NCBI GenBank assembly: GCA_028875855.1
Contig: JAGWVA010000033.1
Location: 1 to 43,861 of the forward strand
From: Paracoccaceae bacterium
Lineage (GTDB): Bacteria; Pseudomonadota; Alphaproteobacteria; Rhodobacterales; Rhodobacteraceae
Length of the DNA: 43,861 nucleotides
Direction of reading: 5' to 3'
Positions 1 through 43,861 of this stretch are shown one piece after another. Every line of letters begins with the position of its first letter. The first letter of the stretch is position 1. Below the pieces are notes generated by a model, which saw only the letters and a list, made by a program, of their open reading frames with translations, had not been told where the DNA came from and made no database searches. Made by a program: the position numbers and the translations under genes.

Positions 1-618
1 GGCTTTGCCAAGGTCTGGATGCACAACGAGATGCTGCAGGTCGAGGGCAAGAAGATGTCCAAGTCCTTGGGCAACTTCTTCACCGTGCGGGACCTGCTGG
101 ATCAGGGCGTGCCGGGCGAGGTGATCCGCTTCGTGATGCTGAGCACGCATTATTCGAAGCCGATGGATTGGACGGCGGAGAAGGCGGCGCAGGCCCTGCG
201 GACGCTTCAGAAATGGCGCGCGTTGACGGATGGGGTTGAGGCATCGCGGTCCGCCCCGGACACTGTTCTGACTGCAATTGCCGAAGATCTTAACACGCCT
301 GCGGCCATCGCGGCGCTGCATGCTTTGGCGAAGGATGGATCGGCGGCTGACCTTAAATCAGGGGCTCGTCTGCTCGGCCTCCTTGAGGATGGCATGGGCG
401 ACTGGCTCCGGCGTCCGGGCGTCCAACTCGATGCGTTGGCCGAGAAGTTGAAAGAGGCACGAACCCTTGCGTTGGAAACGAAGGATTTCTCAAACTTCGA
501 CCGGCTCAAGGCAATACTGATCAACGCGGGCGTCAAGGTTATGATCGGAAAGAACGGGATCACATTGGCGGCCGACGAGGAGGTTGATATTCAAGCTCTT
601 TCGGATTTGCTGCTATGA
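1..618 (+). CDS. cysS: Cysteinyl-tRNA synthetase, C-terminal part (5' truncated by window)
   Basis: This is the C-terminal 205 residues of cysteine--tRNA ligase, which charges tRNA-Cys in the cytoplasm. The reading frame is open from base 1, so the gene begins upstream of the window. The class I signature KMSKS lies at about bases 55-66, within GKKMSKSLGNFFTVRDLL, and is followed by the helical anticodon-binding region typical of CysRS (the DALRTL-like and FDRLKA segments). The HIGH motif and zinc ligands would lie upstream. The gene ends at TGA 616-618 and is separated from the next gene by a hairpin-rich gap. Identification rests on the KMSKS context and is strong. Confidence 0.95.
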   Translation, partial: GFAKVWMHNEMLQVEGKKMSKSLGNFFTVRDLLDQGVPGEVIRFVMLSTHYSKPMDWTAEKAAQALRTLQKWRALTDGVEASRSAPDTVLTAIAEDLNTPAAIAALHALAKDGSAADLKSGARLLGLLEDGMGDWLRRPGVQLDALAEKLKEARTLALETKDFSNFDRLKAILINAGVKVMIGKNGITLAADEEVDIQALSDLLL

Positions 619-796
619 CCCGCGCAACGCATAGGACACGGGCGGCGACCGCCCGAGGGGGGCGCGATAGCGCCCGCCTGGGGGGCGGGCGGGCGCTGCC
701 CGTGCTGACGCACGGGCGGGGGGCTCGCCTCAACACCGGATCGGAACACCACGATTTTTCGACGAAAAATCGCTGGCGCACCATGGAGGTCGGGCG
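619..796. repeat. Cluster of consecutive hairpins between cysS and cimA
   Basis: This 178-base gap holds a run of inverted repeats: 640-654 (GGGCGG-CGA-CCGCCC), 660-675 (GGGCGC-GATA-GCGCCC), 671-691 (8-bp arms), 698-717 (GCCCGTGC-TGAC-GCACGGGC) and the palindrome at 752-772. No ORF in it looks real. GC-rich hairpin strings of this kind are common between genes in Rhodobacteraceae and may end cysS transcription, but there is no clear U-tract. The AT palindrome is listed separately. Confidence 0.6.
752..772. repeat. AT-centred palindrome, copy 1
   Basis: Arms CGATTTTTCG (752-761) and CGAAAAATCG (763-772) are exact reverse complements around one central base. It lies 24 bases before the cimA start. 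A second, one-mismatch copy lies at 3193-3213 between convergent genes. The repetition suggests a dispersed element or protein-binding site, but the function is unknown. Confidence 0.65.
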
Positions 797-2416
797 ATGA
801 GGGAACGGCTCTACCTCTACGACACCACGCTGCGTGACGGGCAGCAGACGCAGGGCGTGCAATTCTCGGTGGCCGAGAAGCTGCAGATCGCCAAGGTGCT
901 CGACGCCCTCGGCCTCGATTACATCGAAGGCGGATGGCCGGGCGCGAACCCGACCGACAGCGACTTCTTCGCGGCAAGGCCCGAAACGCGCGCGACCTTC
1001 ACCGCCTTCGGCATGACCAAGCGCGCGGGCCGCTCGGCCGCCAATGACGACGTTCTGGCGCAGGTGATGAACGCGGGCACGAAGGCCGTCTGCCTTGTCG
1101 GCAAGACGCATGACTTTCACGTCCGCACCGCCCTTGGGGTCACGCTTGACGAGAATGTCGAGAATATTCGCGCCTCCATCGCCCATGTGGTGGCCGCGGG
1201 GCGCGAGGCGCTGTTTGACGCCGAGCATTTCTTCGACGGCTGGAAATCCGACCCGGCCCATGCGCTTGACTGCCTGCGCGCGGCGGCCGAGGCGGGCGCG
1301 CGCTGGATCGTGCTGTGCGATACCAACGGAGGCACCTTGCCCGCCGAGGTCGGCCGCATCGTGGGCGAGGTGATCGCCGCGGGCCTCCCGGGCGACCGGC
1401 TGGGCATCCACTGCCACAACGATACCGAAAGCGCGGTCGCGGCCAGCCTTGCCGCTGTCGATGCCGGGGTGCGCCAGATCCAGGGCACGCTGAACGGCCT
1501 GGGCGAGCGCTGCGGGAACGCCAACCTCGTCAGCCTGATCCCGACGCTGCTGCTCAAGGAACCCTATGCCAGCCGTTACGAGACCGGCATCACGCAGGCG
1601 GCGCTGACCGGCCTCACGCGGGCGAGCCGGATGCTGGACGACATCCTCAACCGCGTGCCCCTGCGCGCGGCGGCCTATGTCGGGGCGTCGGCCTTTGCCC
1701 ACAAGGCGGGGCTGCATGCCAGCGCGATCCTGAAGGACCCTTCGACCTACGAACATATCGACCCCGCCCTTGTCGGCAACGAACGCATCATCCCGATGAG
1801 CAATCAGGCCGGCCAGTCGAACCTGCGCGCGCGGCTGGCGGCGGCGGGGATCGAGGTGGCGGCGGGCGATGCCCGGCTGGCGCTGATCCTTGACGAGATC
1901 AAGCGGCGCGAGGATCAGGGCTATGCCTATGACGGCGCGCAGGCGAGCTTCGAGCTGATCGCGCGGCGCGAACTGGGGCTGCTGCCCGACTTCTTCGAGG
2001 TGAAGCGCTACCGCGTGACGGTGGAGCGGCGCAAGAACAAGTACAACGAGATGGTCAGCCTGTCCGAGGCCGTGGTGGTGGTGAAGATCGGGGGGGACAA
2101 GATGCTGTCGGTCTCGGAAAGCATGGACGAGACGGGCAGCGACCGCGGCCCGGTCAACGCGCTCTGGAAGGCGCTGGCCAAGGATCTCGGCCCCTACCAG
2201 ACCTATATCGACGACATGCGGCTGGTGGATTTCAAGGTGCGCATCACGCAAGGCGGCACCGACGCCGTGACCCGCGTCATCATCGACAGCGCCGATGCCG
2301 AGGGGCGGCGCTGGTCCACGGTCGGCGTCTCGCCCAACATCGTTGACGCGTCGTTCGAGGCGCTGCTGGATGCGGTGACATGGAAGCTGATCCGTGACGG
2401 GGTGACGGCGGCATGA
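797..2416 (+). CDS. cimA: (R)-citramalate synthase
   Basis: The 539-residue protein belongs to the DRE-TIM metallolyase family of isopropylmalate, homocitrate and citramalate synthases. The N-terminal active-site segment DTTLRDGQQTQGV is at residues 9-21, and the metal-binding pair H205 and H207 lies in HCHND. The C-terminal third is the LeuA dimerisation/allosteric domain. The length and the internal YAYDGAQASFELI region fit citramalate synthase of the TIGR00977 type better than LeuA. That enzyme condenses pyruvate and acetyl-CoA to citramalate, the threonine-independent entry to isoleucine. The ATG is preceded by GGAGGTCGGGCG. The stop overlaps the next start (ATGA), so the two are probably cotranslated. 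The exact substrate is inferred from sequence. Confidence 0.88.
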   Translation: MRERLYLYDTTLRDGQQTQGVQFSVAEKLQIAKVLDALGLDYIEGGWPGANPTDSDFFAARPETRATFTAFGMTKRAGRSAANDDVLAQVMNAGTKAVCLVGKTHDFHVRTALGVTLDENVENIRASIAHVVAAGREALFDAEHFFDGWKSDPAHALDCLRAAAEAGARWIVLCDTNGGTLPAEVGRIVGEVIAAGLPGDRLGIHCHNDTESAVAASLAAVDAGVRQIQGTLNGLGERCGNANLVSLIPTLLLKEPYASRYETGITQAALTGLTRASRMLDDILNRVPLRAAAYVGASAFAHKAGLHASAILKDPSTYEHIDPALVGNERIIPMSNQAGQSNLRARLAAAGIEVAAGDARLALILDEIKRREDQGYAYDGAQASFELIARRELGLLPDFFEVKRYRVTVERRKNKYNEMVSLSEAVVVVKIGGDKMLSVSESMDETGSDRGPVNALWKALAKDLGPYQTYIDDMRLVDFKVRITQGGTDAVTRVIIDSADAEGRRWSTVGVSPNIVDASFEALLDAVTWKLIRDGVTAA

Positions 2417-3183
2417 GCCTCGATCACTGCCGGGACCTGGTCGAACGCGGCGACCCGGATCGCGCGCTGGTCACCGCCGGGGCGGAACCGGATGCGCAGG
2501 CGCGGCTCTGGCCGCTCTGGGCCTTCAACCTCGAGGTCGCGCGGGCGCCCTGGGCGTCGGCCGAGCCCATGGTGGCCGAGATGCGGTTGCAGTTCTGGGC
2601 CGATGCGGTCGAGGCGCTGGCCGAGGGGCGCGCGCGGGCGGGGCATCCGGTGGTGGAGCCTTTGGCGGCGGCCCTTGGGGGGCAGGACGTCACGGCCCTT
2701 GCCGCATTGGTCGAGGCGCGGCGGCGCGATGTCTGGCGCGAGGCCTTTGCCGACCGCGCCGCGCTTGGGGACTATCTGGAGGCCACCGCCGCCGGGCTGA
2801 TGTGGCAGGCCGCGCGGCTCTTGGGCGCGGGCCCCGAAGCCGAGCGGCCGGTGCGCGATTTCGGCTGGGCCGCGGGCCTTGCCGCGTGGCTCCGGGCAGC
2901 GCCGGATCTTGCCGCGCGGGGGTGGGCGCCCCTGCCGGACGACGATCCCGCGACGATTGCCGCACTTGCGCAGGAGGGCCTGAACCGGATCGCCCGCGCA
3001 CGGTCCCTGCGGGGGGCGGTGCCCGCCCGGGCCTTCCCGGCCCTGGCGACGGGCTGGCAGGCGGCAGCGCTTCTTCGGCAGGCGGCGCATGCGCCGGGGA
3101 AGGTTGCAGAGGGCAGCCTTGCGATCTCGGAATTCGCGCGCCGGGGCGGGCTTTTCTGGGCCGGGCTCACGGGACGCTGGTAG
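2413..3183 (+). CDS. Squalene/phytoene synthase-family protein
   Basis: This 256-residue protein has the alpha-helical trans-prenyltransferase look of the SQS_PSY family, with the conserved segment MRLQFWADAVEAL near residues 56-68 followed by HPVVEPLAAAL. The first aspartate-rich motif (DxxxD) normally needed for prenyl diphosphate binding is not intact: only one Asp is present in RLQFWADAV. In that it resembles the NDUFAF6-like branch, linked to respiratory complex I assembly, more than true phytoene synthase. The start overlaps the cimA stop by four bases. No carotenoid genes are nearby, so a pigment role is unlikely. The biochemical role is unknown. Confidence 0.72.
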   Translation: MSLDHCRDLVERGDPDRALVTAGAEPDAQARLWPLWAFNLEVARAPWASAEPMVAEMRLQFWADAVEALAEGRARAGHPVVEPLAAALGGQDVTALAALVEARRRDVWREAFADRAALGDYLEATAAGLMWQAARLLGAGPEAERPVRDFGWAAGLAAWLRAAPDLAARGWAPLPDDDPATIAALAQEGLNRIARARSLRGAVPARAFPALATGWQAAALLRQAAHAPGKVAEGSLAISEFARRGGLFWAGLTGRW

Positions 3184-3192
3184 GGCGCGCCC

Positions 3193-3213
3193 CGATTCTT
3201 CGCCGAAAAATCG
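3193..3213. repeat. AT-centred palindrome, copy 2, between convergent genes
   Basis: Arms CGATTCTTCG and CGAAAAATCG flank one central base, with one mismatch relative to copy 1 at 752-772. It fills the 31-base gap between the two convergent genes ending at 3183 and 3215, where it could act as a bidirectional terminator. A dispersed palindrome is an equally good reading. Confidence 0.55.
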
Positions 3214-3214
3214 C

Positions 3215-4438
3215 CTAGGCCTTTTCCATCGGGCGGAACGCAAGCCAGATCAGCGCGGCCCCCGCCAGCACGATCAACGGCGCCATCATCAGGCTGACCG
3301 CGTGCCAGCCCGCCTGCGGCGTGCCGCCCGAGCAGTTCATCAGCCCGCCCGAGGCCAGCGAGGCCATCGTGACGCCCCCGAAGACGATCAGGTCGTTGAG
3401 GCCTTGCATCCGGCCCCGCTCTTCGGGCGCATGGGCCGAGGCGAGCATCGTCGTCGCCCCGATGAAGCCGAAGTTCCAACCGACCCCCAGAAGCATCAGC
3501 GCGCCGAAGAAATTGGTCAGCGTCACGCCCGACAGCGCGACGAGCCCTGCGCCGGCAAGGATCAGCAGGCCCGCCCCGATCACCTTCTCGACCCCGACGC
3601 GCGAGATGATGTAGCCGGTGAAGAACGAGGGCACATACATCGCCAGCACGTGCCCGGTCACCACGTTGGCCGCGTCGGCGGTGTGGAAGCCGCAGCCCAC
3701 GACGGCAAGGGGCGCGGAGGTCATCATCAGGTTCATCAGCGCATAGGACACCGTCGCGCAGATCACCGCCACGGCGATGCGCGGGGTGGTGATCAGCTCG
3801 CGCCGGCTGCGGCCCCGAGGCGCGTCCTGCGCGGGCGCGGGCGGCTTGGGGATGTCGAGCATGGGAAACAGCAGGAACCCCAGCAGGTTCAGCGCGATTA
3901 CCATGAGGTAGGTGCCAAGGAACGGGATCACCGTCGCCTGCGCCGTCACCTTCACGAGCTGCGGCCCGATCACGGCCGAGGCAAGGCCCCCCGCCATGAC
4001 GAAGGAAATCGCCTTGGGTTGAAACTCGACCGAGGCGGTATCGGCCGCGGCGAAGCGGTAGAAGCCCTGCGCGGACATGTAGATGCCTGTCAGAAGCGAC
4101 CCCAGCAGGAAGATCGCGAAAGAGCCGTGCAGAAGACCGAACGCCCCGATCACCGCGCCCAGCACGCCGCCCGTGGCGCCCACGAAGAAGCCCGCGCGCC
4201 GCCCCCTGCGCTGCATCAGCGCCGAAAGCGGCGTGGCGGTCAGCATTGATCCCACCACGATCAGCGAGATCGGCAGCGTCGCAAGGCAGGGGTTCGGCGC
4301 CAGGGACTCGCCCGCAAGACCGCCGATGGTGAAGATCATCGGCATCTGCGCGCCCATCAGGGCCTGAGCCGCGACAAGCACGGCGACGTTGCGGCGGGCG
4401 CGGGTGTCCCGCTGGGGAAGGGATGCGATTTCGGTCAT
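3215..4438 (-). CDS. MFS transporter
   Basis: The 407-residue protein is almost wholly hydrophobic, with about twelve predicted membrane segments and a central charged loop near residues 195-215 (PAPAQDAPRGRSRRE), as in the major facilitator superfamily. A loop after the second membrane segment carries QRRGRRAGFFVG, a version of the MFS motif A region. It would sit in the inner membrane as a secondary transporter, and its substrate cannot be read from the sequence. The ATG is at 4436-4438. It is divergent from the glycosylase gene with about 109 bases between the starts. It resembles the general drug/metabolite exporters of Rhodobacteraceae. Confidence 0.85.
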   Translation of the reverse strand: MTEIASLPQRDTRARRNVAVLVAAQALMGAQMPMIFTIGGLAGESLAPNPCLATLPISLIVVGSMLTATPLSALMQRRGRRAGFFVGATGGVLGAVIGAFGLLHGSFAIFLLGSLLTGIYMSAQGFYRFAAADTASVEFQPKAISFVMAGGLASAVIGPQLVKVTAQATVIPFLGTYLMVIALNLLGFLLFPMLDIPKPPAPAQDAPRGRSRRELITTPRIAVAVICATVSYALMNLMMTSAPLAVVGCGFHTADAANVVTGHVLAMYVPSFFTGYIISRVGVEKVIGAGLLILAGAGLVALSGVTLTNFFGALMLLGVGWNFGFIGATTMLASAHAPEERGRMQGLNDLIVFGGVTMASLASGGLMNCSGGTPQAGWHAVSLMMAPLIVLAGAALIWLAFRPMEKA

Positions 4439-4547
4439 GCATCACGGGTTAGTGCGCCGCCGCGATCTCGGCAAGGGGGCTTGTGCGGGCGGGGGCGTTG
4501 CAGCGATGTTTTCGCCCGGACGCGGGCGCGTCGGGGGGAAGGTCGGC

Positions 4548-5177
4548 ATGGTCGGACGCATCATCGAGACGGCGGATTGCGTGGCCGAAGGCGCGGCCGT
4601 GCTGGCCGGGCGCGAGCCGCGCTTTGCCGCGGCGCTCGCCCTGACCGGGCCGCTGCCCTTGCGCCGACGGGCGGGCGGGTTTCCCGCGCTTCTGGACGCG
4701 ATCGTGAGCCAGCAGGTCTCGGTCGCTTCGGCCAATGCCATCGGCGCGCGGCTGGCGGCGGCGGGGCTGGTCAGCGCGCCGGCGGTCGCCGGGGCCAGCG
4801 ACGAGGCGCTCAGGGCCTGCGGTCTGTCGCGGCCGAAGCTGCGCTATGTCCGTGCGCTGGCCGAGGCGGGGATCGACTACGACGCGCTGGCGCTGCTGCC
4901 CGAAGACGAGGTGGTCGCGCGTCTCACGGCCCTGCCGGGCATCGGGCGCTGGACGGCCGAGATCTACGCGATGTTCGCGCTCGGGCGGGCGGATGCCTTC
5001 GCCGCGGGCGATCTGGCGCTGCAAGAGGCCGCGCGAAGCCTGTTCGGGCTTGATGCCCGGCCGGGCGAGGCCGCGCTGCGCGCGATGGCCGAGGACTGGC
5101 GCCCCTGGCGCGCCGTTGCGGCGCGGCTCCTGTGGGCCTATTACCGCGTGGCAAAGGCGCGAGAGGGCATCAGATGA
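4548..5177 (+). CDS. DNA-3-methyladenine glycosylase II (AlkA-type HhH-GPD)
   Basis: The 209-residue protein is a helix-hairpin-helix GPD base-excision glycosylase that removes alkylated bases from DNA. The hairpin LPGIGRWTAEIYAMFALGR is at about residues 130-148, and the catalytic aspartate is D155 in AAGDLALQEA. The early segment LLDAIVSQQVSVASANAIG is typical of AlkA. I chose the ATG at 4548 because GGGGGGAAGG lies just upstream and the family homology starts soon after. An in-frame ATG-led extension back to 4389 would overlap the divergent MFS gene start and adds no family sequence. The stop overlaps the esterase start (ATGA). Confidence 0.88.
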   Translation: MVGRIIETADCVAEGAAVLAGREPRFAAALALTGPLPLRRRAGGFPALLDAIVSQQVSVASANAIGARLAAAGLVSAPAVAGASDEALRACGLSRPKLRYVRALAEAGIDYDALALLPEDEVVARLTALPGIGRWTAEIYAMFALGRADAFAAGDLALQEAARSLFGLDARPGEAALRAMAEDWRPWRAVAARLLWAYYRVAKAREGIR

Positions 5178-5836
5178 CGAAAGAGCTTCAATTCGGGCGG
5201 CGGGCGGCCAAGTCGGGGCAGGCGAAAAGCCTCGTGGTGTTCCTGCATGGCTACGGCGCGGACGGGGCGGACCTGCTGGGGCTGGCCGATCCGCTGGCGC
5301 CGCATCTGCCCGACACGGTCTTTGTCGCGCCGAATGCGCCCGACCGCTGCACCGGCAATCCCTTCGGCTACCAGTGGTTCCCGATCCCCTGGATCGACGG
5401 GTCGAGCGAGGCGGAGGCGCGCGCCGGCATGGCGGCCTCGGCCGCGGCGCTGAACGCCTTTCTCGACGCGCGACTGACCGAAGAGGGCCTGGGGGCTGAC
5501 GCCCTCGCGCTGGTCGGTTTCTCGCAAGGCACGATGATGTCGCTGGAGGTGGCGCCGCGCCGGGCCGCGCCGGTCGCCTGCGTCGTGGGCTTCTCGGGGC
5601 GGCTGATCGGGCCGGAACGGCTTGCAGGCGATCTGACGGCGCGCCCGCCGATCCTTCTGGTGCACGGCGACCGCGACGAGGTCGTGCCGCCGGCCTCCAT
5701 GCCCGAGGCGGAGCGGGTGCTGTCGGCGGCGGGCATTCCCGTTCAGACCTTCGTGAGCCCGGGCACCGCGCATGGAATCGCCGCCGACGGGCTGGGCGTG
5801 GCGCTCGGGTTCCTCAAGACCCATCTGCCGGCCTGA
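5174..5836 (+). CDS. Carboxylesterase / phospholipase-family alpha/beta hydrolase
   Basis: The 220-residue protein matches the small serine carboxylesterase family (Abhydrolase_2, YpfH/EstB-like). Visible features are the oxyanion region VVFLHGYGADGADL near the N-terminus, the nucleophile elbow GFSQG with S117, the acid within VHGDRDEVVP, and the histidine in GTAHGI close to the C-terminus. It should be a soluble esterase acting on short acyl esters; the natural substrate is unknown. The start is set by the ATGA overlap with the glycosylase stop, so the two genes are probably one transcript, although no functional link is obvious. Confidence 0.88.
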   Translation: MTKELQFGRRAAKSGQAKSLVVFLHGYGADGADLLGLADPLAPHLPDTVFVAPNAPDRCTGNPFGYQWFPIPWIDGSSEAEARAGMAASAAALNAFLDARLTEEGLGADALALVGFSQGTMMSLEVAPRRAAPVACVVGFSGRLIGPERLAGDLTARPPILLVHGDRDEVVPPASMPEAERVLSAAGIPVQTFVSPGTAHGIAADGLGVALGFLKTHLPA

Positions 5837-5915
5837 TCCGCCGCTTGCCGGCCTGTCATGTTGCTGTGAACTTGCGCGTTTAGGAAGTCTCTGACCGCTA
5901 CCGCATCTGTGGGGC

Positions 5916-5943
5916 TTGTCAGGCGGCCAACGCCATATATAGT
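5916..5943 (+). promoter_or_regulatory. Candidate sigma-70 promoter for the HNH gene
   Basis: A -35-like TTGTCA (5916-5921) and a -10-like TATAGT (5938-5943) are separated by 16 bases in a locally AT-rich patch. The predicted start of transcription is about 60 bases before the HNH start codon at 6011. Confidence 0.45.
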
Positions 5944-6010
5944 TCACTCATGGGGCGGGCGCGTCCCGCCCCGGCACGTTCGCCCACGGGGCGGGATAGG
6001 AGTCGGCAGG

Positions 6011-6595
6011 ATGGATGGGGATTTCAGGACCAGTTTCGTCAGGGAGCCCGCGGCGCTGAAGCAATATCCGGCGCTGGTTCTGAATGCCGACTACAGGCCC
6101 TTGTCCTACTATCCGCTTTCGCTCTGGCCATGGCAGGAGGCGATCAAGGCGGCCTTCCTCGACAGGGTTTCCATCGTCGCGGAATACGACGCCTTCGTGC
6201 GAAGTCCGACGACCGAGATCAGGATACCCTCTGTCGTCGTGCTGAAAGAATTCGTTCAACCGCAGAAGCGCGTGGCCTTCACGCGCTTCAATCTTTTTCT
6301 GAGGGATGAATTCTGCTGCCAGTATTGCGGTGCGAAGGGGGATCTGACCTTCGATCACGTGATCCCGCGCGCCCGCGGCGGCATCACGAGCTGGGAGAAC
6401 GTCGTTGCGGCCTGTTCGCCCTGCAACCTGCGCAAAGGGTCGAAGTCGCTCAAGCAGGCGGGGATGAACCTGCGCCGCCCCCCGCGCCAGCCCACGGCCG
6501 AGGACATGCGCAATTCGAGCCGTCGCTTCCCGCCGAACTATCTGCATGACAGCTGGCTGGACTTCCTTTACTGGGACGCGGAACTCGAGGCGTGA
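6011..6595 (+). CDS. HNH endonuclease (chromosomal, conserved type)
   Basis: The 194-residue protein has a C-terminal HNH nuclease domain. The zinc cysteine pairs are C103/C106 (CQYC) and C135/C138 (CSPC), the metal-binding D115-H116 lies in TFDHVIPRARGG, and N130 lies in SWENVV. The N-terminal 95 residues (LVLNADYRPLSYYPLSLWPW) are typical of a small HNH family widespread in alphaproteobacteria and cyanobacteria, whose cellular role is not established. The ATG at 6011 is chosen because AGGA/GGCAGG lies upstream and family similarity begins there. It stands alone between the esterase and zwf, with its own candidate promoter. Confidence 0.85.
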   Translation: MDGDFRTSFVREPAALKQYPALVLNADYRPLSYYPLSLWPWQEAIKAAFLDRVSIVAEYDAFVRSPTTEIRIPSVVVLKEFVQPQKRVAFTRFNLFLRDEFCCQYCGAKGDLTFDHVIPRARGGITSWENVVAACSPCNLRKGSKSLKQAGMNLRRPPRQPTAEDMRNSSRRFPPNYLHDSWLDFLYWDAELEA

Positions 6596-6615
6596 CCCAT
6601 CCGCCTTGCGGGTGC

Positions 6616-6644
6616 TAGACTTTCCGCTGCATTGCGGCTAGAAC
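6616..6644 (+). promoter_or_regulatory. Candidate promoter of the zwf operon
   Basis: TAGACT (6616-6621) and TAGAAC (6639-6644), spaced by 17 bases, each match four of six consensus positions. The start of transcription would fall near 6651, exactly on the palindromic operator. Confidence 0.35.
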
Positions 6645-6650
6645 GGCGCC

Positions 6651-6662
6651 GTTAGCGCTAAC
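6651..6662. promoter_or_regulatory. Perfect 12-bp palindromic operator, LacI-family type
   Basis: GTTAGCGCTAAC is an exact palindrome 55 bases before the zwf start codon. A central CG inside AGCGCT is typical of operators for LacI-family regulators. In Rhodobacter, the LacI-family regulator CceR controls central carbon genes including this pathway, so a CceR-like protein is the natural candidate. No regulator gene is in the window, and the assignment is inference. Confidence 0.65.
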
Positions 6663-6717
6663 AAGGTTGGCGCGAGGCAAGGCGCCCTCGGGGCGCGTTC
6701 CGAGGAAAGGGCGAAAC

Positions 6718-8187
6718 ATGGTAGCGCGCGTGATTCCCGTCGATCCGTTTGATCTGGTTGTGTTCGGCGGCACGGGCGACCTTGCCAAGCGCAAGATCCT
6801 TCCCGGCCTCTACATCCGCTTCCTTGCCGGCCAGATGCCGGAAGAGGCGCGCATCATCGGGGCGGCGCGCTCCGATCTTGACGATGCGGGCTACCGCGCG
6901 ATCGTCGCGGCCGCGATCGACGAATTCGTGCCGCAGGCCAAGCGCGACGCCGCCGTCATCGAACGTTTTCTGGCCCGCATCCATTATGTCGCCATCGACG
7001 CGGTGGGCGAGGGTGGCTGGAAGGCGCTGGCCGCGCATATGCGCCCGGGCGTCGTGCGGGCCTTTTATTTCTCGGTTGCGCCCTCGCTCTTCGGCGATCT
7101 GGCCGAACGGCTCCACGCCCACAAGATTGCGGATGCCGACAGCCGGATTGTGGTGGAAAAGCCCTTCGGGCGCGACCTTGCCTCGGCCCGCGCGCTGAAC
7201 GCGGTGCTGGCCGCGCATTTCGACGAAAAGCAGATCTACCGGATCGACCACTACCTTGGAAAGGAAACGGTCCAGAACCTGATGGCCGTGCGCTTTGCCA
7301 ACATCCTGTTCGAGCCGCTCTGGAACGCGCAATACGTCGATCACGTCCAGATAACGGTGGCCGAGACGGTGGGCGTCGGCGGGCGCGGCAGCTACTACGA
7401 CAAGTCGGGCGCCATGCGGGACATGGTGCAGAACCACATGATGCAGCTTCTGTGCCTCATCGCGATGGAGCCGCCCTACCAGTTCGACCCCGATGCTGTG
7501 CGCGACGAGAAGCTGAAGGTGATCCGCGCGCTGGAACCCGTCGGCCCCGAGGATATCGTGCGCGGCCAGTATCGCGCGCGTCCCGCCGACGACGGGAAGG
7601 CCGAACCCTCGTATCTTGAGGACGTGGACAACGCCTCGAGCCGCACCGAAAGCTATATCGCGCTCAAGGTGCGTGTGGCGAACTGGCGCTGGCAGGGAAC
7701 GCCCTTCTACCTGCGCACCGGCAAGAAGCTGCGCGCCCGCACGTCAGAGATCGCCATCGTCTTCAAGGAAGCGCCGCATTCGATCTTTGGCGAGAACGAA
7801 AGCTGGAAGGCGAACGTGCTGGCGATCCGGCTTCAGCCGAACGAGGGGATGAACCTCTCGGTGATGATCAAGGAACCGGGGCCGGGCGGCATGCGCCTGA
7901 CGGACGTGCCGCTCGACATGTCCTTTGCCGATGCGCTGGGCGAAGAGGGGATGGACATTCCCGACGCCTACGAACGTCTCATCATGGACGTGATCCGCGG
8001 CAACCAGACGCTGTTCATGCGCGGCGACGAGGTCGAGGCCGCCTGGGCCTGGACCGATCCGATCATCGAGGGATGGGACGCGCGCGGGGATCGGCCGAAG
8101 GGCTACGACCCGGGGTCGTCGGGGCCCGAGGATGCCCTTATGCTGCTGCACCGTGACGGGCGCAGATGGCGGGAGATTCGCGGATGA
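6718..8187 (+). CDS. zwf: Glucose-6-phosphate 1-dehydrogenase
   Basis: The 489-residue enzyme oxidises glucose 6-phosphate to 6-phosphogluconolactone with NADP+, the entry to the Entner-Doudoroff and pentose phosphate routes. The nucleotide-binding segment FGGTGDLAKRKILPGLY is at about residues 15-31, and the active-site signature RIDHYLGKE is at residues 175-183. The length is normal for the family. The ATG at 6718 follows GAGGAAAGGGCGAAAC. An upstream in-frame ATG at 6667 would add 17 unrelated residues and has no better ribosome site. The stop overlaps pgl (ATGA). A LacI-type operator precedes it. Confidence 0.96.
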   Translation: MVARVIPVDPFDLVVFGGTGDLAKRKILPGLYIRFLAGQMPEEARIIGAARSDLDDAGYRAIVAAAIDEFVPQAKRDAAVIERFLARIHYVAIDAVGEGGWKALAAHMRPGVVRAFYFSVAPSLFGDLAERLHAHKIADADSRIVVEKPFGRDLASARALNAVLAAHFDEKQIYRIDHYLGKETVQNLMAVRFANILFEPLWNAQYVDHVQITVAETVGVGGRGSYYDKSGAMRDMVQNHMMQLLCLIAMEPPYQFDPDAVRDEKLKVIRALEPVGPEDIVRGQYRARPADDGKAEPSYLEDVDNASSRTESYIALKVRVANWRWQGTPFYLRTGKKLRARTSEIAIVFKEAPHSIFGENESWKANVLAIRLQPNEGMNLSVMIKEPGPGGMRLTDVPLDMSFADALGEEGMDIPDAYERLIMDVIRGNQTLFMRGDEVEAAWAWTDPIIEGWDARGDRPKGYDPGSSGPEDALMLLHRDGRRWREIRG

Positions 8188-8855
8188 CGCTGATCGAATA
8201 TCCGGACCGGGAGCTGATGTTCCTCGCGGTGGCCAACAAGGTCGCCGGCGAGCTGGGGGATTTCGTCCGCAGGCAGGGGCGTGCCTCGCTCTGCGTGCCG
8301 GGCGGGACGACGCCAGGTCCGGTGTTCGATGTTTTGTCGGACGTGGATCTCGACTGGTCGAAGGTCGGCATCTTCTTGTCGGACGAACGCTGGGTGCCGG
8401 AAACCGCGCCGCGCTCGAACACGCGGCTGCTGCGCGAGCGGCTGATGATCAACCGCGCCGCCGAGGCGACGCTGGTGCCGATGCATATCGACACCGACAC
8501 GCCCGAACAGGCGATCGATGCGCTCGAGGCAGGGCTTGCGCCCTGGCTGCCGATCTCGGTCCTGATCCTCGGGATGGGCGGGGACATGCACACCGCCTCG
8601 CTTTTCCCGGGCGCGGACCGGCTGGCGGAGGCGATGTCGGCCAAGGCGCCGATGCTGATGCCGATGCGGGCCGAAGGCGCGGGCGAGCCGCGGCTCACGC
8701 TGACCGCGCCGGTGCTGGCGGGGGCGATGGCGATCCATGTCGTCATCACGGGCCCGGAAAAGCGCGCGGCGCTCGATGCGGCGCAGGGCCTTGACGCGAT
8801 GGAGGCGCCGATCCGGGCGTTTCTCGCGCAAGCGACGGTGCACTGGGCCGAATAG
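8184..8855 (+). CDS. pgl: 6-phosphogluconolactonase
   Basis: The 223-residue protein is the short DevB/SOL-type lactonase that hydrolyses 6-phosphogluconolactone, the product of Zwf. Diagnostic segments are [19 protein letters not shown] near residues 29-47, [15 protein letters not shown] around 60-74, [10 protein letters not shown] after it, and [18 protein letters not shown] near 130-147. The start is fixed by the four-base overlap with the zwf stop. The operon order zwf-pgl-pgi puts the first two steps and the isomerase under one control. Confidence 0.94.
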
Positions 8856-8940
8856 GCCGGAATTGACGGGCCCCGCGGGGGGCGAGCCACAGAGCGGGGC
8901 GCCGCCACGTCGCGCCGCCCGGAGCCAGACGGAGCATTTC

Positions 8941-10536
8941 ATGGACATTTGGGCGAAACTTGCGGCGCATCACGCCAAGGTCGGCGAGCGGTCGATCCTG
9001 AGCCTCTTTGACGCGGACCGGGCGGAAGATTTCTCGGCCCGCGCCGACGGGCTGCTGTTCGACTATTCCAAGACGAACATCGACGCCGAGGGCCGCGCGC
9101 TTCTGCTGGAACTCGCCGAGGCCGCGGACCTGTCCGCGCGGCGCGAGGCGATGTTCACGGGCGCGAAGATCAACGAGACCGAGGGCCGCGCGGTCCTTCA
9201 CACGGCGCTGCGCAACCTTGACGCCTCGGTCACCGTGGACGGGGCCGACGTGATGCCCGAGGTGCGCGCGGTCCATGCCCGCATGTCCGCCTTCGCCCGC
9301 GACGTGCGCGAGGGACGCTTCACGGGGCAGGGCGGCCGGATCACCGACGTGGTGAACATCGGCATCGGCGGTTCCGACCTTGGTCCGGCGATGGGCTATC
9401 TGGCGCTCGCGCCCTATGCGGACGGCCCGCGCTGCCACTATGTCTCGAACGTCGATGGCGCGCATGTGCATGACGTGCTGAAGGGCTGCGACCCGGCGAC
9501 GACGCTGGTCATCGTGGCCTCGAAGACCTTCACCACGATCGAGACGATGACCAATGCCGACACCGCCAAGCGCTGGATGGCCGCCACCGTCGCCGATCCC
9601 GCCGCGCAATTCGCCGCCGTCTCGACCGCGCTCGACAAGACCGCTGCCTTCGGCATCCCGGCCGGACGCGTCTTCGGTTTCGAGGATTGGGTCGGCGGGC
9701 GCTATTCCATGTGGGGGCCGATCGGGCTGTCGCTGATGCTGGCGGTGGGGCCGGAAGGCTTCGACGAATTCCTCAAGGGCGGCGCGGCGATGGATGCGCA
9801 TTTCCGCAACGCACCGATGGAACGCAACCTGCCCGTTCTGCTCGCGCTTGTCGGCATCTGGCACAACCAGATCTGCGGCCACGCCACCCGCGCTGTGCTG
9901 CCCTATGAACAGCGCCTGTCGCGGCTTCCGGCCTATCTGCAACAGCTCGAGATGGAATCGAACGGCAAGCGGGTGTCGATGGACGGCGCGGACCTGCCGC
10001 GCAACTCTGGCCCCGTGGTCTGGGGCGAGCCCGGCACGAACGGCCAGCACGCCTTCTACCAGCTTATCCATCAGGGCACGCGGGTGATCCCGTGCGAATT
10101 CATGGTGGGCGTCGAAGGGCACGAGGCGGACCTTGCCCACCAGCACCGGCTGCTGATCGCCAATTGCCTTGCCCAGTCCGAGGCGCTGCTGCGCGGCCGC
10201 TCGCTGGAAGAGGCGACGGCGATCATGGCCGCCAAGGGGCTGACCGGGGCAGAGCTTGACCGTCAGGCCCGCCACCGCGTCTTTCCGGGCAACCGCCCCT
10301 CGACCACGCTGGTCTATCCACGGCTCACGCCCTTCGTGCTGGGCCAGATCATCGCGCTTTACGAACATCGCGTGTTCGTCGAGGGCGTGATCCTTGGCAT
10401 CAACAGCTTCGACCAATGGGGGGTGGAGCTTGGCAAGGAACTGGCGCTGAAGCTGATGCCGATCCTCGAGGGGCGCGAAAGCGCAGAGGGCAAGGACGGC
10501 TCGACCCGGATGCTGGTTTCGGCGCTGAAGGCCTAG
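8941..10536 (+). CDS. pgi: Glucose-6-phosphate isomerase
   Basis: The 531-residue enzyme interconverts glucose 6-phosphate and fructose 6-phosphate. Signature elements include [48 protein letters not shown], and the C-terminal [14 protein letters not shown] and [10 protein letters not shown]. The length is normal. It follows pgl by 85 bases, which include the palindrome CCCCGCGGGG (8871-8880); no terminator is evident, so it is probably the third gene of the zwf operon. In Entner-Doudoroff organisms it lets fructose 6-phosphate made by gluconeogenesis re-enter the pathway. Confidence 0.96.
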
Positions 10537-10550
10537 GGCGTTGCGCGCGG

Positions 10551-11432
10551 TCAGCGCAATCCGGCCCTCTCGTGGCAGTATCGGCTGATCTCGCGGGCCT
10601 GGGTGAACCAGACCGCGCCTTGCGCGTTCAGCATGTGCTGCACCGCTGCGCGGAAATGCCGGAGCCGGAAGGGCTGGCCGATGATGTAGGGATGCAGCGC
10701 GATCCCCATCACGAGCGGCTGGGCTTCGGACTGCATCAGCATCTCGTCGAACGTATCGACGATCATGGCGGCGAATTCCTCGGCCGAGGCGCGACGGGCA
10801 ACGATGGCGGGAATGTCGTTAAGCTCCTGCGGATAGGGGACCGACAGGATGCGGCCCGCGCGCGTGCGCATCCAGACCGGCTGATCGTCCATGCACCAGT
10901 TCATCGTATAGCGATATCCGGCCTCGGCCAGCAGATCGGGCGTGACGCGGCTCTCGGCGATCCAGGGGCTGAGCCAGCCTTCGGGGGCGGCGCCCGTCGC
11001 CGCTTCGATGACCTGCGTCGTCTCGGCGATCAGGGCGCGTTCTTCGGCTTCGGGAAGGACGCTCTGGCGTTCGGAATTGCTGCGCCCGTGGCCTGCGATC
11101 TCGTCGCCGCGGGCATGAAAGGCCGCCATGAGCTCGGGCGCGTAGTCATACATCGTGCTGTTGGCAAGGACCGTCACAGGTAGGCCGAAGCCGTCGAACA
11201 GCTCCAGCAGACGCCAGGCGCCCACCCGGTTGCCCCAATCACGCCAGGCGTAGTTGAGGACATCCGGCTGCGGACCGCCGGGCGCGAGTTCCGCGCCAAG
11301 ACCTTCGCCAAAGCCGAAATGTTCGAGGTTCAGGCCGAAATAGACGGCGAGGCGCTTGCCCCCGGGCCAGTCGAAATCCTCGCGCCCGGTGATCGGGCTG
11401 TAGTCGTATCGTCCGTGCGAGGGCAGGATCAT
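10551..11432 (-). CDS. PuuE-like polysaccharide deacetylase-family hydrolase
   Basis: The 293-residue protein is a NodB-fold hydrolase of the PuuE/allantoinase-like branch. The N-terminal part GGKRLAVYFGLNLEHFGFGEG and the segments LANSTMYDYAPEL, GDEIAGHGRSNSE, EGWLSPWIAES and MGIALHPYIIGQPFR match that branch, where members act on linear or cyclic amides rather than chitin. It is the last gene of the leftward operon, and its ATG overlaps the stop of the NTF2-like gene. Given the racemase, hydantoinase and carbamoylase nearby, hydrolysis of a ureide or cyclic amide is the best guess. The substrate is unproven. Confidence 0.75.
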   Translation of the reverse strand: MILPSHGRYDYSPITGREDFDWPGGKRLAVYFGLNLEHFGFGEGLGAELAPGGPQPDVLNYAWRDWGNRVGAWRLLELFDGFGLPVTVLANSTMYDYAPELMAAFHARGDEIAGHGRSNSERQSVLPEAEERALIAETTQVIEAATGAAPEGWLSPWIAESRVTPDLLAEAGYRYTMNWCMDDQPVWMRTRAGRILSVPYPQELNDIPAIVARRASAEEFAAMIVDTFDEMLMQSEAQPLVMGIALHPYIIGQPFRLRHFRAAVQHMLNAQGAVWFTQAREISRYCHERAGLR

Positions 11433-11854
11433 AGCGGGGCCTCGGCAAGCCCGTTGCGGTCAAGCAGGATCTCGGCGCTGTCGTTCCAGACCTGCGTCTC
11501 GACGATCAGCCCGTCGCGAAGGCGGAAGATGTCAATGTAGCGGTTCGTCTCGAAGGGCGTGCCGTCGGGCCATTCGCCATACAGATAGCCGGTGTTGTAG
11601 ACATGAACCTCGCCCGTCTCGGGATCGAGCGCGGCATCGGTGCGCAGAAAGCGCTTCTTCACCCATTTGTAGCGTTTGGCGTTGAACGCGGCAGTTTCGG
11701 CCGGGGATGAAAAGCGCCGCCCGCCGGTAAAGATGATCCGCAGCTCCGGCGCGACATGACAGGCCGCGCCCTCTGGATCGGGGATCATCGACAGGTGCAG
11801 ATAGGTCTCCACGATGGCCTTGGCGGCGGCAACGGGGTCCGTCGGATGGGTCAT
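11429..11854 (-). CDS. NTF2-like / SnoaL-fold small protein
   Basis: This 141-residue protein looks like a SnoaL/NTF2-fold domain. It has an initial helix (PVAAAKAIVETYLHLSM), a core strand region RIIFTGGRRFSS, and the late pattern NRYIDIFRLRDGLIVETQVWNDSAEILL, which is the classic end of such cone-shaped domains. No catalytic set is evident. The ATG at 11852-11854 is chosen for the ribosome site AGGAG just upstream. The gene overlaps both neighbours by four bases, so it belongs firmly to the operon. It may bind or isomerise the transported substrate or an intermediate. Confidence 0.75.
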   Translation of the reverse strand: MTHPTDPVAAAKAIVETYLHLSMIPDPEGAACHVAPELRIIFTGGRRFSSPAETAAFNAKRYKWVKKRFLRTDAALDPETGEVHVYNTGYLYGEWPDGTPFETNRYIDIFRLRDGLIVETQVWNDSAEILLDRNGLAEAPL

Positions 11855-12537
11855 GCTGTGGCTCCTGGCTTGCGTGGGTCCGCGGGGGCAAACAGGGCGA
11901 TGGCCGCGCGGGCGAGATGGGCCGACGCCGCGACCCCGTCGATGAGCTGGACCCCGGTGCGCGCCGCAAGATCGGGCCGCAGCCCCGACATGCCCGCACA
12001 GCCAAGCACCACGGCGGCCGCGCCGTCCTGCCGGGACGCAAGCGCGATCTCGTCGGCCAGCCGGGCGCGGACGCGCTCGCTGCCCTCGTCGATGTCGAGC
12101 ACGGCAAGCCCGCTTGCGCGGACCGAGGCGCATTGACCTGCGAACCCCTGCTGGCGGATGTTCTCTTCGATCACCGGGACCGAGGCCGCGGTCGAGGTGA
12201 CGACCGAAAACCGAAGCCCGAGCGCGGCCGCCATCGCATAGGACGACTGGCCGATGCCAAGGACCGGGCAGCCCGCCGCGGCCTGTGCCTCGGCAAGGCC
12301 GGTGTCGTCGAAACAGGCGATGACGATGGCCTGAGTGCCTAAGGCCACGGCCTCGCGGACCCTGTCGAGCAATCCCGGAAGGGCCGCCGCGCCATCGGCC
12401 GCGCCCTGAATGGCGGGCGGCCCGTCATGGTTGGTGAGCCCCGTGATCTCTGCCTCGGGCAGGGCCGCGCGGGCCGAGGCCACGATGTTGTCGGTCATCG
12501 CGGCGGTTGCGTTCGGGTTGATGAAGATGAGCCGCAT
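11851..12537 (-). CDS. Asp/Glu/hydantoin racemase-family protein
   Basis: The 228-residue protein belongs to the Asp/Glu/hydantoin racemase superfamily. It starts with the typical MRLIFINPNATAAMTDNI, and carries one active-site cysteine in IVIACFDDTGL (about residue 75) and the second in AAVVLGCAGMSGL (about residue 180). Two-cysteine racemases of this type act on hydantoins, allantoin or amino acids. The ATG overlaps the stop of the upstream permease by one base. With the hydantoinase and carbamoylase across the divergent region, a hydantoin or allantoin racemase is the most likely function. Confidence 0.82.
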   Translation of the reverse strand: MRLIFINPNATAAMTDNIVASARAALPEAEITGLTNHDGPPAIQGAADGAAALPGLLDRVREAVALGTQAIVIACFDDTGLAEAQAAAGCPVLGIGQSSYAMAAALGLRFSVVTSTAASVPVIEENIRQQGFAGQCASVRASGLAVLDIDEGSERVRARLADEIALASRQDGAAAVVLGCAGMSGLRPDLAARTGVQLIDGVAASAHLARAAIALFAPADPRKPGATA

Positions 12538-13436
12538 CAGACACCCTTTCCCGCATCCGACCCGTGCCGCCGACGCCGCCGCTGGACCACGGTGACGACG
12601 GTCAGCACGGTGCCGATGACGGTCAGCGATATGGCGGTCGTCACCGTGCCAAGCGCGTAGATCGCGGGCGTCGTGACCGTGGTGGTGAGCGCGCGCAGCG
12701 TGATCGGCAGGGTGTTGTCGGACCCCATGGCCTGGCTCGACCGGGCGATCTCGTCCCAGGACAGGGTGAAGCCAAACAGCGCCACCCCCGCGATGGCCGG
12801 GCCGATGATCGGCAGGACCACGTGCCGGAAGGTCTGCCAGGGCGAGGCGCCAAGGTCGCGGGCGGCTTCTTCATAGGCCGGGTTGAAGCGGTTGAAGACC
12901 GCGAACATGATCAGCAGGCCGAAGGGGAAGGTCCAGGTCAGATGCGCCCCGAGCCCGGAGGTAAAAAGCCCCATCAGCGTCGTGAAATGGTCCCAGATCC
13001 ATTCGACCTGGAAGGCGTCGCCGATGGCCTTGACCCCGCCGTCGGCGATCCGGAACTCCAGCGCGATGCCGAGCGAGACGACGATCGAGGGCACGATCAG
13101 GCTGGCGATGGCGGTGTAGAACAGAAGCGTCGCGCCGCGGAAATTGCGCCGGAAGGCAAGGCCCGCCATCACCGATGCCACGACCGTCAGGATCATCACG
13201 ATGATCCCCAGGCGAAGCGAATTCCAGAAGGCGCTGCCGATGTCCACGACGCCGATGCCGCGGAAAAGCTGCGCGAACCAATGCAGCGACAGGCCCCGCA
13301 TCGGGAAGGTGAGCCCCCCCTGCGGGCCCTGAAACGACAGGATCAGGATCGTGATCGTCGGCCCGTAGAGGAACAGCACGAACAGCGCGAAGAACGCGGC
13401 AAGAAGATAGAACGAGGCGGTTCTCTTTTCGTGCAC
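12537..13436 (-). CDS. ABC transporter permease (PotC-like)
   Basis: The 299-residue inner-membrane protein has about six membrane segments and the ABC permease EAA loop EEAARDLGASPWQTFRHVVLPIIGPAI around residues 184-210. It is the PotC/YdcV-type partner of the upstream permease in an importer of the spermidine/putrescine/opine family. It begins with GTG, preceded by AAGGAG inside the end of the previous gene, with only three bases between stop and start. It ends in a basic tail (RRRRRHG). The substrate is probably a small cationic or ureide-type compound and is not determined. Confidence 0.9.
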   Translation of the reverse strand: MHEKRTASFYLLAAFFALFVLFLYGPTITILILSFQGPQGGLTFPMRGLSLHWFAQLFRGIGVVDIGSAFWNSLRLGIIVMILTVVASVMAGLAFRRNFRGATLLFYTAIASLIVPSIVVSLGIALEFRIADGGVKAIGDAFQVEWIWDHFTTLMGLFTSGLGAHLTWTFPFGLLIMFAVFNRFNPAYEEAARDLGASPWQTFRHVVLPIIGPAIAGVALFGFTLSWDEIARSSQAMGSDNTLPITLRALTTTVTTPAIYALGTVTTAISLTVIGTVLTVVTVVQRRRRRHGSDAGKGV

Positions 13437-13439
13437 GGC

Positions 13440-14318
13440 TCACAGCTCCTTGCGGATATCGACAAGGCGGGTCAGCGCCCAGATCAGCCCCAGCACGCAG
13501 GCCAGAAGCACCACCGCATTCGCCGCGGCGAGCGGGAATTGCAGGAAGTTGGTCTGCACCTGGATCACCTTGCCGACCGAGGCGATCTGCTGGCCGCCCA
13601 TGATCCCGATGGTGATGTAGTCGCCCATCACGATCGTGATGACGAAGATCGACCCGATGGCGATGCCGGGCTTCGACAGCGGCACCAGCACGTTCCAGAG
13701 CGTCTGCCACCCCGAGGCGCCGGAATCATGCGCGGCCTCGATCAGCGACCGGTCGATACGCGCCATCGAGTTCAGGATGGGCACGATCATGAAGACGGTG
13801 TTCAGATGGACGAAGGCCAGCAGCACCGAGAAGTGGGAATAGAGCAACCATTCGAGCGGCTTGTGCACGATCCCGAGCGACAGGAGCATCTGGTTGACCA
13901 GACCGTTGCGGCCCAGAAGCGGAATCCACGAGATCATGCGGATCACGTTCGAGGTCCAGAACGGGATCGTGCAGACAAGGGCCAGCACGATCTGCATCGT
14001 CTGGCTGCGCACCTCGAAGACCAGGAAATAGGCGATGGCAAAGCCGATCACCAGCGTCAGCGCCCAGACCTCGGCGCAGAAGATCAGCGTCTGCAGGTAG
14101 GTGGCGAAAGTGGTGCAAAGCCCCGGAAGCTGGGCAAAGCAGCCGTGGAAGATGTCGGTGTAGTTGCTCAGGATGAAGGCGGGGGTGATCGAATACTGGT
14201 TGTAGCTCCAGAAGCTCACCACCACGATGACCACCAGCGGCACCACGAAGAACAGCGCGAAGATCACCGCCATGGGTGCCGCCTGCCAATAGGATGCCTT
14301 GGTCGGGGTGTCGTTCAT
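13440..14318 (-). CDS. ABC transporter permease (PotB-like)
   Basis: The 292-residue integral membrane protein is the PotB-type first permease. It has an N-terminal membrane helix (MAVIFALFFVVPLVVIVVVS), a large periplasmic loop, and the EAA motif IEAAHDSGASGWQTLWNVLVPLSKPGI near residues 183-209. The ATG is at 14316-14318, and a longer open frame upstream runs through a stable hairpin and is rejected. It lies 79 bases after the binding-protein gene, and that gap contains the hairpin at 14353-14379, which may lower its expression relative to the binding protein. Confidence 0.9.
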   Translation of the reverse strand: MNDTPTKASYWQAAPMAVIFALFFVVPLVVIVVVSFWSYNQYSITPAFILSNYTDIFHGCFAQLPGLCTTFATYLQTLIFCAEVWALTLVIGFAIAYFLVFEVRSQTMQIVLALVCTIPFWTSNVIRMISWIPLLGRNGLVNQMLLSLGIVHKPLEWLLYSHFSVLLAFVHLNTVFMIVPILNSMARIDRSLIEAAHDSGASGWQTLWNVLVPLSKPGIAIGSIFVITIVMGDYITIGIMGGQQIASVGKVIQVQTNFLQFPLAAANAVVLLACVLGLIWALTRLVDIRKEL

Positions 14319-14352
14319 CGGCGTGTCCGCTGCGCTGGAAAGGGTCGGAAGG

Positions 14353-14379
14353 CGCCGCCCCGCGCGAAGCGGGACGGCG
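14353..14379 (-). terminator. Intra-operon hairpin between binding protein and permease genes
   Basis: Read on the minus strand, arms CGCCGTCCCGC and GCGGGGCGGCG pair over 11 positions with one G-U wobble around a five-base loop. There is no U-tract, so it is more likely an mRNA-stabilising or attenuating hairpin than a full terminator. This is the usual position for a structure that keeps binding-protein mRNA in excess. Confidence 0.65.
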
Positions 14380-14397
14380 GAAGGATTGCAGGCTGCG

Positions 14398-15681
14398 TCA
14401 GGCGGCGATGAACTCGTTCCACTTGCGGACCATGTATTCGTTCTGGTCCATGACCGAGTTCCAGCAGGCCACATGGCCCATGCGCGCGACATAGGAGCCG
14501 CCGTCGCGCACGGCGCCCGCCTTCTCGATCAGGGTGCCGTCGGGGGCGTGGATGTCCTTCGCGGCGGGCTTGCCTTCCATCCAGAAATCCCACTCGTAGG
14601 GCTCCATATGCGCCTTTGCCGTCTCGAGAACGGCCGAATAGTAGCCCTGACGGTTCAGATAGGCGCCGGCCCAGCCGGACAGGAACCAGTTCACGAATTC
14701 ATAGGCGGCATCCATCTTCTTGCCCCGCGTCGTGCGCGGCAGGCCAAAGCCCGAGGCCCAGCCGCGGTAGCCTTCGGCAAGGCCGGGGTATTCGCACTTG
14801 ATGCCCTTCGAGCGCACGGCGGTGACGGCGGGCGACCACATCGACTGCAGCACGACCTCGCCCGAGGCCATCAGGTTGACGCTTTCGTTGAAGTCGGTCC
14901 AGAAGGCGCGGAACTGCCCGGCCTTCTTGGCCGCGATCAGGGTCTTGATCGTGAAGTCGATCTCGTCCTTCGTCTGGTTGCCCTTGTCGCCGTATTTGAA
15001 CAGGCCGGCGGATTCGATCGCCATCGCCGCGTCCATGATGCCGATCGAGGGCACGTTGATCAGGGCGACGCGGCCCTTGAATTCCGGGTTCAGCAGTTCC
15101 TTCCAGTGCTCGACCTTGCGCCCGATGAGGTCGGGGCGCATCCCCAGCGTGTCCGCGTTGTAGGTCGTCGGGATGAGCGAGATCCACTCGGTCGGCGACT
15201 TGGCGAATTTCGTCGAATGCTCGCCTTCGAGGTAGAACACCTTTGAGGGCGCGGTGCCCTGCAGGCCGATCTTCTTGCCGTCAACCTCGCCCTTGGTGAT
15301 GACGGTCGCCAGCTTGTCGGCGTATTTGATCTTCTTGGCGTCCATGCCCAGCAGGTTGCCCGAGGGGATCAGGTTGGGGAGCGAGAAATACTCGCTGTCC
15401 ACCAGATCGAAGGAGTTCGGCTGGGTGATGATGCGCTTGGCGACCTCGTCGGTCGTCACGGGGATGTATTCGATGGTGATCCCGGTGTCTTCCTTGCACT
15501 TCTTGGCGATGTCGGCGGACTGGTTCACCGCCGTGCCGAGATAGCGCAGCGTCACGCCCTCGGCGGCATGAACCGCCGGCGCGCCAAGGATCTGGCTGCC
15601 GAGGATGGCCGTGCCCGCGGCGGCGGTGCCCTTGAGGAACGTGCGGCGGTCCACGGATGTGCCGTTCAGTTTGTAGCTCAT
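14398..15681 (-). CDS. ABC transporter substrate-binding protein (PotD-like, Tat-exported)
   Basis: The 427-residue periplasmic protein is a PotD/PotF-type extracellular solute-binding protein. The twin-arginine export motif DRRTFLKG is at residues 11-18, followed by a hydrophobic stretch and a likely cleavage after VHA (residues 38-40). The mature part contains GVTLRYLGTAVNQSADIAKK at its start and the late segment AYEFVNWFLSGWAGAYLNRQGYYS typical of the family. Export by Tat implies folding in the cytoplasm first. It sits between the ATPase gene and the permeases in a five-component leftward operon. Confidence 0.9.
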   Translation of the reverse strand: MSYKLNGTSVDRRTFLKGTAAAGTAILGSQILGAPAVHAAEGVTLRYLGTAVNQSADIAKKCKEDTGITIEYIPVTTDEVAKRIITQPNSFDLVDSEYFSLPNLIPSGNLLGMDAKKIKYADKLATVITKGEVDGKKIGLQGTAPSKVFYLEGEHSTKFAKSPTEWISLIPTTYNADTLGMRPDLIGRKVEHWKELLNPEFKGRVALINVPSIGIMDAAMAIESAGLFKYGDKGNQTKDEIDFTIKTLIAAKKAGQFRAFWTDFNESVNLMASGEVVLQSMWSPAVTAVRSKGIKCEYPGLAEGYRGWASGFGLPRTTRGKKMDAAYEFVNWFLSGWAGAYLNRQGYYSAVLETAKAHMEPYEWDFWMEGKPAAKDIHAPDGTLIEKAGAVRDGGSYVARMGHVACWNSVMDQNEYMVRKWNEFIAA

Positions 15682-15714
15682 CTTCCCTGTCCTTTCTGTT
15701 TGTGTCTGAGGAGG

Positions 15715-16698
15715 CTAGTTGGCGAGGACATGAACGTCTTCCTCGGCCCAGGCGACGCCCGCGGTGTCACCTATTTCAAGCGGTTGGCTGAAGAAGTCGC
15801 GATCGGGCAGAACGACCGAAAGCTCTTCGTCCGCGGGGGTTTTCAATGCCAGATGCACGGTCGCGCCCTGGTATTCGATGCCGCAGACCGCGGCGTCGAA
15901 CTCGGTCCCGCCGCCGCGCCGCAAGACGATGCGGTCGCTGCGCACGGCAAAGGCGCGGGCGCCGCGCCGGATCACGTTGTGCCCGCCCAGAAAGCGCGCG
16001 ACGAATTCGGTCCGCGGGCTGTTGAAGACCTCGCGCGGATCGCCGGCCTGCTCGATCACGGCGTTGTTCATCACGATCACCTCGTCGGCCAGCGCCAGCG
16101 CCTCGTCCTGCCCGTGGGTGACATGGATGAAGGTGATGCCAAGCTCGCGCTGCAGGCGCTTGAGCTCGGCGCGCATGCGGATGCGCAGGAACGGATCGAG
16201 TGCGGACAGCGGTTCGTCGAGCAGAAGAACCTTCGGCTGGGTGATCAGCGCGCGGGCCAGCGCCACGCGCTGCTGCTGGCCGCCCGAAAGCTGGTCGGGC
16301 CGCCGCGCCGCGTAGCGCGACATGTCCACAAGCTCGAGCAGCTCATCCACCCGCGCATGCCGCTCGGCCTTGGCGACGCCCTTCATCTTGAGCGAAAAGG
16401 CCACGTTGTCGCGCACCGAAAGATGCGGGAACAGGGCATAGCTCTGGAACATCATCGCCGTTCCGCGGCGTGCGGGCGGCAGTTTCGAGATGTCGGCCTT
16501 GTCCAGAAGGATCGCGCCCTCCGACACGCTTTCATGCCCGGCGATCATGCGCAGCGTCGAGGACTTGCCGCAGCCCGAGGGGCCGAGCAGGCACACATAG
16601 GTTCCCGGCGCGATGAGGTGGTTGAGGTCCCTGACCGCGACCGTATCCCCATACCGCTTCGTCAGATGAAAGAGTTCCAGGTCTCCACCGGTCCGCAT
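15715..16698 (-). CDS. ABC transporter ATP-binding protein (PotA-like)
   Basis: The 327-residue protein has a nucleotide-binding domain with Walker A GPSGCGKSST (about residues 39-48), the Q-loop MMFQSYALFPHLSV, the signature [15 protein letters not shown] and Walker B VLLLDEPLSALDP, then a C-terminal TOBE-like domain (about 235-327). This is the layout of PotA-type import ATPases. The start at ATG 16696-16698 follows GGGGAACGA. A longer open frame exists upstream but carries no family sequence. It is the first gene of the leftward operon, facing the carbamoylase gene across 493 bases. Confidence 0.92.
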   Translation of the reverse strand: MRTGGDLELFHLTKRYGDTVAVRDLNHLIAPGTYVCLLGPSGCGKSSTLRMIAGHESVSEGAILLDKADISKLPPARRGTAMMFQSYALFPHLSVRDNVAFSLKMKGVAKAERHARVDELLELVDMSRYAARRPDQLSGGQQQRVALARALITQPKVLLLDEPLSALDPFLRIRMRAELKRLQRELGITFIHVTHGQDEALALADEVIVMNNAVIEQAGDPREVFNSPRTEFVARFLGGHNVIRRGARAFAVRSDRIVLRRGGGTEFDAAVCGIEYQGATVHLALKTPADEELSVVLPDRDFFSQPLEIGDTAGVAWAEEDVHVLAN

Positions 16699-17191
16699 TC
16701 GTTCCCCGCAAACTTGTCCTGATCGACTGTGTCGGGGCCATCCGCGGTTGGGCAGCCAATCCGCTGGGTGGATGCCGCAAAATCCGGCACTGCGCGTTTT
16801 TCGAGCGGTTGCCGGAACGCTGTGCACAGTTTCCCCGCCGATCAACGAGGGCCGGGGCGCCGATTTGCAGGTTTTCGACAACAGAATCGTCCGCGACGTC
16901 GCCTTGGCGCCGCTCGGTCGGGCGGGTGTCTCCTGGTGGGGGGATGGACGACAGTCGCAGGGGTCCGGACGCCGATCGCCCGTGGGGCGCCCTTCCTGCC
17001 GGACCTGAGTCCGGGCCGGGCGCAACCGGGGCGCTCAATTCTTGGGCGGGGCGGCCCGGTGCGCCTGCGAATCCGGGCGCGTGGTCCATCTAGAGGTTGA
17101 CCGCCCGGTCCGGCCATGCCCAGCTTCGGTTGACCTTATGGTAAAACAAGATGACCCACGCATCGCAGGTTCCACCGACAGGAAAGCCGTA
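16699..17191. other. Divergent intergenic region between the two catabolic operons
   Basis: This stretch carries the promoters of both operons. The clearest sign is the exact palindrome CTGTGCACAG at 16820-16829. Near the rightward gene an AT-richer piece with TTGACC and TGGTAAAAC (about 17130-17150) may hold its promoter. No convincing ORF, RNA gene or terminator is seen. Confidence 0.5.
16820..16829. promoter_or_regulatory. Palindromic candidate operator in the divergent region
   Basis: CTGTGCACAG is a perfect 10-bp inverted repeat about 120 bases upstream of the leftward ATPase start. It could bind a dimeric regulator of the catabolic genes, but no regulator gene is adjacent and ten bases can occur by chance. 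Confidence 0.3.
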
Positions 17192-18442
17192 ATGACCGCA
17201 GCCGGAGAAAACCTCCGCATCAATCCCGCGCGTCTGTGGGACAGCCTGATGGAGATGGCCAGGATCGGCCCGGGCGTGGCTGGGGGCAACAATCGCCAGA
17301 CCCTTACCGATGCCGATGCCGAGGGGCGCGCGCTCTTTCGGCGCTGGTGCGAGGCGGCGGGCTGCACCATGGGGCTTGACCAGATGGGCAACATGTTCGC
17401 CCGCCGCGAAGGCACCGACCCCGATGCGCTGCCGGTCTATATGGGCAGCCACCTCGATACCCAGCCCACGGGCGGCAAGTATGACGGGGTGCTGGGCGTT
17501 CTGGGCGGGCTGGAGATCCTCCGCACGCTCAACGACCTCGGGATCAAGACCCGCCATCCCATCGTGCTGGTGAACTGGACCAACGAGGAAGGCACGCGCT
17601 TTGCCCCGGCGATGCTGGCCTCGGGCGTCTTCGCGGGCGTCCATACGCAGGACTGGGCCTATGCGCGCACGGACGCCGAGGGCAAGACCTTCGGCGCCGA
17701 ATTGCAGCGGATCGGCTGGCGCGGCGAGGAAACGGTGGGCCAGCGCAGGATGCGCGCCTATTTCGAACTGCATATCGAGCAGGGCCCGATCCTCGAGGCC
17801 GAGGGCAAGGACATCGGCGTCGTCACCCGCGGGCAGGGGCTGGTCTGGACGCAGGTCACCGTTACCGGCAAGGACGCCCATACCGGGTCCACCCCGATGC
17901 CCATGCGCAAGAACGCGGGCCTTGGCATGGCGCGCATCCTTGAGCTGGTGGACGAGATCGCCTGGTCGCACGCCCCGCATGCGGTGGGCGCGGCGGGCCA
18001 TATCGTCGTTCATCCCAATTCGCGCAACGTGATCCCGGGAACCGCGATCTTCACGGTGGATTTCCGCACCCCTGACCTTGACGTGCTGCGCGACATGGAG
18101 GCGCGCCTGCACAAGGGCGCGCGCGAGATCTGCGACCGGATGGGCCTAGGGGTCGCCTTCGAGACGGTCGGCGGTTTCGATCCGGTGACCTTCGATGCAG
18201 ACTGCGTCGCGGCCGTGCGCGCCGCCGCCGAGCGCCTTGGCTATTCCCACCGCGACATCATCTCGGGCGCGGGCCACGATGCCTGCTGGATCAACCGGGT
18301 CGCGCCCACGGCGATGGTCATGTGCCCCTGCGTCGATGGCCTGAGCCACAACGAGGCCGAGGAGATCACCCCGGACTGGGCGCGTGCGGGCACGGATGTG
18401 CTGCTTCACGCCGTGCTGGAGACTGCCGGGATCGTCGAATGA
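17192..18442 (+). CDS. Zn-dependent N-carbamoyl-L-amino-acid hydrolase / allantoate amidohydrolase family
   Basis: The 416-residue protein is an M20-type dinuclear zinc amidohydrolase of the HyuC/AllC/beta-ureidopropionase group. Metal-ligand segments are visible in order: MGSHLDTQPTGGKYDGVLG, NWTNEEGTRFAPAM, AYFELHIEQGP and the late GLSHNEAEE. The dimerisation domain contains GKDAHTGSTPMPMRKNAG. It removes the carbamoyl group from N-carbamoyl amino acids, beta-ureidopropionate or allantoate, giving ammonia and CO2. I chose the ATG at 17192 because AGGAAAG precedes it. The frame is open further upstream without family sequence. It pairs with the hydantoinase 70 bases downstream. Confidence 0.85.
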   Translation: MTAAGENLRINPARLWDSLMEMARIGPGVAGGNNRQTLTDADAEGRALFRRWCEAAGCTMGLDQMGNMFARREGTDPDALPVYMGSHLDTQPTGGKYDGVLGVLGGLEILRTLNDLGIKTRHPIVLVNWTNEEGTRFAPAMLASGVFAGVHTQDWAYARTDAEGKTFGAELQRIGWRGEETVGQRRMRAYFELHIEQGPILEAEGKDIGVVTRGQGLVWTQVTVTGKDAHTGSTPMPMRKNAGLGMARILELVDEIAWSHAPHAVGAAGHIVVHPNSRNVIPGTAIFTVDFRTPDLDVLRDMEARLHKGAREICDRMGLGVAFETVGGFDPVTFDADCVAAVRAAAERLGYSHRDIISGAGHDACWINRVAPTAMVMCPCVDGLSHNEAEEITPDWARAGTDVLLHAVLETAGIVE

Positions 18443-18511
18443 GGCAGGCGCCGGGCCTGCCTTGGCATCCGATCGGGCCGCCCGACCGCGCCCGACAACA
18501 GGGGAACCGAC

Positions 18512-19966
18512 ATGACCACCGTCATCCGCAACGGAACCATCGTCACGGCAGACCTGACCACCAGGGCCGACGTCCTGATCGAGGGGGGCAGGATCGCCCG
18601 GATCGGGCCTGACCTGAAGGGCGACGAGACGCTCGACGCCACCGGCTGCTATGTCATGCCGGGCGGCATCGACCCGCATACTCATCTCGAGATGCCCTTC
18701 ATGGGCACTTATACCTCCGACGATTTCGACAGCGGCACCCGCGCGGCCCTGTCCGGGGGAACCACGATGGTCGTGGACTTCGCGCTGCCAAGCCCGGGGC
18801 AGGGGCTTCTGGACGCGATCGCCCTGTGGGACAACAAATCCGCCCGCGCGCATTGCGACTATTCCTTTCATGTCGCGATCACCTGGTGGGGCGAGCAGGT
18901 CTTCAACGAGATGGAAGCCGTCGTGCGCGAGCGCGGCATCAACACCTTCAAGCACTTCATGGCCTACAAGGGGTCGCTGATGGTGAATGACGACGAGCTT
19001 TTCGCCAGCTTCAAGCGCTGTGCGGAACTGGGCGCCATCGCGCTTGTGCATGCCGAGAACGGCGATGTCGTGGCCGAACTCTCTGCGCGTCTTCTTGCCG
19101 AGGGCAACACCGGCCCCGAGGCCCATGCCTATTCGCGCCCGCCGCAGGTCGAGGGCGAGGCCACGAACCGCGCGATCATGATCGCCGACATGACCGGCGT
19201 GCCGCTTTACGTCGTGCACACCTCTTGCGAGGACGCCCACGAAGCGATCCGCCGCGCCCGTCAGGCGGGCAAGCGCGTCTGGGGCGAGCCGCTGATCCAG
19301 CATCTGACGCTGGACGAAAGCGAGTATTTCGACAAGGACTGGGACCATGCCGCACGGCGCGTGATGTCGCCCCCGTTCCGCAACCGGCAGCATCAGGACA
19401 GCCTCTGGGCCGGCCTCGCCGCGGGCAGCCTGTCGTGCGTCGCAACCGACCATTGCGCCTTCACCACGCAGCAGAAGCGCTTTGGCCTGGGCGATTTCAC
19501 CAAGATCCCGAACGGCACCGGCGGGCTTGAGGATCGGCTCTCCATGCTCTGGACGCATGGCGTGCGCACCGGCCGCCTGACGCCCAACGAATTCGTCGCC
19601 GTCACCTCGACCAACATCGCCAAGATCCTGAACATCTATCCCCGCAAGGGCGCGGTGCTGGTGGGGGCCGATGCCGATCTCGTGGTCTGGGACCCTGACA
19701 AGACCAAGGTCATCCGCGCCGCCAGCCAGTATTCCGCCATCGACTACAACGTGTTCGAGGGCCGCGAGGTGACGGGCCTGCCGCGCTTCACGCTGACGCG
19801 CGGCCATGTTGCCTTTGCCGATGGCGAGATGCGCTCGCGGGAAGGCCATGGCCAGTTCGTCAGGCGCGAGCCCAACGGTGCGGTGAACCGGGCGCTGTCG
19901 AGCTGGAAGGAACTGACCGCGCCGCGGCCGGTCCAGCGTTCGGGCATTCCGGCCAGCGGGGTCTGA
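18512..19966 (+). CDS. Hydantoinase / dihydropyrimidinase
   Basis: The 484-residue cyclic amidohydrolase opens hydantoin or dihydropyrimidine rings to N-carbamoyl acids, the substrate class of the preceding enzyme. Metal ligands seen are H56 and H58 in GGIDPHTHLEM, the carboxylated lysine K153 in HFMAYKGSL, histidines in LVHAENGD and VVHTSCEDAHEAI, and the aspartate in CVATDHCAF. The length and the C-terminal PVQRSG region fit D-hydantoinase/dihydropyrimidinase (HydA, PydB). AGGGGAACCGAC precedes the ATG. Whether it prefers dihydrouracil or 5-substituted hydantoins cannot be told from the sequence. Confidence 0.9.
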   Translation: MTTVIRNGTIVTADLTTRADVLIEGGRIARIGPDLKGDETLDATGCYVMPGGIDPHTHLEMPFMGTYTSDDFDSGTRAALSGGTTMVVDFALPSPGQGLLDAIALWDNKSARAHCDYSFHVAITWWGEQVFNEMEAVVRERGINTFKHFMAYKGSLMVNDDELFASFKRCAELGAIALVHAENGDVVAELSARLLAEGNTGPEAHAYSRPPQVEGEATNRAIMIADMTGVPLYVVHTSCEDAHEAIRRARQAGKRVWGEPLIQHLTLDESEYFDKDWDHAARRVMSPPFRNRQHQDSLWAGLAAGSLSCVATDHCAFTTQQKRFGLGDFTKIPNGTGGLEDRLSMLWTHGVRTGRLTPNEFVAVTSTNIAKILNIYPRKGAVLVGADADLVVWDPDKTKVIRAASQYSAIDYNVFEGREVTGLPRFTLTRGHVAFADGEMRSREGHGQFVRREPNGAVNRALSSWKELTAPRPVQRSGIPASGV

Positions 19967-20201
19967 CGCGGATTCGGACCAATCCCCTGCGGCCCGTCGC
20001 GGTGATGCCCCAGCCCTAGCGGCTGCGCCCAAGCGTCGCCGCGACGATGCGATCGGGCGTATTTTTTCGCCGCTGCGCAGAAAACCTGCGGAAACATTGG
20101 TCGGTCGCGGAAATTGGTAAGAAATCCTGTGCGATTCCTGTGGGCAGCGCCGGGCCGAGGTCGATCTTTGCGGTGTCACATCACGGGAAGGACACCCAGC
20201 A

Positions 20202-21020
20202 ATGCAGAAGATACTCGGCACTTCGAAAATCGTGTTGGCGCTCGGTCTCGCCTGTATCGGCCTTGCGACAAAGGGCGCCGCGGCGGGGGCGCTGCCTGAC
20301 AATATCGTCGCCAGCAAGACGCTGACCGTGTGCAGCGCGGTCAACCTGCCGCCGATGGAATTCTTCTCGGCCAACCAGAAGCCCGAGGGCGTGGACATCG
20401 ACCTGGCCAACGAACTGGCCGGGCGTCTGCACCTGACGACGAAGATCATCAACATCCCCTTCGCGGGTCTCATTCCCGCGCTTCTGGCGCATAACTGCGA
20501 CGTCATCATGTCGCAGCTTTTCATCAAGCCGCCGCGCCTCAAGGTGATCGATGAAATCCCCTACATGTATTCGCAGGAAGGATTCATCATCAAGGCGGGC
20601 AAGCCCAAGCTGAAGGGCCCCGAGGATCTCAGCGGCAAAAAGGCCGCGAGCGTGACCGGGACCACGGCGACCGACCTGATGAAGGCGGCCAATGAAAAGC
20701 TCGCCGCCGCGGGCAAGCCGCCGATCACGATCGTTCTTTTCCCTGAAAACACGCCGGCGCTTCAGCAGGTGCAGTTCGGACAGGTCGAGGCCTATGGCGT
20801 CGCCTATGAGACCGCGCTGTATTACGCGGCGCTGGCGCCGTCGCAGTTCCAGGTTGGGGGCGATCCCTACTTCAAGATCCTGACCGGCATCGGCGTCTCG
20901 AAGGACACGCCCGGCCTGCGCGACGCGTTGACCGAGCAGCTTGCCGCGATGCGCAAGGACGGCACCTACGCCAAGATCTTCACCAAGTGGCACATCGCCG
21001 CCGACATGCTTCCGGAATGA
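20202..21020 (+). CDS. Amino-acid-type ABC transporter substrate-binding protein
   Basis: The 272-residue protein has a Sec signal peptide (KIVLALGLACIGLATKGAAA, cleavage near residue 27) and a family 3 solute-binding fold: KTLTVCSAVNLPPMEF, GVDIDLANELAGRLH, CDVIMSQLFIKPPRLKVID and the C-terminal DGTYAKIFTKWHI. It would bind an amino acid-like or ureide solute in the periplasm for the permease and ATPase genes that follow. The ATG is preceded by GGGAAGGACACCC. The upstream 235-base gap probably contains a promoter, so this could be a separate transcription unit from the hydantoinase. Confidence 0.9.
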   Translation: MQKILGTSKIVLALGLACIGLATKGAAAGALPDNIVASKTLTVCSAVNLPPMEFFSANQKPEGVDIDLANELAGRLHLTTKIINIPFAGLIPALLAHNCDVIMSQLFIKPPRLKVIDEIPYMYSQEGFIIKAGKPKLKGPEDLSGKKAASVTGTTATDLMKAANEKLAAAGKPPITIVLFPENTPALQQVQFGQVEAYGVAYETALYYAALAPSQFQVGGDPYFKILTGIGVSKDTPGLRDALTEQLAAMRKDGTYAKIFTKWHIAADMLPE

Positions 21021-21024
21021 GGCC

Positions 21025-21786
21025 ATGCATTTCGACTGGGGCTATTTCTGGAGCCAACTCCTCACGCCCAGCGGCGCCTTCCTGCACGGTCTGTTCCTGA
21101 CCGTGCTCATGGCCGTTGCGGCCCAGCTGCTTGGGTCGATCTTCGGTCTTGGGGTGGCGCTGTGCAAGATGGCGCCCAACAGGGTCCTTCGTGCCGTGGC
21201 GGGGGGCTATATCTGGATCATTCGCGGAACGCCGCTGCTTGTGCAGATCGTCTTCATCTACACGGGGCTCGCGGCTGCGAATATCCTCAGGTTCAACGAC
21301 ATCGCGCTTCCCGGGGGGGTGATCTTCCCGGGCAGCGTGCAGGCCGGCATCCTTGCGCTTGCGCTGAACGAGGCCGCCTACATGGCCGAGATCTACCGCT
21401 CGGGCATCCTGTCGGTCGATCGCGGCCAGTTCGAGGCGGCAAAGGCCCTGGGCATGCCGCCGGCCATGATGTTTCGCTACATCATCATGCCGCAGGCGCT
21501 GCGGATCATCCTGCTGCCCATCGGCAACCAGTTCAACATCATGCTCAAGAACACCACGCTGGTCAGCGTGATCGGGGTGTCCGAGATGCTGCTTGTGACG
21601 GAAACGATCAACTCGGCAACCTTCCGCACCTTCGAGCTTTACGCGATGCTCGCGCTTTATTTCCTTTTGCTGACAAGCCTTTGGCACCTGTTCATGTCAT
21701 GGGCCGAACAGCGTCTTGCGCGCAGCAGCGACCGGCTTGCGGCGCCAAGGAAGACGCTTGCCGGCGGAAAGGAGGCCGCGGCATGA
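21025..21786 (+). CDS. Amino-acid-type ABC transporter permease
   Basis: The 253-residue membrane protein is a HisM/GlnP-type permease. It has about five membrane segments, the [17 protein letters not shown] segment near residues 71-87, and the cytoplasmic EAA loop [29 protein letters not shown] at about 115-143. Only one permease gene is present, so it presumably forms a homodimer. The start ATG at 21025 lies four bases after the binding-protein stop. The C-terminal tail is basic and its stop overlaps the ATPase start. Confidence 0.92.
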
Positions 21787-22568
21787 AACCGCCCAGAATA
21801 TCCGACGAACGCCTGATCGAACTGACCGGCATCGAGAAATGGTTCGGCAAGACCAAGGTGCTGGACGGGGTCGATTTCCACGTCCGCAAGGGCGAGGTTG
21901 TCGTGCTGATCGGCCCCTCCGGTTCGGGCAAGACCACGCTTCTGCGCTGCATCAACCATCTGGAAACGGTCGAGGCGGGGCAGGTGAAGGTGCGCGACGA
22001 GCTGATCGGCTACCGCATGCGGCGCGGGCGGCTCGTGGCCGACTACGAGCGCAACATCGCCTACCAGCGCCGCGAGGTGGGCATGGTGTTCCAGCGCTTC
22101 AACCTGTTCCCGCACATGACCGTGCTTGAGAACATCACGATTGCGCCGCTCAAGCTGCGCGACGTTCCGCGGCAGAAGGCGGAAGAAGACGCGATGGAGC
22201 TGTTGCGGAAGGTGGGTCTGCCCGACAAGGCCCATGCCTATCCCGCGCAGCTTTCGGGCGGCCAGCAGCAGCGGGTGGCCATCGCCCGCGCGCTGGCGAT
22301 GCAACCGGCGGCGCTGCTGTTCGACGAGCCGACCTCGGCGCTTGATCCCGAGATGGTGGGCGAAGTCCTCGCGGTGATGCGCGATCTTGCCGGGACGGGG
22401 ATGACGATGGTGATCGTCACGCACGAGATGGGCTTTGCGCGGCAGGTTGCGGACAGGGTCGTGGTCATGGCAAATGGTCAGGTCATCGAAGAAGGTGAAC
22501 CCGATCGGATTTTCTCTGACCCTCAGCATCCCAAGACCCGGGCCTTGCTTTCGGCGGTGCTTCACTGA
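21783..22568 (+). CDS. Amino-acid-type ABC transporter ATP-binding protein
   Basis: The 261-residue protein is a GlnQ/HisP-like ATPase. It has Walker [19 protein letters not shown] around residues 43-60, the Q-loop [18 protein letters not shown], the signature [17 protein letters not shown], Walker [19 protein letters not shown] and the switch histidine in IVTHEMGFA. An insertion after the Walker A region ([15 protein letters not shown]) is shared by a subset of this family. The start overlaps the permease stop (ATGA). With the two preceding genes it makes a complete importer. Confidence 0.94.
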
Positions 22569-22634
22569 CCCTGGCAGCCGGGTTGCGCCTTTTCGACGAC
22601 AGGTTCCCTCCAGCCCGGCTTTCAGGACGACATC

Positions 22635-24221
22635 ATGATAGAAACGGCTCTTGGTCTTCAGGCGGGGTTCACCGCCCCCCACCGCATCGCGACAAAGATC
22701 GGCATCGACGTGCTGGAGGCGGGCGGAACGGCCATCGAGGCGATGGTGGCCGCGGCGGCGGCGATCGCGGTGGTCTATCCGCACATGAACAGCATCGGCG
22801 GCGACGGGTTCTGGCTGATCAAGCGCCCGGGGCAGGCGCCTGTCGCCATTTCTGCCTGCGGGCCGGCGGCCGCCCTCGCCACGCCCGAATGGTATGCCGC
22901 GCGCGGACATGAAACGCAGCTTCCGACCCGGGGGGCACTTGCCGCGCTGACGGTTCCCGGAACGGTCGGCGGATGGCAGGCAGCGCTCGATCTCGTGCCA
23001 GCCGCCGGGCGCTGGCCGCTGGCCGATCTGCTGGCCCCGGCGATCGAGCTGTGCCGATCCGGGATCGCGGTGACGCGCAACCAGGCCGTCACGATGGCCG
23101 AGAAGATCGCGGGGCTGCGGGACGTGCCCGGCTTTGCCGAGGTCTATCTTGACGCGGGGGCGCTGCCGCAGGCGGGGGCGGTGCTTCGGCAAACGGCGTT
23201 GGGCGACACGCTTGCCGAGATCGCCGGCGCGGGTCCCGACAGCTTCTATCGCGGGGACATCGCCCGGACCCATGCGCGCTATCTGGAGGCCGAGGGAAGC
23301 CCGCTGCGTCTGGCCGATTTTGAGGCCTATCACGCCGAGACGCAGGCCCCGCTCAGGATCGAGACGTCGCACGGCACCCTGTTCAACCTTGGCGCGCCGA
23401 CTCAGGGCATGGCCGCTCTGGCGATCCTGGGGGTCTTCGACCGGCTGGGGATCGCCACGGGAGAGGGGTTCGACCATATCCACGGGCTGGTCGAGGCGAC
23501 CAAACAGGCCTTCATCCTGCGCAACCGCGAACTGGGCGATCCCTCCGCGATGCGCGCCCCGGCGCAGGAGTTCCTGACCGACGCGCGCCTTGATGCGATG
23601 GCCGCCGCGGTGGATCGGCAGAGCGCGCTGCCCTGGCCGCATCAGCCGAAGGACGGGGACACGATCTGGATGGGGGCGACCGACCGGCAGGGAACCGTCG
23701 TCAGCTTCATCCAGAGCACCTTCTGGGAATTCGGAAGCGGCCTCGTCTGCCCCACGACGGGGGTTGCCTTCCAGAACCGGGGGGCAGGCTTTGGCCTTGC
23801 GGAGGGGCCGAACAGGCTGGCTCCGGGCAAGCGGCCGTTCCACACGCTCAACCCCGCGCTGGCCGTCCTGAAAGACGGGCGCGTGATGGCCTATGGCACC
23901 ATGGGCGGCGAAGGGCAGCCGCAGACGCAATCCGCTGTTTTCACGAGATATGTGCAGTTCGGGATGCCGTTGCAGGAAGCCATCACGGCGCCGCGCTGGC
24001 TTCTGGGGAAGACATGGGGCGACGAGACGACCAGCCTCAAGCTGGAGTCGACCTTCAACCCGTCGGTGGTCGCGGCCCTGCGCGCGGCGGGGCATGCGGT
24101 CGAGCTTTTGCCCGCATGGTCAAGCACGATGGGCCACGCGGGCGCCGTGGTGCGCCACCCCGACGGTCTGGTCGAAGCGGCAAGCGATCCGCGATCCGAC
24201 GGGCTTGGCTACGCCTTCTGA
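22635..24221 (+). CDS. Gamma-glutamyltransferase-family Ntn hydrolase
   Basis: The 528-residue protein belongs to the gamma-glutamyltranspeptidase family of self-processing N-terminal nucleophile hydrolases. By alignment to the E. coli enzyme, the catalytic threonine is T343 in GDTIWMGATDRQG, followed by SFIQSTFWEFGSG and QNRGAG. The N-terminal half has GGTAIEAMVAAAAAIAVVYPHMNSIGGD. No Sec signal peptide is seen, unlike the periplasmic GGTs, so it may be cytoplasmic. It follows the amino-acid importer by 66 bases and may cleave an amide of the imported compound rather than glutathione. Confidence 0.85.
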   Translation: MIETALGLQAGFTAPHRIATKIGIDVLEAGGTAIEAMVAAAAAIAVVYPHMNSIGGDGFWLIKRPGQAPVAISACGPAAALATPEWYAARGHETQLPTRGALAALTVPGTVGGWQAALDLVPAAGRWPLADLLAPAIELCRSGIAVTRNQAVTMAEKIAGLRDVPGFAEVYLDAGALPQAGAVLRQTALGDTLAEIAGAGPDSFYRGDIARTHARYLEAEGSPLRLADFEAYHAETQAPLRIETSHGTLFNLGAPTQGMAALAILGVFDRLGIATGEGFDHIHGLVEATKQAFILRNRELGDPSAMRAPAQEFLTDARLDAMAAAVDRQSALPWPHQPKDGDTIWMGATDRQGTVVSFIQSTFWEFGSGLVCPTTGVAFQNRGAGFGLAEGPNRLAPGKRPFHTLNPALAVLKDGRVMAYGTMGGEGQPQTQSAVFTRYVQFGMPLQEAITAPRWLLGKTWGDETTSLKLESTFNPSVVAALRAAGHAVELLPAWSSTMGHAGAVVRHPDGLVEAASDPRSDGLGYAF

Positions 24222-24277
24222 CCAAGCGACGCCGCGCACGGCGCCATGCCCTCGGGACACTGGCCGGGGCAGGGCGG

Positions 24278-24306
24278 GGGCGACCGGACATCTCCGTCGG
24301 TCGCCC
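24278..24306 (+). terminator. Terminator-like hairpin after the GGT-family gene
   Basis: Arms GGGCGACCG (24278-24286) and CGGTCGCCC (24298-24306) are exact complements around an 11-base loop, 57 bases after the stop. There is no T-run, so termination would have to be rho-assisted or weak. Confidence 0.45.
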
Positions 24307-24415
24307 GTCTTCGTCGCGGCACAAGGGGGCGTCTTCCCCTTCCGGTGATTGCGCCGATCACGCGCTGTCACAAAAAAATTCACGAAGTTCTCCGCTCACG
24401 AAATACTCGTCAGGG

Positions 24416-24444
24416 TTGACTGTGAGAAATTTCTCATCCATCTT
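24416..24444 (+). promoter_or_regulatory. Candidate promoter with an operator between -35 and -10
   Basis: TTGACT (24416-24421) and CATCTT (24439-24444) are 17 bases apart. The perfect 14-bp palindrome TGAGAAATTTCTCA (24423-24436) lies exactly between them, where a bound protein would block RNA polymerase. It reads toward the receiver-like gene at 24563. The -10 element is weak. Confidence 0.5.
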
Positions 24445-24562
24445 GGGTAACAGGATGTGATGCCGCTGCCACCGGCCAGATAGAAACTTCCTGTCAGGAA
24501 ATGGTGAAGCGGCATGGCGTGGACCTAAGCGGTCTTGTCGTGCGGAAGTGGTGGAGGCGATA

Positions 24563-25048
24563 ATGATGCATCAGAATGTGATTGCCGATATTTCCTCCCT
24601 GCGCCATCAGCGGGTGTCGCGCAATGGATGCGCCGCGTTGCTGGGATACAAGGATCAGGATTACAGCGTGATAAGGGCTGCAATTCAGGACGACCTTGGT
24701 CTGAAACTGACGATTTGCGACGATTGGGGAAAAGTAACGGAGCGGCTGGAATTTCTCGCGACCCGAATGGATTTCGCCATTTTCGACCTGAGCAGGATGA
24801 CGGACCCCGATGATATTGTTTCCTTCGGTTTCGAACTCCGCCGCCGTGTGCCGCGCTTGCCCGTGATCTTCATGCTTGAAGATATTCAGCGCGACGATCT
24901 TTCCTGCGAGCGCAGCGCGATTTGCGATGCCACGCTGAAATTGCCGCTTCGCAAGGCGACGCTTTTGCTGGGTATCGATGCCGCCATTTACAATCGCGAC
25001 CATGTGCTTTCGTGCCGGCCTTGGGAAAGGCTTCGCGCGGTGCGCTGA
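24563..25048 (+). CDS. Degenerate response-regulator-like protein, function unknown
   Basis: I do not recognise this 161-residue protein as a named family. Its middle resembles a receiver fold: a strand FAIFD ending at D75 (the phospho-acceptor position), a helix ELRRRVPRLP, a strand PVIFML (96-105 region) and a strand ATLKLPL with K126. The usual acidic pair near the N-terminus and the Ser/Thr after the fourth strand are not evident, so it would be a pseudo-receiver. It has no output domain. GGAGG at five bases before the ATG at 24563 supports the start; ATG 24566 is a close alternative. Its base composition is less GC-rich than its neighbours'. Confidence 0.6.
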   Translation: MMHQNVIADISSLRHQRVSRNGCAALLGYKDQDYSVIRAAIQDDLGLKLTICDDWGKVTERLEFLATRMDFAIFDLSRMTDPDDIVSFGFELRRRVPRLPVIFMLEDIQRDDLSCERSAICDATLKLPLRKATLLLGIDAAIYNRDHVLSCRPWERLRAVR

Positions 25049-25174
25049 TGCGCGGGATGTGACCGGCGCGCCTGATGCGGGGTGTCCGACGCGGCCCCTC
25101 CTCAGGCCATCTGTCGGAACAAAGGGACAAATTTCTCTGTCCCGCCACAGATCTGCTGCGCGATCGGTCGTGAT

Positions 25175-25188
25175 TTGATCTGGATCAA
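25175..25188. promoter_or_regulatory. FNR/CRP-family binding site (FnrL-like box)
   Basis: TTGATCTGGATCAA matches the FNR consensus TTGAT-N4-ATCAA at every defined position. A -10-like TAAATC lies at 25212-25217, placing the box near -41.5 of a start at about 25223, the class II activator position. The downstream gene is the XRE regulator at 25312. Dnr/NnrR-type NO regulators share this consensus and cannot be excluded. Confidence 0.75.
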
Positions 25189-25311
25189 ATTCCGCGCAAC
25201 GCTTTTGCCGCTAAATCCATACAAGGAGTACTGTCTGCTTGCCTTGACCCGTTCCGATCGGTAATTTTGCGTTATGTGGTTACCACTCAAGCGAAATTCA
25301 GGAGATATGGG

Positions 25312-25683
25312 ATGGTCTGCCCGCGGATGGAGCTGGACGGTGGCGTCAACGAGAGGTTTCGCAGGAACCTCCATCGCTTCATGCTGGAACGGGGCTTCAC
25401 TGCAGCATCGCTGTCGCGCGCGGCTGGCCTGAATTCCCGCGCGGTCAAGGACATCGAAGAGGGCAAGGCGCAAAGCCCGCGGCTGACCACGGTCATTGCG
25501 CTTGCGCGCGCCCTCGATGTTACCGAGGCGGAGCTTTTGGGTCTTCAGCCTTGCCCGGATCTGTCGAACGCGCTTCACGAATTTCTTCGAGGCTTCGACC
25601 TACGTCAGCAAGAAAATCTCTTAGCTCTGCTTCGGAATATCCTTGAGGGTTCACCGGAAGCCGCTGCGCTGCAGACAAAATAG
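25312..25683 (+). CDS. XRE-family helix-turn-helix transcriptional regulator
   Basis: The 123-residue protein has an XRE/Cro-C1 type DNA-binding domain at about residues 17-77: NLHRFMLERGFTAASLSRAAG, then NSRAVKDIEEGKAQSPRLTT and ALARALDVTEAELLG. A short helical tail (LSNALHEFLRGFDLRQQENLL) probably dimerises. The ATG at 25312 is chosen because AGGAGA lies six bases upstream; an in-frame TTG at 25267 is less likely. A perfect FNR box lies 130 bases upstream. Two similar palindromes at 24423-24436 and 25852-25865 surround the gene and could be its operators. Its 3' end overlaps an antisense ORF. Confidence 0.82.
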   Translation: MVCPRMELDGGVNERFRRNLHRFMLERGFTAASLSRAAGLNSRAVKDIEEGKAQSPRLTTVIALARALDVTEAELLGLQPCPDLSNALHEFLRGFDLRQQENLLALLRNILEGSPEAAALQTK

Positions 25684-25792
25684 CCCAAAGCATAAGCGGG
25701 TCGTCCTGCAAGAGCGTGATGATTTCACGCAACTGATCTTCGCGGAAATTGTCCTTTTGGAATTCTGGGCGATCGTCATCGTATCCGTTCAT
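25520..25792 (-). CDS. Small hypothetical protein overlapping the XRE gene antisense
   Basis: The 90-residue frame reads as a plausible protein: an acidic, asparagine/aspartate-rich start (MNGYDDDRPEFQKDNFRED), an amphipathic middle (LREIITLLQDDPLMLWAILSAAQ) and a second helix (EAELRDFLADVGRSLEEIREA). I recognise no family. It overlaps the last 164 bases of the XRE gene on the opposite strand. The ribosome site is poor (AAGG touches the ATG), but TATAGT about 15 bases upstream could give a nearly leaderless transcript. It may equally be a chance shadow, although its helical pattern and the AT-rich upstream segment argue for it. Confidence 0.4.
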   Translation of the reverse strand: MNGYDDDRPEFQKDNFREDQLREIITLLQDDPLMLWAILSAAQRLPVNPQGYSEAELRDFLADVGRSLEEIREARSTDPGKAEDPKAPPR

Positions 25793-26155
25793 CCTTAATA
25801 CCCGATACTATACTTTAGATTATTCCTATAGGCATTGAAATTTGCTGGCAATGAGAAACTTCTCATGGTCTTTCGCGGGTGGAGCGTTTCTCCCCAAGGG
25901 CTGACTTAGAAAGGGAGATTTATTCCATTTCGGTCATGGCTTTGGTGAAAGTCTCTCGTGCTGCGTTGCGGCAAGTCAACCCTGAACCTTGGGCCTGTCG
26001 GCCCGCGGTCGCGTCGCCGCTTCGGCCTCGGGGGTGATCTGCGCTGGCTGTGCAAGTCGGGATCATGGACGCTGACCGGGGCGTCTTCACGCCTTCAGGT
26101 GATCCGGATGGGTGTTGCCAGCGTAAACTTGCACAGGGGCAATGCGGAGGGCGAG
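25793..26155. other. Intergenic region with second palindrome
   Basis: An AT-rich stretch (about 25793-25850) is followed by the palindrome at 25852-25865 and then by ordinary GC-rich sequence up to the peroxidase gene. I see no convincing gene here. The segment from 25958 is open in the frame of the peroxidase but carries no family sequence before 26156. Confidence 0.5.
25852..25865. promoter_or_regulatory. Second TGAGAA-N2-TTCTCA palindrome
   Basis: TGAGAAACTTCTCA has six-base exact arms around AC, extended by A and T outside. It matches the palindrome at 24423-24436 in every arm base. It lies 60 bases upstream of the leftward small ORF and 290 bases before the peroxidase gene. Confidence 0.55.
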
Positions 26156-26695
26156 ATGCGTGCGCTTGTAACGGCTGTGTTTCTGGCAATTTTTCCGGTT
26201 TCGGGTATGGCTGCCGCGCCGCAGCCGGGAAATGGTCTTGACGCGCCATTCCAGTCCATCGACGGTGGCACGCTCGATGTCGCGCAATGGGCCGGGCATC
26301 CCGTGCTCGTGGTGAATACCGCGTCGATGTGCGGATATACGCCGCAATACAAGGGGTTGCAGGCGCTTTATGACACGTATCGCGCCCGTGGCCTTGTCGT
26401 GTTGGCCGTCCCGTCCGACGATTTCAACCAGGAATATGCGACGGCCTCGCAGGTCAAGACCTTCTGCCATGTGAACTACGACCTGACTTTGCCCATGACG
26501 GATATCACCCATGTGCTCGGTCAGGATGCGCATCCGTTCTACAAATGGGTCAGGGCGCAAACCGGGTTTGTGCCGCGCTGGAACTTCAACAAGGTCCTGA
26601 TTTCGCCCGATGGCCGCGTCGCTGCGACGTGGCGCGAGGGCACCGATCCGATGGCGCAGGACGTCCGCAAGACCGTCGAGAAGTATCTGCGCTAG
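26156..26695 (+). CDS. Periplasmic glutathione peroxidase-family protein
   Basis: The 179-residue protein has a Sec signal peptide (MRALVTAVFLAIFPVSGMAAA) and a thioredoxin-fold peroxidase domain. The peroxidatic cysteine is C59 in NTASMCGYTPQYKGL, in the place of selenocysteine, and the conserved W142-N143 lies in PRWNFNKVLI. The usual Asn-Gln of the NQF motif reads as DDF here, as in some bacterial members. It would reduce hydroperoxides, probably with thioredoxin-like reductants. GGAGG lies five bases before the chosen ATG. The open frame reaches further upstream but without a signal peptide. It seems to be a single-gene unit. Confidence 0.88.
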   Translation: MRALVTAVFLAIFPVSGMAAAPQPGNGLDAPFQSIDGGTLDVAQWAGHPVLVVNTASMCGYTPQYKGLQALYDTYRARGLVVLAVPSDDFNQEYATASQVKTFCHVNYDLTLPMTDITHVLGQDAHPFYKWVRAQTGFVPRWNFNKVLISPDGRVAATWREGTDPMAQDVRKTVEKYLR

Positions 26696-26900
26696 CCCCG
26701 GGCCGGCGGAACGCCTTGGCCAAGGCGGCGGCACGTGGCGGAAACCCTCGGTGATTTGAACGTCACGTCCCAGCCATCCGCGGCGCGATTGCGACAGTCG
26801 GCCCCAATCATCTAGTGGCTGAACCATTCCCCTACCCAAATTGTGGCGCGCCCCCTATAGTGCCGGTGGATTTCGTGAACCGGCCCCCGAGGGAGAGAGC

Positions 26901-27371
26901 ATGCGCTGCCCGTTCTGTGGACATATCGACACCCAGGTGAAGGACTCGCGCCCCGCAGAGGACCACGTCGCCATCCGGCGGCGGCGGTTTTGTCCTGCGT
27001 GCGGTGGGCGGTTCACGACGTATGAACGCGTGCAACTCCGCGATCTCGTCGTCATAAAGACCTCTGGCAAGCGCGAGGATTTCGATCGCGACAAGCTTGA
27101 ACGCTCGATCCGCATCGCGATGCAGAAGCGCCCGATCGATCCCGAGCGCATCGACCAGATGATTTCCGGGATCGTGCGGCGGCTTGAAAGCCTTGGCGAG
27201 ACGGACATTCCCTCCAAGACGATTGGCGAGATCGTCATGGAAGCGCTCGCGCGGATCGACACGGTGGCCTATGTGCGCTTCGCCTCGGTCTATCGCAACT
27301 TCCAGGCCGTGGACGATTTCGACAAGTTCGTCTCGGAATTGCGCCCGACAAGCCCCGGCGCGGACGAGTGA
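26901..27371 (+). CDS. nrdR: Transcriptional repressor NrdR
   Basis: The 156-residue protein is the ATP-cone repressor of ribonucleotide reductase genes. The zinc ribbon uses C3, C6, C31 and C34 (MRCPFCGH and [14 protein letters not shown]), followed by an ATP cone ([20 protein letters not shown]) near residues 49-68. The ATG at 26901 follows GGGAGAGAGC. The open frame extends back to 26841, but the family starts at MRCPFCG. It overlaps ribD by four bases (GTGA), the usual alphaproteobacterial arrangement at the head of the riboflavin genes. Confidence 0.95.
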
Positions 27372-28468
27372 CGCCCGAAGACGATGTGCGACACATGCGC
27401 CACGCGCTTGCGCTTGGCGCCCGTGGCTTGGGTCAGACCTGGCCCAATCCGGCTGTGGGTTGTGTCCTTGTGCAGGGGGCGCGCATCGTGGGGCGCGGCT
27501 GGACGCAGCCGGGCGGTCGGCCCCATGCCGAAGTCGTCGCCCTGCGTCAGGCGGGGGCCGCCGCGGCTGGTGCGACGGCCTATGTGACGCTGGAGCCCTG
27601 CGCCCATCACGGCAAGACCCCGCCCTGCGCCGAGGCCTTGATTGCGTCGGGCGTCCGGCGTGTCGTGACCGCGCTGACCGACCCGGATCCGCGCGTTGCC
27701 GGCAGGGGGCATGCCCTTTTGCGCGCGGCCGGCATCGAGGTGACAGAGGGTCTTCTGTCCACCGAAGCATGGCGCGCCAACCTCGGTTTTCTCACGCGGG
27801 TCCGCGAGGGGCGCCCCATGGTCACCTTGAAGCTTGCGAGCAGCCTTGACGGCAGGATCGCCACGGCCAGCGGGGAAAGCCGCTGGATCACCGGTCCCGA
27901 GGCGCGAAGGGTTGTTCATGCCCTGCGCCTTTCGCATGACGCCGTTCTGGTCGGTGCGGGCACGGCGCGCGCGGACGACCCGCTGTTGACGGTCCGGGGC
28001 CTCGGCGCGGTGCACCAGCCCCTTCGCCTGATCGCTGCCCGGGGCCTTGATCTTCCGGCGGATGGGCAGCTCGCGCAGTCCGCCGCGCGGGTTCCGCTGT
28101 GGCTGCTGCACGATCCCGAGGTTGCCGGACCGCGCATGACGACATGGCACGAGCTGGGCGCGCGTCTGATCCCGGTTCGGTCGGGGGCTGACGGGCAGCT
28201 CGATCCGCGCGCCATGCTGGCCGCCCTGGGGGATGCGGGGGTCACACGTGTCTTCTGCGAAGGGGGCGGGGCGCTGTCGGCCTCTTTGCTGAGTGCTGGT
28301 CTTGTCGATCACCTCATCACGTTTTCGGCCGGTCTTGCGATCGGAGCCGAGGGGCGGCCCGCCATCGGGGCCCTTGGAGTGGCCGCGCTGGCCGACGCGC
28401 CACGGTTTCGGCTGCGCGGCATCCGCCAGGTCGGGACCGATGTCATGCAGCTCTGGGACCGGGTCTAG
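27368..28468 (+). CDS. ribD: Bifunctional riboflavin deaminase/reductase RibD
   Basis: The 366-residue enzyme carries out the second and third steps of riboflavin synthesis, deamination of the pyrimidine and reduction of its ribosyl chain. The N-terminal zinc deaminase shows H53 and E55 in RPHAEVVAL and C78 and C87 in [13 protein letters not shown]. The C-terminal RibD_C reductase contains [45 protein letters not shown] and [13 protein letters not shown]. The GTG start overlaps the nrdR stop. The downstream riboflavin genes are separated from it by the inward-facing capsule block. Confidence 0.94.
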
Positions 28469-28560
28469 CAGGCCCGTCCTAACAGAACCCTAATCGATAG
28501 CGAAAACTTGAGACATTTCCCGGCGTGATCCGGCGGTGTCGTTCAGACTGTCTTAAGAGT

Positions 28561-30870
28561 TCAGCGCCACAAATGCGCATGGCCGGCAAAAAGGCCCTGC
28601 ATCTTGGCCAGTAGGCGGTTCAGCGGTCCGGGGCGCGGGATCGTTCCGTTGGCAAGGCGCTCTGCAATCACCTCGGGCGGGCAGGGCAGGCCGGTCACGG
28701 GATCGCGGTAACGCGGATAGGCGATCAGGGCCGCATGGGCGAGGCCCGCGATGTCAGGCCGGCTGCGGCGCCGGGCGGGGACCTTGCCCAGATCCTGGGT
28801 CAAACCCCAGCCGGCATAGAAGGGCGTGCCGAGGCAGGTGACAGGCAGGCCGCGCAGAAGCGCCTCGAACCCGAGGGCGGAGGTCATGGTCCAGACCTCA
28901 TCCACAGCGTCGAGCAGAAGCGCGGCATCTGAATTGTGGGCCACGGCATCGGCCAGCCGGGCCAGGTCCATGTCGGGCACGGCCCCGTTGCGCAGTCCGG
29001 CTTCGACGTCGGGATGCGGCTTGTAGATGATGACCGCCTCGGGGTTCGCCGCGCGCACGCGCCGCAACAGGCCAAGGTTGGTCGAGACGGCATCGGCCCC
29101 CCGCAGGATGGAGGCGTCGTCCTCGACCTGACCGGGGACAAGAATGCGACGACCATCCGGCAGGGGCGGCAGCCCCGCGCCGCCAAGGTTGTATTTGGTC
29201 AGCCGGTCGCGCTTCAGCCGGGCGACAAGACGCTCGGCCCGCAACGCACCGCCGGGGGGCGGCCCCTCGGCGATCAGACGTTCCAGCCGGCTTTCGCGGG
29301 TTGGGTCATAGTAGATGCCAAGGTCGTCGGTCACGAGCGACAGGGGCGGCACAAGATCCGCGCCAAGCCCGCGGGACCGCAGAAAGCCGTCCTCGACCCG
29401 CCGGACCCGGGGCGGGGCAGGGCGCGCATGTGCCGCGTCCCTTGCGGGGGCAGGCGCACCGCCCGTTTCCTTGCGGGCGGGCGCTGCGGCAGGCATCTCG
29501 CCTGTCTCCAGCCGGGCGGCGTCGGTCCGGGATGCGTGCGCGAGCCAGCCAGACGCCGCCCCAAGGTCACCCGGCGCGGCCGCGCGCCCTTTGGCGGTTG
29601 CCACGGGCGCCGTCTGGTCCATGCCGCGCGGCGGCACATGCGCGATGCCGTTCTGTTGGCCCAGACCGTCCCATGCCACTGCCGTGAGGTCCGGCGGTTC
29701 CTTGCCCGCCCAGACCAGAATGCCGCGCCCGTCCCTTTGCGCCGCGGCAAGCGCCTGTTCGGGCCGGTCGATGAACCGCACCGCCTTGTAGCGCCCGAAA
29801 ACGCTCTGGATCGGCCGCCGCTTCCACAGCCGCATGCCAAGCGCGACATGGCCAGCCCGATCTTCGCGATAGGCGCGGACTTCCGCCTCGAGCTGATCGA
29901 CGGCCTCTTCGAAGCGGCACAGCCTGTCGCGGCAGGGGTCATACCAGGTCGGCGCGAGGATCATCGCGCCCGCGAAAAGCTGCGCCCGCGTCAGCGCGCG
30001 GCGGCGGCGCGGCACGGGGGCCTCGTCCGAGGTGAGACCCCAGCCCGCATAGAAGGGCTGCCCGAAGACGCGGGGCCGGTGACCGGCAAGGATCGCCTCG
30101 AACCCAAGCTGGGAGGAGACGGTATAGACCGCCACGGCCCCTTGCAAAAGCCGCCAGGGCGACACCGGCTCCGTCAGCAGCCGCACGTTTCCGGTCGCGT
30201 CCTGCGGCCCGTAATGGCCCGGGCGCAGACCCGCTGCGGTTTCCGGATGGCTGCGGATGAGGATGCGGGCGCCGGGGTGTTCCTCCTGCGCAAAGACCAG
30301 CATCTCGCGGAAGGTCGCGGCACTCGCCCCCCCATGCGCAATGGAGGCATCGCCGCGCGTCTGGTCGATCACCAGCACATAGCCCGGCTCGGGCGCGGGC
30401 AGGGCGGGGTCGTGCAGGTTGTATTTGGACAGATCGCCCGCGATCAGTCGCCCGATCCCGTCGCGCGCCCGGTCCAGAAGCGCGGTATCGTCCAGCGGAT
30501 GGGACGCCAGCAGCCGTTCCAGCGCGCTTGGCGTGCCCGCGTCGAAATGCACCCCGCCCGACCGGTCGATCATCAGGCCAAGCGGCGGATCGCCCATGCG
30601 CCCGGGGCGGACGGAGCGCAGAAAGGCGTCCTCGATCCGCACGAGGCCGACCTTCCGGCGGGTGGCGATCGTCTCGCCCCGACCGGCGATCGGACTGCGG
30701 CCCCAGACCCCCACAAGGTCGTCCGGCCCCGGCAGGCCAAGGCTTGGCGTGAGCCCCGCCAGCGTCAGGATGCGTCTGACCCGGCCCGGGCGCAGAAGGC
30801 CGCCCGCGTAACAGAAAAGCCGCCGGGAGGTTTCCCCCCCGGCGGCATCTGTCAGGTCGATCTGCGCCAT
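28561..30870 (-). CDS. kpsC: Capsular polysaccharide export protein KpsC (retaining beta-Kdo transferase type)
   Basis: The 769-residue protein has the two-copy architecture of KpsC. Both halves repeat VRIEDAFLRS/VRRVEDGFLRSRG, a DLSKYNL/RLTKYNLGG segment, an LVIDQTRGDASI/LVPGQVEDDASI segment, ARILIRSHPE/AVIIYKPHPD, and LGFEAILAG/LGFEALLRG followed by QPFYAGWGLT/TPFYAGWGLT. KpsC adds Kdo linkers to lipid for export of group 2 capsules. The ATG at 30868-30870 lies five bases after the stop of the preceding gene. Between the halves (about residues 430-500) is an alanine/proline-rich linker. A frame extension upstream overlaps the lipoprotein gene and is rejected. Confidence 0.88.
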   Translation of the reverse strand: MAQIDLTDAAGGETSRRLFCYAGGLLRPGRVRRILTLAGLTPSLGLPGPDDLVGVWGRSPIAGRGETIATRRKVGLVRIEDAFLRSVRPGRMGDPPLGLMIDRSGGVHFDAGTPSALERLLASHPLDDTALLDRARDGIGRLIAGDLSKYNLHDPALPAPEPGYVLVIDQTRGDASIAHGGASAATFREMLVFAQEEHPGARILIRSHPETAAGLRPGHYGPQDATGNVRLLTEPVSPWRLLQGAVAVYTVSSQLGFEAILAGHRPRVFGQPFYAGWGLTSDEAPVPRRRRALTRAQLFAGAMILAPTWYDPCRDRLCRFEEAVDQLEAEVRAYREDRAGHVALGMRLWKRRPIQSVFGRYKAVRFIDRPEQALAAAQRDGRGILVWAGKEPPDLTAVAWDGLGQQNGIAHVPPRGMDQTAPVATAKGRAAAPGDLGAASGWLAHASRTDAARLETGEMPAAAPARKETGGAPAPARDAAHARPAPPRVRRVEDGFLRSRGLGADLVPPLSLVTDDLGIYYDPTRESRLERLIAEGPPPGGALRAERLVARLKRDRLTKYNLGGAGLPPLPDGRRILVPGQVEDDASILRGADAVSTNLGLLRRVRAANPEAVIIYKPHPDVEAGLRNGAVPDMDLARLADAVAHNSDAALLLDAVDEVWTMTSALGFEALLRGLPVTCLGTPFYAGWGLTQDLGKVPARRRSRPDIAGLAHAALIAYPRYRDPVTGLPCPPEVIAERLANGTIPRPGPLNRLLAKMQGLFAGHAHLWR

Positions 30871-30875
30871 CCCGC

Positions 30876-32039
30876 CTAGTGGCCGGAGAGGGTCGTCGAA
30901 AGGTTGTTGCCGGTCGTCGCCGTGCTGAGCGCCTGCGCCCCGTTGACGGTGCCGGTGAAGATCGACAGCGTCTTCTGCCACTGGACGAAGGGCGCTTCGG
31001 TCACGAAGACGGTATCGCCGTCGCGGATCATGAAGTCGCGCGCCTCGAACATGCCGTCGGGCGCCGTCAGGTTCAGCACGTAGATCATGCGCTGCGCGCC
31101 CTTGAGGTCGCTGCGGCCAAGGACGGCGTTGGCGATCTCTGCCGGTTCGTTACGGAACACGAAGACCCCGGTCGGATCGGCAAGGGTCGTGCTCAGGCCG
31201 CCAACCTGCGCGATCGCCTCGATGGCCGAGACGGTCTGCGTCGTGAAGGGCACCCGGTTCTGCGAGCCGGTCGCCCCCAGCACGGTGAACGACCGCAGGT
31301 CCTTCTGGACATAGACGCGGTCGTTGCGGCGCAGGGCGATATCAAGCTTGGGGTTGGTGTAGAGGTCGTTGAGCCAGACCTTCTCGCTGCGGCCGGCGCG
31401 GGTCACCTGCACTTCGGCGCTGTCCACGGGGATGTTCACCCCGCCCGCCTTGGCGATCATGGAACTCAGCCGCCGGGTGCCCTGCGTGATCGGATAGACG
31501 CCCTGCACGGCCACCGATCCTTCGACCGTCACCGTGCTGCCGTCACCGGGCACGCGCGAGACCTCGACCTGCGGATCGGGGGTCTGGGCCGACAGCTTGC
31601 GGGTGATCTCGGCGCGCAGGCCGTCTGGCGACAGCCCCTCGGCGCGAATGCGGCCCGCATAGGGCACGTAGATGAAGCCCTGACCGTCCACATCGACGCT
31701 GGGCAGCACCGTCGCCTTTTGCCCCGGCGCGCCCAGCAGCGGGTTGGCCACGTTTTCGTAAACCGTGATCGCCAGCTTGTCGCCCGAATGGATCGTGTCG
31801 GGTCCGACGACGCCGGCATTCAGGAAGTCGCGGGTGAAGCCCAGGGCCGGCACGACCGAGGTCGCGCGCGTCACGCGGTCGTTCACCTGCACGACAAAGG
31901 CATCGCCCTTGCGCTGGACGGAACTGGAATAGATCTCTTCCTTGTTCGGGCCGCTGCGCGGCACGCCACAGGATGCGACGGCACCAACAATAAGCAAAAG
32001 GGCAAGCCGTCTGGTGCCCTTGGTGGGGAATACTTGCAC
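30876..32039 (-). CDS. Polysaccharide export lipoprotein (Wza/KpsD-like outer membrane protein)
   Basis: The 387-residue protein is an outer-membrane polysaccharide export auxiliary protein. The lipobox is V21-A22-S23-C24 after a hydrophobic signal (RLALLLIVGA). A Poly_export domain follows (IHSGDKLAITVYENV, YVPYAGRIRAEGLSPDGLR), then SLBB-type beta-grasp repeats (VTVEGSVAVQGVYPI, LRSFTVLGATGSQNRVPF). It would form the channel through which capsule polymer leaves the cell. It starts with GTG, preceded by AGGAG at eight bases. It is the middle gene of the kpsS-lipoprotein-kpsC operon; polymerase and synthesis genes are not in the window. Confidence 0.9.
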   Translation of the reverse strand: MQVFPTKGTRRLALLLIVGAVASCGVPRSGPNKEEIYSSSVQRKGDAFVVQVNDRVTRATSVVPALGFTRDFLNAGVVGPDTIHSGDKLAITVYENVANPLLGAPGQKATVLPSVDVDGQGFIYVPYAGRIRAEGLSPDGLRAEITRKLSAQTPDPQVEVSRVPGDGSTVTVEGSVAVQGVYPITQGTRRLSSMIAKAGGVNIPVDSAEVQVTRAGRSEKVWLNDLYTNPKLDIALRRNDRVYVQKDLRSFTVLGATGSQNRVPFTTQTVSAIEAIAQVGGLSTTLADPTGVFVFRNEPAEIANAVLGRSDLKGAQRMIYVLNLTAPDGMFEARDFMIRDGDTVFVTEAPFVQWQKTLSIFTGTVNGAQALSTATTGNNLSTTLSGH

Positions 32040-32128
32040 TGCTCGGGCTCCTTTTGGGGACGTGCCTCTGTCTTTTTTGGATAGGTGTATCGCCAGATGA
32101 TGAAAATTTCCAGCAGAATCCGGGGAGT

Positions 32129-33424
32129 TCAGGTCACCGCGCGCAACTGTTGCCGCGGTGCCGCTGTGCCCCGGCGCAGCGCGTCATAGGGATCGTCGGG
32201 CGACAGCATCATGTCCACCACCTGCAGCAGCAGCTCGCGCCGGCCGCGGGCGGAGTAGAAACCGCCGGGCACCTGCGAGGTTTCCAGCAGGAAATGCCGG
32301 TAATCGCGGTAGGCCCGGCTGTCGGGACGGGTGGGCTGTGCGAAGAAGGCGGCGAGCGGCTGGGACGAGACGAATTCCGGTTTCGCATAGACCGCGCGTC
32401 CGAAGACCTTGAGCGGCAGGCCGCGCCAGAGGACCTGCTGGGCGGCGGTGGAATTGACGGTGATCGCGCTGCGGGCATGGTTGAGAAGTGCCGCGAGCTT
32501 GCCGCCGCGCACGTAGTGCACGCGCCCCTCGACCCCGTTGGCCTGCGCCGCCTCGCGCAGGATGCGGCGGATCGGCACGCGGTCGTCTTCCAGCGGATGC
32601 GCCTTGATGACGAGGTGATGATGTGGCGGCGCGCCGCGGGCAAAGCCCTCGATGCAAAGCGTCAGGAACTCGCCCATCGACCGGAACGGGCTGTGCATCC
32701 GGAAACTCGCGTCATGTTCAAGCTGCAAGAGCACAAGATGATAGGGAAATCCGCCGAACTTGATGCGCTGCGTCTCGATGATCCGCTCGATCTTCTGAAG
32801 CGGCATCAGCACGAGCCGCCGCAGGTAGAGCCGGAACTCGGCCGCGACCGAAATCTCGCGGTGCGGGCGGAAGTGGCGATAGGCGCCGTTCCGCATCATC
32901 ACATGCCAATGATAGAGCGCGCCGTAGAAGATGTGTTCGCGCATGTCGCCCCAGCGGGCCGGGGCATCGGGCAGGTCCATGTCCACCTGCGCCAGCGCCG
33001 ATTGCATCTCGGCGACCGAAAGGTCCATCAGGCGCGAATGCCCGTTCGCTCCGCCGCGTTCGTAGGTGACCCAGAAGGGCCGCAGGTAGCCCTCTTCGAA
33101 GACATGCACCGTCAGCCCGCGGGCGCGCGCAAGGCGCACCGCTTCGGCATGGATCGGCCGCGTGTCGCCGTAAAGCACGATGTCGGTGATGGCATGCGCC
33201 TCGAGCAGGCGCGCGCAGGCGGCGGGCCAGTCCTCGATCCGGTCCTGAAAGGGAATGTAGCTTGCCCCGTCGCGCCAGAAGCGGCGGTCGCCCGCGTTGA
33301 AGCCGACGCGCCAGACCTCGCCACCGGCTGCGCGCAGCATCTGGCCAAGACGGGAAAAGAACGGACCGTGCGGCCCTTGCAGGAACAGGAAGCGGCGCCC
33401 TGCGCCCGACCCATTACCCCTCAT
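32129..33424 (-). CDS. kpsS: Capsular polysaccharide export protein KpsS
   Basis: The 431-residue protein is of the KpsS type. It has the N-terminal RRFLFLQGPHGPFFSRLGQML, the segment DIVLYGDTRPIH, the strong motif HVFEEGYLRPFWVTYE around residues 111-126, HHHLVIKAHPLED and the late SAITVNSTAAQQVLWRGLPLKV. KpsS starts the Kdo linker on phosphatidylglycerol and KpsC extends it. The ATG is at 33422-33424. It begins the leftward capsule operon, with 89 bases before the lipoprotein gene. It is divergent from ribE with 177 bases between the starts. Confidence 0.88.
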   Translation of the reverse strand: MRGNGSGAGRRFLFLQGPHGPFFSRLGQMLRAAGGEVWRVGFNAGDRRFWRDGASYIPFQDRIEDWPAACARLLEAHAITDIVLYGDTRPIHAEAVRLARARGLTVHVFEEGYLRPFWVTYERGGANGHSRLMDLSVAEMQSALAQVDMDLPDAPARWGDMREHIFYGALYHWHVMMRNGAYRHFRPHREISVAAEFRLYLRRLVLMPLQKIERIIETQRIKFGGFPYHLVLLQLEHDASFRMHSPFRSMGEFLTLCIEGFARGAPPHHHLVIKAHPLEDDRVPIRRILREAAQANGVEGRVHYVRGGKLAALLNHARSAITVNSTAAQQVLWRGLPLKVFGRAVYAKPEFVSSQPLAAFFAQPTRPDSRAYRDYRHFLLETSQVPGGFYSARGRRELLLQVVDMMLSPDDPYDALRRGTAAPRQQLRAVT

Positions 33425-33601
33425 GAAGGCATTCTCATTAATGCCGTTCCAGAACCATTACCCGTAAGCCTGCGGCGCAGGACGCCTTGGCACCAATTCA
33501 CCATCGGACTGTGTTCGCCGAAGGGCCCAATTATGACATTCTCACGCGGCCTTGCCACGGGGCGCGGCGACGGTTACCTCGGACAACGAAAGGGGCCCCA
33601 C

Positions 33602-34210
33602 ATGTTCACTGGCATCATCACCGATATCGGCCGCATCATCGAGATGGAAAAAAGGGGCGACCTGCGCGCCCGCATCGCCACGAGCTACGACATATCCGGC
33701 ATCGATCTGGGCGCCTCGATCGCCTGCGACGGGGTCTGCCTGACGGTCATCGCCACGGGAACCGACCCCGAGGGCTGGTTCGATGTCGAAATCTCGGCCG
33801 AGACGGTTTCCAAGACCAACATCGGGCAGAACCGCTGGGCCATCGGGCATCGCGTGAACCTGGAACGCGCGCTGAAGGTGGGGGACGAGCTGGGCGGGCA
33901 TATTGTCTCGGGCCATGTCGATGGCGTGGCCGAGATCGTGGAGCGGCGCCCCGAGGGCGACAGCCTGCGCCTGCGCTTCCGCGCGCCTGACGATCTGGCC
34001 GGCTTCATCGCGCCCAAGGGTTCGGTGGCGCTGAACGGCACTTCGCTGACCGTGAACGAGGTCGAAGGGGCGATCTTCGGCGTGAACCTGATCCCCCATA
34101 CCCAGAAGGTGACCACCTGGGGTGAAGCGCAGCAGGGCGATCTGGTGAACCTCGAGATCGACACGCTGTCGCGCTATGTCGCGCGGATGCGGGACTGGGC
34201 CGCGCAGTGA
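33602..34210 (+). CDS. ribE: Riboflavin synthase, alpha subunit
   Basis: The 202-residue protein is the trimeric riboflavin synthase that dismutates two 6,7-dimethyl-8-ribityllumazines. It shows two lumazine-binding repeats: MFTGIITDIGRIIEM at the N-terminus, with SIACDGVCLTVIATG and VNLERALKVGDELGGHIVSGHVDGVAEI, then the second half with GFIAPKGSVALNGTSLTVNEV. GAAAGGGG precedes the ATG. The frame is open far upstream, but the family always begins MFTG. The stop overlaps the next start (GTGA). The upstream region shows no FMN riboswitch signature. Confidence 0.95.
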   Translation: MFTGIITDIGRIIEMEKRGDLRARIATSYDISGIDLGASIACDGVCLTVIATGTDPEGWFDVEISAETVSKTNIGQNRWAIGHRVNLERALKVGDELGGHIVSGHVDGVAEIVERRPEGDSLRLRFRAPDDLAGFIAPKGSVALNGTSLTVNEVEGAIFGVNLIPHTQKVTTWGEAQQGDLVNLEIDTLSRYVARMRDWAAQ

Positions 34211-34773
34211 CGCCGGGTCCGGGCCACAACGGCGGCCCGCCGCTCGCCGGGCTTGGCTGGCAGCGTCATTGCTGGACGAAGGCGCGGGCCGATCTGCTGC
34301 CGCATCTGCCGATCGAGGTGGTGCGCCTGCGCGTGCGGCGCGCGGCCGAACTGGGGCTTGATTACCGAAGCTACGCCTCGGTCCGGGCGGCGACGGGGCA
34401 TGACCTCGTGGCGCTTCTGTTTTCGTCGAACGCATTGCGGGTCTTTCCGCCGCTGCCCGCGCTGCCCGAAGATCGCGCGGCAAAGCTTGGCGCGCTGCGC
34501 GCGGTGCTGCGTCTGGGCCTTGCCTGTGGAAAGCTGTCGCCCGAGGCGCTGCAAAGGGTCGCCGGGCTCGATGACGCCCATCCCGCGCCCGCGACGCTCG
34601 GGGTCTGGGCGGCGCAAAGGCAGGCGATCAGGGCTGCCCTTGGCGCGCAGAAGCTCTCGGGCGACCGCGTGCTGCTGATCGGCGATCACGGGCTGGAACG
34701 CGACTGGTGCGCGGCGGGCGGCCTTGCCGGCTACATCCCGGCAGATCGGTATTTCGCGGCCCCGGCCGCTTGA
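34207..34773 (+). CDS. Conserved hypothetical protein within the riboflavin operon
   Basis: I do not recognise a named function for this 188-residue protein. It begins MTPGPGHNGGPPL, and has the segments RRAAELGLDYRSYASVRAATGHDLVALLFSSNAL, LRAVLRLGLACGKLSPEALQRVAG and VLLIGDHGLERDWCAAGGLAGYIPADRYF. It has no signal peptide or membrane segment. The GTG start overlaps ribE and it sits 57 bases before ribB(X). The FSSNALRV part and the operon position suggest a helper linked to flavin metabolism, but nothing in the sequence proves that. Confidence 0.8.
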   Translation: MTPGPGHNGGPPLAGLGWQRHCWTKARADLLPHLPIEVVRLRVRRAAELGLDYRSYASVRAATGHDLVALLFSSNALRVFPPLPALPEDRAAKLGALRAVLRLGLACGKLSPEALQRVAGLDDAHPAPATLGVWAAQRQAIRAALGAQKLSGDRVLLIGDHGLERDWCAAGGLAGYIPADRYFAAPAA

Positions 34774-34830
34774 CCGTCTGGCCTTCGCCCTTGCCATGCG
34801 CTAGGTCGGGTCCGAGCGGAGGGCGCACCA

Positions 34831-35940
34831 ATGACCGACACAAGCAAAAACGACTATTCCGATGCCGTCTCCTCGATCGAGGAGATCATCGAGGATGCGC
34901 GCAACGGGCGCATGTTCATTCTCGTCGATCACGAGGACCGCGAGAACGAGGGCGATCTGGTGATCCCCGCCCAGATGTGCACGCCCGCGGCGATCAACTT
35001 CATGGCAACGCATGGTCGCGGCCTGATCTGCCTGTCGCTGCCGGGCGAGCGGATCGACGCGCTTGGCCTGCCGCTGATGAGCCCGAAGAACTCCAGCCGG
35101 CACGAGACGGCGTTCACCATGTCGATCGAGGCGCGCGAGGGCGTGACCACCGGCATCTCGGCGCATGACCGGGCGCATACGGTGGCCGTCGCCATCGACC
35201 CGACCAAGGGGCCGCAGGACATTGCGACGCCGGGCCATGTCTTCCCGCTGCGCGCGCGCGACGGCGGCGTTCTGGTGCGCGCGGGCCATACCGAGGCGGC
35301 GGTGGACATCAGCCGTCTGGCGGGCCTCAACCCCTCTGGCGTGATCTGCGAGATCATGAACGAGGATGGCACCATGGCGCGGCTGCCCGACCTCATCTCC
35401 TTCGCGCAGCGCCACGGGCTGAAGATCGGCACGATTTCCGACCTCATCGCCTATCGCCGTCGTCACGACAACCTTGTGAAGATGACGCGCGAAGAGGTCA
35501 TTCATTCCGAATTCGGCGGCGAATGGGTGATGCGCATCTTCGCCGACACGCCGCAGGGCGCCGAGCACATCGCGCTCATCAAGGGCGATCTGGGCGGAAA
35601 CGATCCGGTGCTGGTGCGGATGCATACGCTCGATCCGCTGCTGGACGTGGTGGGCCTTGGCGGTCCGGGCCGCGCGGCGGAGTTCGGCCATGCCATGCGG
35701 CTCATCGCGCGCGAGGGGCGCGGCGCGCTCGTCCTGTTGCGCGACACCCATGCCAAGCTTGCGACCGATGGGTCGGTGTCGCCCCAGACGCTGCGCCAAT
35801 ACGGGGTCGGCGCGCAGATCCTCAGCACGCTCGGCATCCGGCAGTTGACGCTGCTGACCAATTCCCCCACGCCCAAGGTTGTCGGGCTCGAGGCCTACGG
35901 GCTGTCGATCACCGGCACCCGCCCGATCCCGCAGGAGTGA
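34831..35940 (+). CDS. ribB: 3,4-dihydroxy-2-butanone 4-phosphate synthase with degenerate GTP cyclohydrolase II domain (RibBX-like)
   Basis: The 369-residue protein has an intact N-terminal RibB domain: LVDHEDRENEGDLVIPAQM, THGRGLICLSLPG, EAREGVTTGISAHDRA, and HTEAAVDISRLAGLNPSGVICEI. The C-terminal half aligns with RibA but lacks the zinc cysteines: where RibA has a three-cysteine stretch after VRxH, this protein reads VRMHTLDPLLDVVGLGG. It therefore makes dihydroxybutanone phosphate but probably not the GTP cyclohydrolase product. Such RibBX hybrids are known in proteobacteria. GAGGGCGCACC precedes the ATG. ribH follows after three bases. Confidence 0.9.
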   Translation: MTDTSKNDYSDAVSSIEEIIEDARNGRMFILVDHEDRENEGDLVIPAQMCTPAAINFMATHGRGLICLSLPGERIDALGLPLMSPKNSSRHETAFTMSIEAREGVTTGISAHDRAHTVAVAIDPTKGPQDIATPGHVFPLRARDGGVLVRAGHTEAAVDISRLAGLNPSGVICEIMNEDGTMARLPDLISFAQRHGLKIGTISDLIAYRRRHDNLVKMTREEVIHSEFGGEWVMRIFADTPQGAEHIALIKGDLGGNDPVLVRMHTLDPLLDVVGLGGPGRAAEFGHAMRLIAREGRGALVLLRDTHAKLATDGSVSPQTLRQYGVGAQILSTLGIRQLTLLTNSPTPKVVGLEAYGLSITGTRPIPQE

Positions 35941-35943
35941 GCC

Positions 35944-36486
35944 ATGGCCGGACACGAGACCCATTACACCCTTCCGCTGCCGAAGTTCGACAAGCCGGTG
36001 AAGGTGCTGATCGTCGTCGCGCCCTATTACAAGGACATCGCCGACGACCTGATCGCGGGCGCGCGCGCCACGCTGGCCGAAGCGGGCGCCAGCCATGAGC
36101 TGATCGAGGTGCCGGGCGCGCTGGAGATCCCGACCGCCATCGCGCTGGCCGAACGGATGTCGAATTTCGACGGCTACGTGGCGCTTGGCTGCGTGATCCG
36201 GGGCGAGACGACGCATTACGACACGGTCTGCAACGACAGCTCGCGCGGGCTCACGCTGCTCGGCCTGTCGGGCGCCTGCGTCGGCAACGGCATCCTGACG
36301 GTCGAGAACCGCCAGCAGGCCGTCGTGCGCGCGGACCCGAAAGATCAGAACAAGGGCGGCGGCGCGGCCGCTGCGGCCTTGCACCTGATCGCGCTTTCGC
36401 GCAAATGGGCGGGCCAGACCAAGGGGATCGGCTTCAAGCCTGCGGGCGAGACGATCCAGATCGCCGGAGAGACCAGACCCGCATGA
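35944..36486 (+). CDS. ribH: 6,7-dimethyl-8-ribityllumazine synthase
   Basis: The 180-residue protein is lumazine synthase, which condenses the RibD product (after dephosphorylation) with the RibB product. Family motifs seen are VLIVVAPYYKDIADDLIAGA, EVPGALEIPTAIALA, YVALGCVIRGETTHYDTVC (catalytic histidine in GETTHYD), and GNGILTVENRQQA. The ATG at 35944 lies three bases after the ribB(X) stop, with GCAGGAGTGAGCC as the ribosome site. Its stop overlaps nusB. The length is slightly above the 150-160 usual for bacterial forms. Confidence 0.95.
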   Translation: MAGHETHYTLPLPKFDKPVKVLIVVAPYYKDIADDLIAGARATLAEAGASHELIEVPGALEIPTAIALAERMSNFDGYVALGCVIRGETTHYDTVCNDSSRGLTLLGLSGACVGNGILTVENRQQAVVRADPKDQNKGGGAAAAALHLIALSRKWAGQTKGIGFKPAGETIQIAGETRPA

Positions 36487-36947
36487 CCGCGAAGACCGAC
36501 AAGCGCAAGATGCGATCCGCCGCCCGGCTTTATGCCGTGCAGGCCCTGTTCCAGATGGAAGTGACCGGCCAGACCGTGGACTCCGTCGGCTCGGAATTCG
36601 AGACGCATCGCTTTGGCGCGATCTACGACGAAGAGGAAATGGCCGAAGGCGACGTGGACCTGTTCCGCAAGATCGTCGGGGATGCGGTCAACTGGCAGGC
36701 GCGGGTCGATCAGATGACCGACCGCGCCCTTGTCGCCAAATGGCCCATCGCGCGCATCGATCCCACGCTGCGGGCGCTGTTCCGCGCCGGCGGGGCAGAG
36801 CTCATCGACACGGCCACCCCGCCGAAGGTGGTCATCACCGAATACGTGGACATCGCCAAGGCTTTCTTTCCCGACGGAAAAGAGGCGCGCTTTGTCAATG
36901 CCGTGCTCGATCACATGGCGCATGAGATCCACCCCGAGGGGCTTTGA
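36483..36947 (+). CDS. nusB: Transcription antitermination factor NusB
   Basis: The 154-residue all-helical RNA-binding protein acts with NusE (S10) in rRNA antitermination. Motifs include KMRSAARLYAVQALFQME at the N-terminus, WPIARIDPTLRALFRAGGAEL, KVVITEYVDIAKAFF and KEARFVNAVLDHMAHEI. The start is set by the four-base overlap with ribH, the common ribH-nusB pairing in proteobacteria. It is the last gene of the operon, and a hairpin follows right after the stop. Confidence 0.95.
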   Translation: MTAKTDKRKMRSAARLYAVQALFQMEVTGQTVDSVGSEFETHRFGAIYDEEEMAEGDVDLFRKIVGDAVNWQARVDQMTDRALVAKWPIARIDPTLRALFRAGGAELIDTATPPKVVITEYVDIAKAFFPDGKEARFVNAVLDHMAHEIHPEGL

Positions 36948-36948
36948 T

Positions 36949-36965
36949 CCCGGCGGTTCGCCGGG
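36949..36965 (+). terminator. Hairpin after nusB
   Basis: CCCGGCG (36949-36955) pairs exactly with CGCCGGG (36959-36965) around a three-base loop. An outer pair GATCCCG/CGGGATC (36946-36952 and 36980-36986) offers an alternative longer fold. There is no T-run, so it is a plausible but unproven terminator of the riboflavin operon. Confidence 0.45.
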
Positions 36966-37099
36966 GCGGGCAGGGCAGGCGGGATCATCGCGATTTGCGA
37001 CACGGATCGTTTGCGCAAAAGCCCGGCCTGCGACCTCGAGCCGTTTGACATTCCCGAAGACGCGTCAGATCATGTCACAAAAGCGTCAGGAATCGGATC

Positions 37100-37426
37100 A
37101 TGCCTCAGTTGGTGCGCCTTTACATCCGCAACGTTGTTATCGGCTTCGGGATCGCGGCCCTGTTCTCCGCGATGCTTGTCTGGCTTGACGCCGGCGGGCT
37201 GCGGCATCTGATCTTTCAAACGGATCTTGGCTGGGTCGCGGCGCTGATGCTGGTGCTGGCCAACGGGACGCTCTTCGCCGGTGTGCAGTTCGCGATTGCC
37301 GTGATGCTGATGGCCGAGGACGATGACGAACCGCGCGGCGGGCGCCGCCAGCGTGTCGCGCGCGCGCCGGTTCTGCTGCCGATCCCCGTGCGCGACCGCC
37401 CCATGACCCAACGCCACCGTCGCTGA
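37100..37426 (+). CDS. Small two-helix membrane protein, unknown function
   Basis: The 108-residue protein has two membrane segments (VVIGFGIAALFSAMLVWL at about residues 12-29 and ALMLVLANGTLFAGVQFAIAV at about 48-68) and a basic, cytoplasmic-looking tail (RGGRRQRVARAP). I know no function for it; similar small proteins are common near this locus in Rhodobacteraceae. The ATG has only a weak ribosome site (GGAATCGG). A strong terminator follows 37 bases after the stop. Confidence 0.72.
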   Translation: MPQLVRLYIRNVVIGFGIAALFSAMLVWLDAGGLRHLIFQTDLGWVAALMLVLANGTLFAGVQFAIAVMLMAEDDDEPRGGRRQRVARAPVLLPIPVRDRPMTQRHRR

Positions 37427-37463
37427 CGGCCACGATCGGCTCGCCAGCCTGTCGAACGTAAGC

Positions 37464-37498
37464 AAAGACCCCGCCGCAGGTTCTGCAGCGGGGTCTTT
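37464..37498. terminator. Rho-independent, probably bidirectional terminator
   Basis: AAAGACCCCGC (37464-37474) and GCGGGGTCTTT (37488-37498) are exact complements over 11 bp, with a 13-base loop that can pair further (GCAG/CTGC). The A- and T-runs at the stem ends make it symmetrical for either strand. Confidence 0.85.
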
Positions 37499-37753
37499 GA
37501 TGTGCCATGGGGCGGCGGGAACCGCAGCAGCCGTGCAGGCGTGAATTTCCCGAGAGCCTGGATTACCAGGTGGGCGCCGGTTACCGGGACCACGATCCCG
37601 GCAGAGCCAGCCCCCTCGGAGAAGCTTATCGGCCACTGGAAAAGGGCCCGACACGCGCAGAGCAGAACCCGCCTTTACCAATTGTATGCCGCCCCACCGG
37701 CTTCGGCAAGAGGCGGATGCGGCAGCCTGCCGTCACCGCGGCTCTGGACTTTT

Positions 37754-37768
37754 GTTCACGACTTGTTC
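37754..37768 (+). promoter_or_regulatory. LexA (SOS) box of the alphaproteobacterial type
   Basis: GTTC-ACGACTT-GTTC is a perfect GTTC-N7-GTTC direct repeat, the LexA site known from Rhodobacter, Caulobacter and rhizobia. It ends 11 bases before the mmcB start codon, so bound LexA would cover the promoter or transcript start. Confidence 0.85.
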
Positions 37769-37779
37769 ATAGTCCGTCC

Positions 37780-38241
37780 ATGCCCGACGATCTCGCACCC
37801 GGCCAGCTTCTTGCCCGTGGCGTCTGCCGCCACCTGCTGGGGCATGGCTTCGTCAGCGTGGTGGAACTCGTTCCCGCGCCCGGGCTGCGCGTCGATGTGA
37901 TGGCGCTTGGCCGCAAGGGCGAGGTCTGGATCGTCGAATGCAAATCGAGCCGCGCCGATTTCACCTCGGACCGCAAATGGCAGGGCTATCTGGAATGGTG
38001 CGACCGCTTCTTCTGGGCGGTGGACGCGGATTTCCCGACCGAGCTTCTGCCCGAAGACAGCGGCCTGATCCTTGCCGATGCCTATGATGCCGAAATCCTG
38101 CGGATGGGGCCCGAGACAAAGCTGCCCGGCGCCCGGCGCAAGGCGATGACGCAGAAGTTCGCCCGCCACGCCGCGCGCCGGTTGCAGGCGCTGCGCGACC
38201 CTCGGCCCGTGGGTCTGCTGGGCGGAGACGAGGACGACTAG
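37780..38241 (+). CDS. mmcB: MmcB-family DNA repair protein
   Basis: The 153-residue protein matches MmcB, a small PD-(D/E)XK-fold protein named for mitomycin C sensitivity in Caulobacter. The nuclease-like core shows D39 in RVDVMAL, then E53 and K55 in VECKSSRADF, followed by YLEWCDRFFWAVDADFP. It is thought to act in repair of crosslinks or bulky lesions. The ATG at 37780 lies just after a perfect LexA box, in line with SOS induction. The open frame runs further upstream, but the box fixes the start. It ends four bases into the convergent small gene. Confidence 0.9.
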   Translation: MPDDLAPGQLLARGVCRHLLGHGFVSVVELVPAPGLRVDVMALGRKGEVWIVECKSSRADFTSDRKWQGYLEWCDRFFWAVDADFPTELLPEDSGLILADAYDAEILRMGPETKLPGARRKAMTQKFARHAARRLQALRDPRPVGLLGGDEDD

Positions 38242-38465
38242 CGTCCCTTCTTCGGTCCGCCCTTGCCCTTGGGCTGGCTTGCGCCCATCTCGCGCGCAAG
38301 CTTGGCCGCGGCCAGAAGCTCCTCGGCGATTTCCTCGGCCTCTTCCGGGTCGAAGTCCAGCGGCAGCTCGATCCCGTCGCCCTCGACATAGATGCGCACC
38401 ATGCCAAGCGTCGTCGGACCGATCTGCAGGTTCGCGGCCAGATCGCTTTCGCTGTTGATCCCCAT
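38238..38465 (-). CDS. Small conserved protein of unknown function (DUF6324-like)
   Basis: The 75-residue acidic protein reads MGINSESDLAANLQIGPTT, then MVRIYVEGDGIELPLDFDPEEAEEIAEELL and a lysine/glycine-rich tail (KGKGGPKKGR). It resembles a small Rhodobacteraceae family of unknown function; the DUF number is from memory. The stop overlaps the end of mmcB by four bases, in convergent orientation. GGAGGGTGCC precedes the ATG, a good ribosome site. The pattern of one strand pair and one long helix suggests a small alpha/beta fold. Confidence 0.78.
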   Translation of the reverse strand: MGINSESDLAANLQIGPTTLGMVRIYVEGDGIELPLDFDPEEAEEIAEELLAAAKLAREMGASQPKGKGGPKKGR

Positions 38466-38571
38466 GGCACCCTCCGTTTCGGGGCTGCCTAGCGCCGAAA
38501 ACCCCGGCTGGCAAGATCATCCCGCTTGACCCGGCCTCTGGATCGGCCAAGCTCGGCCCGGGGAGAACGGC

Positions 38572-39075
38572 ATGGATCAGGGTGACAGCGGCAGCGGCAT
38601 CGTCTTGCGCGATCTCGCGATCGGGGATGCGGGCTGGATCATTTCCCGCCACGCCTGCCTTTACGCCCGAGAGGAAGGCTATGACGCCACGTTCGAGGCG
38701 CTGGTGGCCGAGATCCTTGCCGCCTACATCCGCAGCCACGATCCCGACCGCGAGCGAGCCTGGATCGCGTGGCGCGCGGGCGCGCGGATCGGGTCGATCT
38801 TCTGCGTCCGGCAGGACGAGGATACCGCAAAGCTGCGCCTGTTCCTGGTCGAGCCCGCGGCCCGCGGCACCGGCCTTGGCAAGCGGCTCTTGCGCGAATG
38901 CCTCGCCTTCGCCCGCGCCACGGGCTATCGCCGCATGGTGCTGTGGACCCATGCGAGCCACCGCGCCGCCTGCGCGCTTTATGCCGCCCACGGCTTCCGG
39001 CTGACCTCGGAAACGCCGGCGGTGGACTTCGGTCAGGCGGTGATCGACCAGACCTGGGAAATCGACCTGACCTGA
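38572..39075 (+). CDS. GNAT-family N-acetyltransferase
   Basis: The 167-residue protein is a single GNAT domain. It starts with IVLRDLAIGDAGWIISRHACLYAREEG, the acetyl-CoA binding loop is RGTGLGKRLLRECLAFAR near residues 101-118, and the late part reads MVLWTHASHRAACALYAAHGFRL. It resembles the acetyltransferase half of MarR-GNAT fusion proteins, with no HTH here. The substrate is unknown. GGGGAGAACGGC precedes the ATG at 38572. It is the last backbone gene before the tRNA-His island junction. Confidence 0.85.
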   Translation: MDQGDSGSGIVLRDLAIGDAGWIISRHACLYAREEGYDATFEALVAEILAAYIRSHDPDRERAWIAWRAGARIGSIFCVRQDEDTAKLRLFLVEPAARGTGLGKRLLRECLAFARATGYRRMVLWTHASHRAACALYAAHGFRLTSETPAVDFGQAVIDQTWEIDLT

Positions 39076-39086
39076 CCGCGAAGCCC

Positions 39087-39115
39087 TTGCATTCCCGCGC
39101 GGGGGGGGCTAAATC
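39087..39115 (+). promoter_or_regulatory. Sigma-70 promoter of the tRNA-His gene
   Basis: TTGCAT (39087-39092) and TAAATC (39110-39115) are separated by exactly 17 bases, putting the start of transcription near 39122, three bases before the mature tRNA end. The spacer includes a G-run. Confidence 0.6.
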
Positions 39116-39124
39116 GCGCCTCGT

Positions 39125-39201
39125 GCCGCCTTAGCTCAGTTGGTTAGAGCACCAGATTGTGGATCTGGGGGTCCCCCGTTCGAGCCGGGGAGGCGGTACC
39201 A
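39125..39201 (+). tRNA. tRNA-His (GTG anticodon), CCA encoded
   Basis: The cloverleaf is complete: acceptor GCCGCCT/AGGCGGT (with a G1-U72 wobble), D arm GCTC-GAGC, anticodon stem CCAGA/TCTGG with loop TTGTGGA (anticodon GTG, histidine), and T arm CCCCG-TTCGAGC-CGGGG, then A73 and the encoded CCA. The base before position 1 is T, so the otherwise universal G-1 is not encoded and position 73 is A instead of C. Loss of G-1 is known in a clade of alphaproteobacteria, with a matching change in HisRS. The 3' end is the integration target of the island that follows. Confidence 0.95.
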
Positions 39202-39407
39202 TCGGAACCCCTTATTTTATTGGCGATGTACACGAGCTTGGCGCACAAAGTGTCGCGAGTTCGCAAATCAGTTCGCACTTGTCTTGCCGCTCGTCGTCCG
39301 GGGGCTCGGGCGGTGAGCCGGTATCCCTCAAACTCATCGCCGGCACAAAAGCAACTTTTTCGCTTACGGAAATCCCAACTCGCCCCATCTGCCTTTTGAC
39401 GACGAAA

Positions 39408-39707
39408 ATGTCGAGACGCAGACGGAGCAGAAACGTGTCGGAACAAGGTGCGATTGACCGGATCGGAGTGTTGCCAGACTGGCCGCTGATGCTGTCGGAA
39501 CGGCAGGCAGCTGAATATGTCCAATTGGCGGTTGCTGCTTTTCTGCGCGCCGTCGCTGCAAGCGAATTACCCGCTCCCCGATTGCTCGCCGGCAAGAAGC
39601 GATGGTCAAGGCTCGAAATCGAGAACCACCTTCACAATGGGGGTGGCCTTCTTGAGACAGATTATGACCCAATTGCAGCCTCCATTGAACGGGCGTTCAA
39701 GTCATGA
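39408..39707 (+). CDS. AlpA-like / excisionase-type small DNA-binding protein
   Basis: The 99-residue protein has a winged-helix pattern of the MerR/AlpA/excisionase kind: LMLSERQAAEYVQLAVAAFLRAVA at about residues 27-50, then LPAPRLLAGKKRWSRLEIENHL, where the RW/GKKRW turn forms the wing. The N-terminus is strongly basic (MSRRRRSRN). Such proteins direct excision by, or regulate, the neighbouring integrase. The ATG at 39408 follows GACGAAA, a weak ribosome site. The stop overlaps the integrase start (ATGA). It is the first gene of the island. Confidence 0.75.
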   Translation: MSRRRRSRNVSEQGAIDRIGVLPDWPLMLSERQAAEYVQLAVAAFLRAVAASELPAPRLLAGKKRWSRLEIENHLHNGGGLLETDYDPIAASIERAFKS

Positions 39708-40852
39708 AAGTTCAGATCAAGGGGGTATACTGCAAGCGGAAGGCGCTTAAATCGGGCGAGGTCCGGGTCTATTACTATCACAGGGCAACCAACAGTCGGC
39801 TACCTAACGATCCGACATCGCCCGAGTTTTTCCAAAAGGTGCGACAGCTAAACAAGCAGCCGATCGGCACGGCACGCGCAGAGAGGAGCTTCTCCGACCT
39901 TGTCAGACACTACAGGTCTTCCATCGGCTACCGCGAACTGGCTGTGGCCACGCGGAAAGAATACGATCGGCACATCAAATACGTTGAGCCCATGCTGGGT
40001 AGCTTCCTGGTTGCGCAAATCCAGCGAAAGCACCTCGAGCAGATCATGGCAATGTATGCTGAGATGCCAACGCTTGCCCGCTCTATTGGCCGGACAATGT
40101 CCCTCTTGTTTTCCTATGCGTTGGATAAGCTCCAGTGGATCGAGGCAAATCCGTTCCTGAGGATGCAAAATCAGCGGGTTCGGCGCCAAAAAGAAAGTGG
40201 TCAAAGGCCCTATACCGAAGCTGAAATCGCCCGATTTCGGCAGGCGAACCCCCTTGGCTCGCGTGAACGACTCGCTTTTGAGATCGCTCTCGTGACGGCA
40301 CTTCGGATCGAGGACCTCGTCAACGTACCCGCCGCCGAGATGTTGGCCGAGACGATCCCGATCCGAGTCAAGAAGACCGGCGAAATCATTTCGGTGCCAG
40401 TCGGTCGCCAGATGCGCGATGCTTGGCTCGCATGGGAGGAAACCCGGAAGAAAGCGGGGGGCGGAGCCAGCCGCTTCGCCGTCTGTTGCCTTGACGGATC
40501 CTCTCTGAACAAATCCACGCTTAGCCACGAAATGCTCGATGCTTACAAAAGGGCGGAGTTCGACGAAGGGCAGCGCACACATGCTCTGCGCTACACAGCT
40601 TGTATTCGGTTGTTGGAGGCTGGGTACGCCTTCGGAGACATCGCCGAGCATACCGGGCACAGGATGGCGTCGATGGCCGCAGAATACTGCCGAAAGCGCC
40701 GCAACGCTGTTGAACGTGGCATCTCCTTGGAGGCAGTGGAAGAAATGCATGAGAAGCGTCTTGCAGCGTCTCTCTTGCATCGTTCAGGCGACGCAGAGCA
40801 GTCCGACGTGCCCGGTGGATCGGCTTCGTTCAAGACGCGGCGTCTCAATTGA
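39704..40852 (+). CDS. Tyrosine recombinase / integrase of a genomic island
   Basis: The 382-residue protein is a phage-type site-specific tyrosine recombinase. Catalytic residues appear in order: R201 in VTALRIEDL, a lysine near K224 in RVKKTGE, H293 and R296 in THALRYT, H319 in HTGHR, and the nucleophile Y328 in AEYCRK. The N-terminal half carries a core-binding SAM-like domain (SDLVRHYRSSIGYRELAVATRKEY). It lies 503 bases from the tRNA-His 3' end, the standard set-up for an element using that tRNA as attB. The start is set by overlap with the AlpA-like stop. Confidence 0.92.
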   Translation: MKVQIKGVYCKRKALKSGEVRVYYYHRATNSRLPNDPTSPEFFQKVRQLNKQPIGTARAERSFSDLVRHYRSSIGYRELAVATRKEYDRHIKYVEPMLGSFLVAQIQRKHLEQIMAMYAEMPTLARSIGRTMSLLFSYALDKLQWIEANPFLRMQNQRVRRQKESGQRPYTEAEIARFRQANPLGSRERLAFEIALVTALRIEDLVNVPAAEMLAETIPIRVKKTGEIISVPVGRQMRDAWLAWEETRKKAGGGASRFAVCCLDGSSLNKSTLSHEMLDAYKRAEFDEGQRTHALRYTACIRLLEAGYAFGDIAEHTGHRMASMAAEYCRKRRNAVERGISLEAVEEMHEKRLAASLLHRSGDAEQSDVPGGSASFKTRRLN

Positions 40853-41241
40853 ACTGTCCAAGGACGGCAAGGAAGCGGATGTGTTTCGCTGCCTGGGCGC
40901 GCGGTGTCAGGGGAAACATGCAAAGTCGCCTGGTCGCTGCAAAATCTTGCTGCAAATACCAACAACACGCAGGGAGCGGACTTGGTTCGCTGAAAGCCTG
41001 CCTGAAATAGCCAGATCCTTTCGGCGCTCGGGCCCAACAAGAGTTCGATCAGCGCTTATGTCGGATAAGACGTCACTGATGAAGAGATATAACTGGTATC
41101 GCATAAACAGGTGGCAGCCCCGCTGTTAATTTTGCGTAGATGTCGTCCGTAAGTGCGAATGTGCGATCGGATGGTTGTTGCCAATACATGTTACATCGGG
41201 AATCATCATACGCAGGGCAAACCGTGTGGCAGGAGGTGCGG
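40853..41241. other. Gene-free stretch inside the island
   Basis: This 389-base segment lies between the integrase and the HNH gene and is less GC-rich than the backbone. Reading frames cross it, but none shows a good start, ribosome site or protein-like pattern. A promoter for the HNH gene probably lies in the AT-rich part near 41085-41220; I could not fix its elements. Confidence 0.4.
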
Positions 41242-42159
41242 ATGCGTCAGTACCTGAAAGAACCGATCCCGGAGATCTTCTCGGCTTACTTCGCGCTATC
41301 AAAAGCCGTAGATGCCCACCTTACGGGCGATTACAAACAGGCTGCTGTATGCTTCGACAAGGCTAACTCCCCAGAGGTTTGGGATTGGCTCAATTCATCG
41401 TGGATGAACGTAGAACAGCATGTAGTCACGATGAAACCTATATCCGACACCCAGATCGTTCCACGCGAAGACCGGGACCCGGATCGGAACATTGCAAGCG
41501 CCATCAAGAGGCGAGTTCTCGAACGTGACGGCCATAGATGCCGTTACTGCGGCCTGCCGGTGATTCATGCCGACATCCGAAAGATCGCTCACACCCTCTA
41601 CCCTGAAGTCGTCCCATGGCATCCGAATGACGCCAAACTTCAGCATGCTGCGTTTCAAGTGTTCTGGCTTCAATTTGACCATGTAGAACCACACAGCCAC
41701 GGAGGCAGATCGACAGCCGAAAACGTGGTAGTGACCTGTGCCCTCTGCAATTTTGGCAAGGATAGGTTCACTCTCAGGCAACTTGACCTGGAAGATCCTC
41801 GGCTTCGCCCTCCCGTTCCTTCTGAGTTTGAAGGTCTCGAACGGTTTCGGGCTGCAGCCCCCTCGCGGCAACGGCAGACGCCGCAAGAAACCAACGCCGA
41901 AGCCTTCGCTAAAGTTACGCGGGAGGATGGTCAGCCAGATTCGGCTTTTTTCTTCCCAGGGGCCTGGATCGGCGGAAATTACGTGAACATCCCGCCGCTT
42001 CAAGGGAAGAGCCGTTGGTTCAAGTTGGGAGCAAACGTGTCAGCCGAACCAGTGGTTCGCAACGGCGTTGAAGGCTGCGTGGTAACCTGTCCGCGAGTTC
42101 ACTTGGAACGGCGAGGTCTCGACGTGGAGGCTTTGCTAGACAAAGGCCCAGATAACTGA
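41242..42159 (+). CDS. HNH endonuclease, island cargo
   Basis: The 305-residue protein carries an HNH domain at about residues 90-180. The zinc pairs are C100/C103 (RCRYC) and C166/C169 (CALCN), the metal site is D146-H147 in FDHVEPHSHGG, and the support Asn is in STAENVVVTC. A spacer of about 40 residues lies between the first cysteines and the DH motif. The N-terminal 75 residues and the C-terminal 100 (GAWIGGNYVNIPPLQGKSRWFKLG) match nothing I know. AGGAGG five bases before ATG 41242 fixes the start. A restriction or anti-phage role is possible for an island nuclease but is not shown. Confidence 0.8.
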   Translation: MRQYLKEPIPEIFSAYFALSKAVDAHLTGDYKQAAVCFDKANSPEVWDWLNSSWMNVEQHVVTMKPISDTQIVPREDRDPDRNIASAIKRRVLERDGHRCRYCGLPVIHADIRKIAHTLYPEVVPWHPNDAKLQHAAFQVFWLQFDHVEPHSHGGRSTAENVVVTCALCNFGKDRFTLRQLDLEDPRLRPPVPSEFEGLERFRAAAPSRQRQTPQETNAEAFAKVTREDGQPDSAFFFPGAWIGGNYVNIPPLQGKSRWFKLGANVSAEPVVRNGVEGCVVTCPRVHLERRGLDVEALLDKGPDN

Positions 42160-42202
42160 ACGTTTGGTTCCTCCCATTTTTGCAGGGCGTTTGTCGTAGA
42201 GT

Positions 42203-42301
42203 TTATGCGGCCATTTTCGGTTTCTGGGCGGGTGTCATGCCGTCGTTGCCCATATTGGGACGTTCGTTGTTGTAGGACCATAGCCACTCGACGGTCGACG
42301 G
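42203..42301 (-). pseudogene. IS3-family transposase OrfB remnant, C-terminal end only
   Basis: On the minus strand this encodes about 32 codons ending in a stop at 42203-42205. They include the IS3-group C-terminal pattern STVEWLWSYNNERPNMG followed by MTPAQKPKMAA. Upstream (above about 42301) the similarity stops abruptly, so only the tail of the transposase gene is left. This is the scar of a degraded insertion or of a recombination event, next to the start of the PheC-like gene. Confidence 0.8.
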
Positions 42302-42396
42302 TGTTACAATTTCCACAGCATACGCGACACGCCTTGACTCCTGTCCGCCCAAGACGCGCTACTGGAAGAAACAAATTTCCAAAGGGAGGAGACATC

Positions 42397-43164
42397 ATGC
42401 GCCTTTTCACACTCACCATTGCCCTGTCGCTCGCAGCGGCCTCCGTCGCCGCTGCCGGTACGCTGGCGGATGCCAAGAAGGCCGGCGTGATCCGTATCGG
42501 CACACCGGGCGATTACGCACCCTTCAGTGTGCGTCAGCCCGACGGCAGCTACCGGGGCGCCGACGTCACCGAGGCAGAGCGTATTGCAACTGCACTGGGC
42601 CTAAAGATCGACTGGGTGAAGACAAGCTGGAAAGACTTGGCCACCGACGCCAAGGCCAACAAGTTTGACATGGCCGTGGGCGGCATCACCATCACCGACG
42701 CACGTAAGAAATTCGCCGATTTCACCGTACCTTTGGTGACAGACGGCAAGCGTCCGATCGTACGCTGCGCTGATAAGAATAAGTACACCACGCTCGCGTC
42801 AATAGATAAACCGAGCGTCAAGGTTGTGGTCAACGTGGGCGGAACGAATGACGCCTTTGCAAAGGCCCATTTGGCGCAGTCAGACCTCACGCATTTCGAT
42901 GACAACACGAAAATCTTTGGCCAGATCATCTCGGGTAAAGAAGACGTAATGGTGACCGACGGTGTCGAGGTGGACCATCAGTCCTTGCTGCATCCCGGCG
43001 TCCTCTGCCCCGCAGCCGTGAAGGAGCCGTTTACGCATAGCCAGAAGGGATACCTTCTCCAAAAGGACCCTGAACTGAAGGCTGCGGTGGACAAGATTCT
43101 ACAAGCCGACATCTCGTCAGGCACATGGGAAAAGACCCTGACCGAGGCTGAAAAACAGCCATAA
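42397..43164 (+). CDS. PheC-like periplasmic binding / cyclohexadienyl dehydratase-type protein
   Basis: The 255-residue protein has a Sec signal peptide (MRLFTLTIALSLAAASVAAA) and a family 3 solute-binding fold. The pattern IRIGTPGDYAPFSV, DMAVGGITITDARKKFADFTVPL, KRPIVRC, VVVNVGGTNDAFAKAHL and DVMVTDGVEVDHQSLLHPGVLC is closer to periplasmic cyclohexadienyl/arogenate dehydratases (PheC) than to ordinary amino-acid receptors. It could make phenylpyruvate from prephenate outside the cytoplasm or bind a small acid. No permease or ATPase is nearby. GGGAGGAGACATC precedes the ATG. It lies between two IS3-family fragments. Confidence 0.78.
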   Translation: MRLFTLTIALSLAAASVAAAGTLADAKKAGVIRIGTPGDYAPFSVRQPDGSYRGADVTEAERIATALGLKIDWVKTSWKDLATDAKANKFDMAVGGITITDARKKFADFTVPLVTDGKRPIVRCADKNKYTTLASIDKPSVKVVVNVGGTNDAFAKAHLAQSDLTHFDDNTKIFGQIISGKEDVMVTDGVEVDHQSLLHPGVLCPAAVKEPFTHSQKGYLLQKDPELKAAVDKILQADISSGTWEKTLTEAEKQP

Positions 43165-43732
43165 CCACATCGCACGGACAGTGTGCTGCTGTATCGCTTG
43201 CTGCAACTTTGGGGTGGCGAGACGATCATTCTGGCGGTCCAAGTCAAGCGACAGGTGGTGGTTGCCGCTTCGGAGCCCGCTGCACCGACACTAATCGGGT
43301 TACAGTTGGCGAATGGCCACTGCCTGGGGCTTGGCGTGACTGTGGACGCTGTTCCGCCGGCCACCATAGCCGGGCGATCGTGAGGTGATCTACGTGGATG
43401 GGGGGGACGTTGTCAGCTCTCCACCCGACAACGCCGTCCTGCCGCGCCGCGGCAGCGAGTTCCAGACGAGCAGGCCGTCAGACCGACTTGACCGGCAGGA
43501 CCCGGCCCTTACCGGACATTCGCGAACGCAGACCTCGCTCCGGCGCAGCTTCCCCGAAGCAGTCGTCTGCACTTGAGTGCAGCAATGCTCGATAGAGAAA
43601 GACCTTCGAGGCTGCGCTAAGTCCCCCGGGCGCGGTTGATCTCTACGGCAGCGCATGAGGCGCACCTGCGGAGAGAAGCGGCGAGAAGTCGTTTGCCGCG
43701 ACTGCCTTGCGGACGTGCGACAGATAGCAGTT
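43165..43732. other. Unassigned segment between the PheC-like gene and an IS element
   Basis: This 568-base segment contains only short frames without good starts or recognisable protein patterns. An inverted repeat CTGCACT-TG-AGTGCAG lies at 43567-43582. It may be a worn-out gene or intergenic debris next to the insertion. Confidence 0.4.
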
Positions 43733-43861
43733 TGAACCGCTCCGGGTTTGCCGGAGGCTGATTTTGGTTAGTTACGCGGCCATGTCTTCAGTTTCCAGAG
43801 CCGCGTAGAAGTTTGCCTCTGCTTCCGCCGGAGGGATGTTCCCGATCGGCTCGAGCAAGCG
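43733..43861 (-). mobile_element. IS3-family insertion sequence, one end (continues beyond window)
   Basis: The likely terminal inverted repeat starts at 43733 (TGAACCGCTCCGGG, then TTTGCCGGAGGCT), which resembles the ends of IS3-group elements. It is followed by the tail of a leftward transposase gene. The other end and most of the transposase lie outside the window, so whether the element is intact cannot be judged. Confidence 0.75.
43772..43861 (-). CDS. IS3-family transposase, C-terminal fragment (truncated by window)
   Basis: The frame is open from the window edge to TAA (43772-43774) and encodes 29 residues. They include EPIGNIPPAEAEANFYAAL, the very common C-terminal end of IS3-family OrfB integrases (DDE type). 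It differs in sequence from the relic at 42203-42301, so two different IS3-family elements have been present here. Confidence 0.85.
   Translation of the reverse strand, partial: RLLEPIGNIPPAEAEANFYAALETEDMAA

Follow-up and report, generated by a model that had tools for sequence, protein, structure and literature searches.

The patch at positions 24416-25865 of the window (the whole 43,861-nucleotide stretch of contig JAGWVA010000033.1, from a Paracoccaceae bacterium, that was analysed) is probably a chromosomal form of a phage-type immunity region, with proposed control of two palindromes, O1 and O2, by the XRE protein P0002; we put the probability of this at roughly 0.7. A repressor gene bracketed by operators is a known layout of phage immunity regions, and the best reading of the cassette is a CI/434-like repressor accompanied by its operators. 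Like phage repressors of the CI/434 type, it combines an XRE/Cro-CI HTH protein with 14-bp palindromes of a single type that flank the gene, one of them inside a promoter. Unlike them, it has no divergent cro-like HTH gene and no phage gene among the flanking genes tested (ggt, gpx, nrdR, and ribD), its O1 and O2 are each a single site, with 1.4 kb between them, and its predicted target is a receiver-like gene. The analysis provides an operator sequence, and hence testable targets, for a phage-type repressor family of Rhodobacterales for which no described binding site was found in the open literature searched, and it links an unnamed receiver-like protein family to such a repressor at four chromosomal loci.

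Sites and genes of the cassette

The putative operators O1, TGAGAAATTTCTCA (24423-24436), and O2, TGAGAAACTTCTCA (25852-25865), for which no strand is assigned, share both six-base arms, and the window holds no other exact match. The patch contains the receiver-like ORF P0001 (24563-25048, plus strand), the XRE ORF P0002 (25312-25683, plus strand), and the small ORF P0003 (25520-25792, minus strand). O1 lies between the -35 (TTGACT, 24416-24421) and -10 (CATCTT, 24439-24444) elements of the P0001 promoter (24416-24444, plus strand, spacer 17), in the register TTGACTG-TGAGAAATTTCTCA, that is, TTG-N4-palindrome. On the two sites, the three ORFs, and the placement of O1 in the spacer, the sequence-only reading was borne out, although the -10 is weak, matching the consensus at 3 of 6 bases, and a consensus promoter scanner did not flag the promoter at 24416-24444. 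O2 is found 59 bases upstream of the P0003 start and shows no clear promoter in register. A possible weak operator half-site, GGACAAATTTCTCT (25125-25138, three mismatches), stands upstream of the XRE gene and may be due to chance.

By itself, the palindrome pair argues only weakly for operators, because shuffled sequences yield like pairs and because the motif occurs at background frequency across the family. Of 300 dinucleotide shuffles of the window, 22 contained a same-arm 6-N2-6 pair within 1.5 kb, and 140 contained one when any gap of 0-8 was allowed. Summed over the table of 247 other family genomes, the motif has 27 sites versus 34 for the reversed pattern; a family-wide regulon is ruled out by this background frequency. 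The window's own genome (3,862,434 bases) has three exact copies (O1, O2, and C85:42458-42471) and none of the reversed control pattern, and a wider pattern gives seven sites there versus none for its control. By eye, no in-register promoter accompanies the third copy; a nearby ORF on the minus strand looks HTH-like by eye, yet lacks a Pfam match. Together with 46504-46517 on the same contig, G000:C85:42458-42471 makes up two more sites of the type TGWGANNNNTCWCA, 4 kb apart, and contig C85 also bears pilus or secretion-like ORFs. The weight of the operator claim comes from homologous loci and not from the pair itself.

P0002 (123 aa) is an XRE repressor-like protein with a Cro/CI HTH and a short tail. 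It matches HTH_26 (E 3.9e-11), HTH_31, and HTH_3 of Pfam above cut-off as well as repressor/regulator families of PHROGs, and its nearest PDB sequence is 1sq8, ‘dh434’ (E 0.001). A paralogue in the same genome (L007/L079) is 56% identical over residues 12-113 and has the same recognition stretch, RAVKDIEE; across the relatives of P0002, LNxRAVKDI around the recognition helix is well kept. These relatives came from scanning a four-row alignment over genome_contigs (84,980 species), which gave nine, and over viral contigs, which gave four; L108, L109, and L110 duplicate L107, L103, and L104. No close relative was found in six other genomes of the genus, two of which gave weak HTH matches, and there was no match to P0002 among phage and plasmid records or to the L099 XRE protein among plasmid records. 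A tree of 11 XRE proteins has a single supported fork, uniting L103, L104, and L107, so that phage descent of P0002 finds no support in the tree.

P0001 (161 aa) is classed as a degenerate single-domain receiver-like protein on the basis of its AlphaFold2 model and PDB matches. It has no match in Pfam or PHROGs and a weak NCBIfam match to a response regulator (E 0.15). The model shows the five-strand alternating alpha/beta topology of receivers (mean pLDDT 85.5), and its best PDB matches are mostly response-regulator receivers at query TM-scores near 0.55, with a few other alpha/beta folds scoring about as well. The phosphorylation motif of receivers consists of an acidic pair after strand 1, an Asp after strand 3, a Thr/Ser after strand 4, and a Lys after strand 5. 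P0001 has Asp75 after strand 3, a residue conserved in 90% or more of 11 rows, as well as Lys126; it has no acidic pair directly after strand 1, and Leu105 replaces Thr/Ser, leaving the site incomplete. The protein may act without phosphorylation.

P0003 (90 aa) runs convergently to the XRE gene, whose 3' end it overlaps. By eye, a positional counterpart of similar pattern is present at 20 of 21 XRE loci, the window included (the exception is L007, whose stop was placed one base off), and such counterparts occur in both prophage and chromosomal forms; the frames were selected visually out of mechanical lists, and some of them begin with TTG or GTG. In a codon test that left out the stretch overlapping the XRE gene, the 36 remaining codons of P0003 have G+C counts of 22, 8, and 23 at codon positions 1, 2, and 3. 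Across 15 loci (14 phage-type plus L105), the sequences differ from one another at codon positions 1, 2, and 3 in 698, 540, and 816 of 1274 comparisons each, with G+C of 0.56, 0.35, and 0.56 over 221 codons. This codon-position pattern is a coding signature, and it draws attention to a small conserved gene lying tail to tail with the repressor gene and overlapping it. As a query, P0003 found no match in genome_contigs or in the 247 other genomes; against the L099 ORF it gave E 0.003 for that single comparison, mostly within the overlap.

An FNR-type box, TTGATCTGGATCAA (25175-25188), an exact TTGAT-N4-ATCAA, precedes the XRE gene; its centre is about 41 bases upstream of a possible transcript start, one that TAAATC at 25212-25217 would suit. 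A box with up to one mismatch is also contained in 43 of 100 shuffles of the window. The proposal of oxygen (FNR) control of the repressor has the exact box in its favour; against it, this is one box only, and none with zero or one mismatch was found upstream of ten other XRE loci (for one of them only 78 bases were scanned). FNR control is a reasonable inference from a single locus.

Sites beside related XRE genes

Within 1 kb of the XRE gene, palindromes of the type TGWGANNNNTCWCA, the wider form that takes in O1 and O2, are present at 6 of 11 loci outside the window (L098, L099, L101, L103, L104, and L107) and at none of 46 control loci (Fisher p 1.3e-5). The controls, with a mean length of 3.1 kb, were fetched via receiver-like proteins, weak HTH matches, and distant HTH proteins. 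The effective number of loci with a site is smaller than six, because L103, L104, and L107 form one clade. No exact site lies within 1 kb at the other five loci (L079, L100, L102, L105, and L106), two of which, L100 and L102, have an adjacent receiver gene. Receiver homologues away from an XRE gene have no upstream site (0 of 21 at up to one mismatch, from 29 loci fetched). The pattern TTGMCNNTGWGANNNNTCWCA occurs at 20 places in 18 of 394 genomes, versus one place for its control; an adjacent XRE gene of the P0002 family is known only for the window's place and for one of two in G052. Among palindromes with arms of five bases around a centre of four, the one that most of the 11 relatives share within 1 kb is TGTGA-N4-TCACA (4 loci, 10 sites; the runner-up has 2 loci and 2 sites).

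In prophages, sites of this type bracket the XRE gene. L101, L103, and L098 carry phage genes (integrase, excisionase, primosomal protein, exonuclease, and HNH endonuclease), and the contigs of L107-L110 are viral. At all five of L098, L101, L103, L104, and L107, the XRE gene is followed by a pair of sites spaced 30 bp apart; imperfect first sites are common in these pairs, and L101 has an imperfect second site as well. Every second site has the form TTG-N4-palindrome followed by a -10-like sequence, which is the register of O1 in the window. At L101 and L103 the first downstream operator stands about 35 bases before the start of the small ORF, compared with 59 for O2.

Searching viral DNA with the array pattern alone gave 15 stretches, 14 of which hold an XRE gene of the P0002 family, 90 to 936 bases from the array; because four of the 14 were known beforehand, the confirmation amounts to 10 of 11 new stretches. 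In L169, the sole exception, the array falls inside an ORF. The reversed array pattern gave one stretch, without such a gene, and an array with TGWGA/TCTCA arms gave two stretches, neither with one. At all 14 array loci an upstream site, which is outside the search pattern, lies 50-115 bases before the chosen XRE start, in 10 of them at -72 to -74. These counts overstate independence, because several of the viral stretches duplicate one another and because L103, L104, and L107 belong to a single clade. A divergent HTH gene accompanies the XRE gene at all 14 array loci, and also at L101 and L103, as judged by a profile model built from four of these same sequences. With TTGACNNTGAGANNNNTCTCA over viral contigs, the matches listed (at least 80 loci) include one weak HTH match, 1 kb off. 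The contig of L101 (JAQGOK010000217.1) is filed under a Chthoniobacter MAG, and its repressor, operators, and divergent HTH gene resemble those of Rhodobacterales prophages; it is perhaps misbinned.

A different layout is found on chromosomes. With a profile model over 32 loci, the receiver-like family adjoins the XRE gene in the window and at L099 (Roseinatronobacter sp. HJB301), L100 (Lutimaribacter sp. EGI FJ00013), and L102 (Rhodovulum sp. isolate SAT37); it was not found at any phage-type locus among the 32. A fifth match, L080, is a paralogue elsewhere in the genome, and neither L079 nor L105 shows the pairing. At L099, L100, and L102 the receiver gene stands behind the XRE gene; in the window it stands in front. 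At L099, the receiver promoter reads TTGAAAA-TGTGTTAAAACACA-TGG-TATAGA, with the palindrome in the spacer in an O1-like register, and a second site, TGAGAATTTTCACA, stands behind the XRE gene. By eye, L100 has a half-symmetric site only, and L102 has none that is clear. The divergent HTH gene was not found by its profile model in the window, L099, L100, L102, L079, L105, or L098, the last having too little upstream DNA for its absence to be judged. A tyrosine integrase gene (PF00589; PHROGs integrase) is located at 39704-40852 of the window, 14 kb from the cassette.

A possible switch and its alternatives

These comparisons suggest that the targets of P0002, which presumably binds as a dimer, are 14-bp palindromes of the type TGWGANNNNTCWCA. 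Because O1 lies between the -35 and -10 of the P0001 promoter, a repressor bound there would block access of RNA polymerase and so silence P0001. O2, through which P0002 most likely controls the P0003 region, is placed like the downstream operators of same-family prophages, in front of P0003, whose transcript would run toward and into the end of the repressor gene. Repressor on O2 might thus shield its own gene from convergent transcription, and, since transcription of P0003 heads toward that gene, a freed O2 could mean less repressor, which would make a two-state switch possible. The FNR-type box may raise or lower the repressor at low oxygen. Of the simple model proposed earlier, in which the XRE protein binds both palindromes and represses its neighbourhood, the role as binder and that of O1 as a promoter operator have gained comparative support; repression would follow only by inference.

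A more far-reaching idea, which we consider possible but rather doubtful, is that several Rhodobacterales have taken over a prophage immunity switch and use it as an oxygen-gated regulator with two states, acting on a receiver-like adaptor. The repressor would have been kept along with the operators that bracket it and the overlapping convergent small gene, and the divergent cro-like gene would have been lost; the degenerate receiver gene would have come under operator control, with FNR control of the repressor here and convergent transcription as a second arm. If the switch works in this way, phage decision circuitry would be reused for host regulation.

It is unlikely, though deserving of attention, that another regulator binds the palindromes, with P0002 a bystander or one of two binders. 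Proteins of the CRP/FNR type also bind arms of the TGTGA/TTGAT type, and the RpoD-linked XRE paralogue has the recognition stretch of P0002; moreover, the seven wider-pattern sites in the genome exceed the cassette's own need. However, the viral site array is tied to the P0002-family gene in 14 of 15 stretches, the paralogue has no exact site within 1 kb, and receiver homologues away from XRE genes lack sites altogether. The patch might also be what is left of a prophage immunity region, in decay and without function today. The phage-type repressor, operators, and convergent small gene would suit such an origin, as would the integrase gene 14 kb away, the lack of P0003 matches in 247 other genomes, and the fact that DNA upstream of nrdR in four genus genomes has no similarity to window 20001-26760. 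Yet the genes tested on the flanks are ggt, gpx, nrdR, and ribD, the XRE-receiver pairing recurs in three other genomes, and all three ORFs are open; decay is quite improbable. That O1 and O2 are simply a chance pair accords with the shuffle counts and the family-wide background frequency, but the recurrence of the motif type and of the promoter register at homologous loci renders this highly improbable. The reading as a chromosomal form of a phage-type immunity region is the one we prefer.

Relation to described systems

The sequence-only reading knew of no described system with this make-up. This claim stands for the receiver pairing, as the open literature searched gave no account of these palindromes or of an XRE-receiver pair, but not for the operator-bracketed repressor. 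Prophages with xre and hth genes, too, have been studied, in Phaeobacter inhibens (PMC13345283). As set out in the accessible part of that source, these prophages have an xre-luxR-luxI operon and a counter-oriented hth gene. Compared by layout, they resemble the prophage relatives found here in having an XRE gene with a counter-oriented HTH gene, and differ in that xre is in an operon with luxR and luxI; no operator sequence is given in that part of the source. On the same partial basis, theirs is the closest studied layout.

Caulobacter XRE regulators and the phage protein TgrL are host and phage XRE proteins with common binding sites (PMC10688885); going by the portion of that description available, which shows no motif sequence, their neighbourhoods are other than that of the P0002 cassette. 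XrpA of Cereibacter sphaeroides, in the available portion of its description, is like P0002 a chromosomal Xre regulator in a related group, but it represses ctrA and chpT and is expressed by RpoN3 (PMC11999139). The CI-like repressor of Paracoccus phage vB_PyeM_Pyei1 (MK291445.1) is 41.9% identical to the L107 repressor over residues 3-76, and its gene is longer, with 699 bases.

Two further contexts of the family were observed. In two genomes, an RpoD-like ORF, recognised as such by eye, is immediately followed by an XRE gene of the P0002 family, namely at L079 (G000:C10:49101-49412, the paralogue of P0002) and in Roseinatronobacter (L099:3971-4327). In Jannaschia formosa, a Cro/CI HTH (HTH_26, residues 589-643) is located inside a ribonucleotide reductase large subunit (L106:2222-4744), where it precedes the TSCPD domain of the reductase, and HTH matches inside long open frames (833-878 aa) are present in six further family genomes (L115-L118, L124, and L126).
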